The notes under the pieces are model-generated. The model was not told the origin of the DNA and ran no database searches. It saw only the letters and a list, made by a program, of their open reading frames with translations. A stretch of DNA of 64,000 nucleotides from Aureimonas sp. AU20 (GTDB lineage Bacteria; Pseudomonadota; Alphaproteobacteria; Rhizobiales; Rhizobiaceae), in assembly GCF_001442755.1 (NCBI RefSeq), contig NZ_CP006367.1, positions 930,001 to 994,000 on the forward strand. The letters are read 5' to 3'. Positions within the stretch are counted from its first letter, which is position 1; each line of letters begins with the position of its first letter. Both the position numbers and the translations under genes were made by a program. Shown one piece after another: positions 1 through 64,000 of the stretch.

Positions 1-101
1 CCGCCCTGGCGCGCCATCTCGGCGGACAGCTCCTCGATCGTCCGGTTCTGGTGGGCGACCTGGATTTCCAGTTCCGTGATGCGCGGGTCGAGGGCGCTCA
101 T
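1..101 (-). CDS. slyX: SlyX family protein, partial (C-terminus outside window)
   Basis: Only the first 33 codons are present; the gene runs off the left edge. The visible protein starts MSALDPRITELEIQVAHQ and continues with NRTIEELSAEMARQG, a heptad-like amphipathic helix typical of the short coiled-coil SlyX family, whose role is unclear. Its ATG overlaps the TGA of the upstream thioesterase gene as ATGA, so the two are probably translated together. The call rests on a short but characteristic N-terminus. Confidence 0.7.
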   Translation of the reverse strand, partial: MSALDPRITELEIQVAHQNRTIEELSAEMARQG

Positions 102-550
102 CGCACGATCCTTTCCAGAATGGCGCGCAGCCCATCCGGCAGCGGCACGGGGCGGCGCGTCTCGGCGCTCACATGCACATGCACGAAAACCCCTTCCGCG
201 GCGGCGATGTCGTCCTCGTTGCGGAACAAGGCGATGTCGTAGGCGATCGAGGAAGAGCCGAGCCGCGCGATGCGAAGGCCCACCGTCACCCGGTCGGGAA
301 AGCCGATCTCGGAAAAATAGCGGCAGCCCGTTTCTGCGACGAAGAGAAGCGTCTCGCCCGGGCTCGTCGGCAGGCCCTGTTGGAGGAGCCAGCTCGTCAC
401 CGCCGTGTCGAAGAACGTGTAGTAGGCCGCATTGTTCATGTGGCCATAGGCGTCGTTGTCAGACCAGCGGGTCGAGACCTCGATGAAGGCGGCGAACTCG
501 GCGCGGCTGCGAGGGCGCGGTCGGGGCGGGCTCGGCTCGGAAGGGGACAT
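98..550 (-). CDS. Acyl-CoA thioesterase (4-hydroxybenzoyl-CoA thioesterase / YbgC-like hotdog fold)
   Basis: 150 aa, the usual length of a single hotdog thioesterase. The block DNDAYGHMNN at residues 31-40 is the catalytic and substrate-binding signature of 4HBT-type enzymes, with the nucleophilic Asp and the GHxNN turn. This family hydrolyses acyl-CoA thioesters in the cytoplasm; the substrate cannot be read from sequence. I chose the ATG at 550 because the Pro/Arg-rich N-terminus is already longer than needed and upstream sequence is unlike the family. It is coupled to slyX by ATGA and diverges from the nucleoside transporter operon. Confidence 0.8.
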   Translation of the reverse strand: MSPSEPSPPRPRPRSRAEFAAFIEVSTRWSDNDAYGHMNNAAYYTFFDTAVTSWLLQQGLPTSPGETLLFVAETGCRYFSEIGFPDRVTVGLRIARLGSSSIAYDIALFRNEDDIAAAEGVFVHVHVSAETRRPVPLPDGLRAILERIVR

Positions 551-716
551 GGGACTGGCTGGCTCCGGCTTTGAGGGTTCGTGCGGGGAGTGGCCCGCAA
601 CGGCTTCGGGTTCAAGCCGTTTTCTGAAGGAGGGCGCGCCCATCGAGTCGGCTGGCAATCGGGCGCGGGCCTCTCTAAACTCGCGCGCAATTGAAATTCG
701 GGATCTCAGGACCGGC

Positions 717-2246
717 ATGGCGCCAGCGATCGAACTGATCGGCATTTCCAAGAGCTTCGGCCCCGTGCGGGCCAACCGCGATATCAACATGCGGGTGGAA
801 AAGGGCACGATCCACGGAATCGTCGGCGAGAACGGCGCGGGCAAGTCGACGCTCATGTCGATCCTCTACGGCTTCTATCAGGCCGACGAGGGCGAAATCC
901 GGGTCAACGGCGCAAGCCTGACGATCCCCGATTCGAACGCCGCGATCGCCGCCGGCATCGGCATGGTGCACCAGCACTTCATGCTGGTGGAAAACTTCAC
1001 GGTCATCGAAAACGTCATGCTGGGCGCCGAGCAGTCGGGCCTTCTGTCCTCCGGCATCCGCCGCGTGCGGGCCGAGCTCCTGCGGCTGGAGCGCGAGCAT
1101 GGGCTCGCCATCGACCCAGACGCCGTGGTGGAGACGTTGCCCGTCGGCCTCCAGCAGCGGGTGGAAATCCTGAAGGCGCTCTATCGCGGCGCCGAGATCC
1201 TGATCCTGGACGAGCCGACCGGCGTGCTCACCCCGGCCGAGGCGGACCAGCTCTTCTCCGTGCTGCGCCACCTCAGGGACGAGGGGAAGACCGTCATCCT
1301 CATCACGCACAAGCTGCGCGAGATCCTGGCGGTGACGGACAATGTCTCCGTCATGCGGCGCGGCGAGATCGTGGCGACCGTCAAGACCAAGGAAACGTCG
1401 GCCCCGGAGCTCGCCGAGCTCATGGTCGGGCGCCGGGTTCTCCTCCGGGTCGAGAAAGGCGCGGCCGTCCCGCGCGAGCCGCTTCTGGAGGTCACCGACC
1501 TCACCGTGCGGGACGGGCGCGGCGTCGCCATGGTGGAGAACGTCTCCTTCCAGATCCGGGCGGGCGAGATCGTCGGCATCGCGGGCGTCGCCGGCAACGG
1601 CCAGTCCGAGCTTCTGGAGGCTCTGTCGGGCATCCACGCGGCCGAGCGCGGCACCGTGCGCCTGTGCGGGGAGACGCTGGACCTCAAGCGGGACATGGAC
1701 CCGGCCATGCTGCGCACGCGCGGCATGGCGCATGTGCCGGAGGACCGGCACCATATGGGCCTCGTCCTGCCTTTCACCGAGGCCGAGAACGCCATTCTCG
1801 GCTATCACCGCGACCCCGCCTATGCGAAGGGCCCATTTCTCGACGTCGCCGCCATGCGCGCGGAAGCGCAGGCCAAGATCGCCGCCTACGACATCCGCCC
1901 GCCGTCTCCCGATCTCAGGACCGCCAATTTCTCCGGCGGCAACCAGCAGAAGGTCGTGCTGGCGCGCGAGATGGAGCGCGACCCGGCGGTTCTGCTCATC
2001 GGCCAGCCGACGCGCGGCGTCGATGTCGGAGCCATCGAGTTCATCCACAAGCGCATCATCGAGATGCGCGACGCCGGCAAGGCGGTTCTTCTCGTCTCGG
2101 TCGAGCTGGACGAGATCCGCGCCCTGTCCGACCGCATCCTCGTGATGTGCGCCGGCCGCATCGTCGGCGAGCGCGGCCCCGAAACCTCCGAAGGCGAACT
2201 CGGCCTGATGATGGCCGGCGAGACCGTGGCGGAGGCCGCGCAATGA
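717..2246 (+). CDS. Nucleoside-type ABC transporter, ATP-binding protein (two fused ABC domains)
   Basis: 509 aa with two ABC domains in tandem, like RbsA/YufO proteins that power sugar or nucleoside import. The first domain has Walker A GENGAGKS at 37-44 and Walker B ILILDEPT. The second has the degenerate P-loop GVAGNGQSE usual for this group and the signature FSGGNQQK. The ATG at 717 follows an AGGA at 707-710. It is the first gene of a coupled operon with two permeases (2689-4793) and nucleoside catabolic genes, so the imported substrate is probably a nucleoside. No BMP-type binding protein gene lies next to it, which is unusual. Its stop overlaps the next start (ATGA). Confidence 0.9.
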   Translation: MAPAIELIGISKSFGPVRANRDINMRVEKGTIHGIVGENGAGKSTLMSILYGFYQADEGEIRVNGASLTIPDSNAAIAAGIGMVHQHFMLVENFTVIENVMLGAEQSGLLSSGIRRVRAELLRLEREHGLAIDPDAVVETLPVGLQQRVEILKALYRGAEILILDEPTGVLTPAEADQLFSVLRHLRDEGKTVILITHKLREILAVTDNVSVMRRGEIVATVKTKETSAPELAELMVGRRVLLRVEKGAAVPREPLLEVTDLTVRDGRGVAMVENVSFQIRAGEIVGIAGVAGNGQSELLEALSGIHAAERGTVRLCGETLDLKRDMDPAMLRTRGMAHVPEDRHHMGLVLPFTEAENAILGYHRDPAYAKGPFLDVAAMRAEAQAKIAAYDIRPPSPDLRTANFSGGNQQKVVLAREMERDPAVLLIGQPTRGVDVGAIEFIHKRIIEMRDAGKAVLLVSVELDEIRALSDRILVMCAGRIVGERGPETSEGELGLMMAGETVAEAAQ

Positions 2247-2692
2247 AGGACGCCCGCATCACGCTGGTGACGCTGGGCGTCGCCGATCTCACGCGCTCGT
2301 CCCGTTTCTACGAGGCGCTGGGCTGGGCGCGGACGGACCAGGGCAACGAGAGCGTCGTGTTCCTGCAAGGCGAGGGGATCGTGCTCTCCCTGTTCGGGCT
2401 GGAGGATCTGGCCAAGGACGCCGATGTTCCGCTGGAGACGCTGCCGCGCTTTCGCGGGGTGACGCTGGCGATCAATCTGGCCGACGAGGCCGAGACCGAC
2501 CGGTTCTTCGCCCTGGCGCTGGAGGCCGGCGGAACCGCCGTGAAGCCGCCGGAAAAGGTGTTCTGGGGCGGATATTCCGGCTATTTCGCCGATCCCGACG
2601 GGCATCTCTGGGAGATCGCCCACAATCCCTACTTCGCGCTCGACGCCGCCGGGCGGCTCGATCTCACCGCCCAGCCGAAGGACCCGGCATGA
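2243..2692 (+). CDS. VOC (glyoxalase/bleomycin-resistance fold) protein
   Basis: 149 aa. The start ITLVTLGVADLTRSSRFYEA and the C-terminal YFADPDGHLWEIAHNP are hallmarks of a single-module vicinal-oxygen-chelate protein, with a Glu in the usual metal-ligand position of the last strand. The family covers lyases, dioxygenases and resistance proteins, so the reaction is unknown. It is wedged between the transporter ATPase and the first permease, overlapping both neighbours by ATGA, so it is made with them. Membership of the nucleoside operon hints at a link with uptake or with a reactive breakdown product, but that is inference. Confidence 0.85.
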   Translation: MKDARITLVTLGVADLTRSSRFYEALGWARTDQGNESVVFLQGEGIVLSLFGLEDLAKDADVPLETLPRFRGVTLAINLADEAETDRFFALALEAGGTAVKPPEKVFWGGYSGYFADPDGHLWEIAHNPYFALDAAGRLDLTAQPKDPA

Positions 2693-3825
2693 GCCGACCC
2701 TATACCAAGCTTCCCGCCTGGATCGACCATGGCGTCCTTCCGCTCGTCAACGTCGTGGTGGCCTTTCTGGTCGCCGGGCTCGTGGTGCTGGCCGTAGGCG
2801 AAAGCCCAGTGGAGGCCGCGCGCCTCATGCTGCGCGGCGCCTTCGGCTATGGCGAGGGCTTCGGCTTCACGCTCTACTACACCACCAACTTCATCCTGAC
2901 GGGCCTCGCCGTCGCGGTCGCCTTCCATGGCGGCCTGTTCAACATCGGCGGCGAGGGGCAGGCCTATGTCGGGGGCCTCGGCGTCGCGCTGGTGGCGCTC
3001 AATTTCGGCTCCATCCTGCCCTGGTGGGTGAACCTGCCGCTTGCCGTCGTGGCGGCCGGCGCCTTCGGCGCGGCGTGGGCCTTCCTGCCCGGCTATCTCC
3101 AGGCCAAGCGCGGCAGCCATGTCGTCATCACCACGATCATGTTCAACTTCATCGCCTCGGCGCTGATGGTCTATCTCCTGGTCGGCCCGCTGCGCCCGCT
3201 CGGCACGATGCAGCCCGAAACGCGCCAGTTCGATCCGGGCGGGCAATTGCCCAAGCTCGGCGGCCTGTTCGAGAGTCTGGGCATGAGTCTGGGCGGTGCG
3301 CCGCTCAACGTCACCTTCTTCGTCGCGCTCCTGGCCGCGCTCTTCGTCTGGGTGCTGATCTGGCGCACGCGGCTCGGCTACGAAATCCGAACGCTGGGCT
3401 TCTCGCCCGCCGCCGCCCGCTATGCCGGCATGAAGGAGACGCGGCTCGTCGTCACCATCATGCTGATCTCCGGCGCGCTCGCCGGCATCATGGCGCTGAA
3501 TTCGGTGATGGGCGACCAGTACCGGCTGCAGTTGAACTTTCCCGCCGGCGCCGGCTTCGTCGGCATTGCCGTGGCGCTCATGGGCCGGGGCCATCCGCTC
3601 GGCATCCTGCCGGCGGCCTTGCTCTTCGGCGTGCTCTACCAGGGCGGGGCGGAACTCGCCTTCGACATGCCCACCATCTCGCGCGACATGATCGTCATCA
3701 TTCAAGGATTGGTGATCCTGTTTGCCGGCGCCTTGGAAAACATGCTGCGGCCCGGCGTCGGCCGGCTCTACGGCTTCGTGCGCCTGCCTCTGACCAAGCC
3801 CGTTCCCGCCGAGGAGGCCCGCTGA
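2689..3825 (+). CDS. Nucleoside-type ABC transporter permease, first subunit
   Basis: 378 aa, strongly hydrophobic, about eight to ten membrane segments. It belongs to the BPD_transp_2 (branched-chain/ribose) permease class. The central FNIGGEGQAYVGGLG block matches the conserved glycine-rich motif of YufP/NupB-type nucleoside permeases, and HVVITTIMFNFIAS follows it. It pairs with the permease encoded right after it and with the ATPase at 717. The TGA shares one base with the next ATG (TGATG). Substrate is inferred from the salvage enzymes downstream. Confidence 0.9.
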   Translation: MSRPYTKLPAWIDHGVLPLVNVVVAFLVAGLVVLAVGESPVEAARLMLRGAFGYGEGFGFTLYYTTNFILTGLAVAVAFHGGLFNIGGEGQAYVGGLGVALVALNFGSILPWWVNLPLAVVAAGAFGAAWAFLPGYLQAKRGSHVVITTIMFNFIASALMVYLLVGPLRPLGTMQPETRQFDPGGQLPKLGGLFESLGMSLGGAPLNVTFFVALLAALFVWVLIWRTRLGYEIRTLGFSPAAARYAGMKETRLVVTIMLISGALAGIMALNSVMGDQYRLQLNFPAGAGFVGIAVALMGRGHPLGILPAALLFGVLYQGGAELAFDMPTISRDMIVIIQGLVILFAGALENMLRPGVGRLYGFVRLPLTKPVPAEEAR

Positions 3826-4793
3826 TGGATATGCTCGGCCTTCTCAACCTCCTCGATTCCACCATCCGCCTGTCGACGCCGCTGCTCTTCGCCGCGCTGG
3901 CCGGCCTTTATTCCGAGCGCTCGGGCGTCTTCGACATCGGGCTGGAGGGCAAGATGCTGGCGGCGGCCTTTGCCTCCGCCGCCGTCGCCGCGCTTGCCGA
4001 TTCCGCCTTCGCGGGGCTGGCGGCCGGCGTCGGCGTCGCCATCCTCTTCTCGCTCGTCCATGGACTCGCCTCGATCACCTATCGCGGCAACCAGATCGTC
4101 TCGGGCGTGGCGCTGAATTTCATCGCCTCGGGGCTGACCATCATCCTCGGCGCGGCCTGGTTCGGCCAGGGCGGCAACACGCCGACCCTTTCGGCCAACG
4201 GGCGCTTTCTCGACATCGCGCTGCCGGGCGCCGACGCCGTGCGCGACGTACCGGTGCTGGGCTTCGTCTATTCCGGCCTCCTGTCGGGCCAGAACCTCCT
4301 CGTCTATCTCGCCTTTCTCGCTGTGCCCTTCACCTGGTGGGTGCTCTACCGCACGCGCTTCGGCCTCCGGCTTCGGGCGGTCGGCGAGAATCCGGGCGCG
4401 GTGGACACGGCCGGCATTTCCGTCACCTGGCTGCGCTACCGCGCGGTCATCATCTGCGGCGTCTTGACCGGCATGGCCGGAACCTATCTCTCCATCGCCC
4501 AGTCCGCTGGCTTTGCCCGCGAGATGACGGCGGGGCGCGGCTATATCGCGCTGGCGGCGCTGATCTTCGCCAATTGGAAGCCGGTGCCGGTGATGCTGGC
4601 CTGCCTCCTGTTCGGCTTTCTCGACGCCGCCTCGATCCGCCTCCAGACCACGGCGCTGCCCCTGATCGGCCAGATCCCGCCGCAGTTCGTCCAGGCGCTG
4701 CCCTATATCCTGACGGTGATCCTGCTCGCCGGCTTCGTCGGCAAGTCGAGCCCGCCCAAGGCCGGCGGTGTGCCCTACGTGAAAGAGCGCTGA
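3825..4793 (+). CDS. Nucleoside-type ABC transporter permease, second subunit
   Basis: 322 aa hydrophobic protein, second permease of the pair (YufQ/NupC-like, BPD_transp_2). It shows the matching motif FDIGLEGKMLAAAF near the N-terminus and YRGNQIVSGVALNFIASG in the middle, the coupling region of this class. The ATG overlaps the stop of the first permease, and the cytidine deaminase gene starts three bases after its stop, so transporter and salvage enzymes are one transcript. It likely forms a heterodimeric channel with its neighbour in the inner membrane. Confidence 0.9.
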   Translation: MDMLGLLNLLDSTIRLSTPLLFAALAGLYSERSGVFDIGLEGKMLAAAFASAAVAALADSAFAGLAAGVGVAILFSLVHGLASITYRGNQIVSGVALNFIASGLTIILGAAWFGQGGNTPTLSANGRFLDIALPGADAVRDVPVLGFVYSGLLSGQNLLVYLAFLAVPFTWWVLYRTRFGLRLRAVGENPGAVDTAGISVTWLRYRAVIICGVLTGMAGTYLSIAQSAGFAREMTAGRGYIALAALIFANWKPVPVMLACLLFGFLDAASIRLQTTALPLIGQIPPQFVQALPYILTVILLAGFVGKSSPPKAGGVPYVKER

Positions 4794-4796
4794 CCC

Positions 4797-5192
4797 ATGT
4801 CCGAAGACCTGTTTCTCAAGGCGCGCTCGGCCATGCGCAAGTGCCATGCGCCCTATTCCAACTTTCCCGTCGGCGCGGCGCTGCGCACGGAGGACGGGCG
4901 CATCTATTCCGGCTGCAATGTCGAGGTGGTGAGCTTTCCCGAGGGCTGGTGCGCCGAGACCACGGCCATCGCCCATATGGTGATGGACGGCGGCGGGCGG
5001 ATCGCCGAGATCGCCGTGGTGGCAGAGCGGCTGCGCGGCTGCTCGCCTTGCGGCGGCTGCCGCCAGCGCATCGCGGAGTTCGCCAGTTCCGACACGCGCG
5101 TCTTCCTGTGCGACGCGGCGGAGGGCGTGATCGAGACCATCCTGATGGGCGATCTCCTGCCCAAGGCCTTCCCGACGGATGCTGTCTCGTGA
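4797..5192 (+). CDS. cdd: Cytidine deaminase
   Basis: 131 aa, the short tetrameric class. The zinc site is complete: CAE at 52-54 supplies one Cys and the catalytic Glu, and PCGGCRQ supplies Cys85 and Cys88. SNFPVGAAL near residue 21 is the conserved substrate loop. It turns cytidine and deoxycytidine into uridine and deoxyuridine. Downstream phosphorolysis and the nearby upp product can recycle the uracil. Its TGA overlaps the GTG of the next gene. Confidence 0.95.
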   Translation: MSEDLFLKARSAMRKCHAPYSNFPVGAALRTEDGRIYSGCNVEVVSFPEGWCAETTAIAHMVMDGGGRIAEIAVVAERLRGCSPCGGCRQRIAEFASSDTRVFLCDAAEGVIETILMGDLLPKAFPTDAVS

Positions 5193-5989
5193 GCGCGGCG
5201 GCGGACGCTCTGCTTCAGCGGCTGGGCGCGCGACGGCCGCGCGTCGCACTCGTGCTCGGCTCCGGCCTCGGCGCCTTGGTGCGCGAGGTCGAGGACGCCG
5301 ATCACATTCCCTATGGCGAGTTGCCGGGCTTTCCCGTCTCGGCCGTGTCGGGCCATGCGGGCGAGATCGTCTCCGGCCGGCTCGCGGGCGTCGAAATCCT
5401 CATCCTGTCCGGCCGCATCCATTACTACGAGGCCGGCAATGCCGCCGCCATGCGCCCGGCGCTGGAGGCGCTGAAGGCGGTCGGCGTCGAAATCCTGGTG
5501 CTGACCAACGCGGCCGGTTCGGTAAACCCCGCCATCGCGCCGGGCGAGGTCATGCTGATCGACGATCACATCGCCTTCAGCGGCGCCAATCCCTTGATCG
5601 GCGAGCCGACCGATGCACGCTTCGTCGGCATGACGGCAGCCTACGATCGGCCGCTGCGCGAGGCGCTGCTGCGCGGCGCCGACAAGGCCGAAGTGCCGCT
5701 GCATCGCGGCGTCTATATGTGGTTCTCCGGCCCCTCGTTCGAGACGCCGGCCGAGATCCGCATGGCGCGGGTGCTGGGGGCGGATGCGGTCGGCATGTCC
5801 ACCGTGCCCGAAACCATTCTCGGCCGTTTCCTCGGTCTTCGCGTCGTCGCGGCTTCGGTGGTCACCAATTTCGGCGCGGGCATGACCGGGGCCGAACTTA
5901 GCCATACCGAGACCAAGGACATGGCGCCGATCGGCGGCGCCAAGCTTGCGCGCATCCTCGCCGAGGCCCTGCCGGAGTTCGCGGCATGA
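5189..5989 (+). CDS. Purine-nucleoside phosphorylase (trimeric class)
   Basis: 266 aa with a GTG start overlapping the cdd stop as GTGA; no ATG lies before the first conserved block. Motifs of the trimeric PNP family are present: LVLGSGLG at 21-28 (phosphate loop), SGRIHYYEAG near 74-83, FSGPSFETPAE, the base-binding region VGMSTVPE and VTNFGAGM. It splits purine nucleosides with phosphate into base and (deoxy)ribose-1-phosphate. Its sugar phosphate product is the substrate of the deoB mutase encoded on the facing strand. Confidence 0.93.
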   Translation: MSAAADALLQRLGARRPRVALVLGSGLGALVREVEDADHIPYGELPGFPVSAVSGHAGEIVSGRLAGVEILILSGRIHYYEAGNAAAMRPALEALKAVGVEILVLTNAAGSVNPAIAPGEVMLIDDHIAFSGANPLIGEPTDARFVGMTAAYDRPLREALLRGADKAEVPLHRGVYMWFSGPSFETPAEIRMARVLGADAVGMSTVPETILGRFLGLRVVAASVVTNFGAGMTGAELSHTETKDMAPIGGAKLARILAEALPEFAA

Positions 5990-6744
5990 GCGACCGCGCC
6001 ACCGAGGCCCGCCAGCTGATCGCCTGTCTCGACCTCACCGATCTGAACGAGGATTGCACGTCGGCTGACGTCGAGACGCTGGTCCGGCGCGCAAGCACGC
6101 CGGAAGGCGATGTCGCCGCGATCTGCATCTGGCCGCGCTTCGTGGCCGAGGCGCGCGCCATTCTCCCCGCCGGCATCCAGCTCGCGACGGTCGTGAACTT
6201 TCCCGGCGGCGGCGAGGATGTGGCGGCGACGATAGAAGAGACACGCAAGGCGGTGGCGGACGGGGCGGACGAGATCGATCTCGTGATCAGCTATCGCCGC
6301 GTCGCGGCCGATCCCGGTTTCGTGGAAGCGCAGGTCCGCGCCGTGAAGGAAGCGGCCGGCACGGCGCGGCTCAAGGCGATTCTGGAGACCGGCGAACTGG
6401 CCGACCCAGATCTTATTCTTTCGGCCGCCGAGGCGGCGCTCGAGGGCGGGGCGGATTTCCTCAAGACCTCCACCGGCAAGGTGCCGGTCAGCGCGACGCC
6501 GGAAGCCGCTGGCATTCTGCTCCAGGCCATCGCCAACGCGGGCGGGCGGGTCGGCTTCAAGCCGTCCGGCGGCATCAGGCGTTTCGAGGACGCCAAGCTT
6601 TATCGCGACATGGCGGAGGAAATCTGCGGCCCCGGCTGGGCCACGCCGGATCGCTTCCGCCTCGGCGCCTCCGGCGTGCTGACCGATCTCCTGTGCGTTG
6701 CCGGCGCGGCGGCGCGTGGCGCCTCGGCTCCCGGCGGCTACTGA
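5986..6744 (+). CDS. deoC: Deoxyribose-phosphate aldolase
   Basis: 252 aa, class I aldolase TIM barrel. The Schiff-base lysine is Lys160 in DFLKTSTGK, the assisting lysine is Lys192 in GFKPSGG, and Asp98 sits in DEIDLVIS. It cleaves 2-deoxyribose-5-phosphate to acetaldehyde and glyceraldehyde-3-phosphate, the last step of deoxynucleoside breakdown. The ATG overlaps the upstream stop (ATGA) and its own stop overlaps deoA (TGATG). Confidence 0.96.
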   Translation: MSDRATEARQLIACLDLTDLNEDCTSADVETLVRRASTPEGDVAAICIWPRFVAEARAILPAGIQLATVVNFPGGGEDVAATIEETRKAVADGADEIDLVISYRRVAADPGFVEAQVRAVKEAAGTARLKAILETGELADPDLILSAAEAALEGGADFLKTSTGKVPVSATPEAAGILLQAIANAGGRVGFKPSGGIRRFEDAKLYRDMAEEICGPGWATPDRFRLGASGVLTDLLCVAGAAARGASAPGGY

Positions 6745-8054
6745 TGCAGCTCCCGGCCGAAATCATTCGTCGAAAGCGCGATGGCGGTACCCTGAGCGCG
6801 GACGACATCGCGGATTTCGTGCGCGGTGTTGGCGAAGGGGCGATCCCCGACGCGCAGATCGCCGCCTTCTGCATGGCGGTCTTCCTGCGCGGCATGGGCT
6901 CGGACGAGACCGTGGCCCTGACGCTCGCCATGCGCGATTCCGGCGAGGTGCTGGACTGGCGCTTCCTCGACCGCCCCGTGGCCGACAAGCATTCCACCGG
7001 CGGCGTGGGCGACAATGTCTCGCTCATGCTCGCGCCGATCCTCGCGGCCTGCGGCGCGGCGGTGCCGATGATTTCGGGGCGCGGCCTCGGCCACACCGGC
7101 GGCACGCTGGACAAGCTGGAAGCCATTCCCGGCTATACCGTGACGCCGCAAGCCGAGCGGCTGCGCGCCGTGGTGCGCGACACCGGCTGCGCCATCGTCG
7201 GGCAGACCGCGCGTCTCGCCCCGGCCGACGGGCGCATCTATGCCGTGCGCGACACCACGGCGACGGTCGAGTCCGTGCCGCTGATCGTCGCCTCGATCCT
7301 GTCCAAGAAGCTCGCCGCCGGGCTGGAAAGCCTCGTTCTCGACGTGAAGACCGGCTCGGGCGCCTTCATGGCGGGCGAGGCGGAGGCGCGAGGGCTCGCC
7401 CGCGCGCTGGTGGATGTCGCCAAAGGCGCGGGCCTTCGCTGCAGCGCCTTGCTCACCGACATGAGCGAGCCGCTGGCGAGCGAGGCCGGCAATGCGCTGG
7501 AGGTGCGCGGGGCCGTCCGCTTCCTTTCGGGCGAGGCGCAGGCGCCCCGCCTTCGCCGCGTGACGCTGGCGCTCTCGGCCGAGGCGCTGGTGCAGGCCGG
7601 GCTGGCGGGGGATACGCAGGCTGGAGAGGCGATGGCCCGCCGGGCGCTGGACAGCGGCGCCGCGCTGGAGCGCTTCGCCCGCATGGTGGCCGGGCTCGGC
7701 GGCCCCGTGGATTTCGTGGAGCGCATGGACGAGCACCTGCCCCGCGCGCCCGTTCTGCGGCTGGTGCCGGCCCCGGCGGCGGGGATTCTGGCCGAGATCG
7801 ACACGCGGGCCCTTGGCCTTTGCGTGGTGCGGCTGGGCGGCGGGCGCACGGTGCCGGGCGCGGCGATCGACCCGGCCGTCGGCCTGTCCGATCTCTGTCC
7901 GCTCGGCACGGCGCTTTCGCCGGGCGAGCCGTTGGGCTTCGTTCACGCGCGTGACGAGAGCACCGCCGCGCAGGCGATGGCGGACATCACCGCCGCCATT
8001 CGTCTGGCCACCGAGGCCCCGGCCGCGCGGGACGTGATTGACACGCTTCGCTGA
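6744..8054 (+). CDS. deoA: Thymidine phosphorylase
   Basis: 436 aa, the full length of the dimeric pyrimidine nucleoside phosphorylase family. KHSTGGVGD at 82-90 is the family signature, ISGRGLGHTGGTLDKLE follows it, and VKTGSGAFM forms part of the active site. It phosphorolyses thymidine and deoxyuridine to base plus deoxyribose-1-phosphate, which deoB and deoC then process. It is the last gene of the plus-strand salvage operon. Confidence 0.96.
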   Translation: MQLPAEIIRRKRDGGTLSADDIADFVRGVGEGAIPDAQIAAFCMAVFLRGMGSDETVALTLAMRDSGEVLDWRFLDRPVADKHSTGGVGDNVSLMLAPILAACGAAVPMISGRGLGHTGGTLDKLEAIPGYTVTPQAERLRAVVRDTGCAIVGQTARLAPADGRIYAVRDTTATVESVPLIVASILSKKLAAGLESLVLDVKTGSGAFMAGEAEARGLARALVDVAKGAGLRCSALLTDMSEPLASEAGNALEVRGAVRFLSGEAQAPRLRRVTLALSAEALVQAGLAGDTQAGEAMARRALDSGAALERFARMVAGLGGPVDFVERMDEHLPRAPVLRLVPAPAAGILAEIDTRALGLCVVRLGGGRTVPGAAIDPAVGLSDLCPLGTALSPGEPLGFVHARDESTAAQAMADITAAIRLATEAPAARDVIDTLR

Positions 8055-8213
8055 TCGGGTCGGACGCGCGATCGGATGCCCGACCGAGTCTGTGAGCCAG
8101 AGCGTTTACCTGCCCCGGCATCCCTACTCCGATGTGCGCTTCATCCTGAAGGTCCAAAGCCTTGCCAGCCGCAAATGAACCCCGAAACTCGGCGCGCGTC
8201 CCGACGCGGGCCT

Positions 8214-8744
8214 TCAGGGTGTCAGCGTCAGCGTGTCGCCGGTCACGGAATAGCTTTTCAGGCGCTTGAGAAAGCTCATGCCGAGAAGCGTCGAGGACAG
8301 GGCCTCGCCCTTGAGCACCATGACATCGACGTCGCGCACCTCCACCGATCCGATCGCGATCCGCTTGGCGGTGGCGAGCGCCACGGGAACCCGGCCATTG
8401 GCGGTTTCCGAGACGGCGGTGAACTTGTCCGGCGAAACAGTGATGCCGAGCCGGCGGGCGGTGCGTTCGCTCAGCGCAACATAGGTCGCGCCCGTGTCCA
8501 CCAGCACCGGCTCCACCCGTCCGTCGAAGCGCGCCTCGGCACGGAAATGCCCATCCGGGTCGGCGCGAAGGCGCAGCACGCGACCGTTGGGGACGGGGAG
8601 CGAGGCTTCCACCACCTTGGCCGGCGGATCGAGCCGCTCGGCCTCGCTGGCCGCGCTGAGGCTCGCTCGGTAGCGCTCGAAGGCGGAGGGAAAGGCCAGG
8701 GCTATGATCGAGGCGAAAACGGCAAAGCCGAGAAGCCGGGTCAT
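8214..8744 (-). CDS. Retropepsin-like (clan AA) aspartic protease, membrane-anchored
   Basis: 176 aa. A hydrophobic N-terminal helix (about residues 4-20) is followed by a single retropepsin-like domain with the catalytic triplet DTGAT at 83-87 and the second conserved block LLGMSFLKRL near the C-terminus. This matches the TIGR02281-type family found in alphaproteobacteria: single-domain aspartic proteases that dimerise, with the catalytic part probably in the periplasm. The ATG at 8744 puts the hydrophobic segment at the very start. Natural substrates are unknown. It faces deoA, with 159 bp between the two stop codons and no clear terminator there. Confidence 0.8.
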   Translation of the reverse strand: MTRLLGFAVFASIIALAFPSAFERYRASLSAASEAERLDPPAKVVEASLPVPNGRVLRLRADPDGHFRAEARFDGRVEPVLVDTGATYVALSERTARRLGITVSPDKFTAVSETANGRVPVALATAKRIAIGSVEVRDVDVMVLKGEALSSTLLGMSFLKRLKSYSVTGDTLTLTP

Positions 8745-9649
8745 GAGCGAAGGTCCTTCCAGAGGCAAGGGGCGCGGTGGACGCAAGCTTGCCGGAGGAG
8801 GGTTAGCGAAAGCTTGGCAAGGGAGCGCTTTGCCCCTCAAAGGTCAACGAGACCTTGGCATTTCGTAGACATTTGAAGCGCTGGTTGAGGTCTTTGGGTT
8901 TGGTGGCGAAGCGCCGTGCGGAGCGGCGTTCTTCACCTGGGGCAACGAGCGGGGGTAGAGGGCTCTTCGTCAGCATCTTCGCGCCGGCATGGAGCCTAGC
9001 GTCGTGGTCCGACCGGCCGCCGCAAGTCGGGACCGCGTTGCCTGAAGGTTCTGCGCTACGCTTCTTCGACCGAAGCCATGCCGCTGCGATGAATAACCCC
9101 GTCTTCACACTGAAGGACCCGCTCGCGCGTACCTCTCGTAGCGTCTGACGTTCCGGCTATTCCAGCTTGGCGTCGGGATTATCCTGTTCGCCGCGCCACC
9201 CGAAACTCGCGCCTGCGGCCAACTGGTTGGCTCGCCCGGCTGGGGCCGCGTCCTGCGGTCAGGTACGGCCGGTCAGAGCGCTAATGCCTGGAGCCGGGGC
9301 CGCTATGATGCCGGTTGCGGTATCCAGGTCTTGGCGCAACCCGGCGCGGCGGCCAATCCTGGCGCAGACCCCGATGGGTCCCGTTCTGGCGGATGTTTCC
9401 CCGGTGTCCCTTGAAGCATTCTCAGGCGAAGCGGCGACGCTTCGCCCTGTTGCTGGACCACCTTCTCGCGGCAACCCTCGCGGCTGAGATGGGCCTGCGG
9501 AACGGGAGGGAGATGGGATCGCTCCCTTTCCGTGGATCGAAAAGGCCGAGCCCGCATCCGGGGCGCGGTTCTGAAACGGAGCGCCCCGAAGCTCGTCAGC
9601 CGGGTCCGCTTCCCCCGCACTCGCCTCGCGGCGCGGGGGAGGGGCGCGG
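8745..9649. other. 905-bp region without a recognisable gene
   Basis: This lies between the protease start and the upp stop. Open frames of about 100 codons exist on both strands (for example 8803-9108 minus, 8855-9148 plus, 9167-9487 plus), but none has a recognisable motif, a convincing start site or the smooth codon pattern of neighbours. It could hold a decayed gene, an unrecognised small RNA or regulatory DNA for the protease gene. I see no tRNA, no insertion-sequence ends and no clear promoter. Confidence 0.4.
9611..9640 (-). terminator. Terminator-like hairpin after upp
   Basis: Perfect 8-bp stem (TCCCCCGC pairing with GCGGGGGA) around a 14-base loop, 10 bases past the upp stop on the minus strand. 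No U-run follows, so it may only stabilise the mRNA end. Confidence 0.35.
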
Positions 9650-10279
9650 TCACTTCGTGCCGTACATCCGGTCGCCCGCGTCGCCGAGCCCCGGCAGGAT
9701 GTAGCCCTTCTCGTTCAGCCGCTCGTCGATCGCGGCCGTGAAAACGGGAATGTCGGGATGGGCATCGCGGAAGCGCTTGATGCCCTCGGGCGCGGCCAGG
9801 AGGCAGAGGAAGCGGATGTTCTTGGCGCCGCGCTCCTTCAGCTTCTCCATCGCGGCGGTGGCGGAGTTGGCGGTCGCCAGCATCGGGTCCACCACGATGG
9901 TGAGGCGGCTCGCGAGGTCTTCCGGCGCCTTGAAGTAGTATTCCACCGGCTCCAGCGTGTCGTGGTCGCGATACATGCCGATATGGGCGACGCGGGCCGC
10001 CGGCACGAGATCGAGCATGCCTTCCAGAAGACCGTTGCCGGCGCGCAGGATCGAGGCGAAGACCAGCTTCTTGCCCTCCAGGATCGGGGCGTCCATCTCC
10101 TGCATCGGCGTTTCGATGCGCATGGTGGTCAGGTCGAGATCGCGCGTCACCTCGTAGCACAGGAGCGTCGAGATCTCGCGCAGGAGACGGCGGAAGCTGG
10201 CCGTGGAGGTCTCCTTCTTGCGCATCAGGGTCAGCTTGTGCTGTACGAGCGGATGGTTGATGACGGTGACGCCGTCCAT
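9650..10279 (-). CDS. upp: Uracil phosphoribosyltransferase
   Basis: 209 aa, standard length. The N-terminal [12 protein letters not shown], the central [13 protein letters not shown] and the PRPP loop region [17 protein letters not shown] are diagnostic; the C-terminal [17 protein letters not shown] binds uracil. It joins uracil to PRPP to make UMP. In context it recovers the uracil released by cytidine deamination and phosphorolysis. A MITE-like element at 10321-10543 separates it from add and deoB, with which it was probably once in closer contact. Confidence 0.96.
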
Positions 10280-10320
10280 TCGGAAACCCTCTTTATGCCT
10301 GTTCTATCCTGCACTCTGGT

Positions 10321-10543
10321 CTAGAGGCTGTCATGGACCATGGGCAAGTCTCGTATCGGATCAGCGGGGATCAGCTCGCCCAGGGATGACTTCCCCGATC
10401 CGACCCTTCGGGCCGCCCGCCCCAATCCGCCGGAGGGCGTCGCCGGTTTTGCCGGTAGCACCGCTACCGGCTGCACCCGGCTCCTACCCGGCGGATCGGG
10501 GCGGGCGGCACAAGACATGCCCATAATCCACGACAGCCTCTAG
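10321..10543. mobile_element. Palindromic MITE-like element with CTAG target duplication
   Basis: The ends are inverted repeats: 25 of 30 bases match between 10325-10354 and the complement of 10510-10539. Both ends are bordered by CTAG (10321-10324 and 10540-10543), as expected of a target duplication made by IS5-family/IS427-type transposases. Inside, a second pair of 22-base arms (10412-10433 and 10488-10509, one mismatch) encloses a CCGGTAGC/GCTACCGG hairpin, so the whole unit can fold on itself. It is too short for a transposase. The add stop codon TAG falls in the right CTAG. Confidence 0.7.
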
Positions 10544-11565
10544 AGGCTGGAGCCCGGCGCGCCAAGCGCCAGGGCGCGCATCGTCAACAGCTCGGAGAGG
10601 CGCTTGCGCACCGGCTCCTCCACGAAAGCGGCCTCGATGGCGTTGCGCGTCAGCGCCAGGCGCTCCGCCGGCTCGAATCCGGCCTCGGCCGCGAAGCGAT
10701 ATTCGGCGGTGAGATCGCTGCCGAAAAAAGGCGGGTCGTCGGAATTCACCGTGAGCCGCAGCCCGGCCTGCCGCAGGCGCGCAAGCGGATGGTTGGCGGC
10801 GTCGGGTGCGACGCCGAGCGCGAGATTGGAGAGCGGGCAGACTTCCAGCGTGACGCCCTCCTCGCGCAGCCGGGCGAGCAGCGCCGCATCCTCCACCGCG
10901 CGCACGCCATGGCCGATGCGCGAGACGTTCAGCGCGTCCAGCGTTTCCGCGACTGCCGCCGGCCCGGCGAACTCGCCGGCATGGGCGGTGAGGCCGAGCC
11001 CGGCCTCGGCGGCGATGCGGAACGCCTTCTCGAAATCGCGCGGCCGGTAAAGACGCTCGTCGCCGGCAAGGCCGAAGCCGGTGACGCCAGGCGCGCGGGC
11101 GGCAAAGCGGGCGGCGGCCTCTACGGCGTCCGTCCCGAGATGGCGCACGCCGACCACGAGAAAGCGGCAGACGATGTCGGTCTCCCGCTCCGCCTCGGCC
11201 GCGCCGCGCGCCAGGGCGCCGAGATAGGTCTCGGGCGACAGGCCGCTTGCCGCCGCATGGTCGGGCGAAATCGTCAGCTCGCTGTAGATCGCGCCCTGCG
11301 CGGCGAGGCCGGTCAGATAGTCGAAGGCGAGGCGGCGATAGTCGTCTTCGGTGCGAAGCAGGGCGGCCGCCCGGTCATAGGCGGCGAGAAAGCCGGAAAA
11401 TCCCTCCCAGCGATAGGTCGCCTCGTCAGCGAAGCCGCTGAGATCGACGCCCTGGCGCGCAGCCAGTTCGCGGGCGAAGCCGGGCTGCAACGTGCCTTCC
11501 ACATGGCAATGAAGCTCGGCCAACGGAAAGGGGGCGGCGGGGCGGCCGCGCGCGAAAAGGCTCAC
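10540..11565 (-). CDS. add: Adenosine deaminase
   Basis: 341 aa with a GTG start overlapping the deoB stop (GTGA); there is no nearby ATG before the metal site. Family motifs are in order: ELHCHVEGT (zinc-binding HxH), HAGE (catalytic Glu), [14 protein letters not shown] and NSDDPP. It converts adenosine and deoxyadenosine to inosine forms, which the phosphorylase encoded at 5189 can split. The stop codon is supplied by the edge of the palindromic element at 10321-10543, so the last residues may differ from those of relatives. An adenine-deaminase-like specificity cannot be ruled out. Confidence 0.9.
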
Positions 11566-12761
11566 AGGAAGCTCCGCCCATGCGGCCCGACGGGCAGGCC
11601 GAGATGGGCGGCGACGCTTTCCCCGATGTCGCTGAACGTCTCGCGGCGGCCGAGGGCGCGGGCGGCGATCCCCGGCCCGAAGCCGAGGATCGGTACCTCC
11701 TCGCGCGTGTGATCGGTGCCGGGATAGGTCGGGTCGCAGCCATGGTCGGCGGTGAGGATCGCAAGATCCCCGGGGCGCAGCAGGGCTTCCAGCTCCGGCA
11801 GGCGGCGATCGAAGGCCTCGAGCGCCGCGGCATAGCCCGGCACGTCGCGCCGATGGCCGAACAGCATGTCGAAATCCACGAAATTGGCGAAGACGAGATC
11901 GCCGTCGGCGGCGTCGCGCACCGCGCTCAGCATGGCGTCGAACAGCGCCATGTTGCCGTCTCCCTTGCGCACCTCGCTCATCCCCTGGTGGGCGAAGATG
12001 TCGCCGATCTTGCCGATGCCGATCACCCGGCGCCCATCGGCCACGGCGCGGTCGAGGATCGTCGCCTCGGGCGGCGGCACGGAATAGTCGCGCCGGTTCG
12101 CCGTGCGGCGGAACGTGGCGCTGCTCTCGCCCGTGAAGGGGCGGGCGATGACGCGGCCGATATTGAGCGGATCGACATGGCGCCGCGCCGCCTCGCAGAG
12201 CCCGTAGAGCCGATCCAGGCCGAAATGCCCTTCGTGCGCCGCGATCTGCAGCACGCTGTCGCTGGACGTGTAGAGGATCGGCCGGCCGGTTCGCACGCTC
12301 TCCTCGCCCAGCGCCGCGATGATCTCGGTGCCCGAGGCATGGCAATCGCCGAGGATGCCGGGGATGCCGGTGTCATCCACGATCTCGGCGATCAGCTCGG
12401 GCGGAAAGCAGGGAATGCTGCGAGGAAAATAGCCCCAGTCGAACCGCACCGGAACGCCCGCGATCTCCCAATGGCCCGACGGCGTGTCCTTGCCCCGGCT
12501 GACCTCCGCCGCCCGGCCCCAGATCCCTTCCGGCTCCCCGCCGCGCCCGCGCCCGCGCCCGGCCGCGTGGAACAGGCCGAGCCGCTCCATATGGGGCAGG
12601 TCGAGCGGCCCCCCGCGCAGCCCCGGCCGATCCGCCTCGCCCCTCGCCGCAGCCTCCTGGATATGGCCGAACGTGTCGGCGCCTGCATCGCCGAACGCGC
12701 CCGCATCCGCCGCGCCGCCGATGCCGAAGGAATCCAGAACGATCAGAACGGCTCGGGTCAT
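11562..12761 (-). CDS. deoB: Phosphopentomutase
   Basis: 399 aa, alkaline-phosphatase-superfamily mutase. [16 protein letters not shown] starts with the first metal-binding Asp; [13 protein letters not shown] is the strongly conserved substrate block; [18 protein letters not shown] near the end carries the second metal set. It interconverts (deoxy)ribose-1-phosphate and the 5-phosphate, joining phosphorolysis to deoC. It is the first gene of the minus-strand deoB-add pair. Confidence 0.96.
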
Positions 12762-12829
12762 GGCACTCTCCTCCGCCGGACTTGTGGCACGCCAAGGCGA
12801 CTTGCGAAAGCCGATCGACCGGGCAAGCT

Positions 12830-13393
12830 CTAGCCGCAGTCGCTGCAGGTGATGCCGGCCCCGTTGCTCGTGCCGCGCGGCCAGTAATAGGCCATGTCCT
12901 TCATCTCGATCGCGGAGGTGAAGCCGAAGCCGCCGAGCGGGGTGTAGAGATAGCTCGCCTCGGCCACCACGATGGCGGTGGACTTCTGGCCGGCGAGCGA
13001 GGCGGGCAGCGTGAAGACCGAGCCCTTAACCCGGGCGGTCGCGCCGTTCACGGCGCGCGACCAGTCCACCGTCGCCTTGCCCTTGTCGTCGATCAGGATC
13101 GAGGACAAGGCGATCCGCACCTTGCTTGAGTCGAGCGGCTGCATCAGCGCGCGCGCCACGTCGAGCTCGGCCGAGATCGCGGCCTTCGTGGTGGTGGTGT
13201 CCTGCGCGATCAGGTCGGCCGTCGCATTGGCGGTCGCCTGGAGCTTGCGGTTGGCGGTGACGGCGAGCGTCGCGTCCGATGCGCCGATATAGACGATCAG
13301 CATCACGGGAACCACCAGCGCGAACTCCACCGCCGCGATGCCGCGCCGGTCGCCGCCGAAGCGCCGGGCGAGCGCGGTCCAGGCCGGGCGCAT
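12830..13393 (-). CDS. TadE/TadG-like pseudopilin family protein (pilus assembly)
   Basis: 187 aa. After a short basic N-terminus it has the TadE-like segment [20 protein letters not shown] (about residues 19-38): a prepilin-like motif with Glu five residues into the hydrophobic helix. The rest is a periplasmic domain ending with CSDCG, perhaps a disulfide. Such minor pseudopilins help assemble Flp pili. Its ATG shares one base with the stop of the upstream TadE-like gene (TGATG), so they are co-translated. Confidence 0.82.
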
Positions 13394-13944
13394 CAATAGG
13401 GCTCCGTGCGGAAGGCCGATACGCTGGCGAGGACGACCTTGCCGTTGGATGTCGACAGGAGTTTCAGGAAGTCGGTCACCGGCGTCCAGGGATAGAAGAC
13501 GCGCAACGCCATGATGGTCTTGGAGCCGCCGGCCTCGGTTTTGGTGCCATATTGCTGGCTCGCGTCGGGCTGGGACAGATCGACGTCCTGGAACGAGGCG
13601 TAGGTGCGCAGGTCGATCGTCAGCTTGTCGCAGGACAGGAACACGCTGACCCTGTCGCAGATCAGCTTGCGAAAGGTCTCGGGTTTCAGATCGTCGGCGT
13701 CGAGCTGTCCTGTGCGCACGAGGCGGGAGACCTGTTCCACGCCGCCGTCCAGCGTCAGCTGCGATATGAACAGAAGCCCCGTCTCGATCGTGGCGAAGGT
13801 CAGGAACAGGAAGGGGACGGCGAGAATGGCGAATTCCACCGCCGTCGCCCCCGAGCGGTCGCGACGAAAGCGCTGGAGACTCCATCCGCGCCCGCCTCCG
13901 CAGCTTCTCGCGCCTCGCCAGCCAGGGGTCGTATCTCTGGTCAT
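13393..13944 (-). CDS. TadE-like pseudopilin family protein (pilus assembly)
   Basis: 183 aa. The segment RSGATAVEFAILAVPFLFLT (about residues 26-45) has the TadE prepilin-like form G-x4-E followed by a hydrophobic helix; a periplasmic domain with two Cys (CDRVSVFLSCDK) follows. The ATG at 13944 is preferred; another lies at 13968. It is the first of the overlapping TadE-like pair and lies 221 bp after the CpaC-N-like gene on the same strand. Likely a minor pseudopilin of the adjacent Flp system. Confidence 0.82.
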   Translation of the reverse strand: MTRDTTPGWRGARSCGGGRGWSLQRFRRDRSGATAVEFAILAVPFLFLTFATIETGLLFISQLTLDGGVEQVSRLVRTGQLDADDLKPETFRKLICDRVSVFLSCDKLTIDLRTYASFQDVDLSQPDASQQYGTKTEAGGSKTIMALRVFYPWTPVTDFLKLLSTSNGKVVLASVSAFRTEPY

Positions 13945-14165
13945 GATCGCTCCGGCGCGCTGCCGCATACGCTTGCCCAAGCGGTGAGGGCTTGGCGGGC
14001 GGGGCGCTTGTCTTGGCCGAAACGGTAAGGCTACCCGTCTTGCGAAGGCGTTAAGAGGGCTTGGCAAAAGCTTCGGACGGGCAAGGATCGAGCGGATTTC
14101 CTTAAGCGCGAGGCGGCTGCGGCCAGGGGGTTTAGATCGACGCGGTCTGGAAGGAGCCTTTAGGC

Positions 14166-14618
14166 TTACTGGCCGGCGGCGACCATCGACTCGTGGCTTT
14201 GGAACTGGCCGAGCGCTTGGCCGAAACTGCTCTGTTCGTCGCCGACGGTCACCTTCGGCTCGCAATGCGGGGAACAGGAATAGGTGGTGCGCGACGCCTG
14301 GCGGTAGACGCGCACGGACCGGTCCTCGCGGCTCGTGACGGTGACGTCGTCGTCCAGCACCACTTCGCCGCCGGGATCGAGCACCACGACATTGGTCACG
14401 CCATAGGATCGGCCCGTCAGAACCAGCGTCTCGGCATCGTGCACGGTGACATCGACGATCGACGGGTTGCCGATGATGATCGTGCCGGCCGCGCGCGGGA
14501 TCTTCAGGATGCGCGCGTGATCCACCGCGACGTCGAGGCCGCCCGGCGAAGCGGCCGAGGCGAGCGAGGCGCCGAGCGCCAGGCAGGCGACGATCAGGAA
14601 GGATGCGAACCGGCGCAT
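14166..14618 (-). CDS. Pilus assembly protein with stand-alone CpaC/RcpA N-terminal-type domain
   Basis: 150 aa. A signal peptide (MRRFASFLIVACLALGASL, cleaved after ASA) precedes a domain that resembles the N-terminal part of CpaC: RILKIPRAAGTIIIGNPSIV and a VTNVVVLD strand echo the same repeats at the start of the secretin encoded at 16605. It lacks the secretin channel. Two Cys near the C-terminus (CSPHCE) may form a disulfide in the periplasm. It is divergent from pilA and probably shares the CtrA-type control region. Role inferred: secretin-associated or pilotin-like factor. Confidence 0.75.
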   Translation of the reverse strand: MRRFASFLIVACLALGASLASAASPGGLDVAVDHARILKIPRAAGTIIIGNPSIVDVTVHDAETLVLTGRSYGVTNVVVLDPGGEVVLDDDVTVTSREDRSVRVYRQASRTTYSCSPHCEPKVTVGDEQSSFGQALGQFQSHESMVAAGQ

Positions 14619-14745
14619 GGCGAGGCGAACTCCAAGGACTCGGGGACTCGACCGGCCCCGATGCGCCATCATCGTGCGATGGAATTAAGGATAAGTTTCC
14701 CCAAGTCCTTGGTTGTTTCTTTAGCATGGGGTGCTGAAAGCCAGC

Positions 14746-14761
14746 TTAACGCCTTGTTAAC
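14746..14761 (+). promoter_or_regulatory. CtrA-binding box (TTAA-N7-TTAAC) upstream of pilA
   Basis: The sequence TTAACGCCTTGTTAAC fits the full CtrA consensus exactly. It lies 118 bp before the pilA ATG and 128 bp before the divergent minus-strand pilus gene. In Caulobacter pilA is CtrA-activated, so cell-cycle control of pilus genes is likely here too. The match is seen; the function is inferred. Confidence 0.7.
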
Positions 14762-14878
14762 GATCAATTTTAAGCGAGCCGCAATCGTCGGGGACTAATT
14801 TGGAGCGAACCGAACGAGGCCAGCATGACCGGATCGTCGGGATCAGATCGACAACCTGCTGCCTTTAGGAGACCTCCC

Positions 14879-15079
14879 ATGATGAAGCTTCTCGCTCGCT
14901 TCCAGAAGAACGAATCGGGCGCCACGGCCATTGAATACGGCCTGCTCGCCGCCCTGATCGGCGTTGCTATCATCGCAGGCGCCGGCTCGCTCGGTGCGAC
15001 CTTGAACAAGAAGTTCGACTCGATCGCCTCGACCGTTGGCGGCAACACCGCAACGACCGGCGGCGGCGCCGCGAAGTAA
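14879..15079 (+). CDS. pilA: Flp/Fap-type major pilin precursor
   Basis: 66 aa. The class IVb prepilin motif is complete: a basic leader ending NESG, then the mature start ATAIEYGLLAALIG with Glu5 and Tyr6; CpaA should cut after Gly14. The tail is rich in Gly and Thr. An AGGAG at 14867-14871 is seven bases before the first ATG of an ATGATG pair. It is the first gene of the plus-strand cpa run and should be the most abundant pilus protein. Confidence 0.95.
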   Translation: MMKLLARFQKNESGATAIEYGLLAALIGVAIIAGAGSLGATLNKKFDSIASTVGGNTATTGGGAAK

Positions 15080-15115
15080 GGGCGACGCTCTGGTTGCCTC
15101 TGCTTAAGAGATTGG

Positions 15116-15138
15116 CCCGGTCGGAACTTCCGGCCGGG
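15116..15138 (+). terminator. Hairpin between pilA and cpaA (attenuator or mRNA-stabilising stem)
   Basis: Ten-bp stem with one G-U pair (CCCGGTCGGA / TCCGGCCGGG) and a 3-base loop, 36 bases after the pilA stop. No U-run follows, so partial termination or protection of the pilA mRNA is more likely than a full stop. It would fit high pilin output with lower expression of the machinery genes. Confidence 0.45.
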
Positions 15139-15160
15139 TCGCATCCGATCGGGTGATTCG

Positions 15161-15667
15161 ATGTTTGAGACGTCCATGCTCGTTCTTTTTTGCGCTTGCA
15201 TGGCGGCCGCGAGCGTTTTCGATCTCGCTCGGATGATCATTCCGAACCAGCTCATCCTTATCCTGATCGCGGGCTTCTTCGTTCTCGCAGTTTCGGCAAG
15301 TTGGCCGGCGTCGCTGATCGGCTTGCATGTGGCGATGGGCGCGATCGTTCTGATGGCTACATTTGCCGCCTTTGCCCTCGGTTGGATGGGGGGAGGGGAC
15401 GCCAAACTGATCGCGGCCACCGCTCTTTGGTTCGGCCCGACGGCGGAGCTTTGGGACTATATGTTCCTGGCCAGTCTCTTCGGCGGCATTCTGACCCTGA
15501 TGCTGCTGCTGGCACGGGCTTGCCTCAGCCCCACGACGGGGCATGTCTCGGTGGATCGGCTTCTGACCTCCACGTCCGGCGTTCCCTATGGCGTTGCTCT
15601 CGGGGCCGCGGGTCTCGTCGTGGTGTCCCGCTTCCCCCAGATGCAATCGCTGTTCGACCTGGTCTGA
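15161..15667 (+). CDS. cpaA: Prepilin peptidase (type IVb, Flp pilus)
   Basis: 168 aa, six membrane segments. The two catalytic aspartates are visible: Asp21 in SVFDLARMIIPN and Asp80 in GWMGGGDAK (the GxGD motif). As in CpaA/TadV it lacks the N-terminal methylase domain of PilD. It cleaves the leader of PilA and probably processes the TadE-like pseudopilins encoded on the minus strand. Confidence 0.93.
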   Translation: MFETSMLVLFCACMAAASVFDLARMIIPNQLILILIAGFFVLAVSASWPASLIGLHVAMGAIVLMATFAAFALGWMGGGDAKLIAATALWFGPTAELWDYMFLASLFGGILTLMLLLARACLSPTTGHVSVDRLLTSTSGVPYGVALGAAGLVVVSRFPQMQSLFDLV

Positions 15668-15773
15668 CGGGAACCGTAGACCTGTTTCCTCCTCGTTAAC
15701 CATGTCTTGAGAGTTTCCCGCCGATAAAGGTCCAAAGGGCGGCGGATCGCCCGGCCTGATCGGGGAAGCCGCA

Positions 15774-16601
15774 ATGCGTGTGTCGCGTCTGGCGATTTTT
15801 GGAGTGGCGGGTGTCGCCGCCGCCGGCGCGGGCCTCCTGGCCATCAACATGGCGGCGCCGCCTCCGCCCGAACCCGTGCTCATCACCGCCCAGCCCGCCG
15901 AGCCGCCGATCCGGCTGGTGGATGTTCTGGCCGCCTCGCGCGACATCGCCATGGGCGAGCGCGTCGACGACGCGCTGCAATGGGTGCAGTGGCCCGAAAG
16001 CGCCGTCTCCGAAGCGCTGCTGCGCCGCGACCAGAAGCCCAATGCGCTCGAGGAGGCCAAGGGCTCGATCGCCCGGCAGGCCTTCTTCATCGGCGAACCG
16101 ATCCGCGAAGCCAAGCTCGTGAAGACCGATCGCGGCTTCCTGTCCGCCATCCTACCGGAGGGCAAGCGCGCCATCGCCGTGCAGATCGCCGCCGACACTT
16201 CGGCCGGCGGCTTCATCCTGCCCAACGACCATGTCGACGTCATCATGGCGCGCGAGAAGGCCGCGCCCGGAGCCTCGCAGGCCGCCGGCGTGGAAACCAC
16301 GACGATCCTCAAGAACCTGCGCGTTCTCGCCATCGATCAGACAGTCGAGGAAAAGGACGGCACGCGCGTTGTCGTCGGGTCCACCGCGACGCTGGAGGTC
16401 GATCCGCAGCAGGCCGAAGCGCTGACGGCGGCCACCCGCATGACCGACCGTCTGATCCTGTCGCTGCGCTCGCTGGCCGATTCCGTGCCCGGCTCCCCCG
16501 GCTATGCCCGCTTCCTTTTGGAGCAGGAGCAGGCTCCCCAAAAGTCTCAGGTCCGCGTGGTGCGCTACGGCAAGACCACCGACGTCACCACGAGGAACTG
16601 A
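15774..16601 (+). CDS. cpaB: Flp pilus assembly protein CpaB/RcpC
   Basis: 275 aa. An N-terminal membrane anchor (about residues 5-25) is followed by a SAF domain (VDVLAASRDIAMGERVDDAL) and the RcpC/CpaB region LPEGKRAIAVQIAADTSAGG with HVDVIMARE. The protein sits in the periplasm and works with the CpaC secretin. The gene begins 106 bp after cpaA, the widest gap in the run; a TTAA-N7-TTGA sequence at 15696-15710 lies in that gap. cpaC follows three bases after its stop. Confidence 0.92.
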   Translation: MRVSRLAIFGVAGVAAAGAGLLAINMAAPPPPEPVLITAQPAEPPIRLVDVLAASRDIAMGERVDDALQWVQWPESAVSEALLRRDQKPNALEEAKGSIARQAFFIGEPIREAKLVKTDRGFLSAILPEGKRAIAVQIAADTSAGGFILPNDHVDVIMAREKAAPGASQAAGVETTTILKNLRVLAIDQTVEEKDGTRVVVGSTATLEVDPQQAEALTAATRMTDRLILSLRSLADSVPGSPGYARFLLEQEQAPQKSQVRVVRYGKTTDVTTRN

Positions 16602-16604
16602 CGC

Positions 16605-18203
16605 ATGGCGCTCCGTCTTCGCACCGTCCGTACACGCGCGCTCGCAGGGGGGCTGCAGGCCTCGCTGGCGTTTTGGCCGCTCCTGCCGCTGCCGGCCTTA
16701 GCCGAAAGCTCGGTGATCGCGGTCAACCGACCGCAGCAGACCATCTCGCTCGGCCTCGACAAGTCCAAGGTCATCGACCTGCCGCGAGACGCCCACGACA
16801 TCGTCGTTTCCAACCCCGCGGTGGCGGACGCGGTGACGCGCACGGCCCGGCGCATCTACATCTTCGGCAAGCAGATCGGCCAGACCAACATCTTCGTCTT
16901 CGACGCGAACGGGCGCGAGATCGCGGTTCTCGACCTCAAGATCGAGCGCGACATCTCCGCGCTCGCCTCCACGATCCGCAAGTACATCCCGTCCGCCGAC
17001 GTGCGGGCCGAGATGCTGAACGACAACGTGATCCTGACCGGCACGGTGGAAAACGCGCAGGACGCCCAGCGCGCGGTGGATCTCGCCACGATCTTCGTGA
17101 CCGGCGGCGAGGGCACGACCGGCCAATACATCAAGACCGCGACTTCGGGCGCTTCGGCGGCCGGCGGTGGAGGGGTCGCCATCGGCGGCGTGTCGCAGGC
17201 GCAGGAACGCCGGCAGACCAGCCAGATCGTCAACCTCCTCCAGATCCAGGGCGAGGACCAGGTCACGCTGAAGGTGACGGTCGCCGAGGTTCAACGCTCC
17301 GTCGTGAAGCAGCTCGGCATCGACGGCGTCGGCGTCGGCTCGCTCGACGGCATCGCGTTCGCGGCCGCGAGCGACAATCCCTTCGGTCTCGGTAAGGCGA
17401 TTTCGAACGCCGGCGCCAGCGTCTTCAACGGCGGCAACAGCGGCAACGGCATCACGGCCCAGCTGCGCGCCATGGAGCAGGCAGGCGTCATGCGCACGCT
17501 AGCGGAGCCGAGCCTAACCGCGATCTCCGGCGAGAGCGCGTCCTTCAAGGTCGGCGGCGAGTTCTCGGTCGCCAGCGGCAAGTCGGAAACGCCGGAAAAG
17601 CGCACACCCATTCTCAACAACAACGGCGCGATCGTCGGCTACGACACGACGCCGGCGAACGTCACCTATGACCACAAGGACATCGACTACGGCATCGGGC
17701 TCGACTTCACACCGGTGGTTCTTTCGCCGGGGCGCATCAGCCTGAAGATCCGCACGGCGGTCTCCGAGCCCACCTTCGAGTCGCCCTACGCCATTCCGGG
17801 CGGCGTCGCGCCGGGCGTCAATCTCGTCGGCATTCGCAAGCGCCTCGCCGACACCACGGTGGAACTGCCCTCGGGCGGCTCGCTGGTGATCGCGGGTCTG
17901 GTGCGCGACGAGATGCGGCAGGTTATTTCCGGCTATCCTGGCCTGTCCAAGATCCCGATTCTTGGGACATTGTTCCGCTCGCGCGACTTCCAGCGCTACG
18001 AGACCGAACTCGTCGTCATCGTCACGCCCTATCTCGTGCGGCCCGTGGCGCGCCAGCAGCTGGCGCGGCCGGACGACAATCTGAATTTCTCCTCCGACGG
18101 CGCCTCCAACTTCCTGGGCCGCGTGAACCGCGTCTATGGCGCCGCCGACACCCGTCTCCCCCCCGGCCGCTACCACGGCAACGTCGGATACATCTACAAA
18201 TGA
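16605..18203 (+). CDS. cpaC: Flp pilus outer-membrane secretin CpaC/RcpA
   Basis: 532 aa. A signal peptide (cleaved near ALAES) is followed by the pilus-N domain (KSKVIDLPRDAHDIVVSNP), a BON-like region (NDNVILTGTVENAQDAQRAV) and the secretin core with LAEPSLTAISGESASFKVGG and the C-terminal VVIVTPYLVRP. It forms the outer-membrane channel through which the pilus leaves. Its stop overlaps the cpaD start by ATGA. Confidence 0.95.
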   Translation: MALRLRTVRTRALAGGLQASLAFWPLLPLPALAESSVIAVNRPQQTISLGLDKSKVIDLPRDAHDIVVSNPAVADAVTRTARRIYIFGKQIGQTNIFVFDANGREIAVLDLKIERDISALASTIRKYIPSADVRAEMLNDNVILTGTVENAQDAQRAVDLATIFVTGGEGTTGQYIKTATSGASAAGGGGVAIGGVSQAQERRQTSQIVNLLQIQGEDQVTLKVTVAEVQRSVVKQLGIDGVGVGSLDGIAFAAASDNPFGLGKAISNAGASVFNGGNSGNGITAQLRAMEQAGVMRTLAEPSLTAISGESASFKVGGEFSVASGKSETPEKRTPILNNNGAIVGYDTTPANVTYDHKDIDYGIGLDFTPVVLSPGRISLKIRTAVSEPTFESPYAIPGGVAPGVNLVGIRKRLADTTVELPSGGSLVIAGLVRDEMRQVISGYPGLSKIPILGTLFRSRDFQRYETELVVIVTPYLVRPVARQQLARPDDNLNFSSDGASNFLGRVNRVYGAADTRLPPGRYHGNVGYIYK

Positions 18204-18904
18204 CCGTGCGCCGCCGCTTCTCCCCCCGCCGTCGCCTCGCGTTGGCCTCGGCCGCCCCACTCCTTATCGGCCTCCTGGCCGGCTGCGCCAACCAGCATAT
18301 CGAGGTGGGCGCGATCCCCGACGACTATCGCACGCGGCACCCGATCACGGTGCGCGAGGCGACCGAGGATCTGGAACTCTTCGTCGCCTCCTCGGATACG
18401 CGCCTGACCCCGGCCGACGAGACGCGGGTGGAAAGCTTCGCCACGCGCTTTCGCGCCTCGCGGGCGACGGTGATCCGGCTGCGCGTGCCGTCCGGCGGGC
18501 GTAATGCGGCGGCGGCCCGGCTCGTCGCCGACAATGTCGCCGGGGTTCTGCGCCGACATGGCGTGGCGCGCCAGCGCATCCTGATCGCGCCCTATCCGGC
18601 GGGGGGCATCGCCGACGTGCCGCCGCTGCTCCTGTCGTTCAACGCGGTGGTGGCCGAAGTCGAGCCCTGCGGCCGCTGGCCGGAGGACCTCGCCGACACC
18701 AGCGAGAACCGCAACTACCACAATTTCGGTTGCGCCTCGCAGAGCAACCTGGCCGCGCAGATCGCCGATCCGCGCGACCTGCTCGGGCCGCGCGGCATGA
18801 GCGAGATCGACGCGGAACGCCGCTCCACCGTGGTCGAGAAGTATCGCCGCGGCGAGCGGACCGCATCCGAGGCGCCGCGTCAGGCGTCCGACTACAATTG
18901 GTAG
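18200..18904 (+). CDS. cpaD: Flp pilus assembly lipoprotein CpaD
   Basis: 234 aa. The lipobox LLAGC (Cys about 29) follows a basic, hydrophobic leader, so it is a lipoprotein. The CpaD-type body includes RHPITVREA near the start and the conserved NFGCASQSNLAAQIADPRDL near the C-terminus. It is thought to help place or stabilise the CpaC secretin. It overlaps cpaC by ATGA. Confidence 0.93.
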   Translation: MTVRRRFSPRRRLALASAAPLLIGLLAGCANQHIEVGAIPDDYRTRHPITVREATEDLELFVASSDTRLTPADETRVESFATRFRASRATVIRLRVPSGGRNAAAARLVADNVAGVLRRHGVARQRILIAPYPAGGIADVPPLLLSFNAVVAEVEPCGRWPEDLADTSENRNYHNFGCASQSNLAAQIADPRDLLGPRGMSEIDAERRSTVVEKYRRGERTASEAPRQASDYNW

Positions 18905-18914
18905 GCCGAAAGCG

Positions 18915-20189
18915 ATGATCGATCTTCCTTCCGGCGATTCCCCCTATCGCCTTTCCGACACGGACCTGCGCCAGCGCCTCGACGCGCTGCGCCCGGTCCC
19001 GCGCATCAGCATCCAGGCCTTCTGCGAGACCGCCGCCGTGGGCGAGGCGATCGAGGCGGCGGCGGGCGACCGGCGCATGGTGAAGGCGCATGTGCGCGTT
19101 CACATGGGCGGCATCCGCGCGGCGGTGGAGCATTACGCCACCGCTCCGACGCCCAATCTCGTGTTTCTCGAATCCACCCTGCGGCCGAACGAGCTTCTGG
19201 GCGAGCTGGAATCGCTCGCCGATGTCTGCGATCCCGGCTCCAAGGTGGTGATCGTCGGCCATCACAACGACGTCTCGCTCTACCGCGAGCTGACGCGGCG
19301 CGGCGTGTCGGAATACATGCTGGCCCCGGTGCATCTGGCCGACGTGCTCGCCATCGTCTCGCAGCTCTTCATGGCCGAGGGCAGCGATCCGCTCGGCCGC
19401 ATTCTGGCCTTTGTCGGCGCCAAGGGCGGGGCCGGGGCCTCGACGCTCTGCCATAATGTCGGCTGGACCATGGCCCGGCTCTTCGGCAACGACGTTCTGC
19501 TGGCCGATCTCGACTTGCCCTTCGGCACGGCCAATATCGATTTCGACCGCGACCCGCCGCAAGGCGTGGCGGAGGCGGTGTTCTCGGCCGAGCGGCTGGA
19601 CGAGGTGTTTCTCGACCGGTTGCTCGTGTCCTGCGCTGATCATCTCTCGCTTCTGGCCGCTCCCTCGACGCTCGACCGTGCCTATGACTTCGAGGCGGAG
19701 GCCTTTTCGGCGCTGATCGACGCGGCGCAGCGCGGAACGCCCCATGTCGTTCTCGACGTGCCGCATGTCTGGAACGGCTGGACGCGCACGGTCTTGGAGC
19801 GGGCGGACGAGGTCGTGCTCGTGGCCGAGCCGGACCTTGCCAACCTTCGCAACGCCAAGAACCTGATGGACACGCTGCGCAAGGCGCGGCCCAACGACCG
19901 GCCGCCGCATCTCGTACTGAACCGGGTCGGCGTGCCCAAGCGCCCCGAGATCGCCCCGGCCGAGTTCGCCGAGCCGCTGGGTGTCCAACTCATGGCGCAG
20001 ATCGCCTTCGACCCGCTGGTGTTCGGCACGGCCGCCAACACCGGCCGCATGCTGGCCGAGCTCGACGGCAAGCACGCCGCCACGCTCGCCTTCAACGAGA
20101 TGGCGCATGCGCTGACCGGACGGGCCGTGGCCAAGCAGGCGCCGAAACAGACGCTGGGCGGGCTGCGCGCGTTGATGCGCCGGCGCTAG
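18915..20189 (+). CDS. cpaE: Flp pilus assembly ATPase CpaE (MinD/ParA-like)
   Basis: 424 aa. An N-terminal receiver-like domain (VVIVGHHNDVSLYRELTRRG) precedes a MinD/ParA-type ATPase with the deviant Walker A FVGAKGGAGAST around residue 165 and the DLDLPFGTANIDFD switch region. CpaE places the pilus machine at the cell pole in related bacteria. It begins ten bases after cpaD. Confidence 0.93.
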   Translation: MIDLPSGDSPYRLSDTDLRQRLDALRPVPRISIQAFCETAAVGEAIEAAAGDRRMVKAHVRVHMGGIRAAVEHYATAPTPNLVFLESTLRPNELLGELESLADVCDPGSKVVIVGHHNDVSLYRELTRRGVSEYMLAPVHLADVLAIVSQLFMAEGSDPLGRILAFVGAKGGAGASTLCHNVGWTMARLFGNDVLLADLDLPFGTANIDFDRDPPQGVAEAVFSAERLDEVFLDRLLVSCADHLSLLAAPSTLDRAYDFEAEAFSALIDAAQRGTPHVVLDVPHVWNGWTRTVLERADEVVLVAEPDLANLRNAKNLMDTLRKARPNDRPPHLVLNRVGVPKRPEIAPAEFAEPLGVQLMAQIAFDPLVFGTAANTGRMLAELDGKHAATLAFNEMAHALTGRAVAKQAPKQTLGGLRALMRRR

Positions 20190-20288
20190 CGCCAAGATTG
20201 AATGACAGGCCCGCTCTGGTTCGCCGGCGCGGGCACGGTTCGAGGCGCCGCCATGGCCTCGCAAGGCAAGCGGAAGGAACAGGACGAC

Positions 20289-21764
20289 ATGTTCGGCAAG
20301 CGTGGAAACGAGACGGGCACGATGGCACGGCAGGCGCCGGCCGCGCCTGCGCTCCCCGCGACGCCGGCCCCGGCACCCGTCTCGCGCGGCGAGGCGGCTC
20401 CCCCGCCGCGCGCCGCGCCCGCCAAGGCGGCGCCCGAGGCGCCGGCGCCCGTGCAGGCCGTCCGGGCGCGCTCGGACAGTTATTACGAGACCAAGAGCAA
20501 GATCTTCGCCGCGCTGATCGACACGATCGATCTCAGCCAGTTGGCCCGGCTGGAAACCGAGATGGCGCGCGAGGAAATCCGCGACATCGTCAACGACATC
20601 ATCTCGATCAAGAATTTCGCGATGACGATCGCCGAGCAGGAGGACCTGCTCGCCGACATCTGCAACGATGTTCTCGGCTACGGCCCGCTGGAGCCGCTTC
20701 TGGTTCGCGACGACATCGCCGATATCATGGTGAACGGCGCGCGCCAGACCTTCATCGAAGTCGACGGCAAGGTGATCGAGGCGGGGGTGCGCTTCCGCGA
20801 CAACCAGCAGCTTCTCAACATCTGCCAGCGCATCGTCAGCCAGGTCGGCCGGCGCGTCGACGAATCCTCGCCCATCTGCGACGCGCGCCTGCCGGACGGC
20901 TCGCGCGTCAACGTCATCGCGCCGCCGCTCGCCATCGACGGCACGGTGCTGACCATCCGCAAGTTCAAGAAGGACAAGCTGACCCTGCCGCAGCTCGTCG
21001 AGTTCGGCGCCATCTCGCCCGAAGGGGCGACCATCCTCGAGATCATCGGCCGCGTGCGCTGCAACGTGGTGATCTCCGGCGGCACGGGCTCGGGCAAGAC
21101 GACCCTTCTCAACTGCCTGACGCGCTATATCGACGAAGACGAGCGCATCATCACCTGCGAGGACTCGGCCGAGCTCCAGCTCCAGCAGCCCCATGTCGTG
21201 CGCCTCGAAACCCGCCCGCCCAATATCGAGGGCGAGGGTGAGATCACCATGCGTGACCTCGTCAAGAACTGCCTGCGCATGCGGCCCGAGCGCATCATCG
21301 TCGGCGAAGTGCGCGGACCCGAGGTCTTCGATCTCCTGCAGGCGATGAACACGGGCCATGACGGCTCGATGGGCACGATCCACTCCAACAGCCCGCGCGA
21401 ATGCCTGAACCGCATGGAATCCATGATCGCCATGGGCGGTTTCTCGCTGCCCTCGCGCACGGTCAAGGAGATCATCGTCGGCTCGGTGGACGTGGTGATC
21501 CAGGCCGCGCGCCTTCGCGACGGCTCGCGCCGCATCACCCACATCACCGAAGTCGTGGGCATGGAAGGCGACGTGATCATCACGCAGGACCTCTTCCTCT
21601 ACGACATCCTGGGCGAGGATTCGCGCGGCCGGCTGGTCGGGCGCCACCGCTCCACCGGCATCGGCCGGCCCGCCTTCTGGGACCGCGCGCGCTACTACAA
21701 CGAGGAACAGCGACTGGCCCGCGCGCTCGACGCGGCGAATGTGGAAGTGGAGCGCGGGGCGTGA
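20289..21764 (+). CDS. cpaF: Flp pilus secretion ATPase CpaF/TadA
   Basis: 491 aa from the ATG at 20289 (MFGKRGNE), which follows GGAA-type sequences; in-frame ATGs at 20253 and 20202 would give longer forms. An Ala/Pro-rich linker leads to the type II/IV secretion ATPase core: Walker [14 protein letters not shown] near 262, the Asp box EDSAELQLQ, Walker [12 protein letters not shown] and the His box [13 protein letters not shown]. It drives pilus assembly at the inner membrane. Its stop overlaps the next start (GTGA). Confidence 0.93.
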
Positions 21765-22759
21765 TCACGATCCTGTTCGTGGCCCTCGTCGCGCTGTCGA
21801 CCGGCGCCCTTCTCTACGGCGTGCTTCAGCCTCGCTTCGAAAGCGACAAGGCCGCGCGCTCGCGCTTCGAGCAGTTCTCGGCGTCCGAGAACGATCTGGC
21901 CCTGCGCCAGGCGGCGCGCGACCGGATGCAGGAAGTGTCCAAGCGGCGCAAGACGCTGCAGGCGACGCTTCAGGACTTCGAGGAAAAGAACCGCAAGCGC
22001 AGCGACAACATGCGCAAGCTCACGCTTGAAGCGCGCATCCGCCAGGCCGGGTTCGACTTCGCGCCGCGCGCCTACTGGCTCGGCTGCGCCGGGATCGGCG
22101 TCGTCGCCTTCCTGCTCATGCTGATGCTGACCGGCGCGCTTCTCCTGTCGCTCGGCCTTGCCCTGTCTGCCGGGCTCGGCCTGCCGCACTGGTTTCTGGG
22201 TTGGCGCCGCACCCGGCGCCAGCGCAGCTTTTCCGACGAGTTCGCCAATGCGCTCGACGTCATCGTGCGCGGCATCAAGTCCGGCCTGCCGCTGCAGGAC
22301 ACGCTGCGCATGATCGCCTCCGAAACGCCCGATCCCGTGCGTTCGGAATTCGCACGGATCGTCGAGGCGCTGCAGATGGGCGCGCCGCTGACGGAAGCGG
22401 TGGGCCGGCTTTACGCCAGCATGCCCATGCCGGAGACGAACTTCTTCGCGATCGTCGTTTCCATCCAGTCCCAGTCGGGCGGCAATCTCGCCGAAGCGCT
22501 GAACAACCTGTCGCGCGTGCTGCGCGATCGCAAGAAGATGAAGGGCAAGATCAAGGCCATGTCCATGGAGGCTAAGGCCTCCGCTTATATCATCGGCTCG
22601 CTGCCGATCATCGTGGCCGGCCTCGTCTATCTCACCTCGCCCGATTACATTTCCATTCTGTTCACCGACCCCAAGGGCCACATGATCCTGATGGGATCGG
22701 GCCTCTGGATGCTGTGCGGCATCCTGGTGATGCGCAAGATGATCAATTTCGACTTCTGA
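21761..22759 (+). CDS. tadB: Type II secretion/Flp pilus inner-membrane protein TadB (GspF domain)
   Basis: 332 aa with a GTG start overlapping the cpaF stop; no ATG lies before the first membrane helix. It has an N-terminal helix, a charged cytoplasmic stretch, a pair of helices near 90-130 and a T2SSF domain (ALDVIVRGIKSGLPLQDTLR, IQSQSGGNLAEALNNLS) ending in two helices. It forms the inner-membrane platform with TadC. Confidence 0.92.
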   Translation: MITILFVALVALSTGALLYGVLQPRFESDKAARSRFEQFSASENDLALRQAARDRMQEVSKRRKTLQATLQDFEEKNRKRSDNMRKLTLEARIRQAGFDFAPRAYWLGCAGIGVVAFLLMLMLTGALLLSLGLALSAGLGLPHWFLGWRRTRRQRSFSDEFANALDVIVRGIKSGLPLQDTLRMIASETPDPVRSEFARIVEALQMGAPLTEAVGRLYASMPMPETNFFAIVVSIQSQSGGNLAEALNNLSRVLRDRKKMKGKIKAMSMEAKASAYIIGSLPIIVAGLVYLTSPDYISILFTDPKGHMILMGSGLWMLCGILVMRKMINFDF

Positions 22760-22766
22760 GGTTCGC

Positions 22767-23756
22767 ATGGACGCCGTGTTGCAGATGTTCGGCCTGTCCA
22801 GCCATGTGGCGCTCGGCCTTTTCGTGGCCGTCGCCATGTTCGCGACCCTCGTGTCCCTGGTGCTGCCGCTCCTGTCGGGCCAGGAGATGAAGGGGCGCAT
22901 GAAGGCCGTGGCGCTGGAGCGCGATCAGGTTCGCGCGCGCGAGCGCAGCCGCATGGCCAACGAGCGGGACGGCGGGCGCGTCACCCTGCGCAAGCAGGCG
23001 GACCGCTCCTTCGCCGCCAAGGTGGTCGAGGCGCTCGACCTTCGCAAGGCGCTTCTGGACGAGGCCACGATGACGAAGCTGCGCATCGCGGGCTTTCGCA
23101 CGCATCGCGCGCTGACGCTGTTCCTATTCTGCCGCGTCGCCCTGCCGCTCGTGTTCGGCCTTCTAGCGGCCTTCTACATTTTCGGCCTCGGGATGATGGC
23201 CGACCGCGCCTTCTTCATGCGGGTCTTCGTCTGCATCCTGGGCGCCTATGCCGGCTTCTACGCCCCCATTCTCTTCGTCGGCAATGCCGGCAAGAAGCGC
23301 GCGCAGTCGATCCGCCGCGCCTGGCCGGACGCGCTCGACGTTCTCCTGATCTGCGTGGAATCGGGCAATTCCATCGAGGCCGCGTTCCGGCGCGTGGCGG
23401 ACGAGATCGGCATTCAGTCCGTGCCGCTGGCGGAGGAGATGGTGCTGGTCTGCGCCGAACTCTCCTACCTGCCGGACCGCCGGCAGGCCTACGAGAACCT
23501 CACCGCGCGCACCGGGCTGGAATCGGTCCGCTCGGTCTGCACGGCCCTCGTCCAGGCCGAGCGGTACGGAACGCCGCTCGGCGTCGCGCTGCGCACGCTG
23601 GCGCAGGAAAGCCGCGACCAGCGCATGACGGCGGCCGAGGGCAAGGCCGCCGCGCTGCCGCCCAAGCTCACCGTGCCCATGATGGTGTTCTTCCTGCCGG
23701 TGCTCTTCGCCGTCATCATCGGCCCGGCCATCATCAAGGTCATGCCGATGCTGTAG
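22767..23756 (+). CDS. tadC: Type II secretion/Flp pilus inner-membrane protein TadC (GspF domain)
   Basis: 329 aa, same architecture as TadB: an N-terminal helix, a basic cytoplasmic segment, two central helices and a T2SSF domain (WPDALDVLLICVESGNSIEA, AERYGTPLGVALRTLAQESR), ending VFFLPVLFAVIIGPAIIKVM. It starts seven bases after tadB and is the last plus-strand gene of the locus; tadD faces it. Confidence 0.92.
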   Translation: MDAVLQMFGLSSHVALGLFVAVAMFATLVSLVLPLLSGQEMKGRMKAVALERDQVRARERSRMANERDGGRVTLRKQADRSFAAKVVEALDLRKALLDEATMTKLRIAGFRTHRALTLFLFCRVALPLVFGLLAAFYIFGLGMMADRAFFMRVFVCILGAYAGFYAPILFVGNAGKKRAQSIRRAWPDALDVLLICVESGNSIEAAFRRVADEIGIQSVPLAEEMVLVCAELSYLPDRRQAYENLTARTGLESVRSVCTALVQAERYGTPLGVALRTLAQESRDQRMTAAEGKAAALPPKLTVPMMVFFLPVLFAVIIGPAIIKVMPML

Positions 23757-23842
23757 CGGGCGGTGGCGCGCCGTGCTGGCGACGCAGCCGCCAAGCGTCC
23801 CGCCGGCAGTTCGCGGGCCGGGAAGGCGAGGCGGGGCGCCCG

Positions 23843-24688
23843 TCAGCCCCGGCGTTCGCTCTTCAGCTCGCTCCAGGTGTTGCGCTGCGCCAGCATCTGC
23901 TTGAGATAGGCGACATTGGCCCGCGCCTCGTCGGGCGAGAGCACATCGGAGGCGATCTTTTCGGCCTCGCCGAAGCGCCCTTGGAGGCCCACCGCCAGCG
24001 CCAGGTTCTGGCGAACGCGCGGATCGGCGCCGGGCTTGGAGGCGGCGCGGCTGAGATAGGTCTCGGCGCCTTTCAGGTCGTTCTGGAGAAGCGAGGACAT
24101 GCCGAGATTGGACAGGATCGACGGCTCGTTTGGCTCCAGCGTCAGCGCCTTCTCGTAGACGATGCGCGCCTTGTCGGGCTGGCCGAGTTGGTCGAGGATC
24201 GCGCCTTCCGCCGACAGGAGCCGCCAGTCGGGCTGGTCCGGCGTTTGGGCGCGGCGGATTGTCTCCAGCGCCTTGGGCAGTTCGCCCGCTGCCGCCAGCG
24301 CCTTGCCATAGGCGCCGAGCACGTCGCGGTCGTTGGGATGGGCGATCGCCACCTGCTGCATCACCGCCAGCGACTGGTCGTTGCGGCCCGCCGTCTGGAG
24401 GGCCGAAGCGTAGGCGAGGCCCACGTCCTTGTTCTTGGGGTCGCGCTCGTAGGACGCGCCATAGATGCGGATCGCGCCGCTCAGCTCTTCCGATGTCATG
24501 GAGGAAAGGTCGCGCTTGGGTGGCGCCTCGCCGCGCGGGGCGATCGAGCCCGTGTGCATGCGCGAGGTCTGCGTGCAGCCGCTCGCCGCCAGACCTGCCA
24601 GAAGCAGCAGGGCCAGCGCGCCTCGCCTTGCACCCGGCCTCGGGCGGGCGTAGGTCGGCGCGGCGTCCTCGTTTCTGAATCGGCGCAT
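23843..24688 (-). CDS. tadD: TPR lipoprotein TadD (Flp pilus assembly)
   Basis: 281 aa. A basic leader and hydrophobic stretch end in the lipobox AASGC (about residues 33-37). The body has several tetratricopeptide repeats, for example DVGLAYASALQTAGRNDQSL and EPSILSNLGMSSLLQNDLKG. The ATG at 24688 has AAGGAA upstream; a GTG at 24709 is the longer alternative. TadD is a periplasmic lipoprotein needed for pilus assembly. It faces tadC across 86 bp. Confidence 0.9.
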   Translation of the reverse strand: MRRFRNEDAAPTYARPRPGARRGALALLLLAGLAASGCTQTSRMHTGSIAPRGEAPPKRDLSSMTSEELSGAIRIYGASYERDPKNKDVGLAYASALQTAGRNDQSLAVMQQVAIAHPNDRDVLGAYGKALAAAGELPKALETIRRAQTPDQPDWRLLSAEGAILDQLGQPDKARIVYEKALTLEPNEPSILSNLGMSSLLQNDLKGAETYLSRAASKPGADPRVRQNLALAVGLQGRFGEAEKIASDVLSPDEARANVAYLKQMLAQRNTWSELKSERRG

Positions 24689-24797
24689 CGGCTTTTCCGT
24701 TCCTTCCACCCGCCGCGGGCAGGATGCGGACGGGTCATCTTTCGTTAACCCCTAAGTCCCGACCATTTCGCGGGGCTGACGTTCGCGAGCCTTTCCC

Positions 24798-26180
24798 ATG
24801 ACCGACCGCCTTCTCTCCTCCTCCGCCAACGCCCTGCCGATCCACGCCGCGCCCGAGGGCGCACTGGAGCAACTGCCTGAAGCCGCGCGCCGCTGGCTGG
24901 AGGCGACGGGCTTCAAGGCTGGCGCCGGTTCCGTCGCGCTTCTGCCAGGCGAGGCGGGGCTGGCCGGCGCCGTGCTCGGCCTCGGCGCGCCGGATGGGCA
25001 GGGCGAGGCGGAGCGCGCGCTCCTCGCCGGCGCGCTGGCGCAGGCGCTTCCCGAAGGCGACTGGGCGCTGGATGTGGCGGCCGGGCTCGACCCAACGCTC
25101 GCCGCGCTCGGCTTCCTGCTCGGCGCCTATCGCTTCGAGCGCTATCTGACCAAGCCCGCCAAGCCCGGCCCTCGCCTCGTGCTGCCGGCCGGAGCGGACG
25201 AGAGCGCGGTTCGGCTTCTGGCGTCGAGCGTCCATCTCGTGCGCGACCTCATCAACACGCCCACCAACGACCTCCTGCCGGACGGGATCGAGGCGGCGGC
25301 GCGAGAAGTCGCGACGGAGTTCGGCGCGGAAGTGAGCGTGACGCTGGGCGACGCGCTGCTCGAGGCGAACTTCCCGATGATCCACGCGGTCGGCCGCGCG
25401 TCCAGCGTCGCGCCGCGCCTGATCGACCTCACCTGGGGGCCGGCCGACGCGCCGCGCGTCACCCTGGTCGGCAAGGGCGTCGCCTTCGACACGGGCGGGC
25501 TCGACATCAAGCCGGCCTCCGGCATGCTCCTGATGAAGAAGGATATGGGCGGCGCGGCGAACGTTCTGGGTCTCGCCCGCCTCGTCATGGGCTCCCGGCT
25601 CGAGGTCCGGCTGCGCGTGCTCATTCCCGCCGTCGAGAACGCCATTTCGGCAAACAGCTTCCGGCCGGGCGACGTCCTGCGCAGCCGGCTCGGCAAGAGC
25701 GTCGAGATCGGCAACACGGACGCGGAAGGGCGCCTGATCCTGGCCGACGCCCTGGCGCTGGCCGACGAGGAATCGCCCGAGATCCTCGTCGACATGGCGA
25801 CGCTGACGGGCGCGGCGCGTGTGGCGCTCGGACCTGAGCTTCCGCCCTTCTTCACCGACGACGAGTCGCTGGCCGGCGAGATCGCGCTCGCGAGCCAGGC
25901 GCTGCACGATCCGCTCTGGCGCCTGCCGCTCTGGAAGCCCTATGCCAAGGCGCTCGCCTCCAAGATCGCCGACACCAACAACGTGACCACGGACGGGTTC
26001 GCCGGTTCGGTGACGGCGGCGCTTTTTCTCCAGGGCTTCGTGCGCAATGCCAAGAGCTGGGCGCATTTCGACGTCTACGGCTGGCGGCCCCAGGCGGGCC
26101 CGCTCGGGCCGGCGGGCGGCGAGGCGCAGGGCATCCGCGCGCTGGCCCACGTCCTGACGCAGCGCTACGGGCGGTCTTGA
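24798..26180 (+). CDS. pepA: Leucyl aminopeptidase (M17 family)
   Basis: 460 aa. The C-terminal catalytic domain shows the M17 metal and active-site blocks VGKGVAFDTGGLDIKPASGM with KKDMGGAANV and the signature NTDAEGRLILADALAL. The N-terminal part is shorter than in E. coli PepA. It removes N-terminal residues from peptides in the cytoplasm. A MarR gene follows closely on the same strand. Confidence 0.93.
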   Translation: MTDRLLSSSANALPIHAAPEGALEQLPEAARRWLEATGFKAGAGSVALLPGEAGLAGAVLGLGAPDGQGEAERALLAGALAQALPEGDWALDVAAGLDPTLAALGFLLGAYRFERYLTKPAKPGPRLVLPAGADESAVRLLASSVHLVRDLINTPTNDLLPDGIEAAAREVATEFGAEVSVTLGDALLEANFPMIHAVGRASSVAPRLIDLTWGPADAPRVTLVGKGVAFDTGGLDIKPASGMLLMKKDMGGAANVLGLARLVMGSRLEVRLRVLIPAVENAISANSFRPGDVLRSRLGKSVEIGNTDAEGRLILADALALADEESPEILVDMATLTGAARVALGPELPPFFTDDESLAGEIALASQALHDPLWRLPLWKPYAKALASKIADTNNVTTDGFAGSVTAALFLQGFVRNAKSWAHFDVYGWRPQAGPLGPAGGEAQGIRALAHVLTQRYGRS

Positions 26181-26254
26181 ATCCGCCCGAAAGTGCCGGA
26201 ATTTTGGGCGATGCGCGCCGGGCACGAGGCGAATCGGCGCGCCTGAGGGCGCTC

Positions 26255-26605
26255 ATGGGTATCGACATCAAGCCGGCGCAGGCCTTGCGCCTGCTCTATC
26301 GCAACGCCATGCTCCAGGCGCACCATCCGGGCTCCGATCTCACCGCCCGGCAGACCGCGATTCTTCTGACCATCTATCTCGACCCGCCGCCCCATACGGT
26401 GCGCGGCCTCGCCGAAAAGCTGCAAGTGGCCAAGCCCGTGGTGACGCGGGCGCTCGACTCGATGGGACGCATGAACCTGCTCGAACGCCAGCGCGACCCC
26501 AACGACCTGCGCAACGTCCTCGTGCGCCGCACCGTGGAGGGTAGTCTCTTCGTGTCCGAAATGGCGGATCGACTTGTGAGCGAAGCGGGAGCGCTGGGAC
26601 GATGA
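26255..26605 (+). CDS. MarR-type winged-helix transcriptional regulator
   Basis: 116 aa from the ATG at 26255, which has GAGGG five bases upstream; a TTG at 26177 overlapping the pepA stop would add 26 residues. The wHTH core is clear: LTARQTAILLTIYLD, VRGLAEKLQVAKPVVTRALD as the recognition helix region and LERQRDPNDLRNVLVRRT as the wing. The C-terminal dimer helix is short. Its targets are unknown; it overlaps the next gene by ATGA. Confidence 0.8.
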   Translation: MGIDIKPAQALRLLYRNAMLQAHHPGSDLTARQTAILLTIYLDPPPHTVRGLAEKLQVAKPVVTRALDSMGRMNLLERQRDPNDLRNVLVRRTVEGSLFVSEMADRLVSEAGALGR

Positions 26606-27477
26606 CCGCCGCGCTCGACCCTCGCCTCCACGCCCACCGGCCCGATCTCGCCGACCGCCGCCTCGAAGGCCGCCTCGAGGCCGCGCGCTTCGTGGAAGGC
26701 CAGCCCGCCCATGTCGCCATGCCCGTGGCCGATCTGCGCCGCCGTCCCTCGGCCGACGCGCCGCTGGAAACCCAGGCGCTCTACGGCGAGCGGGTGCGCG
26801 TCTTCGAGGACACGATGGAGGGCTGGAGCTGGGCGCAGCTGGAGCGCGACGGCTATGTCGGCTGGATTCCGACGGTGACGCTCGTCGGCGGCGAACCGCC
26901 CGAGCCGACGCACCGGGTCTGCGTGCGCCAGACGCTGGTGTTTCCCGGCCCCGACATCAAGCGACCGCCCATGCACGACCTGCCGCTCGGCGCGCGGCTG
27001 CGCGTCAAAGGCGAGGCGAGCGACCACAACGCCACCTACGGGCTGATCGATCCGTTCGGCGCCGTCGTGGTGCAACACATGAAGCCGGCGGGCGCGTTCG
27101 AGACCGATTTCGCGGGCGTTGCCGAAGGGTTTCTCGGCGTCGCCTATCTCTGGGGCGGCAAGTCGGCGTTGGGGATCGACTGTTCGGGCCTCGTGCAGGT
27201 GTCGCTCGACGCCTGCGGCCTCTCGGCCCCGCGCGACACCGACCTTCAGATCGCGCTGGGCGAGGGCGTCGAGACGGACGCGCCGCTCCGGCGCGGCGAT
27301 CTCGTGTTCTGGCGCGGCCATGTCGGCATCATGCTGGACGGCGCGCGGCTTCTCCATGCCAACGCCCATCACATGATGACGGCGATCGAGCCCCTCGCCG
27401 AGGCCGTGTCGCGCATGGAGGCGCGGGGCGTTTCCGTTCTGGCAATCCGCCGCCTGCCGGAGTTCGCAAGCGCCTGA
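26602..27477 (+). CDS. C40 (NlpC/P60) peptidoglycan hydrolase with two SH3-type domains
   Basis: 291 aa, no obvious signal peptide. Two bacterial SH3-like domains (about residues 37-95 and 105-160) come before an NlpC/P60 domain with catalytic Cys194 in GIDCSGLVQ, His240 in GHVGIML and a polar residue around His252-His256. Such enzymes cut D-Glu-diamino-acid bonds in peptidoglycan or its recycled peptides. Lack of a leader, and a place after an aminopeptidase, fits the recycling type (DVL/YkfC-like). It is coupled to the MarR gene (ATGA). Confidence 0.88.
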   Translation: MTAALDPRLHAHRPDLADRRLEGRLEAARFVEGQPAHVAMPVADLRRRPSADAPLETQALYGERVRVFEDTMEGWSWAQLERDGYVGWIPTVTLVGGEPPEPTHRVCVRQTLVFPGPDIKRPPMHDLPLGARLRVKGEASDHNATYGLIDPFGAVVVQHMKPAGAFETDFAGVAEGFLGVAYLWGGKSALGIDCSGLVQVSLDACGLSAPRDTDLQIALGEGVETDAPLRRGDLVFWRGHVGIMLDGARLLHANAHHMMTAIEPLAEAVSRMEARGVSVLAIRRLPEFASA

Positions 27478-27569
27478 CGATGCGTCGCGATGTCAGCGGC
27501 AGGTGCGTTCCGCCGCCGATATCGTCGGCGAAGGCTGGCGGCATCCCATACGGTCCGCTTCCGATCGTT

Positions 27570-27609
27570 GGCAGCATCTCCCGGCCATCGGGCATTGGGA
27601 GATGCCGCC
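27570..27609. terminator. Hairpin between convergent genes
   Basis: A 9-bp perfect stem (GCATCTCCC / GGGAGATGC), extended by three pairs past a mismatch, around a 14-base loop. It sits between two facing stop codons (27477 and 27619) and may end both transcripts, though there is no U-run. Confidence 0.4.
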
Positions 27610-27618
27610 CGAGGACTC

Positions 27619-28560
27619 TCAGTAGCCTGCGCCGCGATCCACCAGATTCTCCAGCGGCTCGCCGCGCCGATGGGCGGCGATCTGGCGCATGATGATCGGG
27701 GCCAGCGCTTCCGGCTCGGACGAGGCGGCGGCGTGCGGCGTCACGAAGACGCGGGGATGGCGCCAGAGCGGGCTCTCGGAAGACAGTGGCTCGCGCTCGA
27801 ACACGTCGAGCGAGGCCTCCATCAGGCGGTTGTCGTTGAGCGCGCGCAGGATGGCCGAATCCACCTGCAGCCCGCCGCGCCCGGCATTGACGAGAACCGG
27901 CGTCCCGAGCGGCGTTTCGCGCTTGAGCCGCGACAGGAAGGCGTCGTCGATCAGCCCGCGCGTGTCCGCCGTCAGCGGCAGGAGCACGACCAGGATGTCG
28001 CTCGACGCCAGAATCCGGCCGAGCCCGTCCTCGCCATGGAAGGTCTCCACGCCCTCGACGCGCTTCTCGCGCCGGCTCCAGCCCGCCACTTGGAAGCCGA
28101 GGCCGCGCAGCTTCTGGGCCGCGTCCCGCCCGAGTTCGCCAAGGCCCAGAATGCCGATCCTGATTTCGCCCGCCGCCGGCTGGCGCCGCTCGTTCCAGAG
28201 CCGCGCCGCCTGCTGCGCGCGGTACACCATGCCGCGCCGGTGATGGTCGAGCACCCGCCACACGACATATTCGCTCATGCGCGCGGTCAGATCCTCGGCC
28301 ACGATGCGCACGATCGGCACGTTCGGCACCGTGCGGTCGGCCAGGATGTGATCGACCCCGGCGCCGAGCGAGAACACGGCTTCGAGGTTCGGCAGGCCTT
28401 CCAGAACGCCCGGCGGCTGCTTCCAGACCACTGCATAGCGGATCGAGGGATCGCCGGCCTGCGCCGGGCGCAGGATGATCGTCTCGCCGGGCGCGGCCGC
28501 CAGCATGGCGTCGTGCCAGCGGGTCGGGTCGAAGCCGGTGACGGAAAGAAGGATGCTCAT
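27619..28560 (-). CDS. D-2-hydroxyacid dehydrogenase (glyoxylate/hydroxypyruvate reductase A-like)
   Basis: 313 aa. The NAD(P)-binding fold is marked by GILGLGELGRDAAQKL with Arg following in WSRREK, as in NADPH-preferring GhrA. Catalytic features are NAGRGGLQVDSA (Arg), DVFEREPL (Asp/Glu) and the C-terminal His in VTPHAAA. It likely reduces glyoxylate or hydroxypyruvate. The ATG at 28560 follows an empty 203-bp stretch; the gene stands alone. Confidence 0.88.
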   Translation of the reverse strand: MSILLSVTGFDPTRWHDAMLAAAPGETIILRPAQAGDPSIRYAVVWKQPPGVLEGLPNLEAVFSLGAGVDHILADRTVPNVPIVRIVAEDLTARMSEYVVWRVLDHHRRGMVYRAQQAARLWNERRQPAAGEIRIGILGLGELGRDAAQKLRGLGFQVAGWSRREKRVEGVETFHGEDGLGRILASSDILVVLLPLTADTRGLIDDAFLSRLKRETPLGTPVLVNAGRGGLQVDSAILRALNDNRLMEASLDVFEREPLSSESPLWRHPRVFVTPHAAASSEPEALAPIIMRQIAAHRRGEPLENLVDRGAGY

Positions 28561-28763
28561 GGAACACTCGTCGCGGTCGGAAAGAAGAGAGGCGAGACGC
28601 TTGGAACTTCGGACAATAGCGGCGGCCAGAGGATGAGCGAGGAATTTTTCTCGCTCACGAGGCACGAAGCGCAGCGGATGCGAGGGCGCATCGGTAAGGC
28701 ATTCGCAACGAGGTGAGCGGAGAAAAGCCCCGGCCAGCCGACCCCGGTGGGTTTGCCCGGGTT

Positions 28764-29398
28764 CTAAGCCGCGTCCTGCAGAAGCTGCGCCCGGGCGCGG
28801 CCATGGCGGGCGAACCAGTGCGCGGCGGTGATGAGGAAGCCGTTCTCGACCGAGCCGGAGTCCACCGCCTCGATTAGGGCGTCCACCGGCGCACGAACGG
28901 CGATGATGTCCTCCTGCTCGTCCAGCTTGCCGCCGCGCCCGTTCAGCGCGCCGGCATCCACCAGCGCCAGGAAGTAGGTCGCGACCTCGTCGCATAGGCC
29001 GGGGGAGGAGAGGGCGGTGAAGCAGGGGGCGATAGCGGAGGCGACGAGACCCGTCTCCTCCTCCAGCTCGCGCCGCGCGGCCAGAAGCGGCGCCTCGCCC
29101 GCGTCCACCAGCCCGGCGGGCAGTTCCAGCGCCGCCGCCTTGCCCGAGGTCATGGCCGCGCCGATGCGGAACTGGCGGATCACCACGATCTCGTCGCGCG
29201 CGGGGTCGTAGGGAATGACGATCGCGGCATGGCCCGAGCGCAGGAACTCGCGCCGGGCGGTCAGCCACGCGTCGCGCCCCAACGGCGCATGGCGCACGGT
29301 GACGGAATCCAGCGGGCGAAACCCGTCGCAGAGCCGCTCCTCACGCTCCACGGTGAAGTCCAGATGCTGGTCTTCCAGCCGCTGCCGATAGGGATCGC

Positions 29399-29402
<4 letters not shown>
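28764..29402 (-). CDS. Nudix hydrolase (ADP-ribose pyrophosphatase-like)
   Basis: 212 aa. The Nudix box runs GLVDAGEAPLLAARRELEEE then TGL, with all conserved Gly and Glu residues. The preceding IPYDPARDEIVVIRQFRIGA and LELPAG pattern is that of ADP-sugar pyrophosphatases. Its ATG overlaps the yejF stop (ATGA), so it is the last gene of the peptide transporter operon. Why a nucleotide-sugar hydrolase is coupled there is not clear from sequence. Confidence 0.88.
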
Positions 29403-31045
<1,643 letters not shown>

Positions 31046-31055
31046 GGGGCTCTCC

Positions 31056-32270
31056 TCAGGCCGGACGGGCGTTCAACGGGCCGGCCGGCGTCGCGGTCTC
31101 GTCGCGGTGTGCCGAGCCGTGCGCGCCAGGGGCGGAGTCGTGGTCGTGATGGTCGTGGCTGCAGCCCGGCCCGTGCACATGGGCCGGCACGTGTTCGTGA
31201 GCATGCCCATGGTCGTGACGGCCACCCTGATCGTGTCCTTGATCCTGCGAATGATCGTGGTCATGGTCATGGTCATGGTCATGGTCATGGTCATGGTCAT
31301 GATCGTGCGCCTGCGCGTCGGTGCAGCCAAGCGCGCCGTCGGCGCAGATGTCGCCCTCGACCTCGACCGTCGCGTGGCCAATGGCGAACTCCTCGCGCAG
31401 CGTCACCTTGATGGCGCGCACGACGCCTGGCCCGTCCGCGCCCGGCGCCAGCCGCGCGTGAAGCGTCGCGGCGCGGCGCTTCGGGGTAATCATCCAGACA
31501 TGAACGTGATGAACATCCGCCAGACCCTCGACCCGGCCCGTCAGTCTGCCGGCGATGCCGGCTCCATCGACGCCTGCCGGCGCGCCTTCGAGAAGGACAT
31601 GCCCGGATTCGCGCACCAGTCGCCAAGCATTGGTGAGGATCAGGAGGCAGACCAGCACCGAGAGGATCGGGTCGATCGGCGTCCAGCCCGTGCGCCAGAT
31701 GACCAGCGAGGCGACGATGGCAGCGACGGAGCCGAGGAGATCGCCCATCACGTGCAAGAGCGCGCCGCGCAGGTTCAGATCCTCCTTGTCGCCGCCATGC
31801 AGGACGAAGAAGGCGGCGATGTTGACGAGAAGGCCGCCCACCGCCACCGCGAACATCGGCCCAGCCAGGATGGGCACGGGGTCCGACAGGCGCCGCCAGG
31901 CCTCGAACAGGATGATGCCGGTGATGCCGAAAAGGACGAGACCGTTGGAATAGGCGACGAGGATCTGGAACCGGTCGTAGCCGAAGGAGCGGCGCGCATC
32001 GGCCGGGCGGCGCGCCATGCGGATGGCGAGGAAGGCCAGCGCCAACCCGGCGAAGTCCACCAGCATGTGCCCGGCGTCGGCAAGCAGCGCCAGCGAGTTC
32101 GAGATCAGCCCGCCCGCCACTTCGGCCAGCATGAAGAGGCCGGTCAGCCCCGCCGCGATCGCCAGCCGGCGCTCGCTCGCATGGGCGGCGTGGTCGTGCC
32201 CCTCGCCATGGGCGTGCCCGCCGGCATGGGCGTGCGAGCCGTGGGAATGGTCGTGGTGATGCGCGCTCAT
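31056..32270 (-). CDS. CDF zinc exporter with very His-rich termini (CzcD/ZitB-like)
   Basis: 404 aa, six membrane helices. The metal site is the zinc type: ADAGHMLVD in helix 2 and LLHVMGD in helix 5 give two His and two Asp. The N-terminus holds about ten His in the first 30 residues. The C-terminal tail after GCTDAQA has nine HD pairs and further His-rich blocks, encoded partly by a hexamer repeat. It should export Zn2+ from the cytoplasm. Its ATG overlaps the stop of the PIN toxin gene (ATGA), and yejF starts ten bases downstream, so it lies inside the peptide importer operon. Confidence 0.9.
   Translation of the reverse strand: MSAHHHDHSHGSHAHAGGHAHGEGHDHAAHASERRLAIAAGLTGLFMLAEVAGGLISNSLALLADAGHMLVDFAGLALAFLAIRMARRPADARRSFGYDRFQILVAYSNGLVLFGITGIILFEAWRRLSDPVPILAGPMFAVAVGGLLVNIAAFFVLHGGDKEDLNLRGALLHVMGDLLGSVAAIVASLVIWRTGWTPIDPILSVLVCLLILTNAWRLVRESGHVLLEGAPAGVDGAGIAGRLTGRVEGLADVHHVHVWMITPKRRAATLHARLAPGADGPGVVRAIKVTLREEFAIGHATVEVEGDICADGALGCTDAQAHDHDHDHDHDHDHDHDHDHSQDQGHDQGGRHDHGHAHEHVPAHVHGPGCSHDHHDHDSAPGAHGSAHRDETATPAGPLNARPA
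31261..31300. repeat. Hexamer microsatellite (TCATGG)n in the CDF tail
   Basis: Six full copies plus four bases of TCATGG, read on the minus strand as CAT GAC (His-Asp). Copy number can change by slippage without breaking the frame, so the length of the metal-binding tail may vary. Confidence 0.85.
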
Positions 32271-32707
32271 GGCAGTTGCAGCCTTTTCGCAGCCTCGAGA
32301 ATGGAGAGCCGTTCGATAGGCCCCTTGTCGCGCAGACGCTTGTCGTTCGAAACCAGAATCTCGCAGCCTGCCAGACGGGCCGTCGCCAGATGGATCATGT
32401 CCGGCAGCTTCGCCCCGATCTCGGCCCGCAGCCGGGCGCTCTCGCGTAGCACCGCGCGGTCGACCGGCAGCGTTTCCACCAGCCCGTCCGCCGCGAGAAG
32501 ATCCTCGTAGATGCAAAGGAGATCGGATGATGCCTCGGCGAAAGGCTTGGTCAGCACCTCCGCCAGCGTGAGTTCGCTCGTCACGAAGCGGCGCCCCTCA
32601 CCGGTGAGACGGCGCACGAGACGCAGGAAGTCCGCATGCGGGCCTTCCACGGATTCGATCAGGATATTGGCGTCGAGATAGACCGCAGCCACGGCCGTCA
32701 GTCCCAC
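32267..32707 (-). CDS. PIN-domain toxin (VapC-like)
   Basis: 146 aa from the GTG at 32707, which overlaps the antitoxin stop; a GTG at 32692 is the alternative. The acidic PIN site is complete: YLDANILIE (Asp), SELTLAEVL (Glu), LPDMIHLA (Asp) and VSNDKRL (Asp). PIN toxins are Mg/Mn-dependent RNases. The small gene before it is the likely antitoxin. The stop codon overlaps the start of the zinc exporter (ATGA). Confidence 0.85.
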   Translation of the reverse strand: MGLTAVAAVYLDANILIESVEGPHADFLRLVRRLTGEGRRFVTSELTLAEVLTKPFAEASSDLLCIYEDLLAADGLVETLPVDRAVLRESARLRAEIGAKLPDMIHLATARLAGCEILVSNDKRLRDKGPIERLSILEAAKRLQLP

Positions 32708-32931
32708 TCGTCTCGAAGCGCACGCACGCGCGCGACGGCCTCCTCGGTGGTGACGGGCCGTGCGTTGGCGCTCTGATAGGCGTCGATCCGCCGGAACAGA
32801 TCGGACCAGCGATCCGACGCCTCTTCCACCGTCACCGTCACCCGGTGCCCCGGCTCGATCCCGCCGCGCAGTTCCTCGGGCAGGTTCTCGACGGGATAGT
32901 CCTCTATCACGATCCGCTTGTGTTCGCCCAT
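32698..32931 (-). CDS. Putative antitoxin partner of the PIN toxin
   Basis: 77 aa, acidic. The sequence contains IVIEDYPVENLPEELRGGIE and a C-terminal EEAVARVRALRDEWD helix that could wrap the toxin. I do not recognise a standard DNA-binding fold; it is called from position and size: it starts six bases after yejE and overlaps the toxin gene. Whether it represses its own promoter is unknown; no separate promoter is evident. Confidence 0.6.
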   Translation of the reverse strand: MGEHKRIVIEDYPVENLPEELRGGIEPGHRVTVTVEEASDRWSDLFRRIDAYQSANARPVTTEEAVARVRALRDEWD

Positions 32932-32937
32932 CTTACG

Positions 32938-34140
32938 TCACCGGAAGCTCTTGCGGGGGTCGAAGGCGTCGCGCACCGCCTCGCCGATGAAGACGAGCAG
33001 CGACAGCATCAGAGAGAGGACGACGAAGCCGGAAATGCCGAGCCAGGGGGCCTGGAGATTGTTGCGCCCCTGCGCCAGAAGCTCGCCCAGCGAGGGCGAG
33101 CCGGGCGGCAAGCCGAAGCCGAGGAAGTCGAGCGAGGTCAGCGTCGTGATCGAGCCGTTCAGGATGAAGGGCAGGAAGGTCAGCGTCGCCACCATGGCGT
33201 TGGGAAGGAGGTGGCGGCCCATGATGGTCCAGTCGCCGACGCCGAGCGCGCGCGCCGCGTTCACATATTCGAAGTTGCGCGCGCGCAGGAACTCGGCGCG
33301 CACCACGCCCACGAACGAGACCCAGGAGAAGAGCAGCATGATGCCCAGCAGAATCCAGAAGCCCGGCGGCAGGATCGCGGCGACGATCAAGAGCAGATAG
33401 AGAACCGGGATCGAACTCCAGATCTCGATGAAGCGCTGGAAGAGAAGATCGACCCAGCCGCCGAAATAGCCCTGCACCGCGCCGGCGAAGACGCCGATCA
33501 CGGCCGAGGCGGCGGTCAGGATCAGGCCGAACAGGACAGAGACGCGGAAACCGTAGATCAGCCGGGCGAGAACGTCGCGCGCCTGATCGTCCGTGCCGAG
33601 CCAATTCCAGTTGCCGATCGTGCAGTTGGGATCACTGACACCGCCGGGGTAACGGGCGCAACGCTCCTCCTTCGAGAAGGTCCAGGACGGCGGCGAGGGG
33701 GCGGGAACCGGGATCTCGTTGTTGACGCTGGCATAGGAATAACGGATCGGCGGCCAGACCATCCAGCCATTGGCCGCGATCTCCTCCTGAATGAAGGGGT
33801 CGCGGTAGTTGGTGACGGGCAGGAAGCCGCCGAAGACCTCTTCCGGATAGTCCTTGAAGATCGGCGCGTAGTACTCGCCCTTGTAGGAGATCAGCACCGG
33901 CCGGTCGTTGGCGACGAACTCGGCGCCGAGCGTCACCACGAAGAGCACGAGGAAGATCCAGAGCGACCACCAGCCGCGCCGATGGCCCTTGAAGTTCTGC
34001 CAGCGGCGTTGGTTCAAAGGCGAAAGGCGCGGTGGGCGCAGCGTCTCCATCGGCGGCGCCATCTGCGCCAGAGCGCCGGAATCGGCCTTGGCGTCCTCGG
34101 CCTTGATCGTCTCGGGCGGGCGGCCCTGCAAGCTGACCAT
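32938..34140 (-). CDS. yejE: Peptide ABC transporter permease YejE-like
   Basis: 400 aa. An N-terminal cytoplasmic stretch leads to a first helix (WWSLWIFLVLFVVTLGAEFV), a long periplasmic loop (FANDRPVLISYKGEYYAPIF region) typical of YejE, then the DppC/OppC core with the EAA motif in NAARALGVGDWTIMGRHLLP. The loop contains SKEERCARYPGG, also seen in YejE proteins. It pairs with YejB, whose stop is three bases upstream. Confidence 0.92.
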   Translation of the reverse strand: MVSLQGRPPETIKAEDAKADSGALAQMAPPMETLRPPRLSPLNQRRWQNFKGHRRGWWSLWIFLVLFVVTLGAEFVANDRPVLISYKGEYYAPIFKDYPEEVFGGFLPVTNYRDPFIQEEIAANGWMVWPPIRYSYASVNNEIPVPAPSPPSWTFSKEERCARYPGGVSDPNCTIGNWNWLGTDDQARDVLARLIYGFRVSVLFGLILTAASAVIGVFAGAVQGYFGGWVDLLFQRFIEIWSSIPVLYLLLIVAAILPPGFWILLGIMLLFSWVSFVGVVRAEFLRARNFEYVNAARALGVGDWTIMGRHLLPNAMVATLTFLPFILNGSITTLTSLDFLGFGLPPGSPSLGELLAQGRNNLQAPWLGISGFVVLSLMLSLLVFIGEAVRDAFDPRKSFR

Positions 34141-34143
34141 GGA

Positions 34144-35229
34144 TCAGACCTCCCGCCGCTCGAAATCGATGCGCGGATCGATCCAGGTATAGGTGAGGTC
34201 GGAGATCAGCGTGGTCAGGAGGCCCATCAGCGAGAAGATGTAGAGCGTGGCGAAGACCACGGGATAGTCGCGCTTGTAGATGCTCTCGAAGGAAAGAAGC
34301 CCCAGCCCGTCCAGCGAGAAGATGGTCTCGATCAGGAGCGAGCCGGAGAAGAAGGCCGAGATGAAGGCGCCGGGAAAACCGGCGACGATGATGAGCATCG
34401 CGTTGCGGAAGACATGGCCGTAAAGCACGCGCCGCTCGCTGAGGCCCTTGGCCCGCGCGGTGGTGACATATTGCTTGCGGATCTCGTCCAGGAACGAGTT
34501 CTTGGTGAGCAGCGTCGTGGTGGCGAAGGCCGAAAGCGCCAGGGCGATGAGCGGCAGCGTCAGGTGCCAGAAATAGTCCACGATCCGATCCGGCCAGGAA
34601 AGCTGGGCCCAATTGTCGGAGGTGAGGCCCCGCAGCGGGAACCAGTCCAGAAACGAGCCGCCGGCAAAGAGAACGATCAAGAGAACCGCGAAGAGGAAGC
34701 CGGGGATCGCATAGGCGACGATGATGACGGCGCTGGTCCAGGTGTCGAAGCGCGAGCCCTCCTTCAGCGCCTTGCGGATGCCGAGCGGGATCGAGATGAC
34801 GTAGGACAGAAGCGTGATCCACAGGCCGAGCGAGATCGACACCGGCAGTTTCTGGACGATCAGGTCGATGACCGTCGCGTTGGAGAAGAAGCTCGTTCCG
34901 AAGTCGAAGCGGGCATAGTTCCAGATCATCTCGCCGAAGCGGACATAGGCCGGCTTGTCGAAGCCGAACTGCACCTCCAGCCGCTTGATGAATTCGGGGT
35001 CGAGCCCCTGCGCGCCGCGATAGCCCGACGTGTCGCCGCTCTGGGCCGCCAGATCGCCGCCCCCGCCGCCCAGCCGGTCGGCCGCGCCGCCGCCCTGGCC
35101 CTGCAGCCCGGCGATGACCTGTTCCACCGGCCCGCCCGGCGCGAACTGGATGACAATGAAGGAAACGGCCATGATCCCGAACAGGGTCGGAATCATGAGA
35201 GCCAGACGTCGAAGGATATAGGCGGCCAT
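34144..35229 (-). CDS. yejB: Peptide ABC transporter permease YejB-like
   Basis: 361 aa. It starts YILRRLALMIPTLFGIMAVS as DppB/OppB permeases do, has a Gly-rich periplasmic loop (about residues 40-75), then helices and the EAA loop (TTARAKGLSERRVLYGHVFR). It ends near DLTYTWIDPRIDFE, a conserved end for YejB. It forms the inner-membrane channel with YejE for oligopeptides such as microcin C in enterics or host peptides in rhizobia (family knowledge). Confidence 0.92.
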   Translation of the reverse strand: MAAYILRRLALMIPTLFGIMAVSFIVIQFAPGGPVEQVIAGLQGQGGGAADRLGGGGGDLAAQSGDTSGYRGAQGLDPEFIKRLEVQFGFDKPAYVRFGEMIWNYARFDFGTSFFSNATVIDLIVQKLPVSISLGLWITLLSYVISIPLGIRKALKEGSRFDTWTSAVIIVAYAIPGFLFAVLLIVLFAGGSFLDWFPLRGLTSDNWAQLSWPDRIVDYFWHLTLPLIALALSAFATTTLLTKNSFLDEIRKQYVTTARAKGLSERRVLYGHVFRNAMLIIVAGFPGAFISAFFSGSLLIETIFSLDGLGLLSFESIYKRDYPVVFATLYIFSLMGLLTTLISDLTYTWIDPRIDFERREV

Positions 35230-35285
35230 TCACCGGTTCCAAAGGGGGGCGGTCATGCGAGGGGGAGGGCGGCGGGCGTCGCCGC

Positions 35286-37166
35286 TCAAGCGCGCCCCGC
35301 CGCCTTCGCCTTGGATTCGTCGTACCACCAGAGGCGTTCCACCGGAAACCCGTAATCGGGCTTCTCGTCCCGAAAGCCGAACATGTCCCACCAGGCGATG
35401 TTGTGGCCGGGCGAGCCGATATTAGGCAGCCAGTCGAGCCGCCAGCGCAGCACCCGGTCGAGCGCGCGCATGGCGGTGACGAGATCGGCGCGGCTCTTGG
35501 CCTCGCCGATCCTGTCGATCAAGGCGTCCACCGCCGGGCTCGCCGTGCCGGGATAGTTGTAGGAGCCGTTCCGCTCGCGCGCCGCCGAGCCGAAGAACAG
35601 GCCCATGCCCTCGCGCGTCGGCGTGCCATTGAACGAGAAGGCGCCGAGGATCATGTCGAAGTCGAAGCGGTTCTGCCGGTCCTGATATTGCGCGGCGTCC
35701 ACCAGACGCATCGATGCGTCGATGCCGAGAAGCTTCATGTTCTCGATCATCTTGCCGTAGACGCGGGCCTGCTCGGGGTCGTTGATGAGGAATTCCAGCC
35801 GGAACACCGTGCCTTTCGCGTCCACCAGCTGCGAGCCCTTGCGTGTCCAGCCGGCGGCCTGAAGCAGCGTCGAGGCCTCGCGCAGGAGCCGCCGGTCGGT
35901 CCCCGACCCGTCCGAGACCGGCTGGCGCCAGACTTCGCCGAAGACTTCCGCTGGCAGGTCGGCGCGCAGCGGCTCCAGAAGCGCCAGCTCCTCGGGCGAG
36001 GGGGCACCCGTCGCCACGAAGTCGGAGTTCTCGAAGGGCGACTGCGAATGGACGCGCAGCCCGTAGAGAAGATTGGCGTTGGTCCATTCGAAGTCGAAGC
36101 AGAGATTGATGGCGCGCCGCACCCGCGCGTCCACGAACTGCTGGCGCCGCTGGTTCAGCGCCCAGCACTGGAAGCGCGGCCATTTCTCGCCCGGGATCTG
36201 CGCCTTCTTCACGCGCCCGGCGCGAAGGGCAGGGAAGTCGTATTCCGTTGCCCAGGCCCGCGTCGTGAACTCCTCGCGGAACGTCGAGTCGCCTTTCTTG
36301 AAGGCCTCCAGTGCGGCCTGCCGGTCGCGGAAGAACTCGACGCGGATCGTCTGGAAATGGTCGAGCCCGCGCGAGAAGGGCATGTCCTTGGCCCAATGGT
36401 CCGCTCGCTTCTCGTATTCGATGAAGCGCCCCGCGATGTAGCGGCCGACCTTATAGGGACCCGAGCCCGGGATCTCGGTAAAGCCGCCCTCGGTGAAGCG
36501 GCGGTCCTTGAAGAAGCTCTCGGGAACGATCGGGATCGACAGGGCCTGAAGCGCGGTCGGCAGCGTCTGGCGCCCGGTGAAGCGGATCGCGACCGTGCGC
36601 TCGCCCTCCGCCGTCACCTCGGCCACTTCCGCCAGCGCGATGGCAAGGCTCGGATGCCCCTCGGCCTTCATCGTGCGATAAGAGAAGGCGACGTCCCCGG
36701 CCAGCACGGGCGCCCCGGTGGAAAAACGCGCCTCCGGCCGAAGCTCGAAGCGGAACGTGTTGCCGTCCGCCGAGACCGAGACGCTTTCCGCCAGATGGCA
36801 GTAGATCGCGTCCGGCTCGTCTAGGGTGGAGAGCATCAGCCCTTCATAAAGCAGCTCGATACGCGGCGGCGCGTTGCCCTGCAGGATGAAGGTGTTGAAC
36901 GTGTCGAACGTGTCGGGCGCCTGATTGAGGACCCAGTTCGGCACGGTGAACACGAAGCGCCCACCCTCCGGCGCTTCCGGGCTGGCATAGTCGAACCGCT
37001 CGTAGCCGGCGGGATATTTCACATCGCCGAAGGCCGAAAGCCCATGCAGCTTGGTGTCCGGGGGGCTGGCGGCGAAAAGGCGGCCGGGCGCGCTCGCGAG
37101 CGCCGCCCCGGCGAGCGCCAGCTTGCCGAAGTCCCGGCGCGACAGGATGCGGAAGCTCTCCGTCAC
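35286..37166 (-). CDS. Extracellular peptide-binding protein, YejA-like, Tat-exported
   Basis: 626 aa from a GTG that overlaps the upstream binding-protein stop (GTGA). The leader is a twin-arginine one: SRRDFGKLALAGAALASAPG. The body is SBP_bac_5 (family 5) with motifs such as YPAGYERFDYASPEAPEGG and GSGPYKVGRYIAGRFIEYE. It is the second of two tandem YejA-type proteins; they share the general fold but are clearly diverged, suggesting different ligand ranges for one permease. Confidence 0.88.
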   Translation of the reverse strand: MTESFRILSRRDFGKLALAGAALASAPGRLFAASPPDTKLHGLSAFGDVKYPAGYERFDYASPEAPEGGRFVFTVPNWVLNQAPDTFDTFNTFILQGNAPPRIELLYEGLMLSTLDEPDAIYCHLAESVSVSADGNTFRFELRPEARFSTGAPVLAGDVAFSYRTMKAEGHPSLAIALAEVAEVTAEGERTVAIRFTGRQTLPTALQALSIPIVPESFFKDRRFTEGGFTEIPGSGPYKVGRYIAGRFIEYEKRADHWAKDMPFSRGLDHFQTIRVEFFRDRQAALEAFKKGDSTFREEFTTRAWATEYDFPALRAGRVKKAQIPGEKWPRFQCWALNQRRQQFVDARVRRAINLCFDFEWTNANLLYGLRVHSQSPFENSDFVATGAPSPEELALLEPLRADLPAEVFGEVWRQPVSDGSGTDRRLLREASTLLQAAGWTRKGSQLVDAKGTVFRLEFLINDPEQARVYGKMIENMKLLGIDASMRLVDAAQYQDRQNRFDFDMILGAFSFNGTPTREGMGLFFGSAARERNGSYNYPGTASPAVDALIDRIGEAKSRADLVTAMRALDRVLRWRLDWLPNIGSPGHNIAWWDMFGFRDEKPDYGFPVERLWWYDESKAKAAGRA

Positions 37167-39169
37167 GGCGTGACCGGGGGCTGCGCGGGGGGGATGGCGG
37201 GCGGCGCGGCCGGATCGGCCTTCTCCGCCGCCGCCGCGTCGGCCGGCGTGTTGACGGGCACCTCGCCCTTCACCCACCAAGAGAACGGGTCGATCCCGGC
37301 ATAGGCCGGCTGCTTCTCGGGCATGCCGAACTTGTTCCAGTAGGACAGCCACGTCTGGGTCCGCGTCCATTGCGGCACGACATACCAGTTCCAGAGCATG
37401 ACCCGGTCGAGCGCGCGCGTCGCGGCGACCAGAGACGCACGGTCCGGGGCGAAGACGATATCGTCGATCAGCTTGTCCACCACGGGGCTCTTGACGCCGG
37501 CATAGTTGCGGCTGCCCGGACTGTCGGCCGCAGCCGAACCCCAGAAGTCGCGCTGCTCGTTGCCCGGCGAGACGGACTGCGGATAGTAGGCCATTCCGAC
37601 GGATTCGAAGTCGAAATTGCGCATCCGATCGATATATTGCGCACCGTCCACGATGCGAACATTGGTGCGGATACCCAACCGTTCGAGTTGTCTGGCATAG
37701 GGTTCGAGGACCCGGGTGTCGCTGGGGTCGTCTCCCAGAAACTCGATGGTGAAGGGCTTGCCGGCGGCATCCACCAAGGTCGTGCCCTCCGTTCGATAGC
37801 CGGCCTCGCGCAGAAGGGCGAGCGCCTCGCGCAGATGGTCTCGGGTCGCGGCGGGCGTGTCGTAGACCGGGAGCTTGAACTCCTGCGTGAAGACCTCGTC
37901 CGGGATCTGGCCCCGCAGCGGTTCCAGATATTTCAGCTCCCCTTCGCTGGGCAGACCCGTCGCCGCCAACTCGCTGTTGAACCAGTAGCTGCTGATCCGC
38001 TCGTTCAGGCCGAAGAAGATGTTGCGGTTCATATCCTCGAAGTTGAACGCGAGCGTCAGGGCTTTTCGCACGCGCGGGTCGGAGAATTTCGGCAGCCGGT
38101 TGTTGAGAACATAGGCCTGCATCGATTTGACCTGATGGTCTTCGAGCGTCTTCTTGACGACCCGGCCATCAACGGCAGCCGGGAAATTATAGCCGTTGGT
38201 CCAGCGCTGCGAGCTGTTCTCGATCCGCCAGTCGTCCAGTCCGCCCTTCTTGAAGGCTTCCCAACTCGCGTTCGAATCGCGGATATAGACATATCGGATA
38301 CGGTCGAAATTGTAGCGCCCGACATTGACGGGATGGTCGGCGGCCCAGGCATCGGGAACGCGCTCCCATTCGATGGAGTCGCCGGGGCGCCACGAGGCGA
38401 TCTTGTAGGGGCCGGACCCAAGCGGCGGTTCCAGCGTCGGCTGGGTGATGTCGCGCGCCTTTCCGTTGGCATCGGTTCCCGTCCACCAGTGCTTGGGGAG
38501 GACGACGAGATCGCCCATGATGTTGGGAAGCTCCCGGTTCCCGGCCTGGTCGAAGGTGAAGGTGACTTCGTTCTCGCCGGTCTGCTCGGCCTTGACGACG
38601 TTGTGATAGTAGCTCGTCCATTGCGGATGCAGCGACCGCAGCGTTTCGAAGCTCCAGAGCACGTCCTCGACGGTGATGGGCTGCCCGTCATGCCATTTCG
38701 CACGCTTGTCGAGCCGGAACGTCGCGGACGAATAATCGGGCGCGAAGCGCATGGCTTCGGCGATCATCCCATGCGAGGTCGCGCCTTCGTCGGGCGATTG
38801 CGAGGTCAGCGTGTCGTAGATCAGGCCGCCACCGAAGCCGCCGGGGCCGTTTGCCATGCCGGCCGCCGGGGTGCCACGGACGATGAACGGGTTGAAGCTG
38901 TCATAGGTGCCGGGCGCGACCTGATTGAGCACGCCGCCCTTCGGCGCATCCGGGTTCACATAGTCGTAGTGCTTGAAGTCGCTCGCGTATTTGGACGGTC
39001 CAACCAGCGAGGACCACGTCTTCCATTCGCCTTCCTGGGCCGCCGGTGCGGCGGCGGTGCCGGCTTGTTCCGCCTGCGTGGGCGCCCCTTGCGCGAAGCT
39101 GGGCAGCGCGGTGCCGGCGAGAAGCGCGGACGCGAGAAGGAGGGAGGCGGCGCGGGATGCGATCGGCAA
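37163..39169 (-). CDS. Extracellular peptide-binding protein, YejA-like, Sec-exported
   Basis: 668 aa with a TTG start at 39169, preferred because GGAG lies six bases upstream and it places a good signal peptide (LPIASRAASLLLASALLAGT, cleaved after SFAQ) at the N-terminus. An ATG at 39247 would add 26 unlikely residues. SBP_bac_5 motifs include FKHYDYVNPDAPKGGVLNQV and GSGPYKIASWRPGDSIEWER. It is the first gene of the yej-type operon and ends in a Pro/Ala-rich tail. Confidence 0.88.
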   Translation of the reverse strand: MPIASRAASLLLASALLAGTALPSFAQGAPTQAEQAGTAAAPAAQEGEWKTWSSLVGPSKYASDFKHYDYVNPDAPKGGVLNQVAPGTYDSFNPFIVRGTPAAGMANGPGGFGGGLIYDTLTSQSPDEGATSHGMIAEAMRFAPDYSSATFRLDKRAKWHDGQPITVEDVLWSFETLRSLHPQWTSYYHNVVKAEQTGENEVTFTFDQAGNRELPNIMGDLVVLPKHWWTGTDANGKARDITQPTLEPPLGSGPYKIASWRPGDSIEWERVPDAWAADHPVNVGRYNFDRIRYVYIRDSNASWEAFKKGGLDDWRIENSSQRWTNGYNFPAAVDGRVVKKTLEDHQVKSMQAYVLNNRLPKFSDPRVRKALTLAFNFEDMNRNIFFGLNERISSYWFNSELAATGLPSEGELKYLEPLRGQIPDEVFTQEFKLPVYDTPAATRDHLREALALLREAGYRTEGTTLVDAAGKPFTIEFLGDDPSDTRVLEPYARQLERLGIRTNVRIVDGAQYIDRMRNFDFESVGMAYYPQSVSPGNEQRDFWGSAAADSPGSRNYAGVKSPVVDKLIDDIVFAPDRASLVAATRALDRVMLWNWYVVPQWTRTQTWLSYWNKFGMPEKQPAYAGIDPFSWWVKGEVPVNTPADAAAAEKADPAAPPAIPPAQPPVTP

Positions 39170-39502
39170 GACGAACTCCAGATGGGAGGGGCACGGACAA
39201 GGCCGAGACGGCCCAGCCCGTACAGACGGCGGGATCAATATGGCCATCCTCGGGCGGGAGGCGCTTCATACGGCAAAGTGTAATCTTCGCAGCGCTCGTG
39301 TCCATGCCCGCAGGTTTTGGCGGCGCGGCGTAGCGGCGGTCTTGCAGCGGCCGGTACGAGGGCCGCTTCCATCACGCGGGGCGAACTGTCGCAGCGGGCG
39401 CCGGCTTCCGCGCAAAGCCACCATGAGAAGCAGTTAAGCGTTGCCACAACACGAAAAGGCCGGGCGTTGCCGCCCGGCCTTTTCGGTGTCAGTCGGCTGC
39501 GA
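39170..39502. other. 333-bp intergenic region upstream of the peptide transporter operon
   Basis: It should hold the promoter of the operon reading left from 39169 and the end of the cytochrome c transcript. A strong bidirectional terminator at 39454-39483 is the only clear element. I see no riboswitch-like fold or small gene. Confidence 0.5.
39454..39483. terminator. Bidirectional rho-independent terminator
   Basis: A 13-bp perfect stem (AAAAGGCCGGGCG / CGCCCGGCCTTTT) with a 4-base loop. It lies 20 bases past the cytochrome c stop on the minus strand and would end that transcript before the peptide operon promoter. Confidence 0.85.
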
Positions 39503-40405
39503 TCACTGCGCCGGGGCAGGGGCCGCCGGGGCAGCGGGGGCGGGCGCTGCCGGTGCGTCGGGCAGCGGAGCCGGCGGGGCCGGAGCGTTGCCGGGGTTCT
39601 GCGCCTCGGCCGGGGTCGGCGCCTGCGGCGGTGCCGAGGTCGCGTTGCCGCCGGTCACAGGCACGGCGCCCGATGGCGGGGTGGTCGGCGTCGCGCCCGT
39701 GGTGGCGTCGGTCGTGCCGGCGCCCTGTGGCTGCGTCACCGGATCGTTGCCCACCGTGCCGGTGTTTGTGGTGGTGGCCGGATTGGTCGGGGCCGGCGCG
39801 GCGGCGTCGCCCTCGGCCGGGGCCTCGGCGGCCGCCTCGCTCGCGCCGGCATCGGGCGCGGGCGGGGGAACCGGGCTGTCGGCCAGCGTTCCGAGATAGG
39901 CCAGGAGATCGGCCCGCTCCTGGTCCTTCGGCAGGCCGGCAAAGCCCATGGCCGTGCCGGAAATGTACTGCTTGGGGCCGTGCAGGAAGTGGTTCAGGTG
40001 ATCCCAGTCCCAGGCGACGGTCTTGCCCTTGGAGAACTCGGTCATCGCCGCGGAATAGGAGAAGCCTTCGTGCGCGGCCATGGGCCGGTTCACGATGCCC
40101 CAGAGGTCGGGACCGACCTTGTTGGGGCCGCCCTTCTCGCCGCTATGGCAGGCCTGGCAGCGCTTGAACACGGCCGCGCCCGCCTCGGCGTTGGCGGTCT
40201 GCATGATCTTGCCGACCGGCGTCACCTCGTTGGCAGCCGGCGCCGCGCCGCCGCTAGCGGTCGGCTCGGCGGCGGTGATGGCGAATCCCGGCTTTTCCGG
40301 CGCTTCGGAATGGAAGATGGCTTCGGCCAGAAGGCTGCCGCCGAACAGAACGAACACGGAGCCCAGAATGGCGCCGAAGATCTTATTGGCCTCGAATGAA
40401 TCCAT
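39503..40405 (-). CDS. Membrane-anchored cytochrome c (CycM/cytochrome c552-like) with long Pro/Ala-rich tail
   Basis: 300 aa. An uncleaved N-terminal helix (about residues 8-30) anchors a class I cytochrome c domain: haem motif CQACH at 83-87 and the axial Met153 in ISGTAMGFAG. After residue about 178 comes a tail of some 120 residues made mostly of Pro, Ala, Thr and Gly, which is absent from most relatives. It is probably an electron carrier feeding a terminal oxidase on the periplasmic face. It diverges from kdsB-pheA, as cycM does in rhizobia. Confidence 0.88.
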   Translation of the reverse strand: MDSFEANKIFGAILGSVFVLFGGSLLAEAIFHSEAPEKPGFAITAAEPTASGGAAPAANEVTPVGKIMQTANAEAGAAVFKRCQACHSGEKGGPNKVGPDLWGIVNRPMAAHEGFSYSAAMTEFSKGKTVAWDWDHLNHFLHGPKQYISGTAMGFAGLPKDQERADLLAYLGTLADSPVPPPAPDAGASEAAAEAPAEGDAAAPAPTNPATTTNTGTVGNDPVTQPQGAGTTDATTGATPTTPPSGAVPVTGGNATSAPPQAPTPAEAQNPGNAPAPPAPLPDAPAAPAPAAPAAPAPAQ

Positions 40406-40817
40406 GTTGCTGGGCGGCTCCCTCTCCAACCGGCCCGGCGACCGGCGAACACTGCGGACACGTCGTGTCGGATGCCGCAACCCCAGCCGCTTCGCAGCTG
40501 TTGCCCCGGCCTCCGTAATCTCATTTCCGTTTCGGGCGGGAAAAGAGAGTTTCTCCTTTCCCTCGAAACGCATCGGGGCTTTTGCCGTGTGACGGCACCC
40601 CCTATAAGCCCCCTGGCGTGTCTTTCGATAGCTCGGGAGGCCGGCTGGTTCGCCCTCTCGCGCCAGCCTTCGGTCCCCCAGCTTTCCAAAGGCACGCAAA
40701 GTCTGGAAGCGTTCTGACATTCCGTCCGGAATGGATCAAGCGCCCACCTGTCACAGCTCCGTACTATCTCGCGCATTCGGGCGCGAGATGGCGCGCATTC
40801 GGGCCGGAATCCTTGTC
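40406..40817. other. 412-bp divergent control region between cytochrome c and kdsB-pheA
   Basis: No gene recognised. It contains a 14-base dyad ATTCCG-TC-CGGAAT at 40720-40733 and a 9-bp hairpin at 40766-40789 close to the kdsB start. In-frame ATGs at 40731 and 40788 exist but give extensions unlike the KdsB family. Confidence 0.5.
40766..40789 (+). repeat. Hairpin and short direct repeat before kdsB-pheA
   Basis: Perfect 9-bp stem ATCTCGCGC / GCGCGAGAT with a 6-base loop, ending 28 bases before the chosen ATG. Its GCGCATTCGGGC core (40771-40782) is repeated at 40794-40805. It may be an operator or an mRNA-leader structure. Confidence 0.5.
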
Positions 40818-42422
40818 ATGTCCACACTCGTCCTCATTCCCGCGCGCCTTGCCTCGACGCGCCTGCCCAACAAGCCACTGGCCGACATCGCCGGCGCGCC
40901 GATGATCGTGCGCGTGGCGGAGCGGGCGCGCGACGCCGCGATCGGCCGCGTCGTGGTGGCGACCGACAGCGCGGAGGTGCTGCGCGCGGTGGAGGCGGCG
41001 GGCTTCGAGGCGGTGATGACGCGCGCCGACCACCCGTCCGGCTCGGACCGCATCTTCGAGGCCTTGCGGGCGATCGACCCGGTCGGCGAGGTGGACGTGA
41101 TCGTCAACCTGCAAGGGGATCTGCCGACCATCGAGCCGGACACGGTGCGCGCCGTGCTGAAGCCCTTCGAGAACCCGGCCTGCGATATCGCGACCGTCGT
41201 GGTGGAGATCGCGACCGAGGCCGACGCGAAGGATCCCAATGTCGTGAAGCTGATCGGCACGCCGAACGGCGACCGCCGGCTGAACGCGCTCTATTTCACC
41301 CGTGCCACCGCCCCGACGGGCGAGGGTCCGCTGTTCCACCATGTCGGCATCTATGCCTATCGCCGCGCCGCGCTGGAGCGCTTCGTGGCGCTGCCGCCTT
41401 CGCCGCTGGAGATGCGCGAGCGGCTGGAGCAGCTGCGCGCGCTGGAAGCGGGGATGCGGATCGACGCCGAGATCGTCGATGCCGTGCCGCTCGGCGTCGA
41501 CACGGCCTATCAGCTGGAGGAAGCGCGCCGCGCCTTCCGGCCGCCCACGCGCACCGGGCGCATCGCCTTCCAGGGCGAGCGCGGCGCCAATTCCGACATG
41601 GCCTGCCAGACCATGTATCCCGGGCTCGAGCCCTTGCCCTGCCCGAGCTTCGAGGACGCCTTCGCCGCCGTGCAGAACGGCGCGGCCGATCTCGCCATGA
41701 TCCCGATCGAGAACACGCTGGCGGGGCGCGTCGCCGACGTTCACCATCTCCTGCCCGCCTCGGGCCTGCATATCGTCGGCGAGTTCTTCCTGCCGATCCG
41801 TTTTCAGCTCATGGCCAAGCGCGGCACGAAGCTCTCGGAGATTTCCGAGGTGCACAGCCATGTCCATGCGCTCGGCCAGTGCCGGGGCATCATCCGGCGC
41901 AATGGCTGGAAGCCGGTGGTTTCGGGCGACACGGCCGGCGCCGCGCGCATCGTCTCGGAAATGGAGGAGCGCAACGTCGCCGCCCTCGCGCCGCGTCTGG
42001 CGGCCGAGCTCTACGGGCTCGACATCCTGGCCGAGAATGTCGAGGACGCCGAGCACAACGCCACGCGCTTCGTCGTTCTCACACGCAAGGAGGCGGGCAA
42101 GGCGCTCTGGGCCGCCAACAACGGCCAGCGCGTGGTGACGACCTTCGTGTTCGAAGTGCGCAACGTCGCGGCCGCGCTCTACAAGGCGCTGGGCGGCTTT
42201 GCCACCAACGGCGTCAACATGACCAAGCTCGAAAGCTACCAGCTGGAAGGCAAGTTCGTGGCGACGCAGTTCTATGCCGATATCGAGGGCCACCCGGAGG
42301 ATGTCGGCGTCGCCCACGCGCTGGAGGAACTGGCCTTCTTCTCCAAGCGCCTCGCCATTCTCGGCGTCTACCCGGCGGCGGCCAACCGGCCCGACATTCC
42401 AGCGCCCGCTATCGGCGAATAG
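40818..42422 (+). CDS. Fused CMP-KDO synthetase (KdsB) and prephenate dehydratase (PheA)
   Basis: 534 aa, one open frame. Residues 1-240 are a complete Kds[41 protein letters not shown] and the end [15 protein letters not shown]. Residues about 246-534 are a complete Phe[33 protein letters not shown] and an ACT domain with [16 protein letters not shown]. Only PPTRTG lies between them, with no stop and no plausible internal start. KdsB activates KDO for lipopolysaccharide; PheA makes phenylpyruvate. In rhizobia the two genes are separate neighbours. The ATG at 40818 gives the normal KdsB start. Confidence 0.88.
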
Positions 42423-42457
42423 GCAAGGGCGGCTTCGGCCGCCGCTTTCGTCATCCA

Positions 42458-42620
42458 AGAGTCTGTTTGGAAACTCGGCGGCGGAGGGCCGGCGAGGGAC
42501 TTTTGGGTGTCGCGAGACGCCAACCGCAGTCGATGCCGGCGGCATCGGCGAGGATTGGCAACGAAGCGACAGCGAAAAAGACCCGTTGGACCGACCCGGC
42601 CGAGTTTCCAAACAGACTCT
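42458..42620. mobile_element. 163-bp MITE-like element with 22-bp perfect terminal inverted repeats
   Basis: The ends 42458-42479 and 42599-42620 are exact complements (AGAGTCTGTTTGGAAACTCG and two more bases on the left arm). The interior has small dyads, such as GATGCC-GGC-GGCATC, and no gene. The TIR looks like that of insertion sequences, so this is likely a non-autonomous derivative. It sits between kdsB-pheA and its terminator. A clear target duplication is not visible. Confidence 0.65.
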
Positions 42621-42636
42621 AAGGTCCAGACAGCAA

Positions 42637-42659
42637 AAAGCCCCGCTCGGCGGGGCTTT
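42637..42659. terminator. Bidirectional rho-independent terminator
   Basis: Perfect 10-bp stem AAAGCCCCGC / GCGGGGCTTT with a 3-base loop and A/T tracts on both sides. It ends kdsB-pheA on plus and the DUF1127 gene on minus. Confidence 0.85.
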
Positions 42660-42699
42660 CGTCATTTGAAACCTTGGAGGCTTCGAAGGTCGCGCGCGC

Positions 42700-42846
42700 T
42701 TAGCGGCCTACGCGGACCATGCGCTCGATGTCGCCGCGCAGAACGCCGATGTCGCTCAGCATGCGGTCGTCCATGCGGGCGAGCTCGGCAACGGTGCGGC
42801 GGTGCGAGCGGAAATTGCGGAGGCGGGAGGCGATGTCGGTGATCAT
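42700..42846 (-). CDS. DUF1127 small protein
   Basis: 48 aa. The arrangement RLRNFRSHRRTVAELARMDD then RMLSDIGVLRGDIERMV is the complete DUF1127 signature of small, basic alphaproteobacterial proteins, some of which act in RNA or phosphate-related control. The ATG at 42846 gives the usual length; a longer start at 42945 adds unrelated residues. It is single-gene, bordered by a terminator. Confidence 0.88.
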   Translation of the reverse strand: MITDIASRLRNFRSHRRTVAELARMDDRMLSDIGVLRGDIERMVRVGR

Positions 42847-42987
42847 CGGATTGTTCCAGTGGGTTCGTTCGTTGACCCTGATATACGCCTCCGACCTGCC
42901 TTCTAGGAGAGCAAACTCTGCACGCCAGTTGTGCAGCCTGCGCATGGCATGACCAGTTCGCTCTTCATCTTCGGTTAAGCTTCTGCC

Positions 42988-43962
42988 TCAAATGGCGGCA
43001 ATCGCACTCTCTTTGCCTTCGCAAAAGGCACGGATCAGATGGTGCGCGATGGCGAACGGCGCTGGCAGCGTGATGCCCTCCTCGTGCCGCTCCTCCAGCA
43101 TGGCCCGCACCGCCTCGCGGCTGAACCAGCGGCAGTCCTCCAGTTCCAGCCCGTCGAAATGGATCTCCCGCGTCAGCGCATGGGCCATGCAGCCGATCAT
43201 CAGCGAGCCAGGAAAGGGCCAGGGTTGGGACGAGTGGTAGGCGACCGCGCCGACCATGAGCCCGGCCTCCTCGAAGGTCTCGCGCCGCACCGCGTCCTCG
43301 ATCGTCTCGCCCGCCTCGATGAAGCCGGCGAGGCAGGACCACATCTTCTCGGGAAAATGCGGCTGGCGCCCGAGCAGGCAGTTCCCCGCCCCGTCATGCA
43401 CCAGCATGATCGACACCGGGTCGGTGCGCGGAAAGATCATGTGGTCGCAGGCCGTGCAGCGCCGCCGAAAGCCTGCCGAATCGGAGACGGTGGGCGAGCC
43501 GCAACGCCCACAGAAGCGCGCCGAGCCGTGCCAGTTCAGGAGATGGGCGGCCTGGGCCAACTGGCCTTCGGTGTCCGCGTCGAGCGCGGCCCGCATGGCG
43601 AGTGCGCGCAGATCGAGCATGGGCAGGCCGCCCAGCCTTCGCTCCACGCCTTCGCCCTCAAGGCCGAGCGCGGCGATCCGCTCCGCTCCCAGTCGGGCGG
43701 CAAGGCGGGGTTGGCCCTCTGCCGTGTGGCCGAGCAGGATCTCGATCTCGGTCTCTCCGAGGATCGCCCGGGCGGCGGGCAGGTCGAACAGCGCATCCAC
43801 CGCCTCGCCCGCCGCGCGCGCCAGCCAGAGCCCGTCCGCCTGGATGTAAAGGCCGGCGTCTTCGTGCGCGAGCGCCTCTTCAAGCGTCGCCTCGCCCCTC
43901 GTTTCCCCGTCGCGGACGAGGCGGTTGCCGGCAAAGCCGAGGCGAATGGGCTGATCTGTCAT
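42988..43962 (-). CDS. nudC: NAD(+) diphosphatase / NAD-capped RNA decapping Nudix enzyme
   Basis: 324 aa. A zinc ribbon (Cys151, Cys154, Cys169, Cys172: CGRCG and CTAC) is followed by the Nudix box (GFIEAGETIEDAVRRETFEE then AG) and by SQPWPFPGSLM at 245-255, the signature separating NudC from other Nudix enzymes. It hydrolyses NADH/NAD+ and removes NAD caps from RNA. The ATG overlaps the stop of the HIT gene reading in the same direction order (ATGA with 43959). Confidence 0.93.
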   Translation of the reverse strand: MTDQPIRLGFAGNRLVRDGETRGEATLEEALAHEDAGLYIQADGLWLARAAGEAVDALFDLPAARAILGETEIEILLGHTAEGQPRLAARLGAERIAALGLEGEGVERRLGGLPMLDLRALAMRAALDADTEGQLAQAAHLLNWHGSARFCGRCGSPTVSDSAGFRRRCTACDHMIFPRTDPVSIMLVHDGAGNCLLGRQPHFPEKMWSCLAGFIEAGETIEDAVRRETFEEAGLMVGAVAYHSSQPWPFPGSLMIGCMAHALTREIHFDGLELEDCRWFSREAVRAMLEERHEEGITLPAPFAIAHHLIRAFCEGKESAIAAI

Positions 43963-44375
43963 GACAGGCTTTCTTGCAGGCGGGCGACGGTCGCCTCGGC
44001 CTCGAACGGGGAATAGGCTTGGCGCGAGCCGAACCCCCAGACGGGGGCGGGCCAGTTCGCATCGCCCGAGGAGCGCGCGACGACATGGAGATGGAACTGC
44101 CGCACCACATTGCCGAGGGTGGCGATGTTCATCTTTTCGGCGCCGGCAAGCGTCTTTAGCGCCTGCGCCACGCGGCAGGCCTCGGCGTCGAGCTGATGCC
44201 GGTCGGCTTCATCGAGGTCGAAAAGCTCGGTGATGCCCGGGCGGCGCGGCACGAGGATGGCCCAGGGCCAGCGCCGGTCGTTCATTAGGAGAAGCTGGGA
44301 CAAGGGCAGGTCGAGGACAGGAAACGTGTCGGCGCGAAGGCGCGCGTCGAGTTCGTGATCGGATGCGGCTTGCAT
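43959..44375 (-). CDS. HIT family protein
   Basis: 138 aa. The histidine triad region reads RQFHLHVVARSSGD: two of the triad His are kept and the first is Gln, a form common in this rhizobial subfamily. The family contains nucleotide hydrolases and transferases. NudC follows on the same strand in reverse order of coordinates, so the two are probably transcribed together (43962 overlaps this stop). Function beyond nucleotide binding is unknown. Confidence 0.85.
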   Translation of the reverse strand: MQAASDHELDARLRADTFPVLDLPLSQLLLMNDRRWPWAILVPRRPGITELFDLDEADRHQLDAEACRVAQALKTLAGAEKMNIATLGNVVRQFHLHVVARSSGDANWPAPVWGFGSRQAYSPFEAEATVARLQESLS

Positions 44376-44404
44376 TCGGCTGAATTCTCCACGATATGAG
44401 CGGC

Positions 44405-44500
44405 GGGAGGTTGGTGGTGGACGAGCCGCTCGCCAACCGGGTCAGGTCCGGAAGGAAGCAGCCCAGGTGAATCCGGCGCGGGTCATCGTGCCAGCCTCCC
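44405..44500 (+). ncRNA. ffs: Small signal recognition particle RNA (4.5S type)
   Basis: About 96 nt. The domain IV core GGTCAGGTCCGGAAGGAAGC is exact, and the ends pair (GGGAGG at 44405 with CCTCCC at 44495-44500). It binds Ffh and guides ribosomes making membrane proteins to FtsY. Pyrimidine-rich, T-containing sequence follows. In many alphaproteobacteria dnaX is the next plus-strand gene, as here. Confidence 0.95.
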
Positions 44501-44710
44501 ACCCTTTTCCTCGCCCTTTTTCAGCGCTGCGCCAAGCCTCGACCGGGGCGGGGGTTTTCGGCTCGCGCGTTTTGGAGCCTGGGACGAAGCCGGCTGGCGT
44601 CCTTTCCCCGCTCACATCGTCGCTAATGCCGAGCCGCACTGCCGGCATCGCTCAAGCCTCGCGCCTCGTGATCGGGCAAAACACCTAGCCCGCATGTCCT
44701 GTCCTGAGGT

Positions 44711-45313
44711 CTAGTAGACGTAGAGCGCCGCGTCGATGACGCCGGACTGCTGTAGGTGCTCGATCGTCTCGAAGGCGGGAATGGCGGCGAAGAAGAACAG
44801 GCCGTCTCCGAGCGTGCGATACAGCCGGTGCGGCGTCACGGTCAGCGTGTTGTCGTCTCGAAACAGGCGGGGGTCGGGCAGGAAGCGCGGCACGCGCGCG
44901 CAATAGGCGAGATAGGGCGCGCCGAACAGCGCCGCGAGATGCTGCTCTTCGCGCCGGATCACCACGGAAAAGGCGAGCCAGGTCAGAAGCGCGAAGGCGA
45001 GCGCCATGAGGAGGCTGCCGGTCTGCGCCCCCATGCCGGCCGCGGCGATCGCTGAAAAGACGTAGAGCGGATTGCGCGACATGGAGTAGGGGCCGACATC
45101 GACGATCTCGCGCGCCTTGCGCCCGCCGATATAGAGCGTGCACCAGAGCCGGCCCAGAATCCCGATCGCGATCAGCGCCGCGCCGGCCATCTCGATCGTG
45201 AAGTGATTCGCCTCGCCCCAGACCGGCCGGATGAAGAGAAGCGGCGCAAGGCTCGCCGCCAGCCCCAGTGCCAGCATGAGGCGGCGAAGCTTCTGGAACC
45301 GGGACAGGGTCAT
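44711..45313 (-). CDS. Isoprenylcysteine-methyltransferase-like membrane protein
   Basis: 200 aa, four to five membrane helices. The block RLWCTLYIGGRKAREIVDVG then PYSMSRNPLYVFS is the SAM-binding signature of the bacterial ICMT/PEMT-like family (RNPLY), and REEQHLAALFGAPYLAYCAR follows it as usual. Substrate unknown. The gene lies in reverse orientation between ffs and dnaX. Confidence 0.85.
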   Translation of the reverse strand: MTLSRFQKLRRLMLALGLAASLAPLLFIRPVWGEANHFTIEMAGAALIAIGILGRLWCTLYIGGRKAREIVDVGPYSMSRNPLYVFSAIAAAGMGAQTGSLLMALAFALLTWLAFSVVIRREEQHLAALFGAPYLAYCARVPRFLPDPRLFRDDNTLTVTPHRLYRTLGDGLFFFAAIPAFETIEHLQQSGVIDAALYVY

Positions 45314-45625
45314 GGAGCGGGCCTCTTCTGGGTGCCGGCCCAATGGGCGGCAAAGGGGAGCGGCAGGGGGCAATGGGCGATCGTATTCGTTCCTCCTCCA
45401 GTCTGAGCGGAAGGCGGCGACTTTGCGGCGCGGTGCCGCACCATCCCCGGATTTGCCGGCTTCGCTTTTTCGTGGGCTGGGCTCTTTGAACGCCGGGCTT
45501 TCCGAAAGCCTGCTTGCCGATCGGCCCACATCCGGCCAAAAGCCGCTCGGGACGGCCCGGGGCGGGTTCCAATCGACGCCCGTTCCTTTAGTGTCCGGGC
45601 GCAAGGCGCATCTAGACGAGACGGC
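45314..45625. other. 312-bp divergent region before dnaX
   Basis: Should carry the promoters of dnaX and of the methyltransferase-like gene. Only a small GGCTTT-CCG-AAAGCC hairpin at 45496-45510 stands out. No gene or RNA is recognised. Confidence 0.45.
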
Positions 45626-47641
45626 ATGGCTGAGAGCACGCACGACCAGGGTGAGACGGGACGCTCCACGGGCTCCTATCGCGTGCTTGCGCGCAAGTAC
45701 CGGCCGCGCTCCTTCGACGACCTGATCGGCCAGGAGCCGATGGTGCGCACGCTGACCAACGCCTTCGAGGCGAACCGCATCGCCCAGGCCTGGATGCTGA
45801 CGGGCGTGCGCGGCGTCGGCAAGACCACCACGGCCCGCATCCTGGCCCGCGCCCTGAACTACGAGACCGCAACGGTCCACCAGCCGACCATCCACATGAT
45901 CGAGCCGGGCGTCCACGATCAGGCCATCATGGAAGGCCGGCATGTCGACGTGGTGGAGATGGATGCCGCCTCCCACACCGGCATCGACGACATTCGCGAG
46001 ATCATCGCCCAGGTGCGCTACCGCCCCGTTTCGGCGCGCTACAAGGTCTATATCATCGACGAGGTGCACATGCTCTCGACGCAGGCCTTCAACGGCCTGC
46101 TGAAGACGCTGGAAGAGCCGCCCGAGCATGTGAAGTTCGTCTTCGCCACGACCGAGATCCGCAAGGTTCCCATCACCGTCCTGTCGCGCTGCCAGCGCTT
46201 CGACCTGCGCCGCGTCGACCCCGCCACGATGATGGCGCATCTCAATCGCGTGCTCGGCGCCGAGAAGGTGGAGGCCGAGGAGCCCGCGCTGCGGCTGATC
46301 GCCCGCGCCTCGGAAGGCTCGGTGCGCGACGCGCTGTCGCTTACCGATCAGGCCATCGCCCATGGCGCGGGCCATGTCTCGGCCGCCACCGTGCGCGACA
46401 TGCTGGGTCTCGCCGACCGCGCCCGCGTCGTGGATCTGTTCGAACTTCTGATGAAGGGCGACGGCGCGGCCGCGCTGCGCGAGTTTTCCGAGCAGTATCA
46501 GGCCGGGGCCGATCCGGTCGTGGTGCTGACGGATCTCGCCGATTTCACCCATCTCGTCACCTCGCTGCGCTTCGTGCCGGAAACGGCGGGCGACGCCTCG
46601 CTTTCGCCCGACGAGGTGGAGCGCGGGCGCGACTTCGCCGCGCGCCTCTCCGTGCGCACCCTGTCGGAAGTCTGGCAGATGCTGCTCAAGGCGATCGAGG
46701 AGGCGCGCGCCGCCGCCTCGCCGCGCCAGGCCGCCGAGATGGCGCTGATTCGCATCGCCCATGCCGCCGACCTGCCCTCGCCGGACGAGCTCCTGAAGCT
46801 CCTGCGCGAAGGCGGCGACCAGCTCGCCCGCATCGGCGCTTCGGTCGGTTCCGCCGGTGCGGGGGCGCGTTCCAATAATGGGGGGCCGAACGGCGGCTCG
46901 CCCAATGCCGGCTCGCCGAATGGCGGCGGCACGACAGATGCCCGCGCTTCTTCGCCCTCGGGCGGCGAGGGGCCGGGTGCCCCCGCGCCCGTCATGCAGC
47001 TGCGCACCATTCCCGGCGGGGGCCAGTCGCTGGCCGCGCGCATGGCCGCGCCCGCGCCGGACGCGCAGCCCGCCCGCTTCGGCGCGGCGGAGCCGGTGGC
47101 GCCCGAGGCCATGCCGGCCTCCCTGCGCGATCTCGAAAAGCTCGCGACCGAGAAGCGCGATTCGCTGATGAAGGCGCGCATTCGGCGCTATCTGCGCCTC
47201 GTGCGCATCGAGCCGGGGCGGCTGGAATTCTGCCCGGCCGACGGCGCGCCGGTGACGCTCGCGGCCGATCTGCAGAAGCGCCTCTTCGACTGGACCGGAG
47301 TGCGCTGGTCGATCAGCGTGGCGCCGGGCGGCGGCGAGACGCTGGAGGAAATCGAGGCCGCGCGGCGCGCGGCGCTGATCCGCGAGGCCGAGGCCGACCC
47401 GGATGTCGCGGCGATCCTGGCCGCCATGCCGGGCGCCAAGGTGCTCGAGGTGCGCCTGCGCGGCGAGCCCGAGCCGGAAGCCACGCGGGAACCTGCGGAG
47501 CCCACGGAGGCTTTCCTCGCCGATGACGGTCTGCCCGAGCAGTACGATGTCGGCGAGCCCGACCTTGGCATGGGCGGGCCGGATGACGACATGGAGTTCG
47601 ACGCCTCGCTCGATCCGAGCGAAGCCGAAGACGACGACTGA
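45626..47641 (+). CDS. dnaX: DNA polymerase III subunit gamma/tau
   Basis: 671 aa. N-terminal AAA+ clamp-loader domain: YRPRSFDDLIGQEPMVRTL, Walker A GVRGVGKTT at 60-68, DEVHMLSTQAFNGLLKTLEE and the SRC arginine finger motif. The zinc-module segment after Walker A has no Cys at all, unlike E. coli. A Gly/Pro/Asn-rich linker precedes a tau-like C-terminal domain and an acidic tail. It organises the replisome. ybaB and recR follow in the classic order. Confidence 0.94.
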   Translation: MAESTHDQGETGRSTGSYRVLARKYRPRSFDDLIGQEPMVRTLTNAFEANRIAQAWMLTGVRGVGKTTTARILARALNYETATVHQPTIHMIEPGVHDQAIMEGRHVDVVEMDAASHTGIDDIREIIAQVRYRPVSARYKVYIIDEVHMLSTQAFNGLLKTLEEPPEHVKFVFATTEIRKVPITVLSRCQRFDLRRVDPATMMAHLNRVLGAEKVEAEEPALRLIARASEGSVRDALSLTDQAIAHGAGHVSAATVRDMLGLADRARVVDLFELLMKGDGAAALREFSEQYQAGADPVVVLTDLADFTHLVTSLRFVPETAGDASLSPDEVERGRDFAARLSVRTLSEVWQMLLKAIEEARAAASPRQAAEMALIRIAHAADLPSPDELLKLLREGGDQLARIGASVGSAGAGARSNNGGPNGGSPNAGSPNGGGTTDARASSPSGGEGPGAPAPVMQLRTIPGGGQSLAARMAAPAPDAQPARFGAAEPVAPEAMPASLRDLEKLATEKRDSLMKARIRRYLRLVRIEPGRLEFCPADGAPVTLAADLQKRLFDWTGVRWSISVAPGGGETLEEIEAARRAALIREAEADPDVAAILAAMPGAKVLEVRLRGEPEPEATREPAEPTEAFLADDGLPEQYDVGEPDLGMGGPDDDMEFDASLDPSEAEDDD

Positions 47642-47692
47642 CCGAGACCGCCGGACACCGGCGACCAACCCAGCCAAGGAGCGCAGCCCGGC

Positions 47693-48016
47693 ATGAAAGA
47701 TCTCATGGGCATGATGAAACAGGCCAAGGCCATGCAGGAGAAGATGGGCAATCTGCAGGCCGAGATCGCCGAGGCGAGTGCCACGGGCCAGGCCGGCGGC
47801 GGCGTCGTGTCGGTGACGCTGAAGGGCTCGGGCGAGCTGGAGTCGCTGAACCTCGACCCCTCGCTCCTCAAGGCCGACGAGAAGGACATTCTGGAAGACC
47901 TGATCGTCGCCGCCCATGCCGACGCCAAGCGCAAGCTCGACGCCCTGATCCAGGAAAAGACGCAGGCCCTCACCGCCGGCCTGCCGCTGCCCCCCGGCCT
48001 CAAGCTGCCCTTCTAG
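47693..48016 (+). CDS. YbaB/EbfC nucleoid-associated protein
   Basis: 107 aa. Starts [20 protein letters not shown], then [20 protein letters not shown] and [20 protein letters not shown], all typical of the dimeric DNA-binding YbaB family. It lies between dnaX and recR as in most bacteria. Confidence 0.95.
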
Positions 48017-48037
48017 TCCTTCGCCCAAGGCCTGCCT

Positions 48038-48059
48038 GGGCGGCCCCGCGCGGCCGCCC
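48038..48059 (+). terminator. GC hairpin between ybaB and recR
   Basis: Perfect 8-bp stem GGGCGGCC / GGCCGCCC with a 6-base loop, 22 bases after the ybaB stop. No U-run, so it is more likely an attenuator or RNA-processing stem than a full terminator. Confidence 0.35.
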
Positions 48060-48101
48060 GCTCCTCGTTTCGACGACCCCTTCCCGAAAGCAGACGTCCG
48101 C

Positions 48102-48707
48102 ATGGCCAAGTCCATCGCCGGTCCGGAGATCGAGCGGCTGATCCAGCTTCTCGCCAAGCTTCCCGGCCTCGGCCCCCGCTCGGCGCGCCGGGCCGCGCTG
48201 CACCTCGTGAAACGGCGCGAGCAATTGCTTCGCCCGCTCGGCGCCGCCATGGCGGAAGCGGCCGAGGAGGTGAAGATCTGTTCCAATTGCGGCAATATCG
48301 ACTCGCGCGACCCTTGCACGATCTGCACCGACCCCGCACGCGACCGCTCCACCGTGGTGGTGGTGGAGGACGTGTCGGACCTTTGGGCGCTGGAGCGGGC
48401 CAAGGCGCTGAACGCCAGCTACCACGTGCTCGGCGGCGTCCTGTCGCCGCTGGAAGGCGTCGGGCCGGACGATCTCACCATCCGCCGCCTGGTGGAGCGC
48501 GTCGCCGAGGGCGGCATCTCGGAGATCGTCATCGCAGTGAACGCCACCGTCGAGGGCCAGACCACGGCCCATTACATCATCGACCAGCTCGACGGGTTCG
48601 AGGTCTCGGTGACGCGCCTCGCCCATGGCGTCCCCGTCGGCGGCGAGCTCGACTATCTCGACGAGGGCACGCTCTCGGCGGCGATGCGCTCGCGAACGAA
48701 GATCTAG
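48102..48707 (+). CDS. recR: Recombination mediator RecR
   Basis: 201 aa. A helix-hairpin-helix ([16 protein letters not shown]), a four-Cys zinc finger (Cys60, 63, 72, 75) and a Toprim domain ([14 protein letters not shown]) are in the usual order. With RecO it loads RecA at gaps. Its stop codon TAG overlaps the stop of the facing DUF4188 gene in a shared CTAG. Confidence 0.96.
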
Positions 48708-49183
48708 CCGGCTGCCCGCCGCGCGTCCGCGTCGGCGCGCAGCCGGTCGCCGCCAGTCATGAAGGGGCCGGTCGGGGCGCGTTCGGGCGCGAAGCCGGCA
48801 AGGCCGCCGGGGCGATCCAGATTGACGTAGATCCCCTCGACCCCGCCTTTGGCGTGATAGGCCTCGTGCCAGAAGCCGCACGTCTGCGCGTCGCGCGAGA
48901 AATCGCGCCACCAGAGCGAATGCGGCGTCGCGCGCGTGAAGCGCTCCAGACTCTCGGGGTCGCGCCAATATTGACGAATGCCGACATGGTTCCAGCTATA
49001 AAGGAACTGCTGGTCCCAGAGCAGCCCTTCCGGTGGCTGGTCGCGCAGGCTTCGCAGCCCGCGCCCGATGCGCATCAGCGCCGGCACGCCGCGCCAGCCC
49101 CGCACCTGAAACCCCAGAAGCACGAGAACAAGATCGGGATGGGCCGAAAGGTCCACCGTCTGGCGATACGGTTTGGCTTGCAT
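48704..49183 (-). CDS. DUF4188 (monooxygenase-like) protein
   Basis: 159 aa. The body ([57 protein letters not shown]) fits the DUF4188 family, which has a dimeric alpha/beta-barrel-like fold near monooxygenases and haem-degrading enzymes; the reaction is unknown. The ATG at 49183 has GAGGG eight bases upstream. It is divergent from a TetR gene and two TetR-type operators lie between the two, so it is probably the repressed target. Confidence 0.75.
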
Positions 49184-49198
49184 GACGATGCCCTCGCT

Positions 49199-49213
49199 GT
49201 TTACATCGTAAAC
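49199..49213. promoter_or_regulatory. TetR-type operator 1 (GTTTAC-ATC-GTAAAC)
   Basis: Perfect 6-3-6 palindrome in the 61-bp gap between the divergent DUF4188 and TetR genes, 16 bases from the DUF4188 start. Likely bound by the TetR protein encoded next to it. Confidence 0.7.
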
Positions 49214-49225
49214 GTAACGCGGAAT

Positions 49226-49240
49226 GTGTACGGTGTAAAC
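49226..49240. promoter_or_regulatory. TetR-type operator 2 (GTGTAC-GGT-GTAAAC)
   Basis: The same palindrome as operator 1 with one altered base in the left arm, centred 27 bp away, directly before the TetR ATG. Two sites suggest cooperative control of both genes. Confidence 0.65.
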
Positions 49241-49244
49241 AGGC

Positions 49245-49784
49245 ATGGCCACCGAAGACGGATCTTTGCGCGAGCGGCTGATCGCGGTGGCGGTCCAGGC
49301 GCTGGAGCGTGGCGAGAGCGATGTCAGCCTGCGTGCGTTGGCGCGCGAGGCCGGTGTCTCGGCCATGGCGCCCTACCGGCATTTCACCGACAAGGCCGCG
49401 CTGATGGGAGCCGTCGCCGGCCATGGCTTCGAGCAGCTTCGCGCCGCCGTTCTCGAAGCCGACGCGGAGGCGGAGGGCAGCGCGGCCGTGGTGGCGCAGG
49501 GGCTTGCCTATTACCGGTTCGCGCAGGCCCATCCGGCGCTGTTTCGCCTGATGTTCTCGGGCGCCTGCGACACGCCGAGCCCAAGCGGCGAGACGGCCTA
49601 TGGCGTGCTCGCCGCCCGCGTCGCGACGCTGACCGACGATCCCGACGCCGTGCTCGCCTGCTGGGCCCTGGTGCATGGGCTGGCGGTGCTGGCGCTCGAC
49701 CGCCAGGGGGCGCCGGGCGCGGGAGTGACCGGTGATCCCGCAAGCGTGCTGCGCCTTCTGGCGGACCGGCTCGCGAAGGCGTGA
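49245..49784 (+). CDS. TetR family regulator
   Basis: 179 aa. The N-terminal HTH is typical: DVSLRALAREAGVSAMAPYR then HFTDKAALMGAVAGHGFEQL. The C-terminal ligand domain includes WALVHGLAVLAL, a WHG-type motif found in TetR_C_33 members. It likely represses itself and the divergent DUF4188 gene through the two palindromes between them; the inducing ligand is unknown. Confidence 0.88.
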   Translation: MATEDGSLRERLIAVAVQALERGESDVSLRALAREAGVSAMAPYRHFTDKAALMGAVAGHGFEQLRAAVLEADAEAEGSAAVVAQGLAYYRFAQAHPALFRLMFSGACDTPSPSGETAYGVLAARVATLTDDPDAVLACWALVHGLAVLALDRQGAPGAGVTGDPASVLRLLADRLAKA

Positions 49785-49867
49785 ACCCGACCGCCACGAG
49801 ATCGGCGCAAGCTTGGCACAAGGAGCCTTCCGGCAGGAGTGGGACTTGCCTCGGGGGATTTTCGGAC

Positions 49868-51103
49868 ATGATGAAGCGCCTTGCGACCCTCCTCGTCGCC
49901 TTCGCGGCCCTTGCGAGCCCGGCGGCGGCCGCCTCCAAGCCGGAGATCGAAGCCGGTTTCCGCCGCTTCCTCGACACGGAAATCTGGCCGGAAGCGCGGG
50001 CGGGCGGCGTTTCGCGGCCGGTCTTCGACGCCGCCTTTCGCGGCGTGAAGCCCAATCTCACCCTGCCCGACCTGCAATTGCCCGGCGAGAAGCCGAAGGT
50101 GGAGGAGGTGAACCGGCAGGCCGAGTTCCAGAGCCCCGCCGGCTATTTCAACGAGCAAAAGATCGCCGGCGTGGTGCAGAAAGGCCGGGCGCTGCTCCAG
50201 ACCCATGCCGCGCTTCTCAAGCGCATCGAGGCCGAAACGGGCGTGCCGGGGCCGATCGTGCTCGCCGTCTGGGGTCGCGAGTCCGGCTATGGCGCGGCGA
50301 AGATTCCCTACAACGCCTTCGAGGTGCTGAGCACCAAGGCCTATCTCTCGCGCCGCAAGGACATGTTCCGAGCCGAGCTGATCGCCGCGCTGCAGATCGT
50401 CCAGGAAGGGCATCTTACCGTCGCCGACATGAAATCCTCCTGGGCCGGCGCGCTCGGCCAGCCGCAGTTCATGCCGTCCAAGTTCCGCGCCCTTGCGGTG
50501 GACGAGGATGGCGACGGCCGCCCCGACATCTGGCGCTCGGTGCCCGACACGCTGGCCTCGATCGCCCATTATCTCCAGAAGAGCGGCTGGCAGCGGGGCC
50601 GGCCCTGGGGCTACGAGGCGAGCTTCCCCGCCGGCGTTTCCTGCACCGGCGAGGGGCCGGACCGGCCGCGCCCGATCGCGGATTTCGCCAAGGCCGGCGT
50701 CGCGCGCGCCGCCGGGCGGCCCTTCCCAGCAGCGGAGCTTGCGCGCCCCGGCCATCTCCTGATGCCGGCGGGCCGCGCCGGGCCGGGCTTCGTCGCGACG
50801 CCCAATTTCTACGTCATCAAGGAATACAACAATTCCGATCTCTACGCCCTGTTCATCGGCCATGTCGCCGACCGGATCGCCGGCGGCGGCGCCTTTGCCG
50901 GGCGCTGGCCGGGCGCCTCCGGCCTGACGCGCGGCGACGTCTCGCGCCTGCAGGAGCGTCTTCAGCGCGCAGGCTACGATGTCGGCGGAACGGACGGGCT
51001 CGCCGGCTTCAAGACGCGCCGCTCCATCGGCGAGGCGGAGGAAAAGCTCGGCCTGCCCGCCACCTGCTGGCCGACGCCGGCCCTCGCCAAGCGGCTCGGA
51101 TGA
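49868..51103 (+). CDS. Lytic murein transglycosylase (MltB family) with PG-binding domain
   Basis: 411 aa. A signal peptide (MMKRLATLLVAFAALASPAA) precedes the MltB-type catalytic domain, with the catalytic Glu in VWGRESGYGAAK, then KSSWAGALGQPQFMPS and DGDGRPDIW. A C-terminal peptidoglycan-binding domain (RLQERLQRAGYDVGGTDGLA) follows. It cleaves glycan strands to anhydro-muropeptides in the periplasm. The ATG at 49868 directly begins the leader. Confidence 0.9.
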   Translation: MMKRLATLLVAFAALASPAAAASKPEIEAGFRRFLDTEIWPEARAGGVSRPVFDAAFRGVKPNLTLPDLQLPGEKPKVEEVNRQAEFQSPAGYFNEQKIAGVVQKGRALLQTHAALLKRIEAETGVPGPIVLAVWGRESGYGAAKIPYNAFEVLSTKAYLSRRKDMFRAELIAALQIVQEGHLTVADMKSSWAGALGQPQFMPSKFRALAVDEDGDGRPDIWRSVPDTLASIAHYLQKSGWQRGRPWGYEASFPAGVSCTGEGPDRPRPIADFAKAGVARAAGRPFPAAELARPGHLLMPAGRAGPGFVATPNFYVIKEYNNSDLYALFIGHVADRIAGGGAFAGRWPGASGLTRGDVSRLQERLQRAGYDVGGTDGLAGFKTRRSIGEAEEKLGLPATCWPTPALAKRLG

Positions 51104-51196
51104 CGCGTCTTCGGCTGAAAAGCGGTCGCGGCTAAGCCTGCTTCTTTAACCCCGCTGCCCTAGCTCCTTGGCAACGCCAGAAAGGAGCCGAGACCC

Positions 51197-52105
51197 ATGC
51201 CCGCCGCGCCCGAGGAAAGCACCGTCTTGAAGCGATCCATCGCGATGACGCTGCTCGTCGGGGCGACGGGGGTCGTCTTCGGCATTCTCTCGGGCTCGCT
51301 GTCCATCGCCTTCGACGGCGTCTTCTCCGTGGTGGACGCGTCGATGACCGGCATGGCGCTGCTCGTCACGCAGCTCATCGCGCGCGACACCAGTCGGCGC
51401 TTCCAGATGGGCTTCTGGCATTTCGAGCCCATGGTGCTCGCCTTCAACGGCGGGCTCCTTTCGCTCCTGTCCTTCTACGCCTTCGTCAACGCGGTGGGCA
51501 CGATCCTCGACGGCGGCCGGGCGCTCGAATTCGGCTGGGCCATCGTCTACAGCTTCTTCGTGGTCGTGGTCTGCGTCGTCATGGCGCTTTATGGGCGGCG
51601 CGCCAACCGCGTGATCGGCTCCTCCTTCATCGCGCTGGACGTCAAGGGCTGGACTATGTCCGCCGCGATCACCGCCGCCCTGCTTGGCGCCTTCATCGTC
51701 GCCTTCGCACTGGAGGGCACGGCCTATGCGCATTGGACGCCCTATGTCGATCCGGCGATCCTCGCCGTCCTGACGCTCTGCCTCATTCCCATGCCGTTGC
51801 GGACGGTGGTGCAGGCCGTGCACGACATCCTGCTGCTCGCCCCGGCCGATCTCGACGCCCTGGCGCGGCGCGTGGCGGACGAGACCGTCCAGCGCCACGG
51901 CTTCCTGCGCGCCCACACCTATGTCTCCAAGGCCGGACGCTCGCGCATGGTGGAGATCCATTTCGTCGTCCCCAGGGACCGGATGTTCGGCACGATCGAC
52001 GCCTTCGACGCGGTGCGCGAGGAAGTCGGCGCGGCCATCGGCGGCGCCGGCCCGGACCGTTGGCTGACCTTGGCGTTCACGGGTGACGAGAAATGGGCGG
52101 TTTGA
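51197..52105 (+). CDS. Cation diffusion facilitator (CDF) transporter with atypical metal site
   Basis: 302 aa, six helices and a C-terminal cytoplasmic domain (ARRVADETVQRHGFLRAHTY). It resembles CDF proteins, but the usual acidic/His pairs are altered: helix 2 reads FDGVFSVVDASMTG and helix 5 reads ALDVKGWTMSAA, so one partner of each pair seems to be Phe and Trp. It may carry a different cation from the zinc exporter at 31056, or bind metal differently. It has no His-rich loop. Confidence 0.82.
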   Translation: MPAAPEESTVLKRSIAMTLLVGATGVVFGILSGSLSIAFDGVFSVVDASMTGMALLVTQLIARDTSRRFQMGFWHFEPMVLAFNGGLLSLLSFYAFVNAVGTILDGGRALEFGWAIVYSFFVVVVCVVMALYGRRANRVIGSSFIALDVKGWTMSAAITAALLGAFIVAFALEGTAYAHWTPYVDPAILAVLTLCLIPMPLRTVVQAVHDILLLAPADLDALARRVADETVQRHGFLRAHTYVSKAGRSRMVEIHFVVPRDRMFGTIDAFDAVREEVGAAIGGAGPDRWLTLAFTGDEKWAV

Positions 52106-52267
52106 TCGGGCGGGCCGGGCTTCGATCCATCGATAAGAGCTTGGGCGATGGATCGGCTTTCTCCGAAGGGGCGTTTGATAGCGTCCTGAGTTTCAGTGCA
52201 TCCGTTAACGACTCTTAATTTCGACAAGCTATAGGATGGCGTCGAGCGTGATAACGGAGGGGTATCG

Positions 52268-52594
52268 TTGAACCGTTTCGATCGCGACCGTTTGATCGAG
52301 CGCGTCAAGATTGCTGCCGGAGCTATTGCTATAGGCGGCGGGGCAAGTTTCGCCGTCTTCGAACTCTACGGAGCTTGGAGCTACGGGACGATCCGAGCAC
52401 GCAGGCAGGGGATCGTGTCGATGCACGAAAACCCTGATGCCTTTTGGTTCTCCGTTGGTGTCTACGTGTTCTTTTTGGCTATGGTTTTGGCGGGAGCCGC
52501 CTTCATGGCCTGGGTGCGGAGCGGAGTGAAGCCGCCGAGAGCTCCGAGACCGCCCATGTTGGACCAAACCAAAATCGGTAAATTCGACCCGTAA
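52268..52594 (+). CDS. Small membrane protein of unknown function
   Basis: 108 aa from a TTG at 52268, supported by a GGAGGGG a few bases upstream. Two hydrophobic segments (about residues 14-32 and 59-83) flank a charged loop with YGTIRARRQGIVSMHENPDA. No family recognised. The region just upstream is richer in A/T than its surroundings, which might reflect a promoter or transferred DNA. Confidence 0.6.
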   Translation: MNRFDRDRLIERVKIAAGAIAIGGGASFAVFELYGAWSYGTIRARRQGIVSMHENPDAFWFSVGVYVFFLAMVLAGAAFMAWVRSGVKPPRAPRPPMLDQTKIGKFDP

Positions 52595-52743
52595 AGCACA
52601 TCGCCCATGCTCTTGGGCTTTGGTGGCGAGGTCCAATTTCGCAAAGCCCTTCCCGCAAGGTAATGGGCAGCTAGCGACCTTGGGGTTTTATGAGCAGGCT
52701 TGTTACCTGCAAGCCCATGCAAAGCCTCCGCCCATCTTACAAA

Positions 52744-52771
52744 AAGGCCCCCGGATCGCTCCGGGGGCTTT
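52744..52771. terminator. Rho-independent terminator downstream of phoX
   Basis: A 12-bp stem with one mismatch (GCCCCCGGA / TCCGGGGGC core) and a 4-base loop, flanked by A and T runs. It lies 18 bases after the phoX stop on minus and could also end the small membrane-protein transcript on plus. Confidence 0.8.
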
Positions 52772-52788
52772 GTCGGATGCCGCCGATC

Positions 52789-54816
52789 TCAGGCTATGCG
52801 CCCGCCGCCTTGCCTGGTGATGGCGACCACCGAGGGGCGGGTCGGCATGTCGGGCTGGAAGTCGGGCCAGCGGGTGGAGAGGTCCTCGTAATAGGACAGA
52901 CGGCCGAAGCCTTCCCAATCCTCCCCGCCGTCGCCGGGATGCTGCACGGCGACGAAGGCGGTCTGCATGTCGGGCAGGAGCAGGGGGCCGCACATTTCCG
53001 CGCCCACCGGCACGCGGAAGAAGAGCTTCGAGGTGCCGCGCGCCGCGCCTTCCGTCTCCACCGCCCAGAGCCCGTCCGTGCGGCCGGTGCCCTTGGGCGA
53101 GTTGCCATCTGTGGAGACCCAGAGCCGGCCCTCCGTGTCGACCGAGCAATTGTCCGGCATGCCGAACCAGCCGTTCTTCGTGGTCTCCGAGGAGAAGGTG
53201 GCGCCGACCTCGGCGACGCTGGGGTCGCCGCATTTCAAGAGCACTTCCCAGCGGCCCTTGGCGGCGGCGAAGTCGCCGCCCTCTTCATGGATCTCGATAA
53301 TGTGGCCGAAGGCGTTCTTGGCGCGCGGGTTGGCGGCGTCGACCTGCTCTTCCTTGCGCCGCGTGTTGTTGGTCAGCATGACGTAGACACGGCCGTTCGT
53401 GGCGTTCGGCTCCACGTCCTCCGGCCGGTCCATGGGCGTCGCGCCGAGAAGATCGGCGGCGCGGCGCGTCTCGATCAACACGTCGGCCTGGGTTTCGAAG
53501 CCGTTCTCGGCGGTGAGCTTGCCTTGGCCTTGGACCAGCGGCAGCCATTCCATCGTGCCGTCCTCGCCGAACTTGGCGACGAAGAGCGTGCCCTCGTCGA
53601 GAAGGCGCATATTGGCGGCGCGGTCGCCCTCGACGAAGCGATCCTTGGTCACGAACTTGTAGACATAGTCGAAGCGCTCGTCGTCACCGAGATAGAAGAC
53701 GACCCGCCCATCCTTCGAGACGATGGATTCGGCGCCCTCGTGCTTGAAGCGGCCGAGCGCGGTGCGCTTCTTGGGCACCGAGTTCGGGTCCATGACGTCG
53801 ACCTCGACCACCCAGCCGAAGCGGTTCGGCTCGTTGGGCGCCTTGGACACGTCGAAGCGCTCGTGAAAGCGCCCCCACTGATAGGTGCCCTCGGGAATGC
53901 CCATGCGCTTGTAGTTGGCGGCCTCGCGGTGGCCCTCCGGCAGCTTGCCGGTGAAGTAGCCGTGGATGTTCTCCTCGGCCATGATGTAGGTGCCCCAGGG
54001 CGTGACGCCGCCGGCGCAATTGTTGATCGTGCCGAAGACGCGGCGCCCGCTCGGGTCTGCTGCGGTCTGGAGGCGGAGGTGCCCGGCGGCGGGGCCGGTC
54101 AGTTCCATCTCGGTTCCGGCGGTGATGCGGCGGTTGAGCGCGCCGTCCCGCACCACCTGCCACTTGCCCTCCACCTTGCGGATTTCGACCACCGTGCCGC
54201 CATGGGCGGCCATCTCGATGTCGACGCGCGTCCGATCGGCGTCCTTGATAGCGAGAATCGGGATCTTCTTTTCCGGGTTCTTTTCGTCCGCCTTCTCGCT
54301 CAAGCTGACGATGCCGGGGAACATCAGATGCTCGTTCGTGTATTCGTGGTTCACTACCAGCAGCCCGTGCTCGGACGAGCCGTTCAGCGGAATGAAGCCG
54401 ACATAGTCGTTGTTGTAGCCGAACTGGCGGGCCTGGGCCTCCGGCGTCTGGTTGCGCGGGTCGAAGGCGGACGAGTCGGCAAAGAGCGGGTCGCCCCAGC
54501 GCAGCAGCACGTCGGCGTCGTAGCCGCTGGCGACATGATGCGTCTCGTCCACCCCGGCCTCGACCTCGGTGAAGTCGAAGCGCGAAGCCGGGCCTTCGGC
54601 CTTGGCGTCGCCCGCGCTCAGGAGCGCCACCGGGCCGAGCGTCGCCGCGATGGCGGTCGTGGCCAGCGCGCCGCGCAGCAGGTCGCGGCGCGAGAAGCGG
54701 GCGGTGATGATCTCGCCCATGGTGCGGTTTGCGGTGGGGTTCAGACCTTCGCCATCGGCATCCTCGAGCCGGCTGGTGGGAAAGGCGGCGTGGCGGGGCA
54801 GGGCGTGCTCGGTCAT
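52789..54816 (-). CDS. phoX: PhoX-type alkaline phosphatase (DUF839), Tat-exported
   Basis: 675 aa. A long N-terminal stretch holds the twin-arginine motif FSRRDLLRGAL (about residues 41-51). The body has PhoX features: YNNDYVGFIPLNG, HEYTNEHLMFPGI, NNCAGGVTPWGTYIMAEENI and GMPDNCSVDTEGRLW, where acidic and His residues bind Ca/Fe. It releases phosphate from organic esters outside the inner membrane. A Pho-box-like site at 54871-54888 suggests induction by phosphate starvation. Confidence 0.9.
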   Translation of the reverse strand: MTEHALPRHAAFPTSRLEDADGEGLNPTANRTMGEIITARFSRRDLLRGALATTAIAATLGPVALLSAGDAKAEGPASRFDFTEVEAGVDETHHVASGYDADVLLRWGDPLFADSSAFDPRNQTPEAQARQFGYNNDYVGFIPLNGSSEHGLLVVNHEYTNEHLMFPGIVSLSEKADEKNPEKKIPILAIKDADRTRVDIEMAAHGGTVVEIRKVEGKWQVVRDGALNRRITAGTEMELTGPAAGHLRLQTAADPSGRRVFGTINNCAGGVTPWGTYIMAEENIHGYFTGKLPEGHREAANYKRMGIPEGTYQWGRFHERFDVSKAPNEPNRFGWVVEVDVMDPNSVPKKRTALGRFKHEGAESIVSKDGRVVFYLGDDERFDYVYKFVTKDRFVEGDRAANMRLLDEGTLFVAKFGEDGTMEWLPLVQGQGKLTAENGFETQADVLIETRRAADLLGATPMDRPEDVEPNATNGRVYVMLTNNTRRKEEQVDAANPRAKNAFGHIIEIHEEGGDFAAAKGRWEVLLKCGDPSVAEVGATFSSETTKNGWFGMPDNCSVDTEGRLWVSTDGNSPKGTGRTDGLWAVETEGAARGTSKLFFRVPVGAEMCGPLLLPDMQTAFVAVQHPGDGGEDWEGFGRLSYYEDLSTRWPDFQPDMPTRPSVVAITRQGGGRIA

Positions 54817-54837
54817 CTCGGGTCCTTCGCGCTAGTC

Positions 54838-54850
54838 TGGAACGGTTCCA
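54838..54850. promoter_or_regulatory. Dyad TGGAAC-G-GTTCCA before phoX
   Basis: Perfect 6-1-6 palindrome, 22 bases upstream of the phoX ATG. It could be an operator or lie near the transcription start; no known regulator can be named. Confidence 0.4.
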
Positions 54851-54870
54851 GCGCGCCCTAGGAGGCCGAG

Positions 54871-54888
54871 ATAACAGGCCCATGACAC
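54871..54888 (-). promoter_or_regulatory. Pho-box-like PhoB site upstream of phoX
   Basis: On the minus strand the sequence is GTGTCAT-GGGC-CTGTTAT: two 7-base repeats with a 4-base spacer matching CTGTCAT-N4-CTGTCAT at 12 of 14 positions. It is 55-72 bp before the ATG, a normal activator distance. Confidence 0.6.
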
Positions 54889-55047
54889 AAAGCACGCGAG
54901 GCTTAACAAAGCCCGGCGCCGCCGCGTCAACTCAGGAAAAGGTGATGCGAACGCGATCGGGCGTGATCGCTTCCTTGGCGCCGGATCCCGATTTCAGGCC
55001 CGTCCGCCAGCCTTCGCGAGGCCGGCGGATGGGGGAGAAGGGAAGAG

Positions 55048-55491
55048 CTACCAGAGCAACTCGACATGCGGGCGCCCGTCAGAAGTCTTCTCCAGCGTGC
55101 GGCCGGTCCGGTCGACGCGGCAGGAGACGCGCTGGCGGAAGGCGGAAAAGCTCTCGAAGGTCACGACGTCCACCGGCTGGTCGAAGCGAAGAACGAGGCG
55201 GAACCGATCGGCCTCGCCGGGCAGCGCCTCGATGCCGAGGATGGATGCCTCGAAGGGCTGGCCGAGATAGAAGCCGCGCACGCGCGCTCCGACCCGGTAG
55301 GGATCGAACGCGCCGCGATTGCCGACGCGGGCGTGAAGCGTGTTCCAGTCGCGATAGCCATATTGCGCGGCGACGAGTTCGAGCGCCCGCGAATGGGTCA
55401 GGCTTTCGCCACCGCGCGACAGAGCGGCGCGCAGGCGCTTGGCCTGATCCTTCAAGCCTTCGAGCGCGGGAAGGGGTGCAAGATGAGTCAT
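55048..55491 (-). CDS. Glyoxalase-superfamily-like (Glyoxalase_8 type) protein
   Basis: 147 aa. The N-terminal part LKDQAKRLRAALSRGGESLT, then HSRALELVAAQYGYRDWNTL, is the helical signature of the Glyoxalase_8 type proteins, in which RDWNxL is conserved. The C-terminal half (GARVRGFYLGQPFEASILGI) is a beta domain. No reaction is established for it. The ATG at 55491 starts at this conserved block. Confidence 0.7.
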   Translation of the reverse strand: MTHLAPLPALEGLKDQAKRLRAALSRGGESLTHSRALELVAAQYGYRDWNTLHARVGNRGAFDPYRVGARVRGFYLGQPFEASILGIEALPGEADRFRLVLRFDQPVDVVTFESFSAFRQRVSCRVDRTGRTLEKTSDGRPHVELLW

Positions 55492-55687
55492 AGCGGTCTC
55501 CACTCTCGGCATGTCTTCGAGGCGAGGGGAGTCCGCGTTGCCGCTCGCGACATGCCTGAACAGGAATGACCGATAAGCCGAGATCGAAGAGAGCTTCACC
55601 AAGGTGTCGAAACGCCTGCGGACGGCCGGGGCTCTCTGCCCGTGGCCGTCCTTATACAGCGAATTTGCGGTGTTGGGTAGCGGGCGC

Positions 55688-57166
55688 TTACTTCGTCCCG
55701 AGGCAGAGGACGGGGTAGATCGACTCCTGCACCTTGGCCGTCGCGTCCGGCACGCTTTCCAGTGCCGCCTTGGCGTCAGCCGTCTCGAAGGCGACATGGT
55801 GCTGCGTCAGGAAGCGAGCGGCTGCGTCCGGGCGAATGGCGAAGTTGATGGACTGCGGAATATCGCCCGTCAGATCGGCCACGGCCACGGCGTTCAGCTT
55901 GGCGGTGACGACGCCAACGACCCGGCCGGCGAGGTCGATCAGCGGGCCGCCCGAATTGCCGGGCTGCACGGGCGCCGAAATCTGCAGGTAGTTCGCGTCG
56001 TTCATCAGGCCCATGAGCGAGGAGATGTTGCCACGCGTCACGTTGAGGCTGTCGGCCAGGATCGAGCGCAGCGGGAAGCCTAGCGCCAAAATGTCCTCGC
56101 CCAGGCGCGGCTTGCTGGAGATGATCGGCAGCGGCTGGCCGAGCGCGGCATCTACCTTCACCAGCGCGAGATCGTGGTCTTCGTCCACGATCACTTGGCT
56201 CGCGGCGCCGAGATCGCCGACCAGAACGGTCTTGCAGCTCTTGGCGACATGGGCGTTGGTAAGAAGCCACCCGTCCTTGGACACGACGAAGCCGGTGCCC
56301 GAGGAGTCGAAACCGGGGGCGGCCAGCGCCGGACCCTGCGGCTGCGGCGCCGGCTCGTGTTCGCCGAAAGCGACGCCCTCGGCGCGGCCCGAGCGGAACA
56401 GCTTGGCCATGGGGCCGATATCGTTGGCGCGCGGCTCGCCGGAGAAGGGGTCGAACGTGTTCTCGGCGACCACGGTGTAGGGCTTCACGTCGCCGTCATG
56501 CGCCTTGTCCCACGCCACGGAGAAGCCGCGCAGATCGCCGTCCCGACCCGAAAAGCGGATTAGGAAGGAGCGCCCGTCTTCCTGGCCGCGAATCGTGAAG
56601 GCGTCGCCGGCCAGCGACGAGGAGGAAACGGTTTTGTTCTCGGCTTGCGTGGACAGGACGTTGAAGACGCCTTCCAGCGAATAACCTTCGTCGTGGAAGC
56701 GAACGGTCTCGATCTCCACACCGCTGTCGGCCGAGCGCCAGATCGAGCCGACCTCGGTCTCACCGGCGGGCGAGACGAGCGCGCCGGGCAGACCGAAGCG
56801 CACGCCGGTGCGGTCGTCGCGCACGAGATGGAAGCCCAGCGCGTCGCGCGCCTTGTCGCTTTCCGCGATCACCTTCTTGAGGAAGGCATCGGTCATCACG
56901 CCGTCGGCGGAAAAGCCGTTGCGGGCTTGAAAATCGCGGATGGCGCGCAATGTCTGGGGTCCGACACGGCCGTCGAACGTGCCGACATAATCGCCCGTCC
57001 AGGCAAGGCGCGTCTGGAGGCCAATGCGGAAGGCGGCATCGGTGTTGTCGTTGTAGGCCGAGGCAAGATCGGTGCTGGCGAAGGCGGGAGAAACGGCCAT
57101 CGGAAGCGCCACCGGCGACGCGCACAGTACGAGACCTGCCAGAACTGCCTTCAACATCCCGCGCAT
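55688..57166 (-). CDS. Secreted trypsin-like serine protease with PG-binding-like domain
   Basis: 492 aa. A signal peptide (MRGMLKAVLAGLVLCAS..., cleaved near AFAS) is followed by a peptidoglycan-binding-1-like repeat (GDYVGTFDGRVGPQTLRAIR), a middle domain without clear match and a C-terminal HtrA/trypsin-like protease with His about 305 (TNAHV), Asp about 330 (DEDHDLALV) and Ser about 404 (QPGNSGGPL). No PDZ domain is seen. Probably a periplasmic protease tied to the cell wall. Confidence 0.85.
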   Translation of the reverse strand: MRGMLKAVLAGLVLCASPVALPMAVSPAFASTDLASAYNDNTDAAFRIGLQTRLAWTGDYVGTFDGRVGPQTLRAIRDFQARNGFSADGVMTDAFLKKVIAESDKARDALGFHLVRDDRTGVRFGLPGALVSPAGETEVGSIWRSADSGVEIETVRFHDEGYSLEGVFNVLSTQAENKTVSSSSLAGDAFTIRGQEDGRSFLIRFSGRDGDLRGFSVAWDKAHDGDVKPYTVVAENTFDPFSGEPRANDIGPMAKLFRSGRAEGVAFGEHEPAPQPQGPALAAPGFDSSGTGFVVSKDGWLLTNAHVAKSCKTVLVGDLGAASQVIVDEDHDLALVKVDAALGQPLPIISSKPRLGEDILALGFPLRSILADSLNVTRGNISSLMGLMNDANYLQISAPVQPGNSGGPLIDLAGRVVGVVTAKLNAVAVADLTGDIPQSINFAIRPDAAARFLTQHHVAFETADAKAALESVPDATAKVQESIYPVLCLGTK

Positions 57167-57217
57167 GGCGTGTGTCCCCGAATTCCCAATCTTGTGGAAA
57201 ACGCGGCGAAGCCGTTT

Positions 57218-57246
57218 TCGATCCCGCCACGTTAGCAGATTGTCAA
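57218..57246 (-). promoter_or_regulatory. Candidate promoter of the serine protease gene
   Basis: A perfect TTGACA (complement of 57241-57246) lies 75 bases before the ATG; with a 17-base spacer the -10 would be GATCGA, a weak match. Only the -35 is convincing. Confidence 0.3.
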
Positions 57247-57341
57247 GAATTGACTGTCGGAATTTTCGGCGAGGTTTCTGATTCGTCTCGAAAATTCGTC
57301 GACTTGAATCGATCTTGCTGAAGACCCAATGGCATCGCCTC

Positions 57342-58472
57342 TCAGCTCGGAGCGAAGCGTTCGGGCTCGCTCGGTTCCAGTTCCAGCCCGGCGATCCGCT
57401 CGCCCCGCCGCACCAGCTTCTCCGTCGAGACCAGGATCTGGTCGACATCCCGACCGGTCTGGTGGAAGTGGGTCTTGAGCGCGGCGACGCGGGCGTCGAG
57501 TCGTTGCAGATCTTCCGCCAGAAGCATGACTTCCTTCTGAATGCGCCCCGCTTCCTGACGCATTCTCTGGTCCTTCAACAGCGCTTTTACCACCTCGATC
57601 GAGAGCATCAGGAGCGAGGGGGAGACGATCACCACGCGGACCCGGTGGGCTCGGCGGATGATGTCCTCGAAATGCTCGTTCAACTCGGCGAAGACCGATT
57701 CGGATGGCACGAAGAGGAAGGCCGTGTCCTGCGTCTCGCCCGGCAGGAGATACTTCTCCGACACCGCCTTGATGTGAACGTCCATATCGCGGCGCAGGCG
57801 CGTGGCGGCGGCGTCGCGCGCCTCGTCGCTCGGGGCCTCGCGAAAGGCGTTCCAGGATTCCAGCGGAAACTTCGCGTCGATCACCAGCCCCGGCGCACCG
57901 TTCGGCATGGGGATCACGCAGTCCGGCCGCTTGCCGTTGGAGAGTGTCGCCTGGAAGGAGTAGCTGCCGCGCGGCAGCGAATCCATGACGATCGCCTCCA
58001 TCCGCGCTTGCCCGAAGGCGCCGCGCGCCTGCTTGTTGGCGAGGATGTCCTGCAGCCGCACGACCTCGCCAGCCAGCCCCCGGATTTCGCCCTGCGCCCG
58101 GTCGATCACCGCCAGCCGCTCCGACAGGCGCGACAGGGTCTCGCCAGTCTGTATCTGCGCCTCGGCCAGTGTGCGCCCGACCCGGTGGCCCATCCCGTCC
58201 AGCCGCTCGGCCACGGTGTGGGCCAGCTCGGCCTGCCGCGCGCCCAGCATCTCGCCCATGGAATGAAGCCGCCCCGCCAGCTCGGCCTGCGCCCGTAGAA
58301 TGGCCTCGGCACCCTCGCCAGGCGCTTCGTCCGCGCCGCCGAGACGCCGAACGAGGCGCCAGAGAAAGATCAGCGCGGCCAGGGCGAGCAGCACTTCGCC
58401 GACGCTTACCGGCCGCTGGCCGAGCGCGAAAAGCGGACTGTCGAGAAGGCTGGCGATCTGCACGAAGCTCAT
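57342..58472 (-). CDS. rmuC: DNA recombination protein RmuC
   Basis: 376 aa. An N-terminal membrane anchor (about residues 20-38) and a coiled-coil region precede the RmuC nuclease-like domain: GSYSFQATLSNGKRPDCVIP, LVIDAKFPLESW and ETQDTAFLFVPSESVFAELN. RmuC limits inversions at short repeats. The start at 58472 (MSFVQ) leaves a normal anchor; an upstream start at 58514 adds 14 residues. It diverges from def across 99 bp. Confidence 0.92.
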   Translation of the reverse strand: MSFVQIASLLDSPLFALGQRPVSVGEVLLALAALIFLWRLVRRLGGADEAPGEGAEAILRAQAELAGRLHSMGEMLGARQAELAHTVAERLDGMGHRVGRTLAEAQIQTGETLSRLSERLAVIDRAQGEIRGLAGEVVRLQDILANKQARGAFGQARMEAIVMDSLPRGSYSFQATLSNGKRPDCVIPMPNGAPGLVIDAKFPLESWNAFREAPSDEARDAAATRLRRDMDVHIKAVSEKYLLPGETQDTAFLFVPSESVFAELNEHFEDIIRRAHRVRVVIVSPSLLMLSIEVVKALLKDQRMRQEAGRIQKEVMLLAEDLQRLDARVAALKTHFHQTGRDVDQILVSTEKLVRRGERIAGLELEPSEPERFAPS

Positions 58473-58571
58473 GACGGCGAGCCTATCCGATTCGCCTGAA
58501 AGCCACCAGATCAAAACGGGAACATCGCCGGGTCAGTTGACCGTTCTCGCGCCTGCGTTTACCTGACGCGC

Positions 58572-59084
58572 ATGACCGTCAAGCCCCTTGTCATCCTGCC
58601 CGATCCGATCCTTCGCCGCGTGTCCGAACCGGTGGCCCGCATCGACGATGGCGTGCGCCGTTTCGCCGACGACATGCTGGAAACCATGTACGACGCGCCG
58701 GGCATCGGCCTTGCCGCCATCCAGGTGGGCGAGCCGCTGCGCATGCTGGTGATCGACCTCGCCAAGGAAGACGAGGAGAAGGCGCCGCAGGTCTTCCTCA
58801 ACCCGGAGATCCTCGCCTCCTCGGACGAGCGCTCGGTCTATGAGGAAGGCTGCCTCTCGATCCCCGACTACTATGCCGAGGTCGAGCGCCCCGCGACGGT
58901 GCGCGTTCGCTATCTCGACCTGTCGGGCGAGACCAAGGAGATCGAGGCGGAGGGGCTGCTCGCCACCTGCCTCCAGCACGAGTTGGACCATCTGAACGGC
59001 GTCCTCTTCATCGACCATATTTCCAAGCTGAAGCGGGACATGGTGATCCGCAAGTTCACCAAGGCCGCCAAGAAGCCGCTTTGA
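58572..59084 (+). CDS. def: Peptide deformylase
   Basis: 170 aa. All three motifs are present: [10 protein letters not shown] at 44-53, EEGCLSIP with Cys94, and QHELDH with His136, Glu137 and His140, which bind the metal. It removes the formyl group from new proteins. fmt, which adds the group, follows 79 bp later. Confidence 0.96.
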
Positions 59085-59163
59085 GACGGCCCGGCGCAGC
59101 CGCCGCTCGCCGAACGGTTCGCTCGAGGCCTTCCACCGCCGCAGACCCCGAAAGGGCGAGATC

Positions 59164-60105
59164 ATGACGCTTCGCGTCGTCTTCATGGGCACGCCGGCCT
59201 TCTCGGTGCCGACGCTGCGCGCGCTGGCCGAGGCCGGGCACGACATCCCCGCCGTCTACTCGCAGCCGCCGCGCCCGGCGGGCCGGCGAGGCCTCGCGCC
59301 GACGCCCTCGCCCATTGCGCTGGAGGCCGAGCGGCTGGGCATCGAGGTGCGCACACCCGCCTCGCTGAAGGGCGCGGAAGAGCAAGCCGCCTTCGCCGCC
59401 GTCAACGCGGATGTCGCGGTGGTGGTGGCCTACGGACTTCTCCTGCCGCCCGCGATCCTGGACGCCCCGCGTCTCGGCGCCTTGAATGGCCATGGCTCGC
59501 TCCTGCCGCGCTGGCGCGGCGCGGCGCCCATCCAGCGCGCGATCGAGGCGGGCGATGCCGAGACCGGCATGATGGTGATGCGCATGGAAGCCGGCCTCGA
59601 CACCGGCCCGGTGGCGCTCACCGACACGCTCACCATCGGCGCGCGAGAAACGGCGGGCGAGCTGCACGACCGGCTGTCCCTCTCCTCCGCCGCGCTGATG
59701 GTGCGGGCGCTGGACGCGCTGGAAGCGGGAACGATTCGCTTCGAGCCACAGGATGAGATCGCCGCGCGCACCGGGCGCGAGGTGCTTTACGCCCGCAAGA
59801 TCGAGAAGAGCGAGGCTGAGATCGACTGGACTCGAGGCTCCGGCGAGATCGCCCGGCGCATCAACGCCTTTTCGCCGTTTCCCGGCGCCTGGACCACGCT
59901 CGCCGGCGAGCGGTTGAAACTCCTGCGCGCGGAAAGCGCCGAGGGCTCGGGCGCGCCCGGCACGGCGCTGGACGACCGGCTTCTCGTGGCGGCGGGGGAG
60001 AGGGCGGTGCGCCTTCTCGACGTGCAGCGGGCGGGCGGCAAGGCGGGGCCGGCGGAACTTTTCCTGCGCGGCGCGAGCGTTCCCGCCGGCACGCGGCTGG
60101 GATAG
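59164..60105 (+). CDS. fmt: Methionyl-tRNA formyltransferase
   Basis: 313 aa. The catalytic domain carries the conserved [20 protein letters not shown], with Asn, His and the later Asp in EAGLDTGPV, and the formyl-folate region [17 protein letters not shown]; a C-terminal OB-like domain binds tRNA. It formylates initiator Met-tRNA. truA begins three bases after its stop. Confidence 0.96.
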
Positions 60106-60108
60106 GTC

Positions 60109-60954
60109 ATGCCCCGCTACAAGCTGACCATCGAATATGACGGCACGGCCTATTGCGGCTGGCAGCGGCAGAAGAACGGGATGTCGGTTCAGGAGACGAT
60201 CGAGATCGCGCTCCAGGCCTTCTGCGGCGAGGACGTGACACTGTTCGGCGCGGGGCGCACCGACGCCGGGGTCCACGCCACGGGCCAGGTTGCCCATGTC
60301 GACATCCCCAAGCTCTGGCGAACCGACACAGTGCGCGACGCGCTGAACGCGCGGCTGCGCGAGGAAGGGGGCGTCGCCATCCTCTCGGCCGAGCTGGTGC
60401 CGGAGACGTTCGATGCGCGCTTCTCCGCCCGCAAGCGGCATTATCTCTACCGGATCCTGAACCGCCGCCCGCCGCCGAGCATCCTCAAGGGGCAGGTCTG
60501 GTGGTGCTGGAAGCGGCTGGATGTCGAGGCCATGGACCGCGCCGCCAAGCGCCTGCTCGGCACGCACGACTTCAACACGTTCCGCTCGGTGAACTGCCAG
60601 GCCAAGAGCCCGGTGCGCACGCTGGAGCGGCTGGACGTGGTGCGGGGGCCCGGCGAGGAGGTGCATATTCACGCCTCGGCGCAGTCCTTCCTGCACAACC
60701 AGATCCGCTCCTTCGCCGGCTCGCTGAAGCTCGTCGGCGAGCATCGCTGGAGCGAGGCCGATCTCGTGGCCGCACTGGAATCGCGCGACCGCAAGCGCTG
60801 CGGCCCGGTCGCCCCGCCGGACGGGCTTTACCTCACCCGGGTGGACTATGCCGCACTCGATCTTTCGAGTGCCGCACTCGAGACATCCAGCGCTCCGCCC
60901 TCAGGCGAGGGTAACGCCGAAGAGATCGGAGACGGCGGCGTAGGAGAGGAGTGA
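60109..60954 (+). CDS. truA: tRNA pseudouridine(38-40) synthase
   Basis: 281 aa. Starts [18 protein letters not shown], with the catalytic Asp52 in [14 protein letters not shown] and [13 protein letters not shown] later, as in TruA. The C-terminal 18 residues beyond about residue 264 are low-complexity Ser/Gly/Glu and overlap a minus-strand gene by 54 bases, so the tail is a recent or unconstrained extension. It modifies the anticodon stem of tRNAs. Confidence 0.94.
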
Positions 60955-61491
60955 GACGAAGACCATCATCGTGACGATGGCGACCGAGAGCGGCAGTTCC
61001 GTCACGGTTGCGTTGGCGACGAGCCGCACAGTGAGCACGATCGAGGCGATCGCCACGAAAAGGCCGATCAGCGCCGTCACGTCGCTCGACCCCGCGAGAA
61101 GCAGGAGGACGAAGAAGGGCGAGAAGATCCAGGCCAGGAGCGCCCCGCCCCAGTTCGTCGCCACCACCAGCGGCACCATCTTGCGCGAGAAGCCGAGCGG
61201 GCGCGCGAACGAAGCCAGAAGCAGGATCGGCAGGAGCCAGGCGGTCACATCCGCCAGCGCATGGGCGCCGTAGATCGCCAGCCGCCCCGGATGGGGCGAA
61301 AAGGGCGGGCGCTCTACCGTCTCGTATTCCAGCCAGGCCAGAACGGTCGGCGGCAGGGCGACGACGAGCGCGGCGAAGGAGCGCCAGAACCCGTCGGCGC
61401 TGAGATCGAGAAGGGCCAGCCCATCGCGCCGCCCGGCCATGAGTCGTGCAGCTCCCGTGAAGTAGCGCACGATCTCGGCCAGACTCGGCAT
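60901..61491 (-). CDS. Membrane protein of unknown function (five to six helices)
   Basis: 196 aa. Hydrophobic segments include [53 protein letters not shown] and [20 protein letters not shown]. No known catalytic motif is seen. It lies between truA (facing, overlapping by 54 bases) and dapE (same strand, four bases upstream), so it may be co-transcribed with dapE. Confidence 0.75.
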
Positions 61492-61495
61492 GAAA

Positions 61496-62701
61496 TCAGG
61501 ACTGGGCGGCGAACCAGCGGGTGACGAAGGTCTCATAGATAGCCGTCAACGTTTCGAGGTCGGAAAGAGCCACGCATTCATTGGCCATATGCATCGTACG
61601 GCCGACAAGCCCGAATTCCACCACCGGGCAATGGTTCTTGATGAAACGGGCGTCCGACGTGCCGCCCGAGGTGGAGAGTTCGGGCACCCGGCCCGTCACC
61701 GCCTCGACCGAGGCCGAAAGCGCCTCCACCAGCGGCCCGGGCGAGGTGACGAACACGTCCGACACCGGCGTGCGCCAGATCACCTCGTAGAGGTCCGCCG
61801 CCTTGCCCTCCGCGCCCGAGGCCGCGAGCCCCGCTTCGATCCGCCGCAGCACTTCGGCCCGCAGCGAGTCCGGCGTCCAGCGGTCGTTGAAGCGGATGTT
61901 GAAGCGAAGCTCGACGCGCGCCGGAATGACGTTGCTCGCCGGATTGCCCGTGTCGACCGTGGTGACTTCGAAATTGGACGGCTGGAAGCGCTCGGTGCCC
62001 GCGTCCAGCGGGGTATCCAGAAGGGCGGCCAGCACTGGCGCGAGGCGCCGCGTCGGATTGTCGGCGAGATGGGGATAGGCGACATGGCCCTGCCGCCCGA
62101 GAAGCGTGACGACGCCCGTGAGCGAGCCGCGTCGGCCGATCTTGATCATGTCCCCCAGCGCCTCCGGATTGGTCGGCTCGCCCAAGAGGCAGGCGTCGAA
62201 CCGGTGGCCCCGTGCCTCGGCATAATCGAGGAGCTTCACCGTGCCGTTGATGGCCGGCCCCTCCTCGTCGCCGGTGACGAGAAGGGAGATTCGCCCGGGT
62301 GGAATGGCACCTTTTGATTCGAGTCGGGCGAGCGCGGCGAGGAAACAGGCGATTCCGCCCTTCATATCCACAGCGCCCCGGCCATAAAGTTCGCCATTTT
62401 TCACCTCGCCCGAAAAAGGCGGAAGCGACCAATCGGCCTCTGATCCGGGAGGCACGACGTCCGTGTGGCCGGCAAAGCACAGATGCGGTCCGGCCTGCCC
62501 AAGCGTCGCCAGAAGGTTCTCGATCGCGGGTGTTCCCGGCTCCTCGAAGATCGGGCGTTCCGCGTGGAATCCCAATGGCTTCAGGAGGGATTCCACCAAT
62601 CCCAGAGCGCCCGCGTCGGCGGGCGTCACGGAGGCGCAGCGGATCAGCCGGACGAGGATGTCGGCGGGGTCGAGCGAGGGGGCGAGGGGCAGCGTGTCCA
62701 T
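61496..62701 (-). CDS. dapE: Succinyl-diaminopimelate desuccinylase
   Basis: 401 aa, M20 family. Metal and catalytic residues are clear: His79 and Asp81 in CFAGHTDVVPPG, Asp112 in YGRGAVDMKGG, the Glu pair in VTGDEEGPAINGT and the later STSGGTSDARF with a C-terminal His (RTMHMANE). It makes LL-diaminopimelate for lysine and peptidoglycan. The ATG at 62701 fits the family start. It diverges from a lytic transglycosylase. Confidence 0.94.
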   Translation of the reverse strand: MDTLPLAPSLDPADILVRLIRCASVTPADAGALGLVESLLKPLGFHAERPIFEEPGTPAIENLLATLGQAGPHLCFAGHTDVVPPGSEADWSLPPFSGEVKNGELYGRGAVDMKGGIACFLAALARLESKGAIPPGRISLLVTGDEEGPAINGTVKLLDYAEARGHRFDACLLGEPTNPEALGDMIKIGRRGSLTGVVTLLGRQGHVAYPHLADNPTRRLAPVLAALLDTPLDAGTERFQPSNFEVTTVDTGNPASNVIPARVELRFNIRFNDRWTPDSLRAEVLRRIEAGLAASGAEGKAADLYEVIWRTPVSDVFVTSPGPLVEALSASVEAVTGRVPELSTSGGTSDARFIKNHCPVVEFGLVGRTMHMANECVALSDLETLTAIYETFVTRWFAAQS

Positions 62702-62800
62702 GCCTTCGTGATAGCGCGCGACGCGCCGCTTCGCCACCGAACTTGTCCACAGGCTGGATTTGTCGTTTTTTGGGACTGGTGCTTTTTGGTCACGTTGCGG

Positions 62801-62829
62801 TAACCTTCGTGAACGGTTCGTAACCTTCG
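62801..62829 (+). repeat. 20-bp-spaced direct repeat TAACCTTCG
   Basis: Two copies (62801-62809 and 62821-62829) exactly two helical turns apart, in the 202-bp gap between dapE and the divergent transglycosylase. A GAAC-G-GTTC dyad lies between them. It may be a regulator site. Confidence 0.45.
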
Positions 62830-62903
62830 ATCCAGGCCTGCCACGTTTCGGCCGGGTTTGGGCCTGAATGCGAACCGAGCGAAACAGCTTTGGGGGTTCC
62901 TGC

Positions 62904-64000
62904 ATGACGCATCAACGGGCCGATGGAGCCCGGACCGCGCCTTCGCGTTCCGGCCGTATGGTTTCGGTGGCCAGCCTGGCCCTCCTCGCACCTTTGATGC
63001 TTTCGGCCTGCGTGTCCGATGGCGACAAGCTCAGCGGCACAGCCGACATTTCCCCCACCAAGACGGCGGCCCGGACGGGCGTCGTGGAAGTGGCCGGCAA
63101 CGACAAGGGCCCGACCCGGATCGTCGCCCCCTCCACCAAGCCCGATGCCAAGACGGCCGCCGCGGACTCCAAGGGCGGGCGCGTGGTCGCCACCAAGGTG
63201 GCGCAAGCGCAGCCGGCGCCCGCCGCGCCGTCCCTCGGCAGCCGGGCCTATGGCACCGCCGTCGCCGCCAAGAACAGCGTCGTGGCCGGCGCGGCCAGGG
63301 TCGGGGCGGGCGCCGTAGCCGTAGCCTCCGTGTCCGCCGCCACGATCCAGAACGTCGCGCAGGCCGCCAAGGATTCGATCACGGGCGATCCGAAGATCGA
63401 TCGGATGATCGCCGCCGCCGCCGACGAGAACGCCATTCCGCGCGAACTGGCCTATGCCGTGGTGCGCGTCGAGAGCCATTACAATCCGCGCGCCAAGGGC
63501 GCCGGCGTCTATGGCCTGTCGCAGATCAAGCCGGCCACGGCCCGGGGCCTCGGCTTCTCCGGCCCCGCCGAGGCGCTGCTCGATCCCGAGACCAACCTTC
63601 GCTACGGCATGCGCTATCTCAAGGGCGCCTACGAGGAAGGCAATGGCGACGTCTGCCAGACGGCCATGAAGTACAAGGGCGGCCACCGCACCACGGTGAT
63701 GTCGAAATCCGCCAGCGTCTACTGCTCCAACGTCAAGCGTCACATGGCCGAGATCCGCTCGCGCAAGACGCCGGCCATGTCCGATACCGCCACGCTCGTC
63801 GCCGCCGTGGAGCCGACGGTCCGCAAGGGCATCGTGGCCCGCACCGTCGCCGCCAAGCCGGCCGAAGCGCGTGGGCAGGCCGAGACGCTCAAGACGCATG
63901 CCGCCAAGGCCGAGGCGCCTGCCGCGCTGACCGCCGCCGCCCATTCCGCCGAGGCCACCGAGGTGGCGAGCGCCGCCGCAGCCCTGGCGCCTGCCGCGAG
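62904..64000 (+). CDS. Lytic transglycosylase (SLT domain) lipoprotein, partial
   Basis: 365 codons are visible; the frame is still open at the window end. A leader with lipobox MLSAC (Cys about 36) precedes an Ala/Lys/Thr-rich spacer. An SLT domain follows from about residue 155: the catalytic Glu in VVRVESHYNPRAKGA, GLSQIKPATARGLGF and NLRYGMRYLKGAY, then AMKYKGGHRTTV. After about residue 285 the sequence is again Ala-rich. It should cleave peptidoglycan from the outer-membrane side. Confidence 0.88.
   Translation, partial: MTHQRADGARTAPSRSGRMVSVASLALLAPLMLSACVSDGDKLSGTADISPTKTAARTGVVEVAGNDKGPTRIVAPSTKPDAKTAAADSKGGRVVATKVAQAQPAPAAPSLGSRAYGTAVAAKNSVVAGAARVGAGAVAVASVSAATIQNVAQAAKDSITGDPKIDRMIAAAADENAIPRELAYAVVRVESHYNPRAKGAGVYGLSQIKPATARGLGFSGPAEALLDPETNLRYGMRYLKGAYEEGNGDVCQTAMKYKGGHRTTVMSKSASVYCSNVKRHMAEIRSRKTPAMSDTATLVAAVEPTVRKGIVARTVAAKPAEARGQAETLKTHAAKAEAPAALTAAAHSAEATEVASAAAALAPAA

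Follow-up and report, generated by a model that had tools for sequence, protein, structure and literature searches.

Analysis of 64,000 nucleotides from Aureimonas sp. AU20 (NZ_CP006367.1, positions 930,001 to 994,000; the whole stretch is referred to here as the window) revealed that positions 40818-42422 encode a complete KdsB, the CMP-KDO synthetase, joined directly to a complete prephenate dehydratase and its ACT region. We propose with good confidence that this fused kdsB-pheA gene specifies a bifunctional two-domain enzyme, which would have originated through in-frame loss of the kdsB stop and the pheA start and then been locked in.

One reading frame encodes both enzymes

On the + strand the frame is open back to at least position 40731 and ends with the TAG at 42420-42422, and the ATG at 40818 was chosen as the start, in agreement with the family, giving a protein of 534 residues. 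The features of the gene and of its flanks are as follows:

40818..42422, + strand: fused kdsB-pheA gene, 534 aa, 57.6 kDa, stop TAG
40818..41537, + strand: KdsB half, CMP-KDO synthetase, residues 1-240; NF003948 match; aligns with 1vh1 and 3k8d
41532..41561, + strand: junction, residues 239-248; no stop and no ATG, GTG or TTG
41562..42092, + strand: prephenate dehydratase catalytic part, Pfam PDT, residues 249-425; motifs GANSD, PIENT and N-x-TRF
42123..42392, + strand: ACT region, about residues 436-525; AALYKALGG...LESY; alignment to 6vh5 and 7alz
39503-40720, opposite strand to the fused gene: flanking gene with a cytochrome c domain
42988-43962, opposite strand to the fused gene: flanking gene with a NUDIX domain
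43959-44375, opposite strand to the fused gene: flanking gene with a HIT domain

Scans for Rfam families, tRNAs, promoters and terminators around the fused gene gave nothing above chance.

Both halves scored above the NCBIfam cut-offs for their equivalogs, in agreement with the initial annotation, which had read the frame as a complete KdsB (1-240) followed by a complete prephenate dehydratase with an ACT domain. The KdsB profile NF003948 matched residues 1-240 with 395.2 bits (cut-off 281), and the prephenate dehydratase profile NF008866 matched residues 245-524 with 462.1 bits (cut-off 359), the PheA half as a whole extending over residues 245-534. TIGR00466 also placed the fused protein among the KdsB enzymes (208.3 bits, cut-off 155.2), and Pfam recognized CTP_transf_3 at residues 5-215 and PDT at 249-425. 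A separate Pfam ACT match was absent from the fused protein at E≤0.001; the ACT region was identified through the NF008866 match together with alignment to the solved PDT chains 6vh5 and 7alz.

Comparison with known enzymes revealed counterparts for each half. With most of the length aligned, the PheA half scored 437.9 bits against 6vh5, presumably the Brucella prephenate dehydratase, and 277.2 bits against 7alz, while residues 1-237 of the KdsB half aligned with 1vh1 and 3k8d, which we take to be E. coli KdsB, with active-site motifs in common. All of these chains are free-standing: 1vh1 and 3k8d come without a PheA domain, and both 6vh5 and Komagataeibacter GqqA (7alz/7am0) come without a KdsB domain. 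The E. coli-type P-protein (chorismate mutase/prephenate dehydratase) likewise couples a prephenate dehydratase-ACT unit to an extra N-terminal enzyme domain, but its partner, unlike KdsB, catalyses the step just before it in one and the same pathway. NF007910, the profile for that bifunctional enzyme, gave the fused protein 149.9 bits against a cut-off of 577 and aligned only from profile position 101, placing the fusion outside that family.

The active-site motifs, which had been described as kept in both halves, were found in the window's protein, and their key residues are present in all 21 copies sampled from the genus. These residues include K19 and D228 (the aspartate of GVD) in the KdsB half and the T, R and F of N-x-TRF, presumably the catalytic motif of prephenate dehydratase; LESY of the ACT region is present in 21 of 21 copies as well. 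QGD lies at residues 99-101 of the window's protein. PMC3149649 describes aspartates D95 and D219 of A. aeolicus KdsB as metal-binding, and their motif positions suggest that they correspond to QGD and GVD of the fused protein.

The strongest synonymous-site conservation of the fused gene lies in the KdsB half, at 41313-41387 (codons about 166-190). Among the 21 genus sequences the minimum observed/expected value of the 15-codon windows there was 0.42 (mean 0.79, sd 0.11); the same codons in 21 split relatives showed no such conservation (0.82, mean 0.87, sd 0.07). A frame-shifted ORF at these positions was not conserved in length.

The fusion is present throughout the sampled Aureimonas genomes

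Comparison with sister genomes revealed that the fusion is not peculiar to the window's genome. Fused and split calls were made by direct reading of the junctions, open-frame length being left unused as it takes long values at split loci too. All 21 genomes sampled from the genus carry the same uninterrupted frame, with a full-length match and 0 stops at the junction; A. ureilytica, A. phyllosphaerae, A. altamirensis and A. fodinaquatilis are among the named isolates with the fusion. The copies in genomes G019 and G020 are 92% identical to the window's fused protein, and a cluster of 15 member sequences (P0001) is represented by a 534-aa protein 99% identical to it. Stop flags raised for two copies (L014 and L015) proved, on reading of the junctions, to mark the terminal stop of the gene. 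The initial annotation had named a sequencing or assembly error at the junction as the main alternative. The same open frame recurs in every one of the 21 genus genomes and in cluster P0001, with purifying selection on either side. This rules the error out for practical purposes; no observation spoke in its favour, and we give it next to no probability.

The halves and the linker differ in how they evolve. Across 11 close pairs dN/dS was 0.06-0.23 for KdsB, 0.03-0.22 for PDT and 0-0.08 for ACT, and 0-1.2 for the 12-residue linker, values that point to purifying selection on both halves and drift of the linker.

The fused gene is the only gene with a Pfam PDT domain in the window's genome, and no second PheA match was found in any of the 21 genus genomes. 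It is also the sole kdsB match in the window's genome and the sole strong KdsB match in 20 of the 21. In one genome (G006) an additional, free-standing KdsB, 56% identical, accompanies the fused one (L023, G006:C2:627633-628415), and weak partial second KdsB matches of 29-40% identity occur in G010, G015, G018 and G019. Genes for kdsA and a waaA-type KDO transferase domain were found elsewhere in the window's genome, which implies a need for KdsB. Together with the sole pheA and kdsB matches, this suggests that both activities should come from the fused gene, unless some unrelated enzyme provides them.

Public Aureimonas entries name the fused frames by one half: P0003 is called KdsB, and P0016, P0019, P0020, P0021 and P0025 are given as a shortened PheA. 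The PheA-only models are 294-304 aa long and begin inside the fused frames, three of them at CTG. Such half-name entries are an annotation trap, hiding the other half of the fusion.

Outside the genus kdsB and pheA are separate neighbours

Outside Aureimonas, the split relatives that were read have kdsB immediately before pheA, both on one strand and separated by a short gap, and the earlier description of the two genes as separate neighbours in related Hyphomicrobiales held. A stop lies between them in 126 of 126 non-genus genomes, counted among the listed matches that span both genes in the same frame, a count that could hide a weak spanning match. The samples comprised 199 family, 397 order and 385 class genomes, which overlap. 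The 126 distinct genomes derive from the family, order and class match lists (39 + 59 + 28), and 127 loci were read for them (27 + 57 + 43, with G296 counted twice), all 127 with a stop. Genomes giving two separate kdsB and pheA matches fall outside this junction count, and a fusion whose linker is very long might go unnoticed in them. Among the best 80 named loci, the nine from Aureimonas were all fused and the other 71 all split, with pheA in the frame of kdsB at 61 of them and in a different frame at 10. In the genus of A. glaciei (g88) the two genes are adjacent in different frames in all six genomes sampled and are therefore split; the A. glaciei PheA (P0037) is that of G1095 at 100%.

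At split loci 3-135 bases (median 30) separate the kdsB stop and the codon equivalent to PheA residue 246, and in several of these relatives pheA begins with a sequence like MPxxKTNRISFQG past the kdsB stop. The separate genes of Hyphomicrobiales (Mesorhizobium, Rhizobium, Fulvimarina and the A. glaciei genus) thus resemble the fusion in their orthologous enzymes, order and strand, but differ from it in having a stop and an own pheA start, or different frames, and in specifying two proteins.

Two further sets of records were noted. A record titled Bacillus subtilis SK6B4 (L108, JAHREI010000001.1) has kdsB-pheA identities and a gap equal to those of Pseudochrobactrum kiredjianiae (L107) and is probably mislabelled. 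Of 140 plasmid records with a match, six cover at least 80% of the query, and one of these six (H2) is annotated as two proteins.

The junction has lost the stop, the gap and the pheA start

In the fused copies the C-terminal helix of KdsB (LxxAR) leads into PheA through about 11 variable residues, running into a sequence like xPxxRTxRIxFQG. The distance between LxxAR and IxFQG is identical in 20 of 21 copies; L015 is one residue longer, so its codon at the start position may not correspond. Mean pairwise identity among the genus copies falls to 0.35 at residues 239-244, compared with 0.76-0.80 elsewhere. Residues 237-249 of the window's protein are free of stops, no in-frame ATG, GTG or TTG occurs between GVD (226-228) and IAFQG (249-253), and where split relatives have the PheA start, the window's gene reads CGG (41538-41540). 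Across the fused copies this old start position, eight codons before IxFQG, reads ATG once (L006), CTG five times, GAG six times and another sense codon nine times, ATT being found in one of 21. The stop-loss fusion proposed in the initial annotation therefore describes part of the change: the kdsB stop is indeed absent, but the pheA start (in 20 of 21 copies) and the intergenic gap are gone as well.

A continuous frame could still yield two proteins, through internal initiation near the end of kdsB or proteolysis of the linker, although we regard this as rather improbable. An in-frame ATG, GTG or TTG does occur between GVD and IxFQG in 13 of 21 copies, in 12 of the 13 at codons of the KdsB GVD loop, but the remaining eight copies, the window's included, have none, and no start position is common to all 21. 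The CTG (5/21) and ATT (1/21) codons at the old start position can act as weak starts, and five NCBI entries (the PheA-only models named above) start within the fused frame; three of these, P0016, P0020 and P0025, rely on CTG. Poor conservation of the linker sequence would also suit two proteins. In the 15-codon window at the start of PheA (codon 246) synonymous diversity is on the low side (11th percentile), whereas it is average to high (53rd to 98th percentile) in the 15-codon windows starting at codons 224-244. Across the 21 genus copies, synonymous diversity at the junction did not clearly point to a conserved internal start. A Shine-Dalgarno contrast was uninformative, the longest match being 0-4 in fused and 0-6 in split loci (138 of 155 split rows, with the start mis-set in four).

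Origin of the fusion

A KdsB tree of 66 rows placed all 21 fused rows on one branch (support 98/93). In the PheA tree, two fused rows (L021 and L022) grouped with long-branched split rows apart from the other fused rows, and 0% of bootstrap trees united all fused rows, yet a single clade was still not rejected (AU p 0.094); the program warned of long branches meeting in this tree. A quick joint tree spoke neither for nor against one origin. We consider it most likely, judging from these comparisons, that the fusion arose once, before the sampled species diverged. The PheA halves of L021 and L022 (genomes G007 and G015) are 63-64% identical to the window's, compared with 76% for their KdsB halves, and lie on a long branch, suggesting either fast evolution or replacement of the PheA half.

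We propose that a single in-frame event removed the kdsB stop, the gap and the pheA start site, and that decay followed. With the PheA start decayed, neither half could be expressed apart from the other unless one of them were rebuilt, and such a ratchet would be the likeliest reason that the fusion stayed.

A search for independent fusions scored 8000 candidates, of which 120 were listed. At least 20 further listed rows with part or all of both domains lie outside P0001-P0008 (P0009-P0015, P0017, P0018, P0022-P0024, P0026-P0031, P0067 and P0102), and ten of those 20 were scanned with profiles. P0011 and P0013 scored above both cut-offs; both begin at KdsB profile position 14, and the KdsB of P0011 has an apparently frameshifted stretch. 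P0014 and P0029 fell below one of the two cut-offs and P0102 below both, and P0012, P0015, P0018, P0027 and P0028 hold the C-terminal part only of KdsB. The two-domain rows scanned outside P0001-P0008 are possible recurrences of the fusion. Three listed rows (P0009, P0010 and P0067) join a KdsB without its end to a PheA without its start and are likely chimeric assemblies.

Proposed working and significance of the fused enzyme

We infer that ribosomes would translate the fused gene as one stable protein of ~58 kDa, in which each domain would act on its own substrate and keep its own oligomeric contacts, and that the fusion would fix a 1:1 dosage of two tethered enzymes. To our knowledge, KdsB and PheA belong to unrelated pathways, which makes their union odd, and have no intermediate in common, and therefore channelling does not explain their pairing. 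The compounds that the two enzymes handle are labile in both cases: CMP-KDO decays with a half-life of 34 min (25 °C) according to PMC3149649, and prephenate is unstable. CMP-KDO synthetases are dimers (PMC3149649); GqqA, a PDT-ACT relative, is described in PMC8192741 as a dimer with L-Phe at the interface. The spacer of ~11 residues would thus need to accommodate both KdsB and PDT-ACT dimers. The fusion survey PMC4921024 counts prephenate among unstable compounds; its authors explain metabolic fusions by bottlenecks in a pathway, by toxicity, by the need to control competing pathways and by the assembly of complexes. In a term search, KdsB was absent from its main text. A publication on the KdsB-PheA pair was not found in the open-licence literature.

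Another possible reason for keeping the fusion is adaptive co-regulation, in which ACT-bound phenylalanine, or the state of either oligomer, alters KdsB activity and so ties LPS core synthesis to aromatic supply. The initial annotation had likewise seen the fusion as binding lipopolysaccharide precursor activation to phenylalanine synthesis and its feedback domain. Several observations are consistent with this reading, which we nevertheless hold to be unlikely. The ACT region is intact and dN/dS spans its lowest range there, but PheA feedback alone would predict such constraint. GqqA, with the same ALYKALGG...LESY stretch, binds L-Phe in its C-terminal ACT region (PMC8192741), and KdsB has been called rate-limiting for LPS synthesis (PMC3149649); our analysis gave no computed link from the Phe site to the KdsB active site. 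Twenty of 21 copies share one interdomain spacing despite sequence drift, yet split relatives manage without a fusion. More doubtful still is the specific proposal that the ACT region of the fused enzyme, sensing phenylalanine, would control CMP-KDO formation and couple outer-membrane growth to the supply of aromatic amino acids. We favour a ratchet acting on neighbouring genes over adaptive co-regulation, with an added benefit of co-regulation being possible.

Enzyme fusions are often taken as a sign of functional linkage. A fusion of enzymes without a common intermediate, kept in 21 of 21 Aureimonas genomes, offers a clean natural test of function against neutral lock-in of neighbours.
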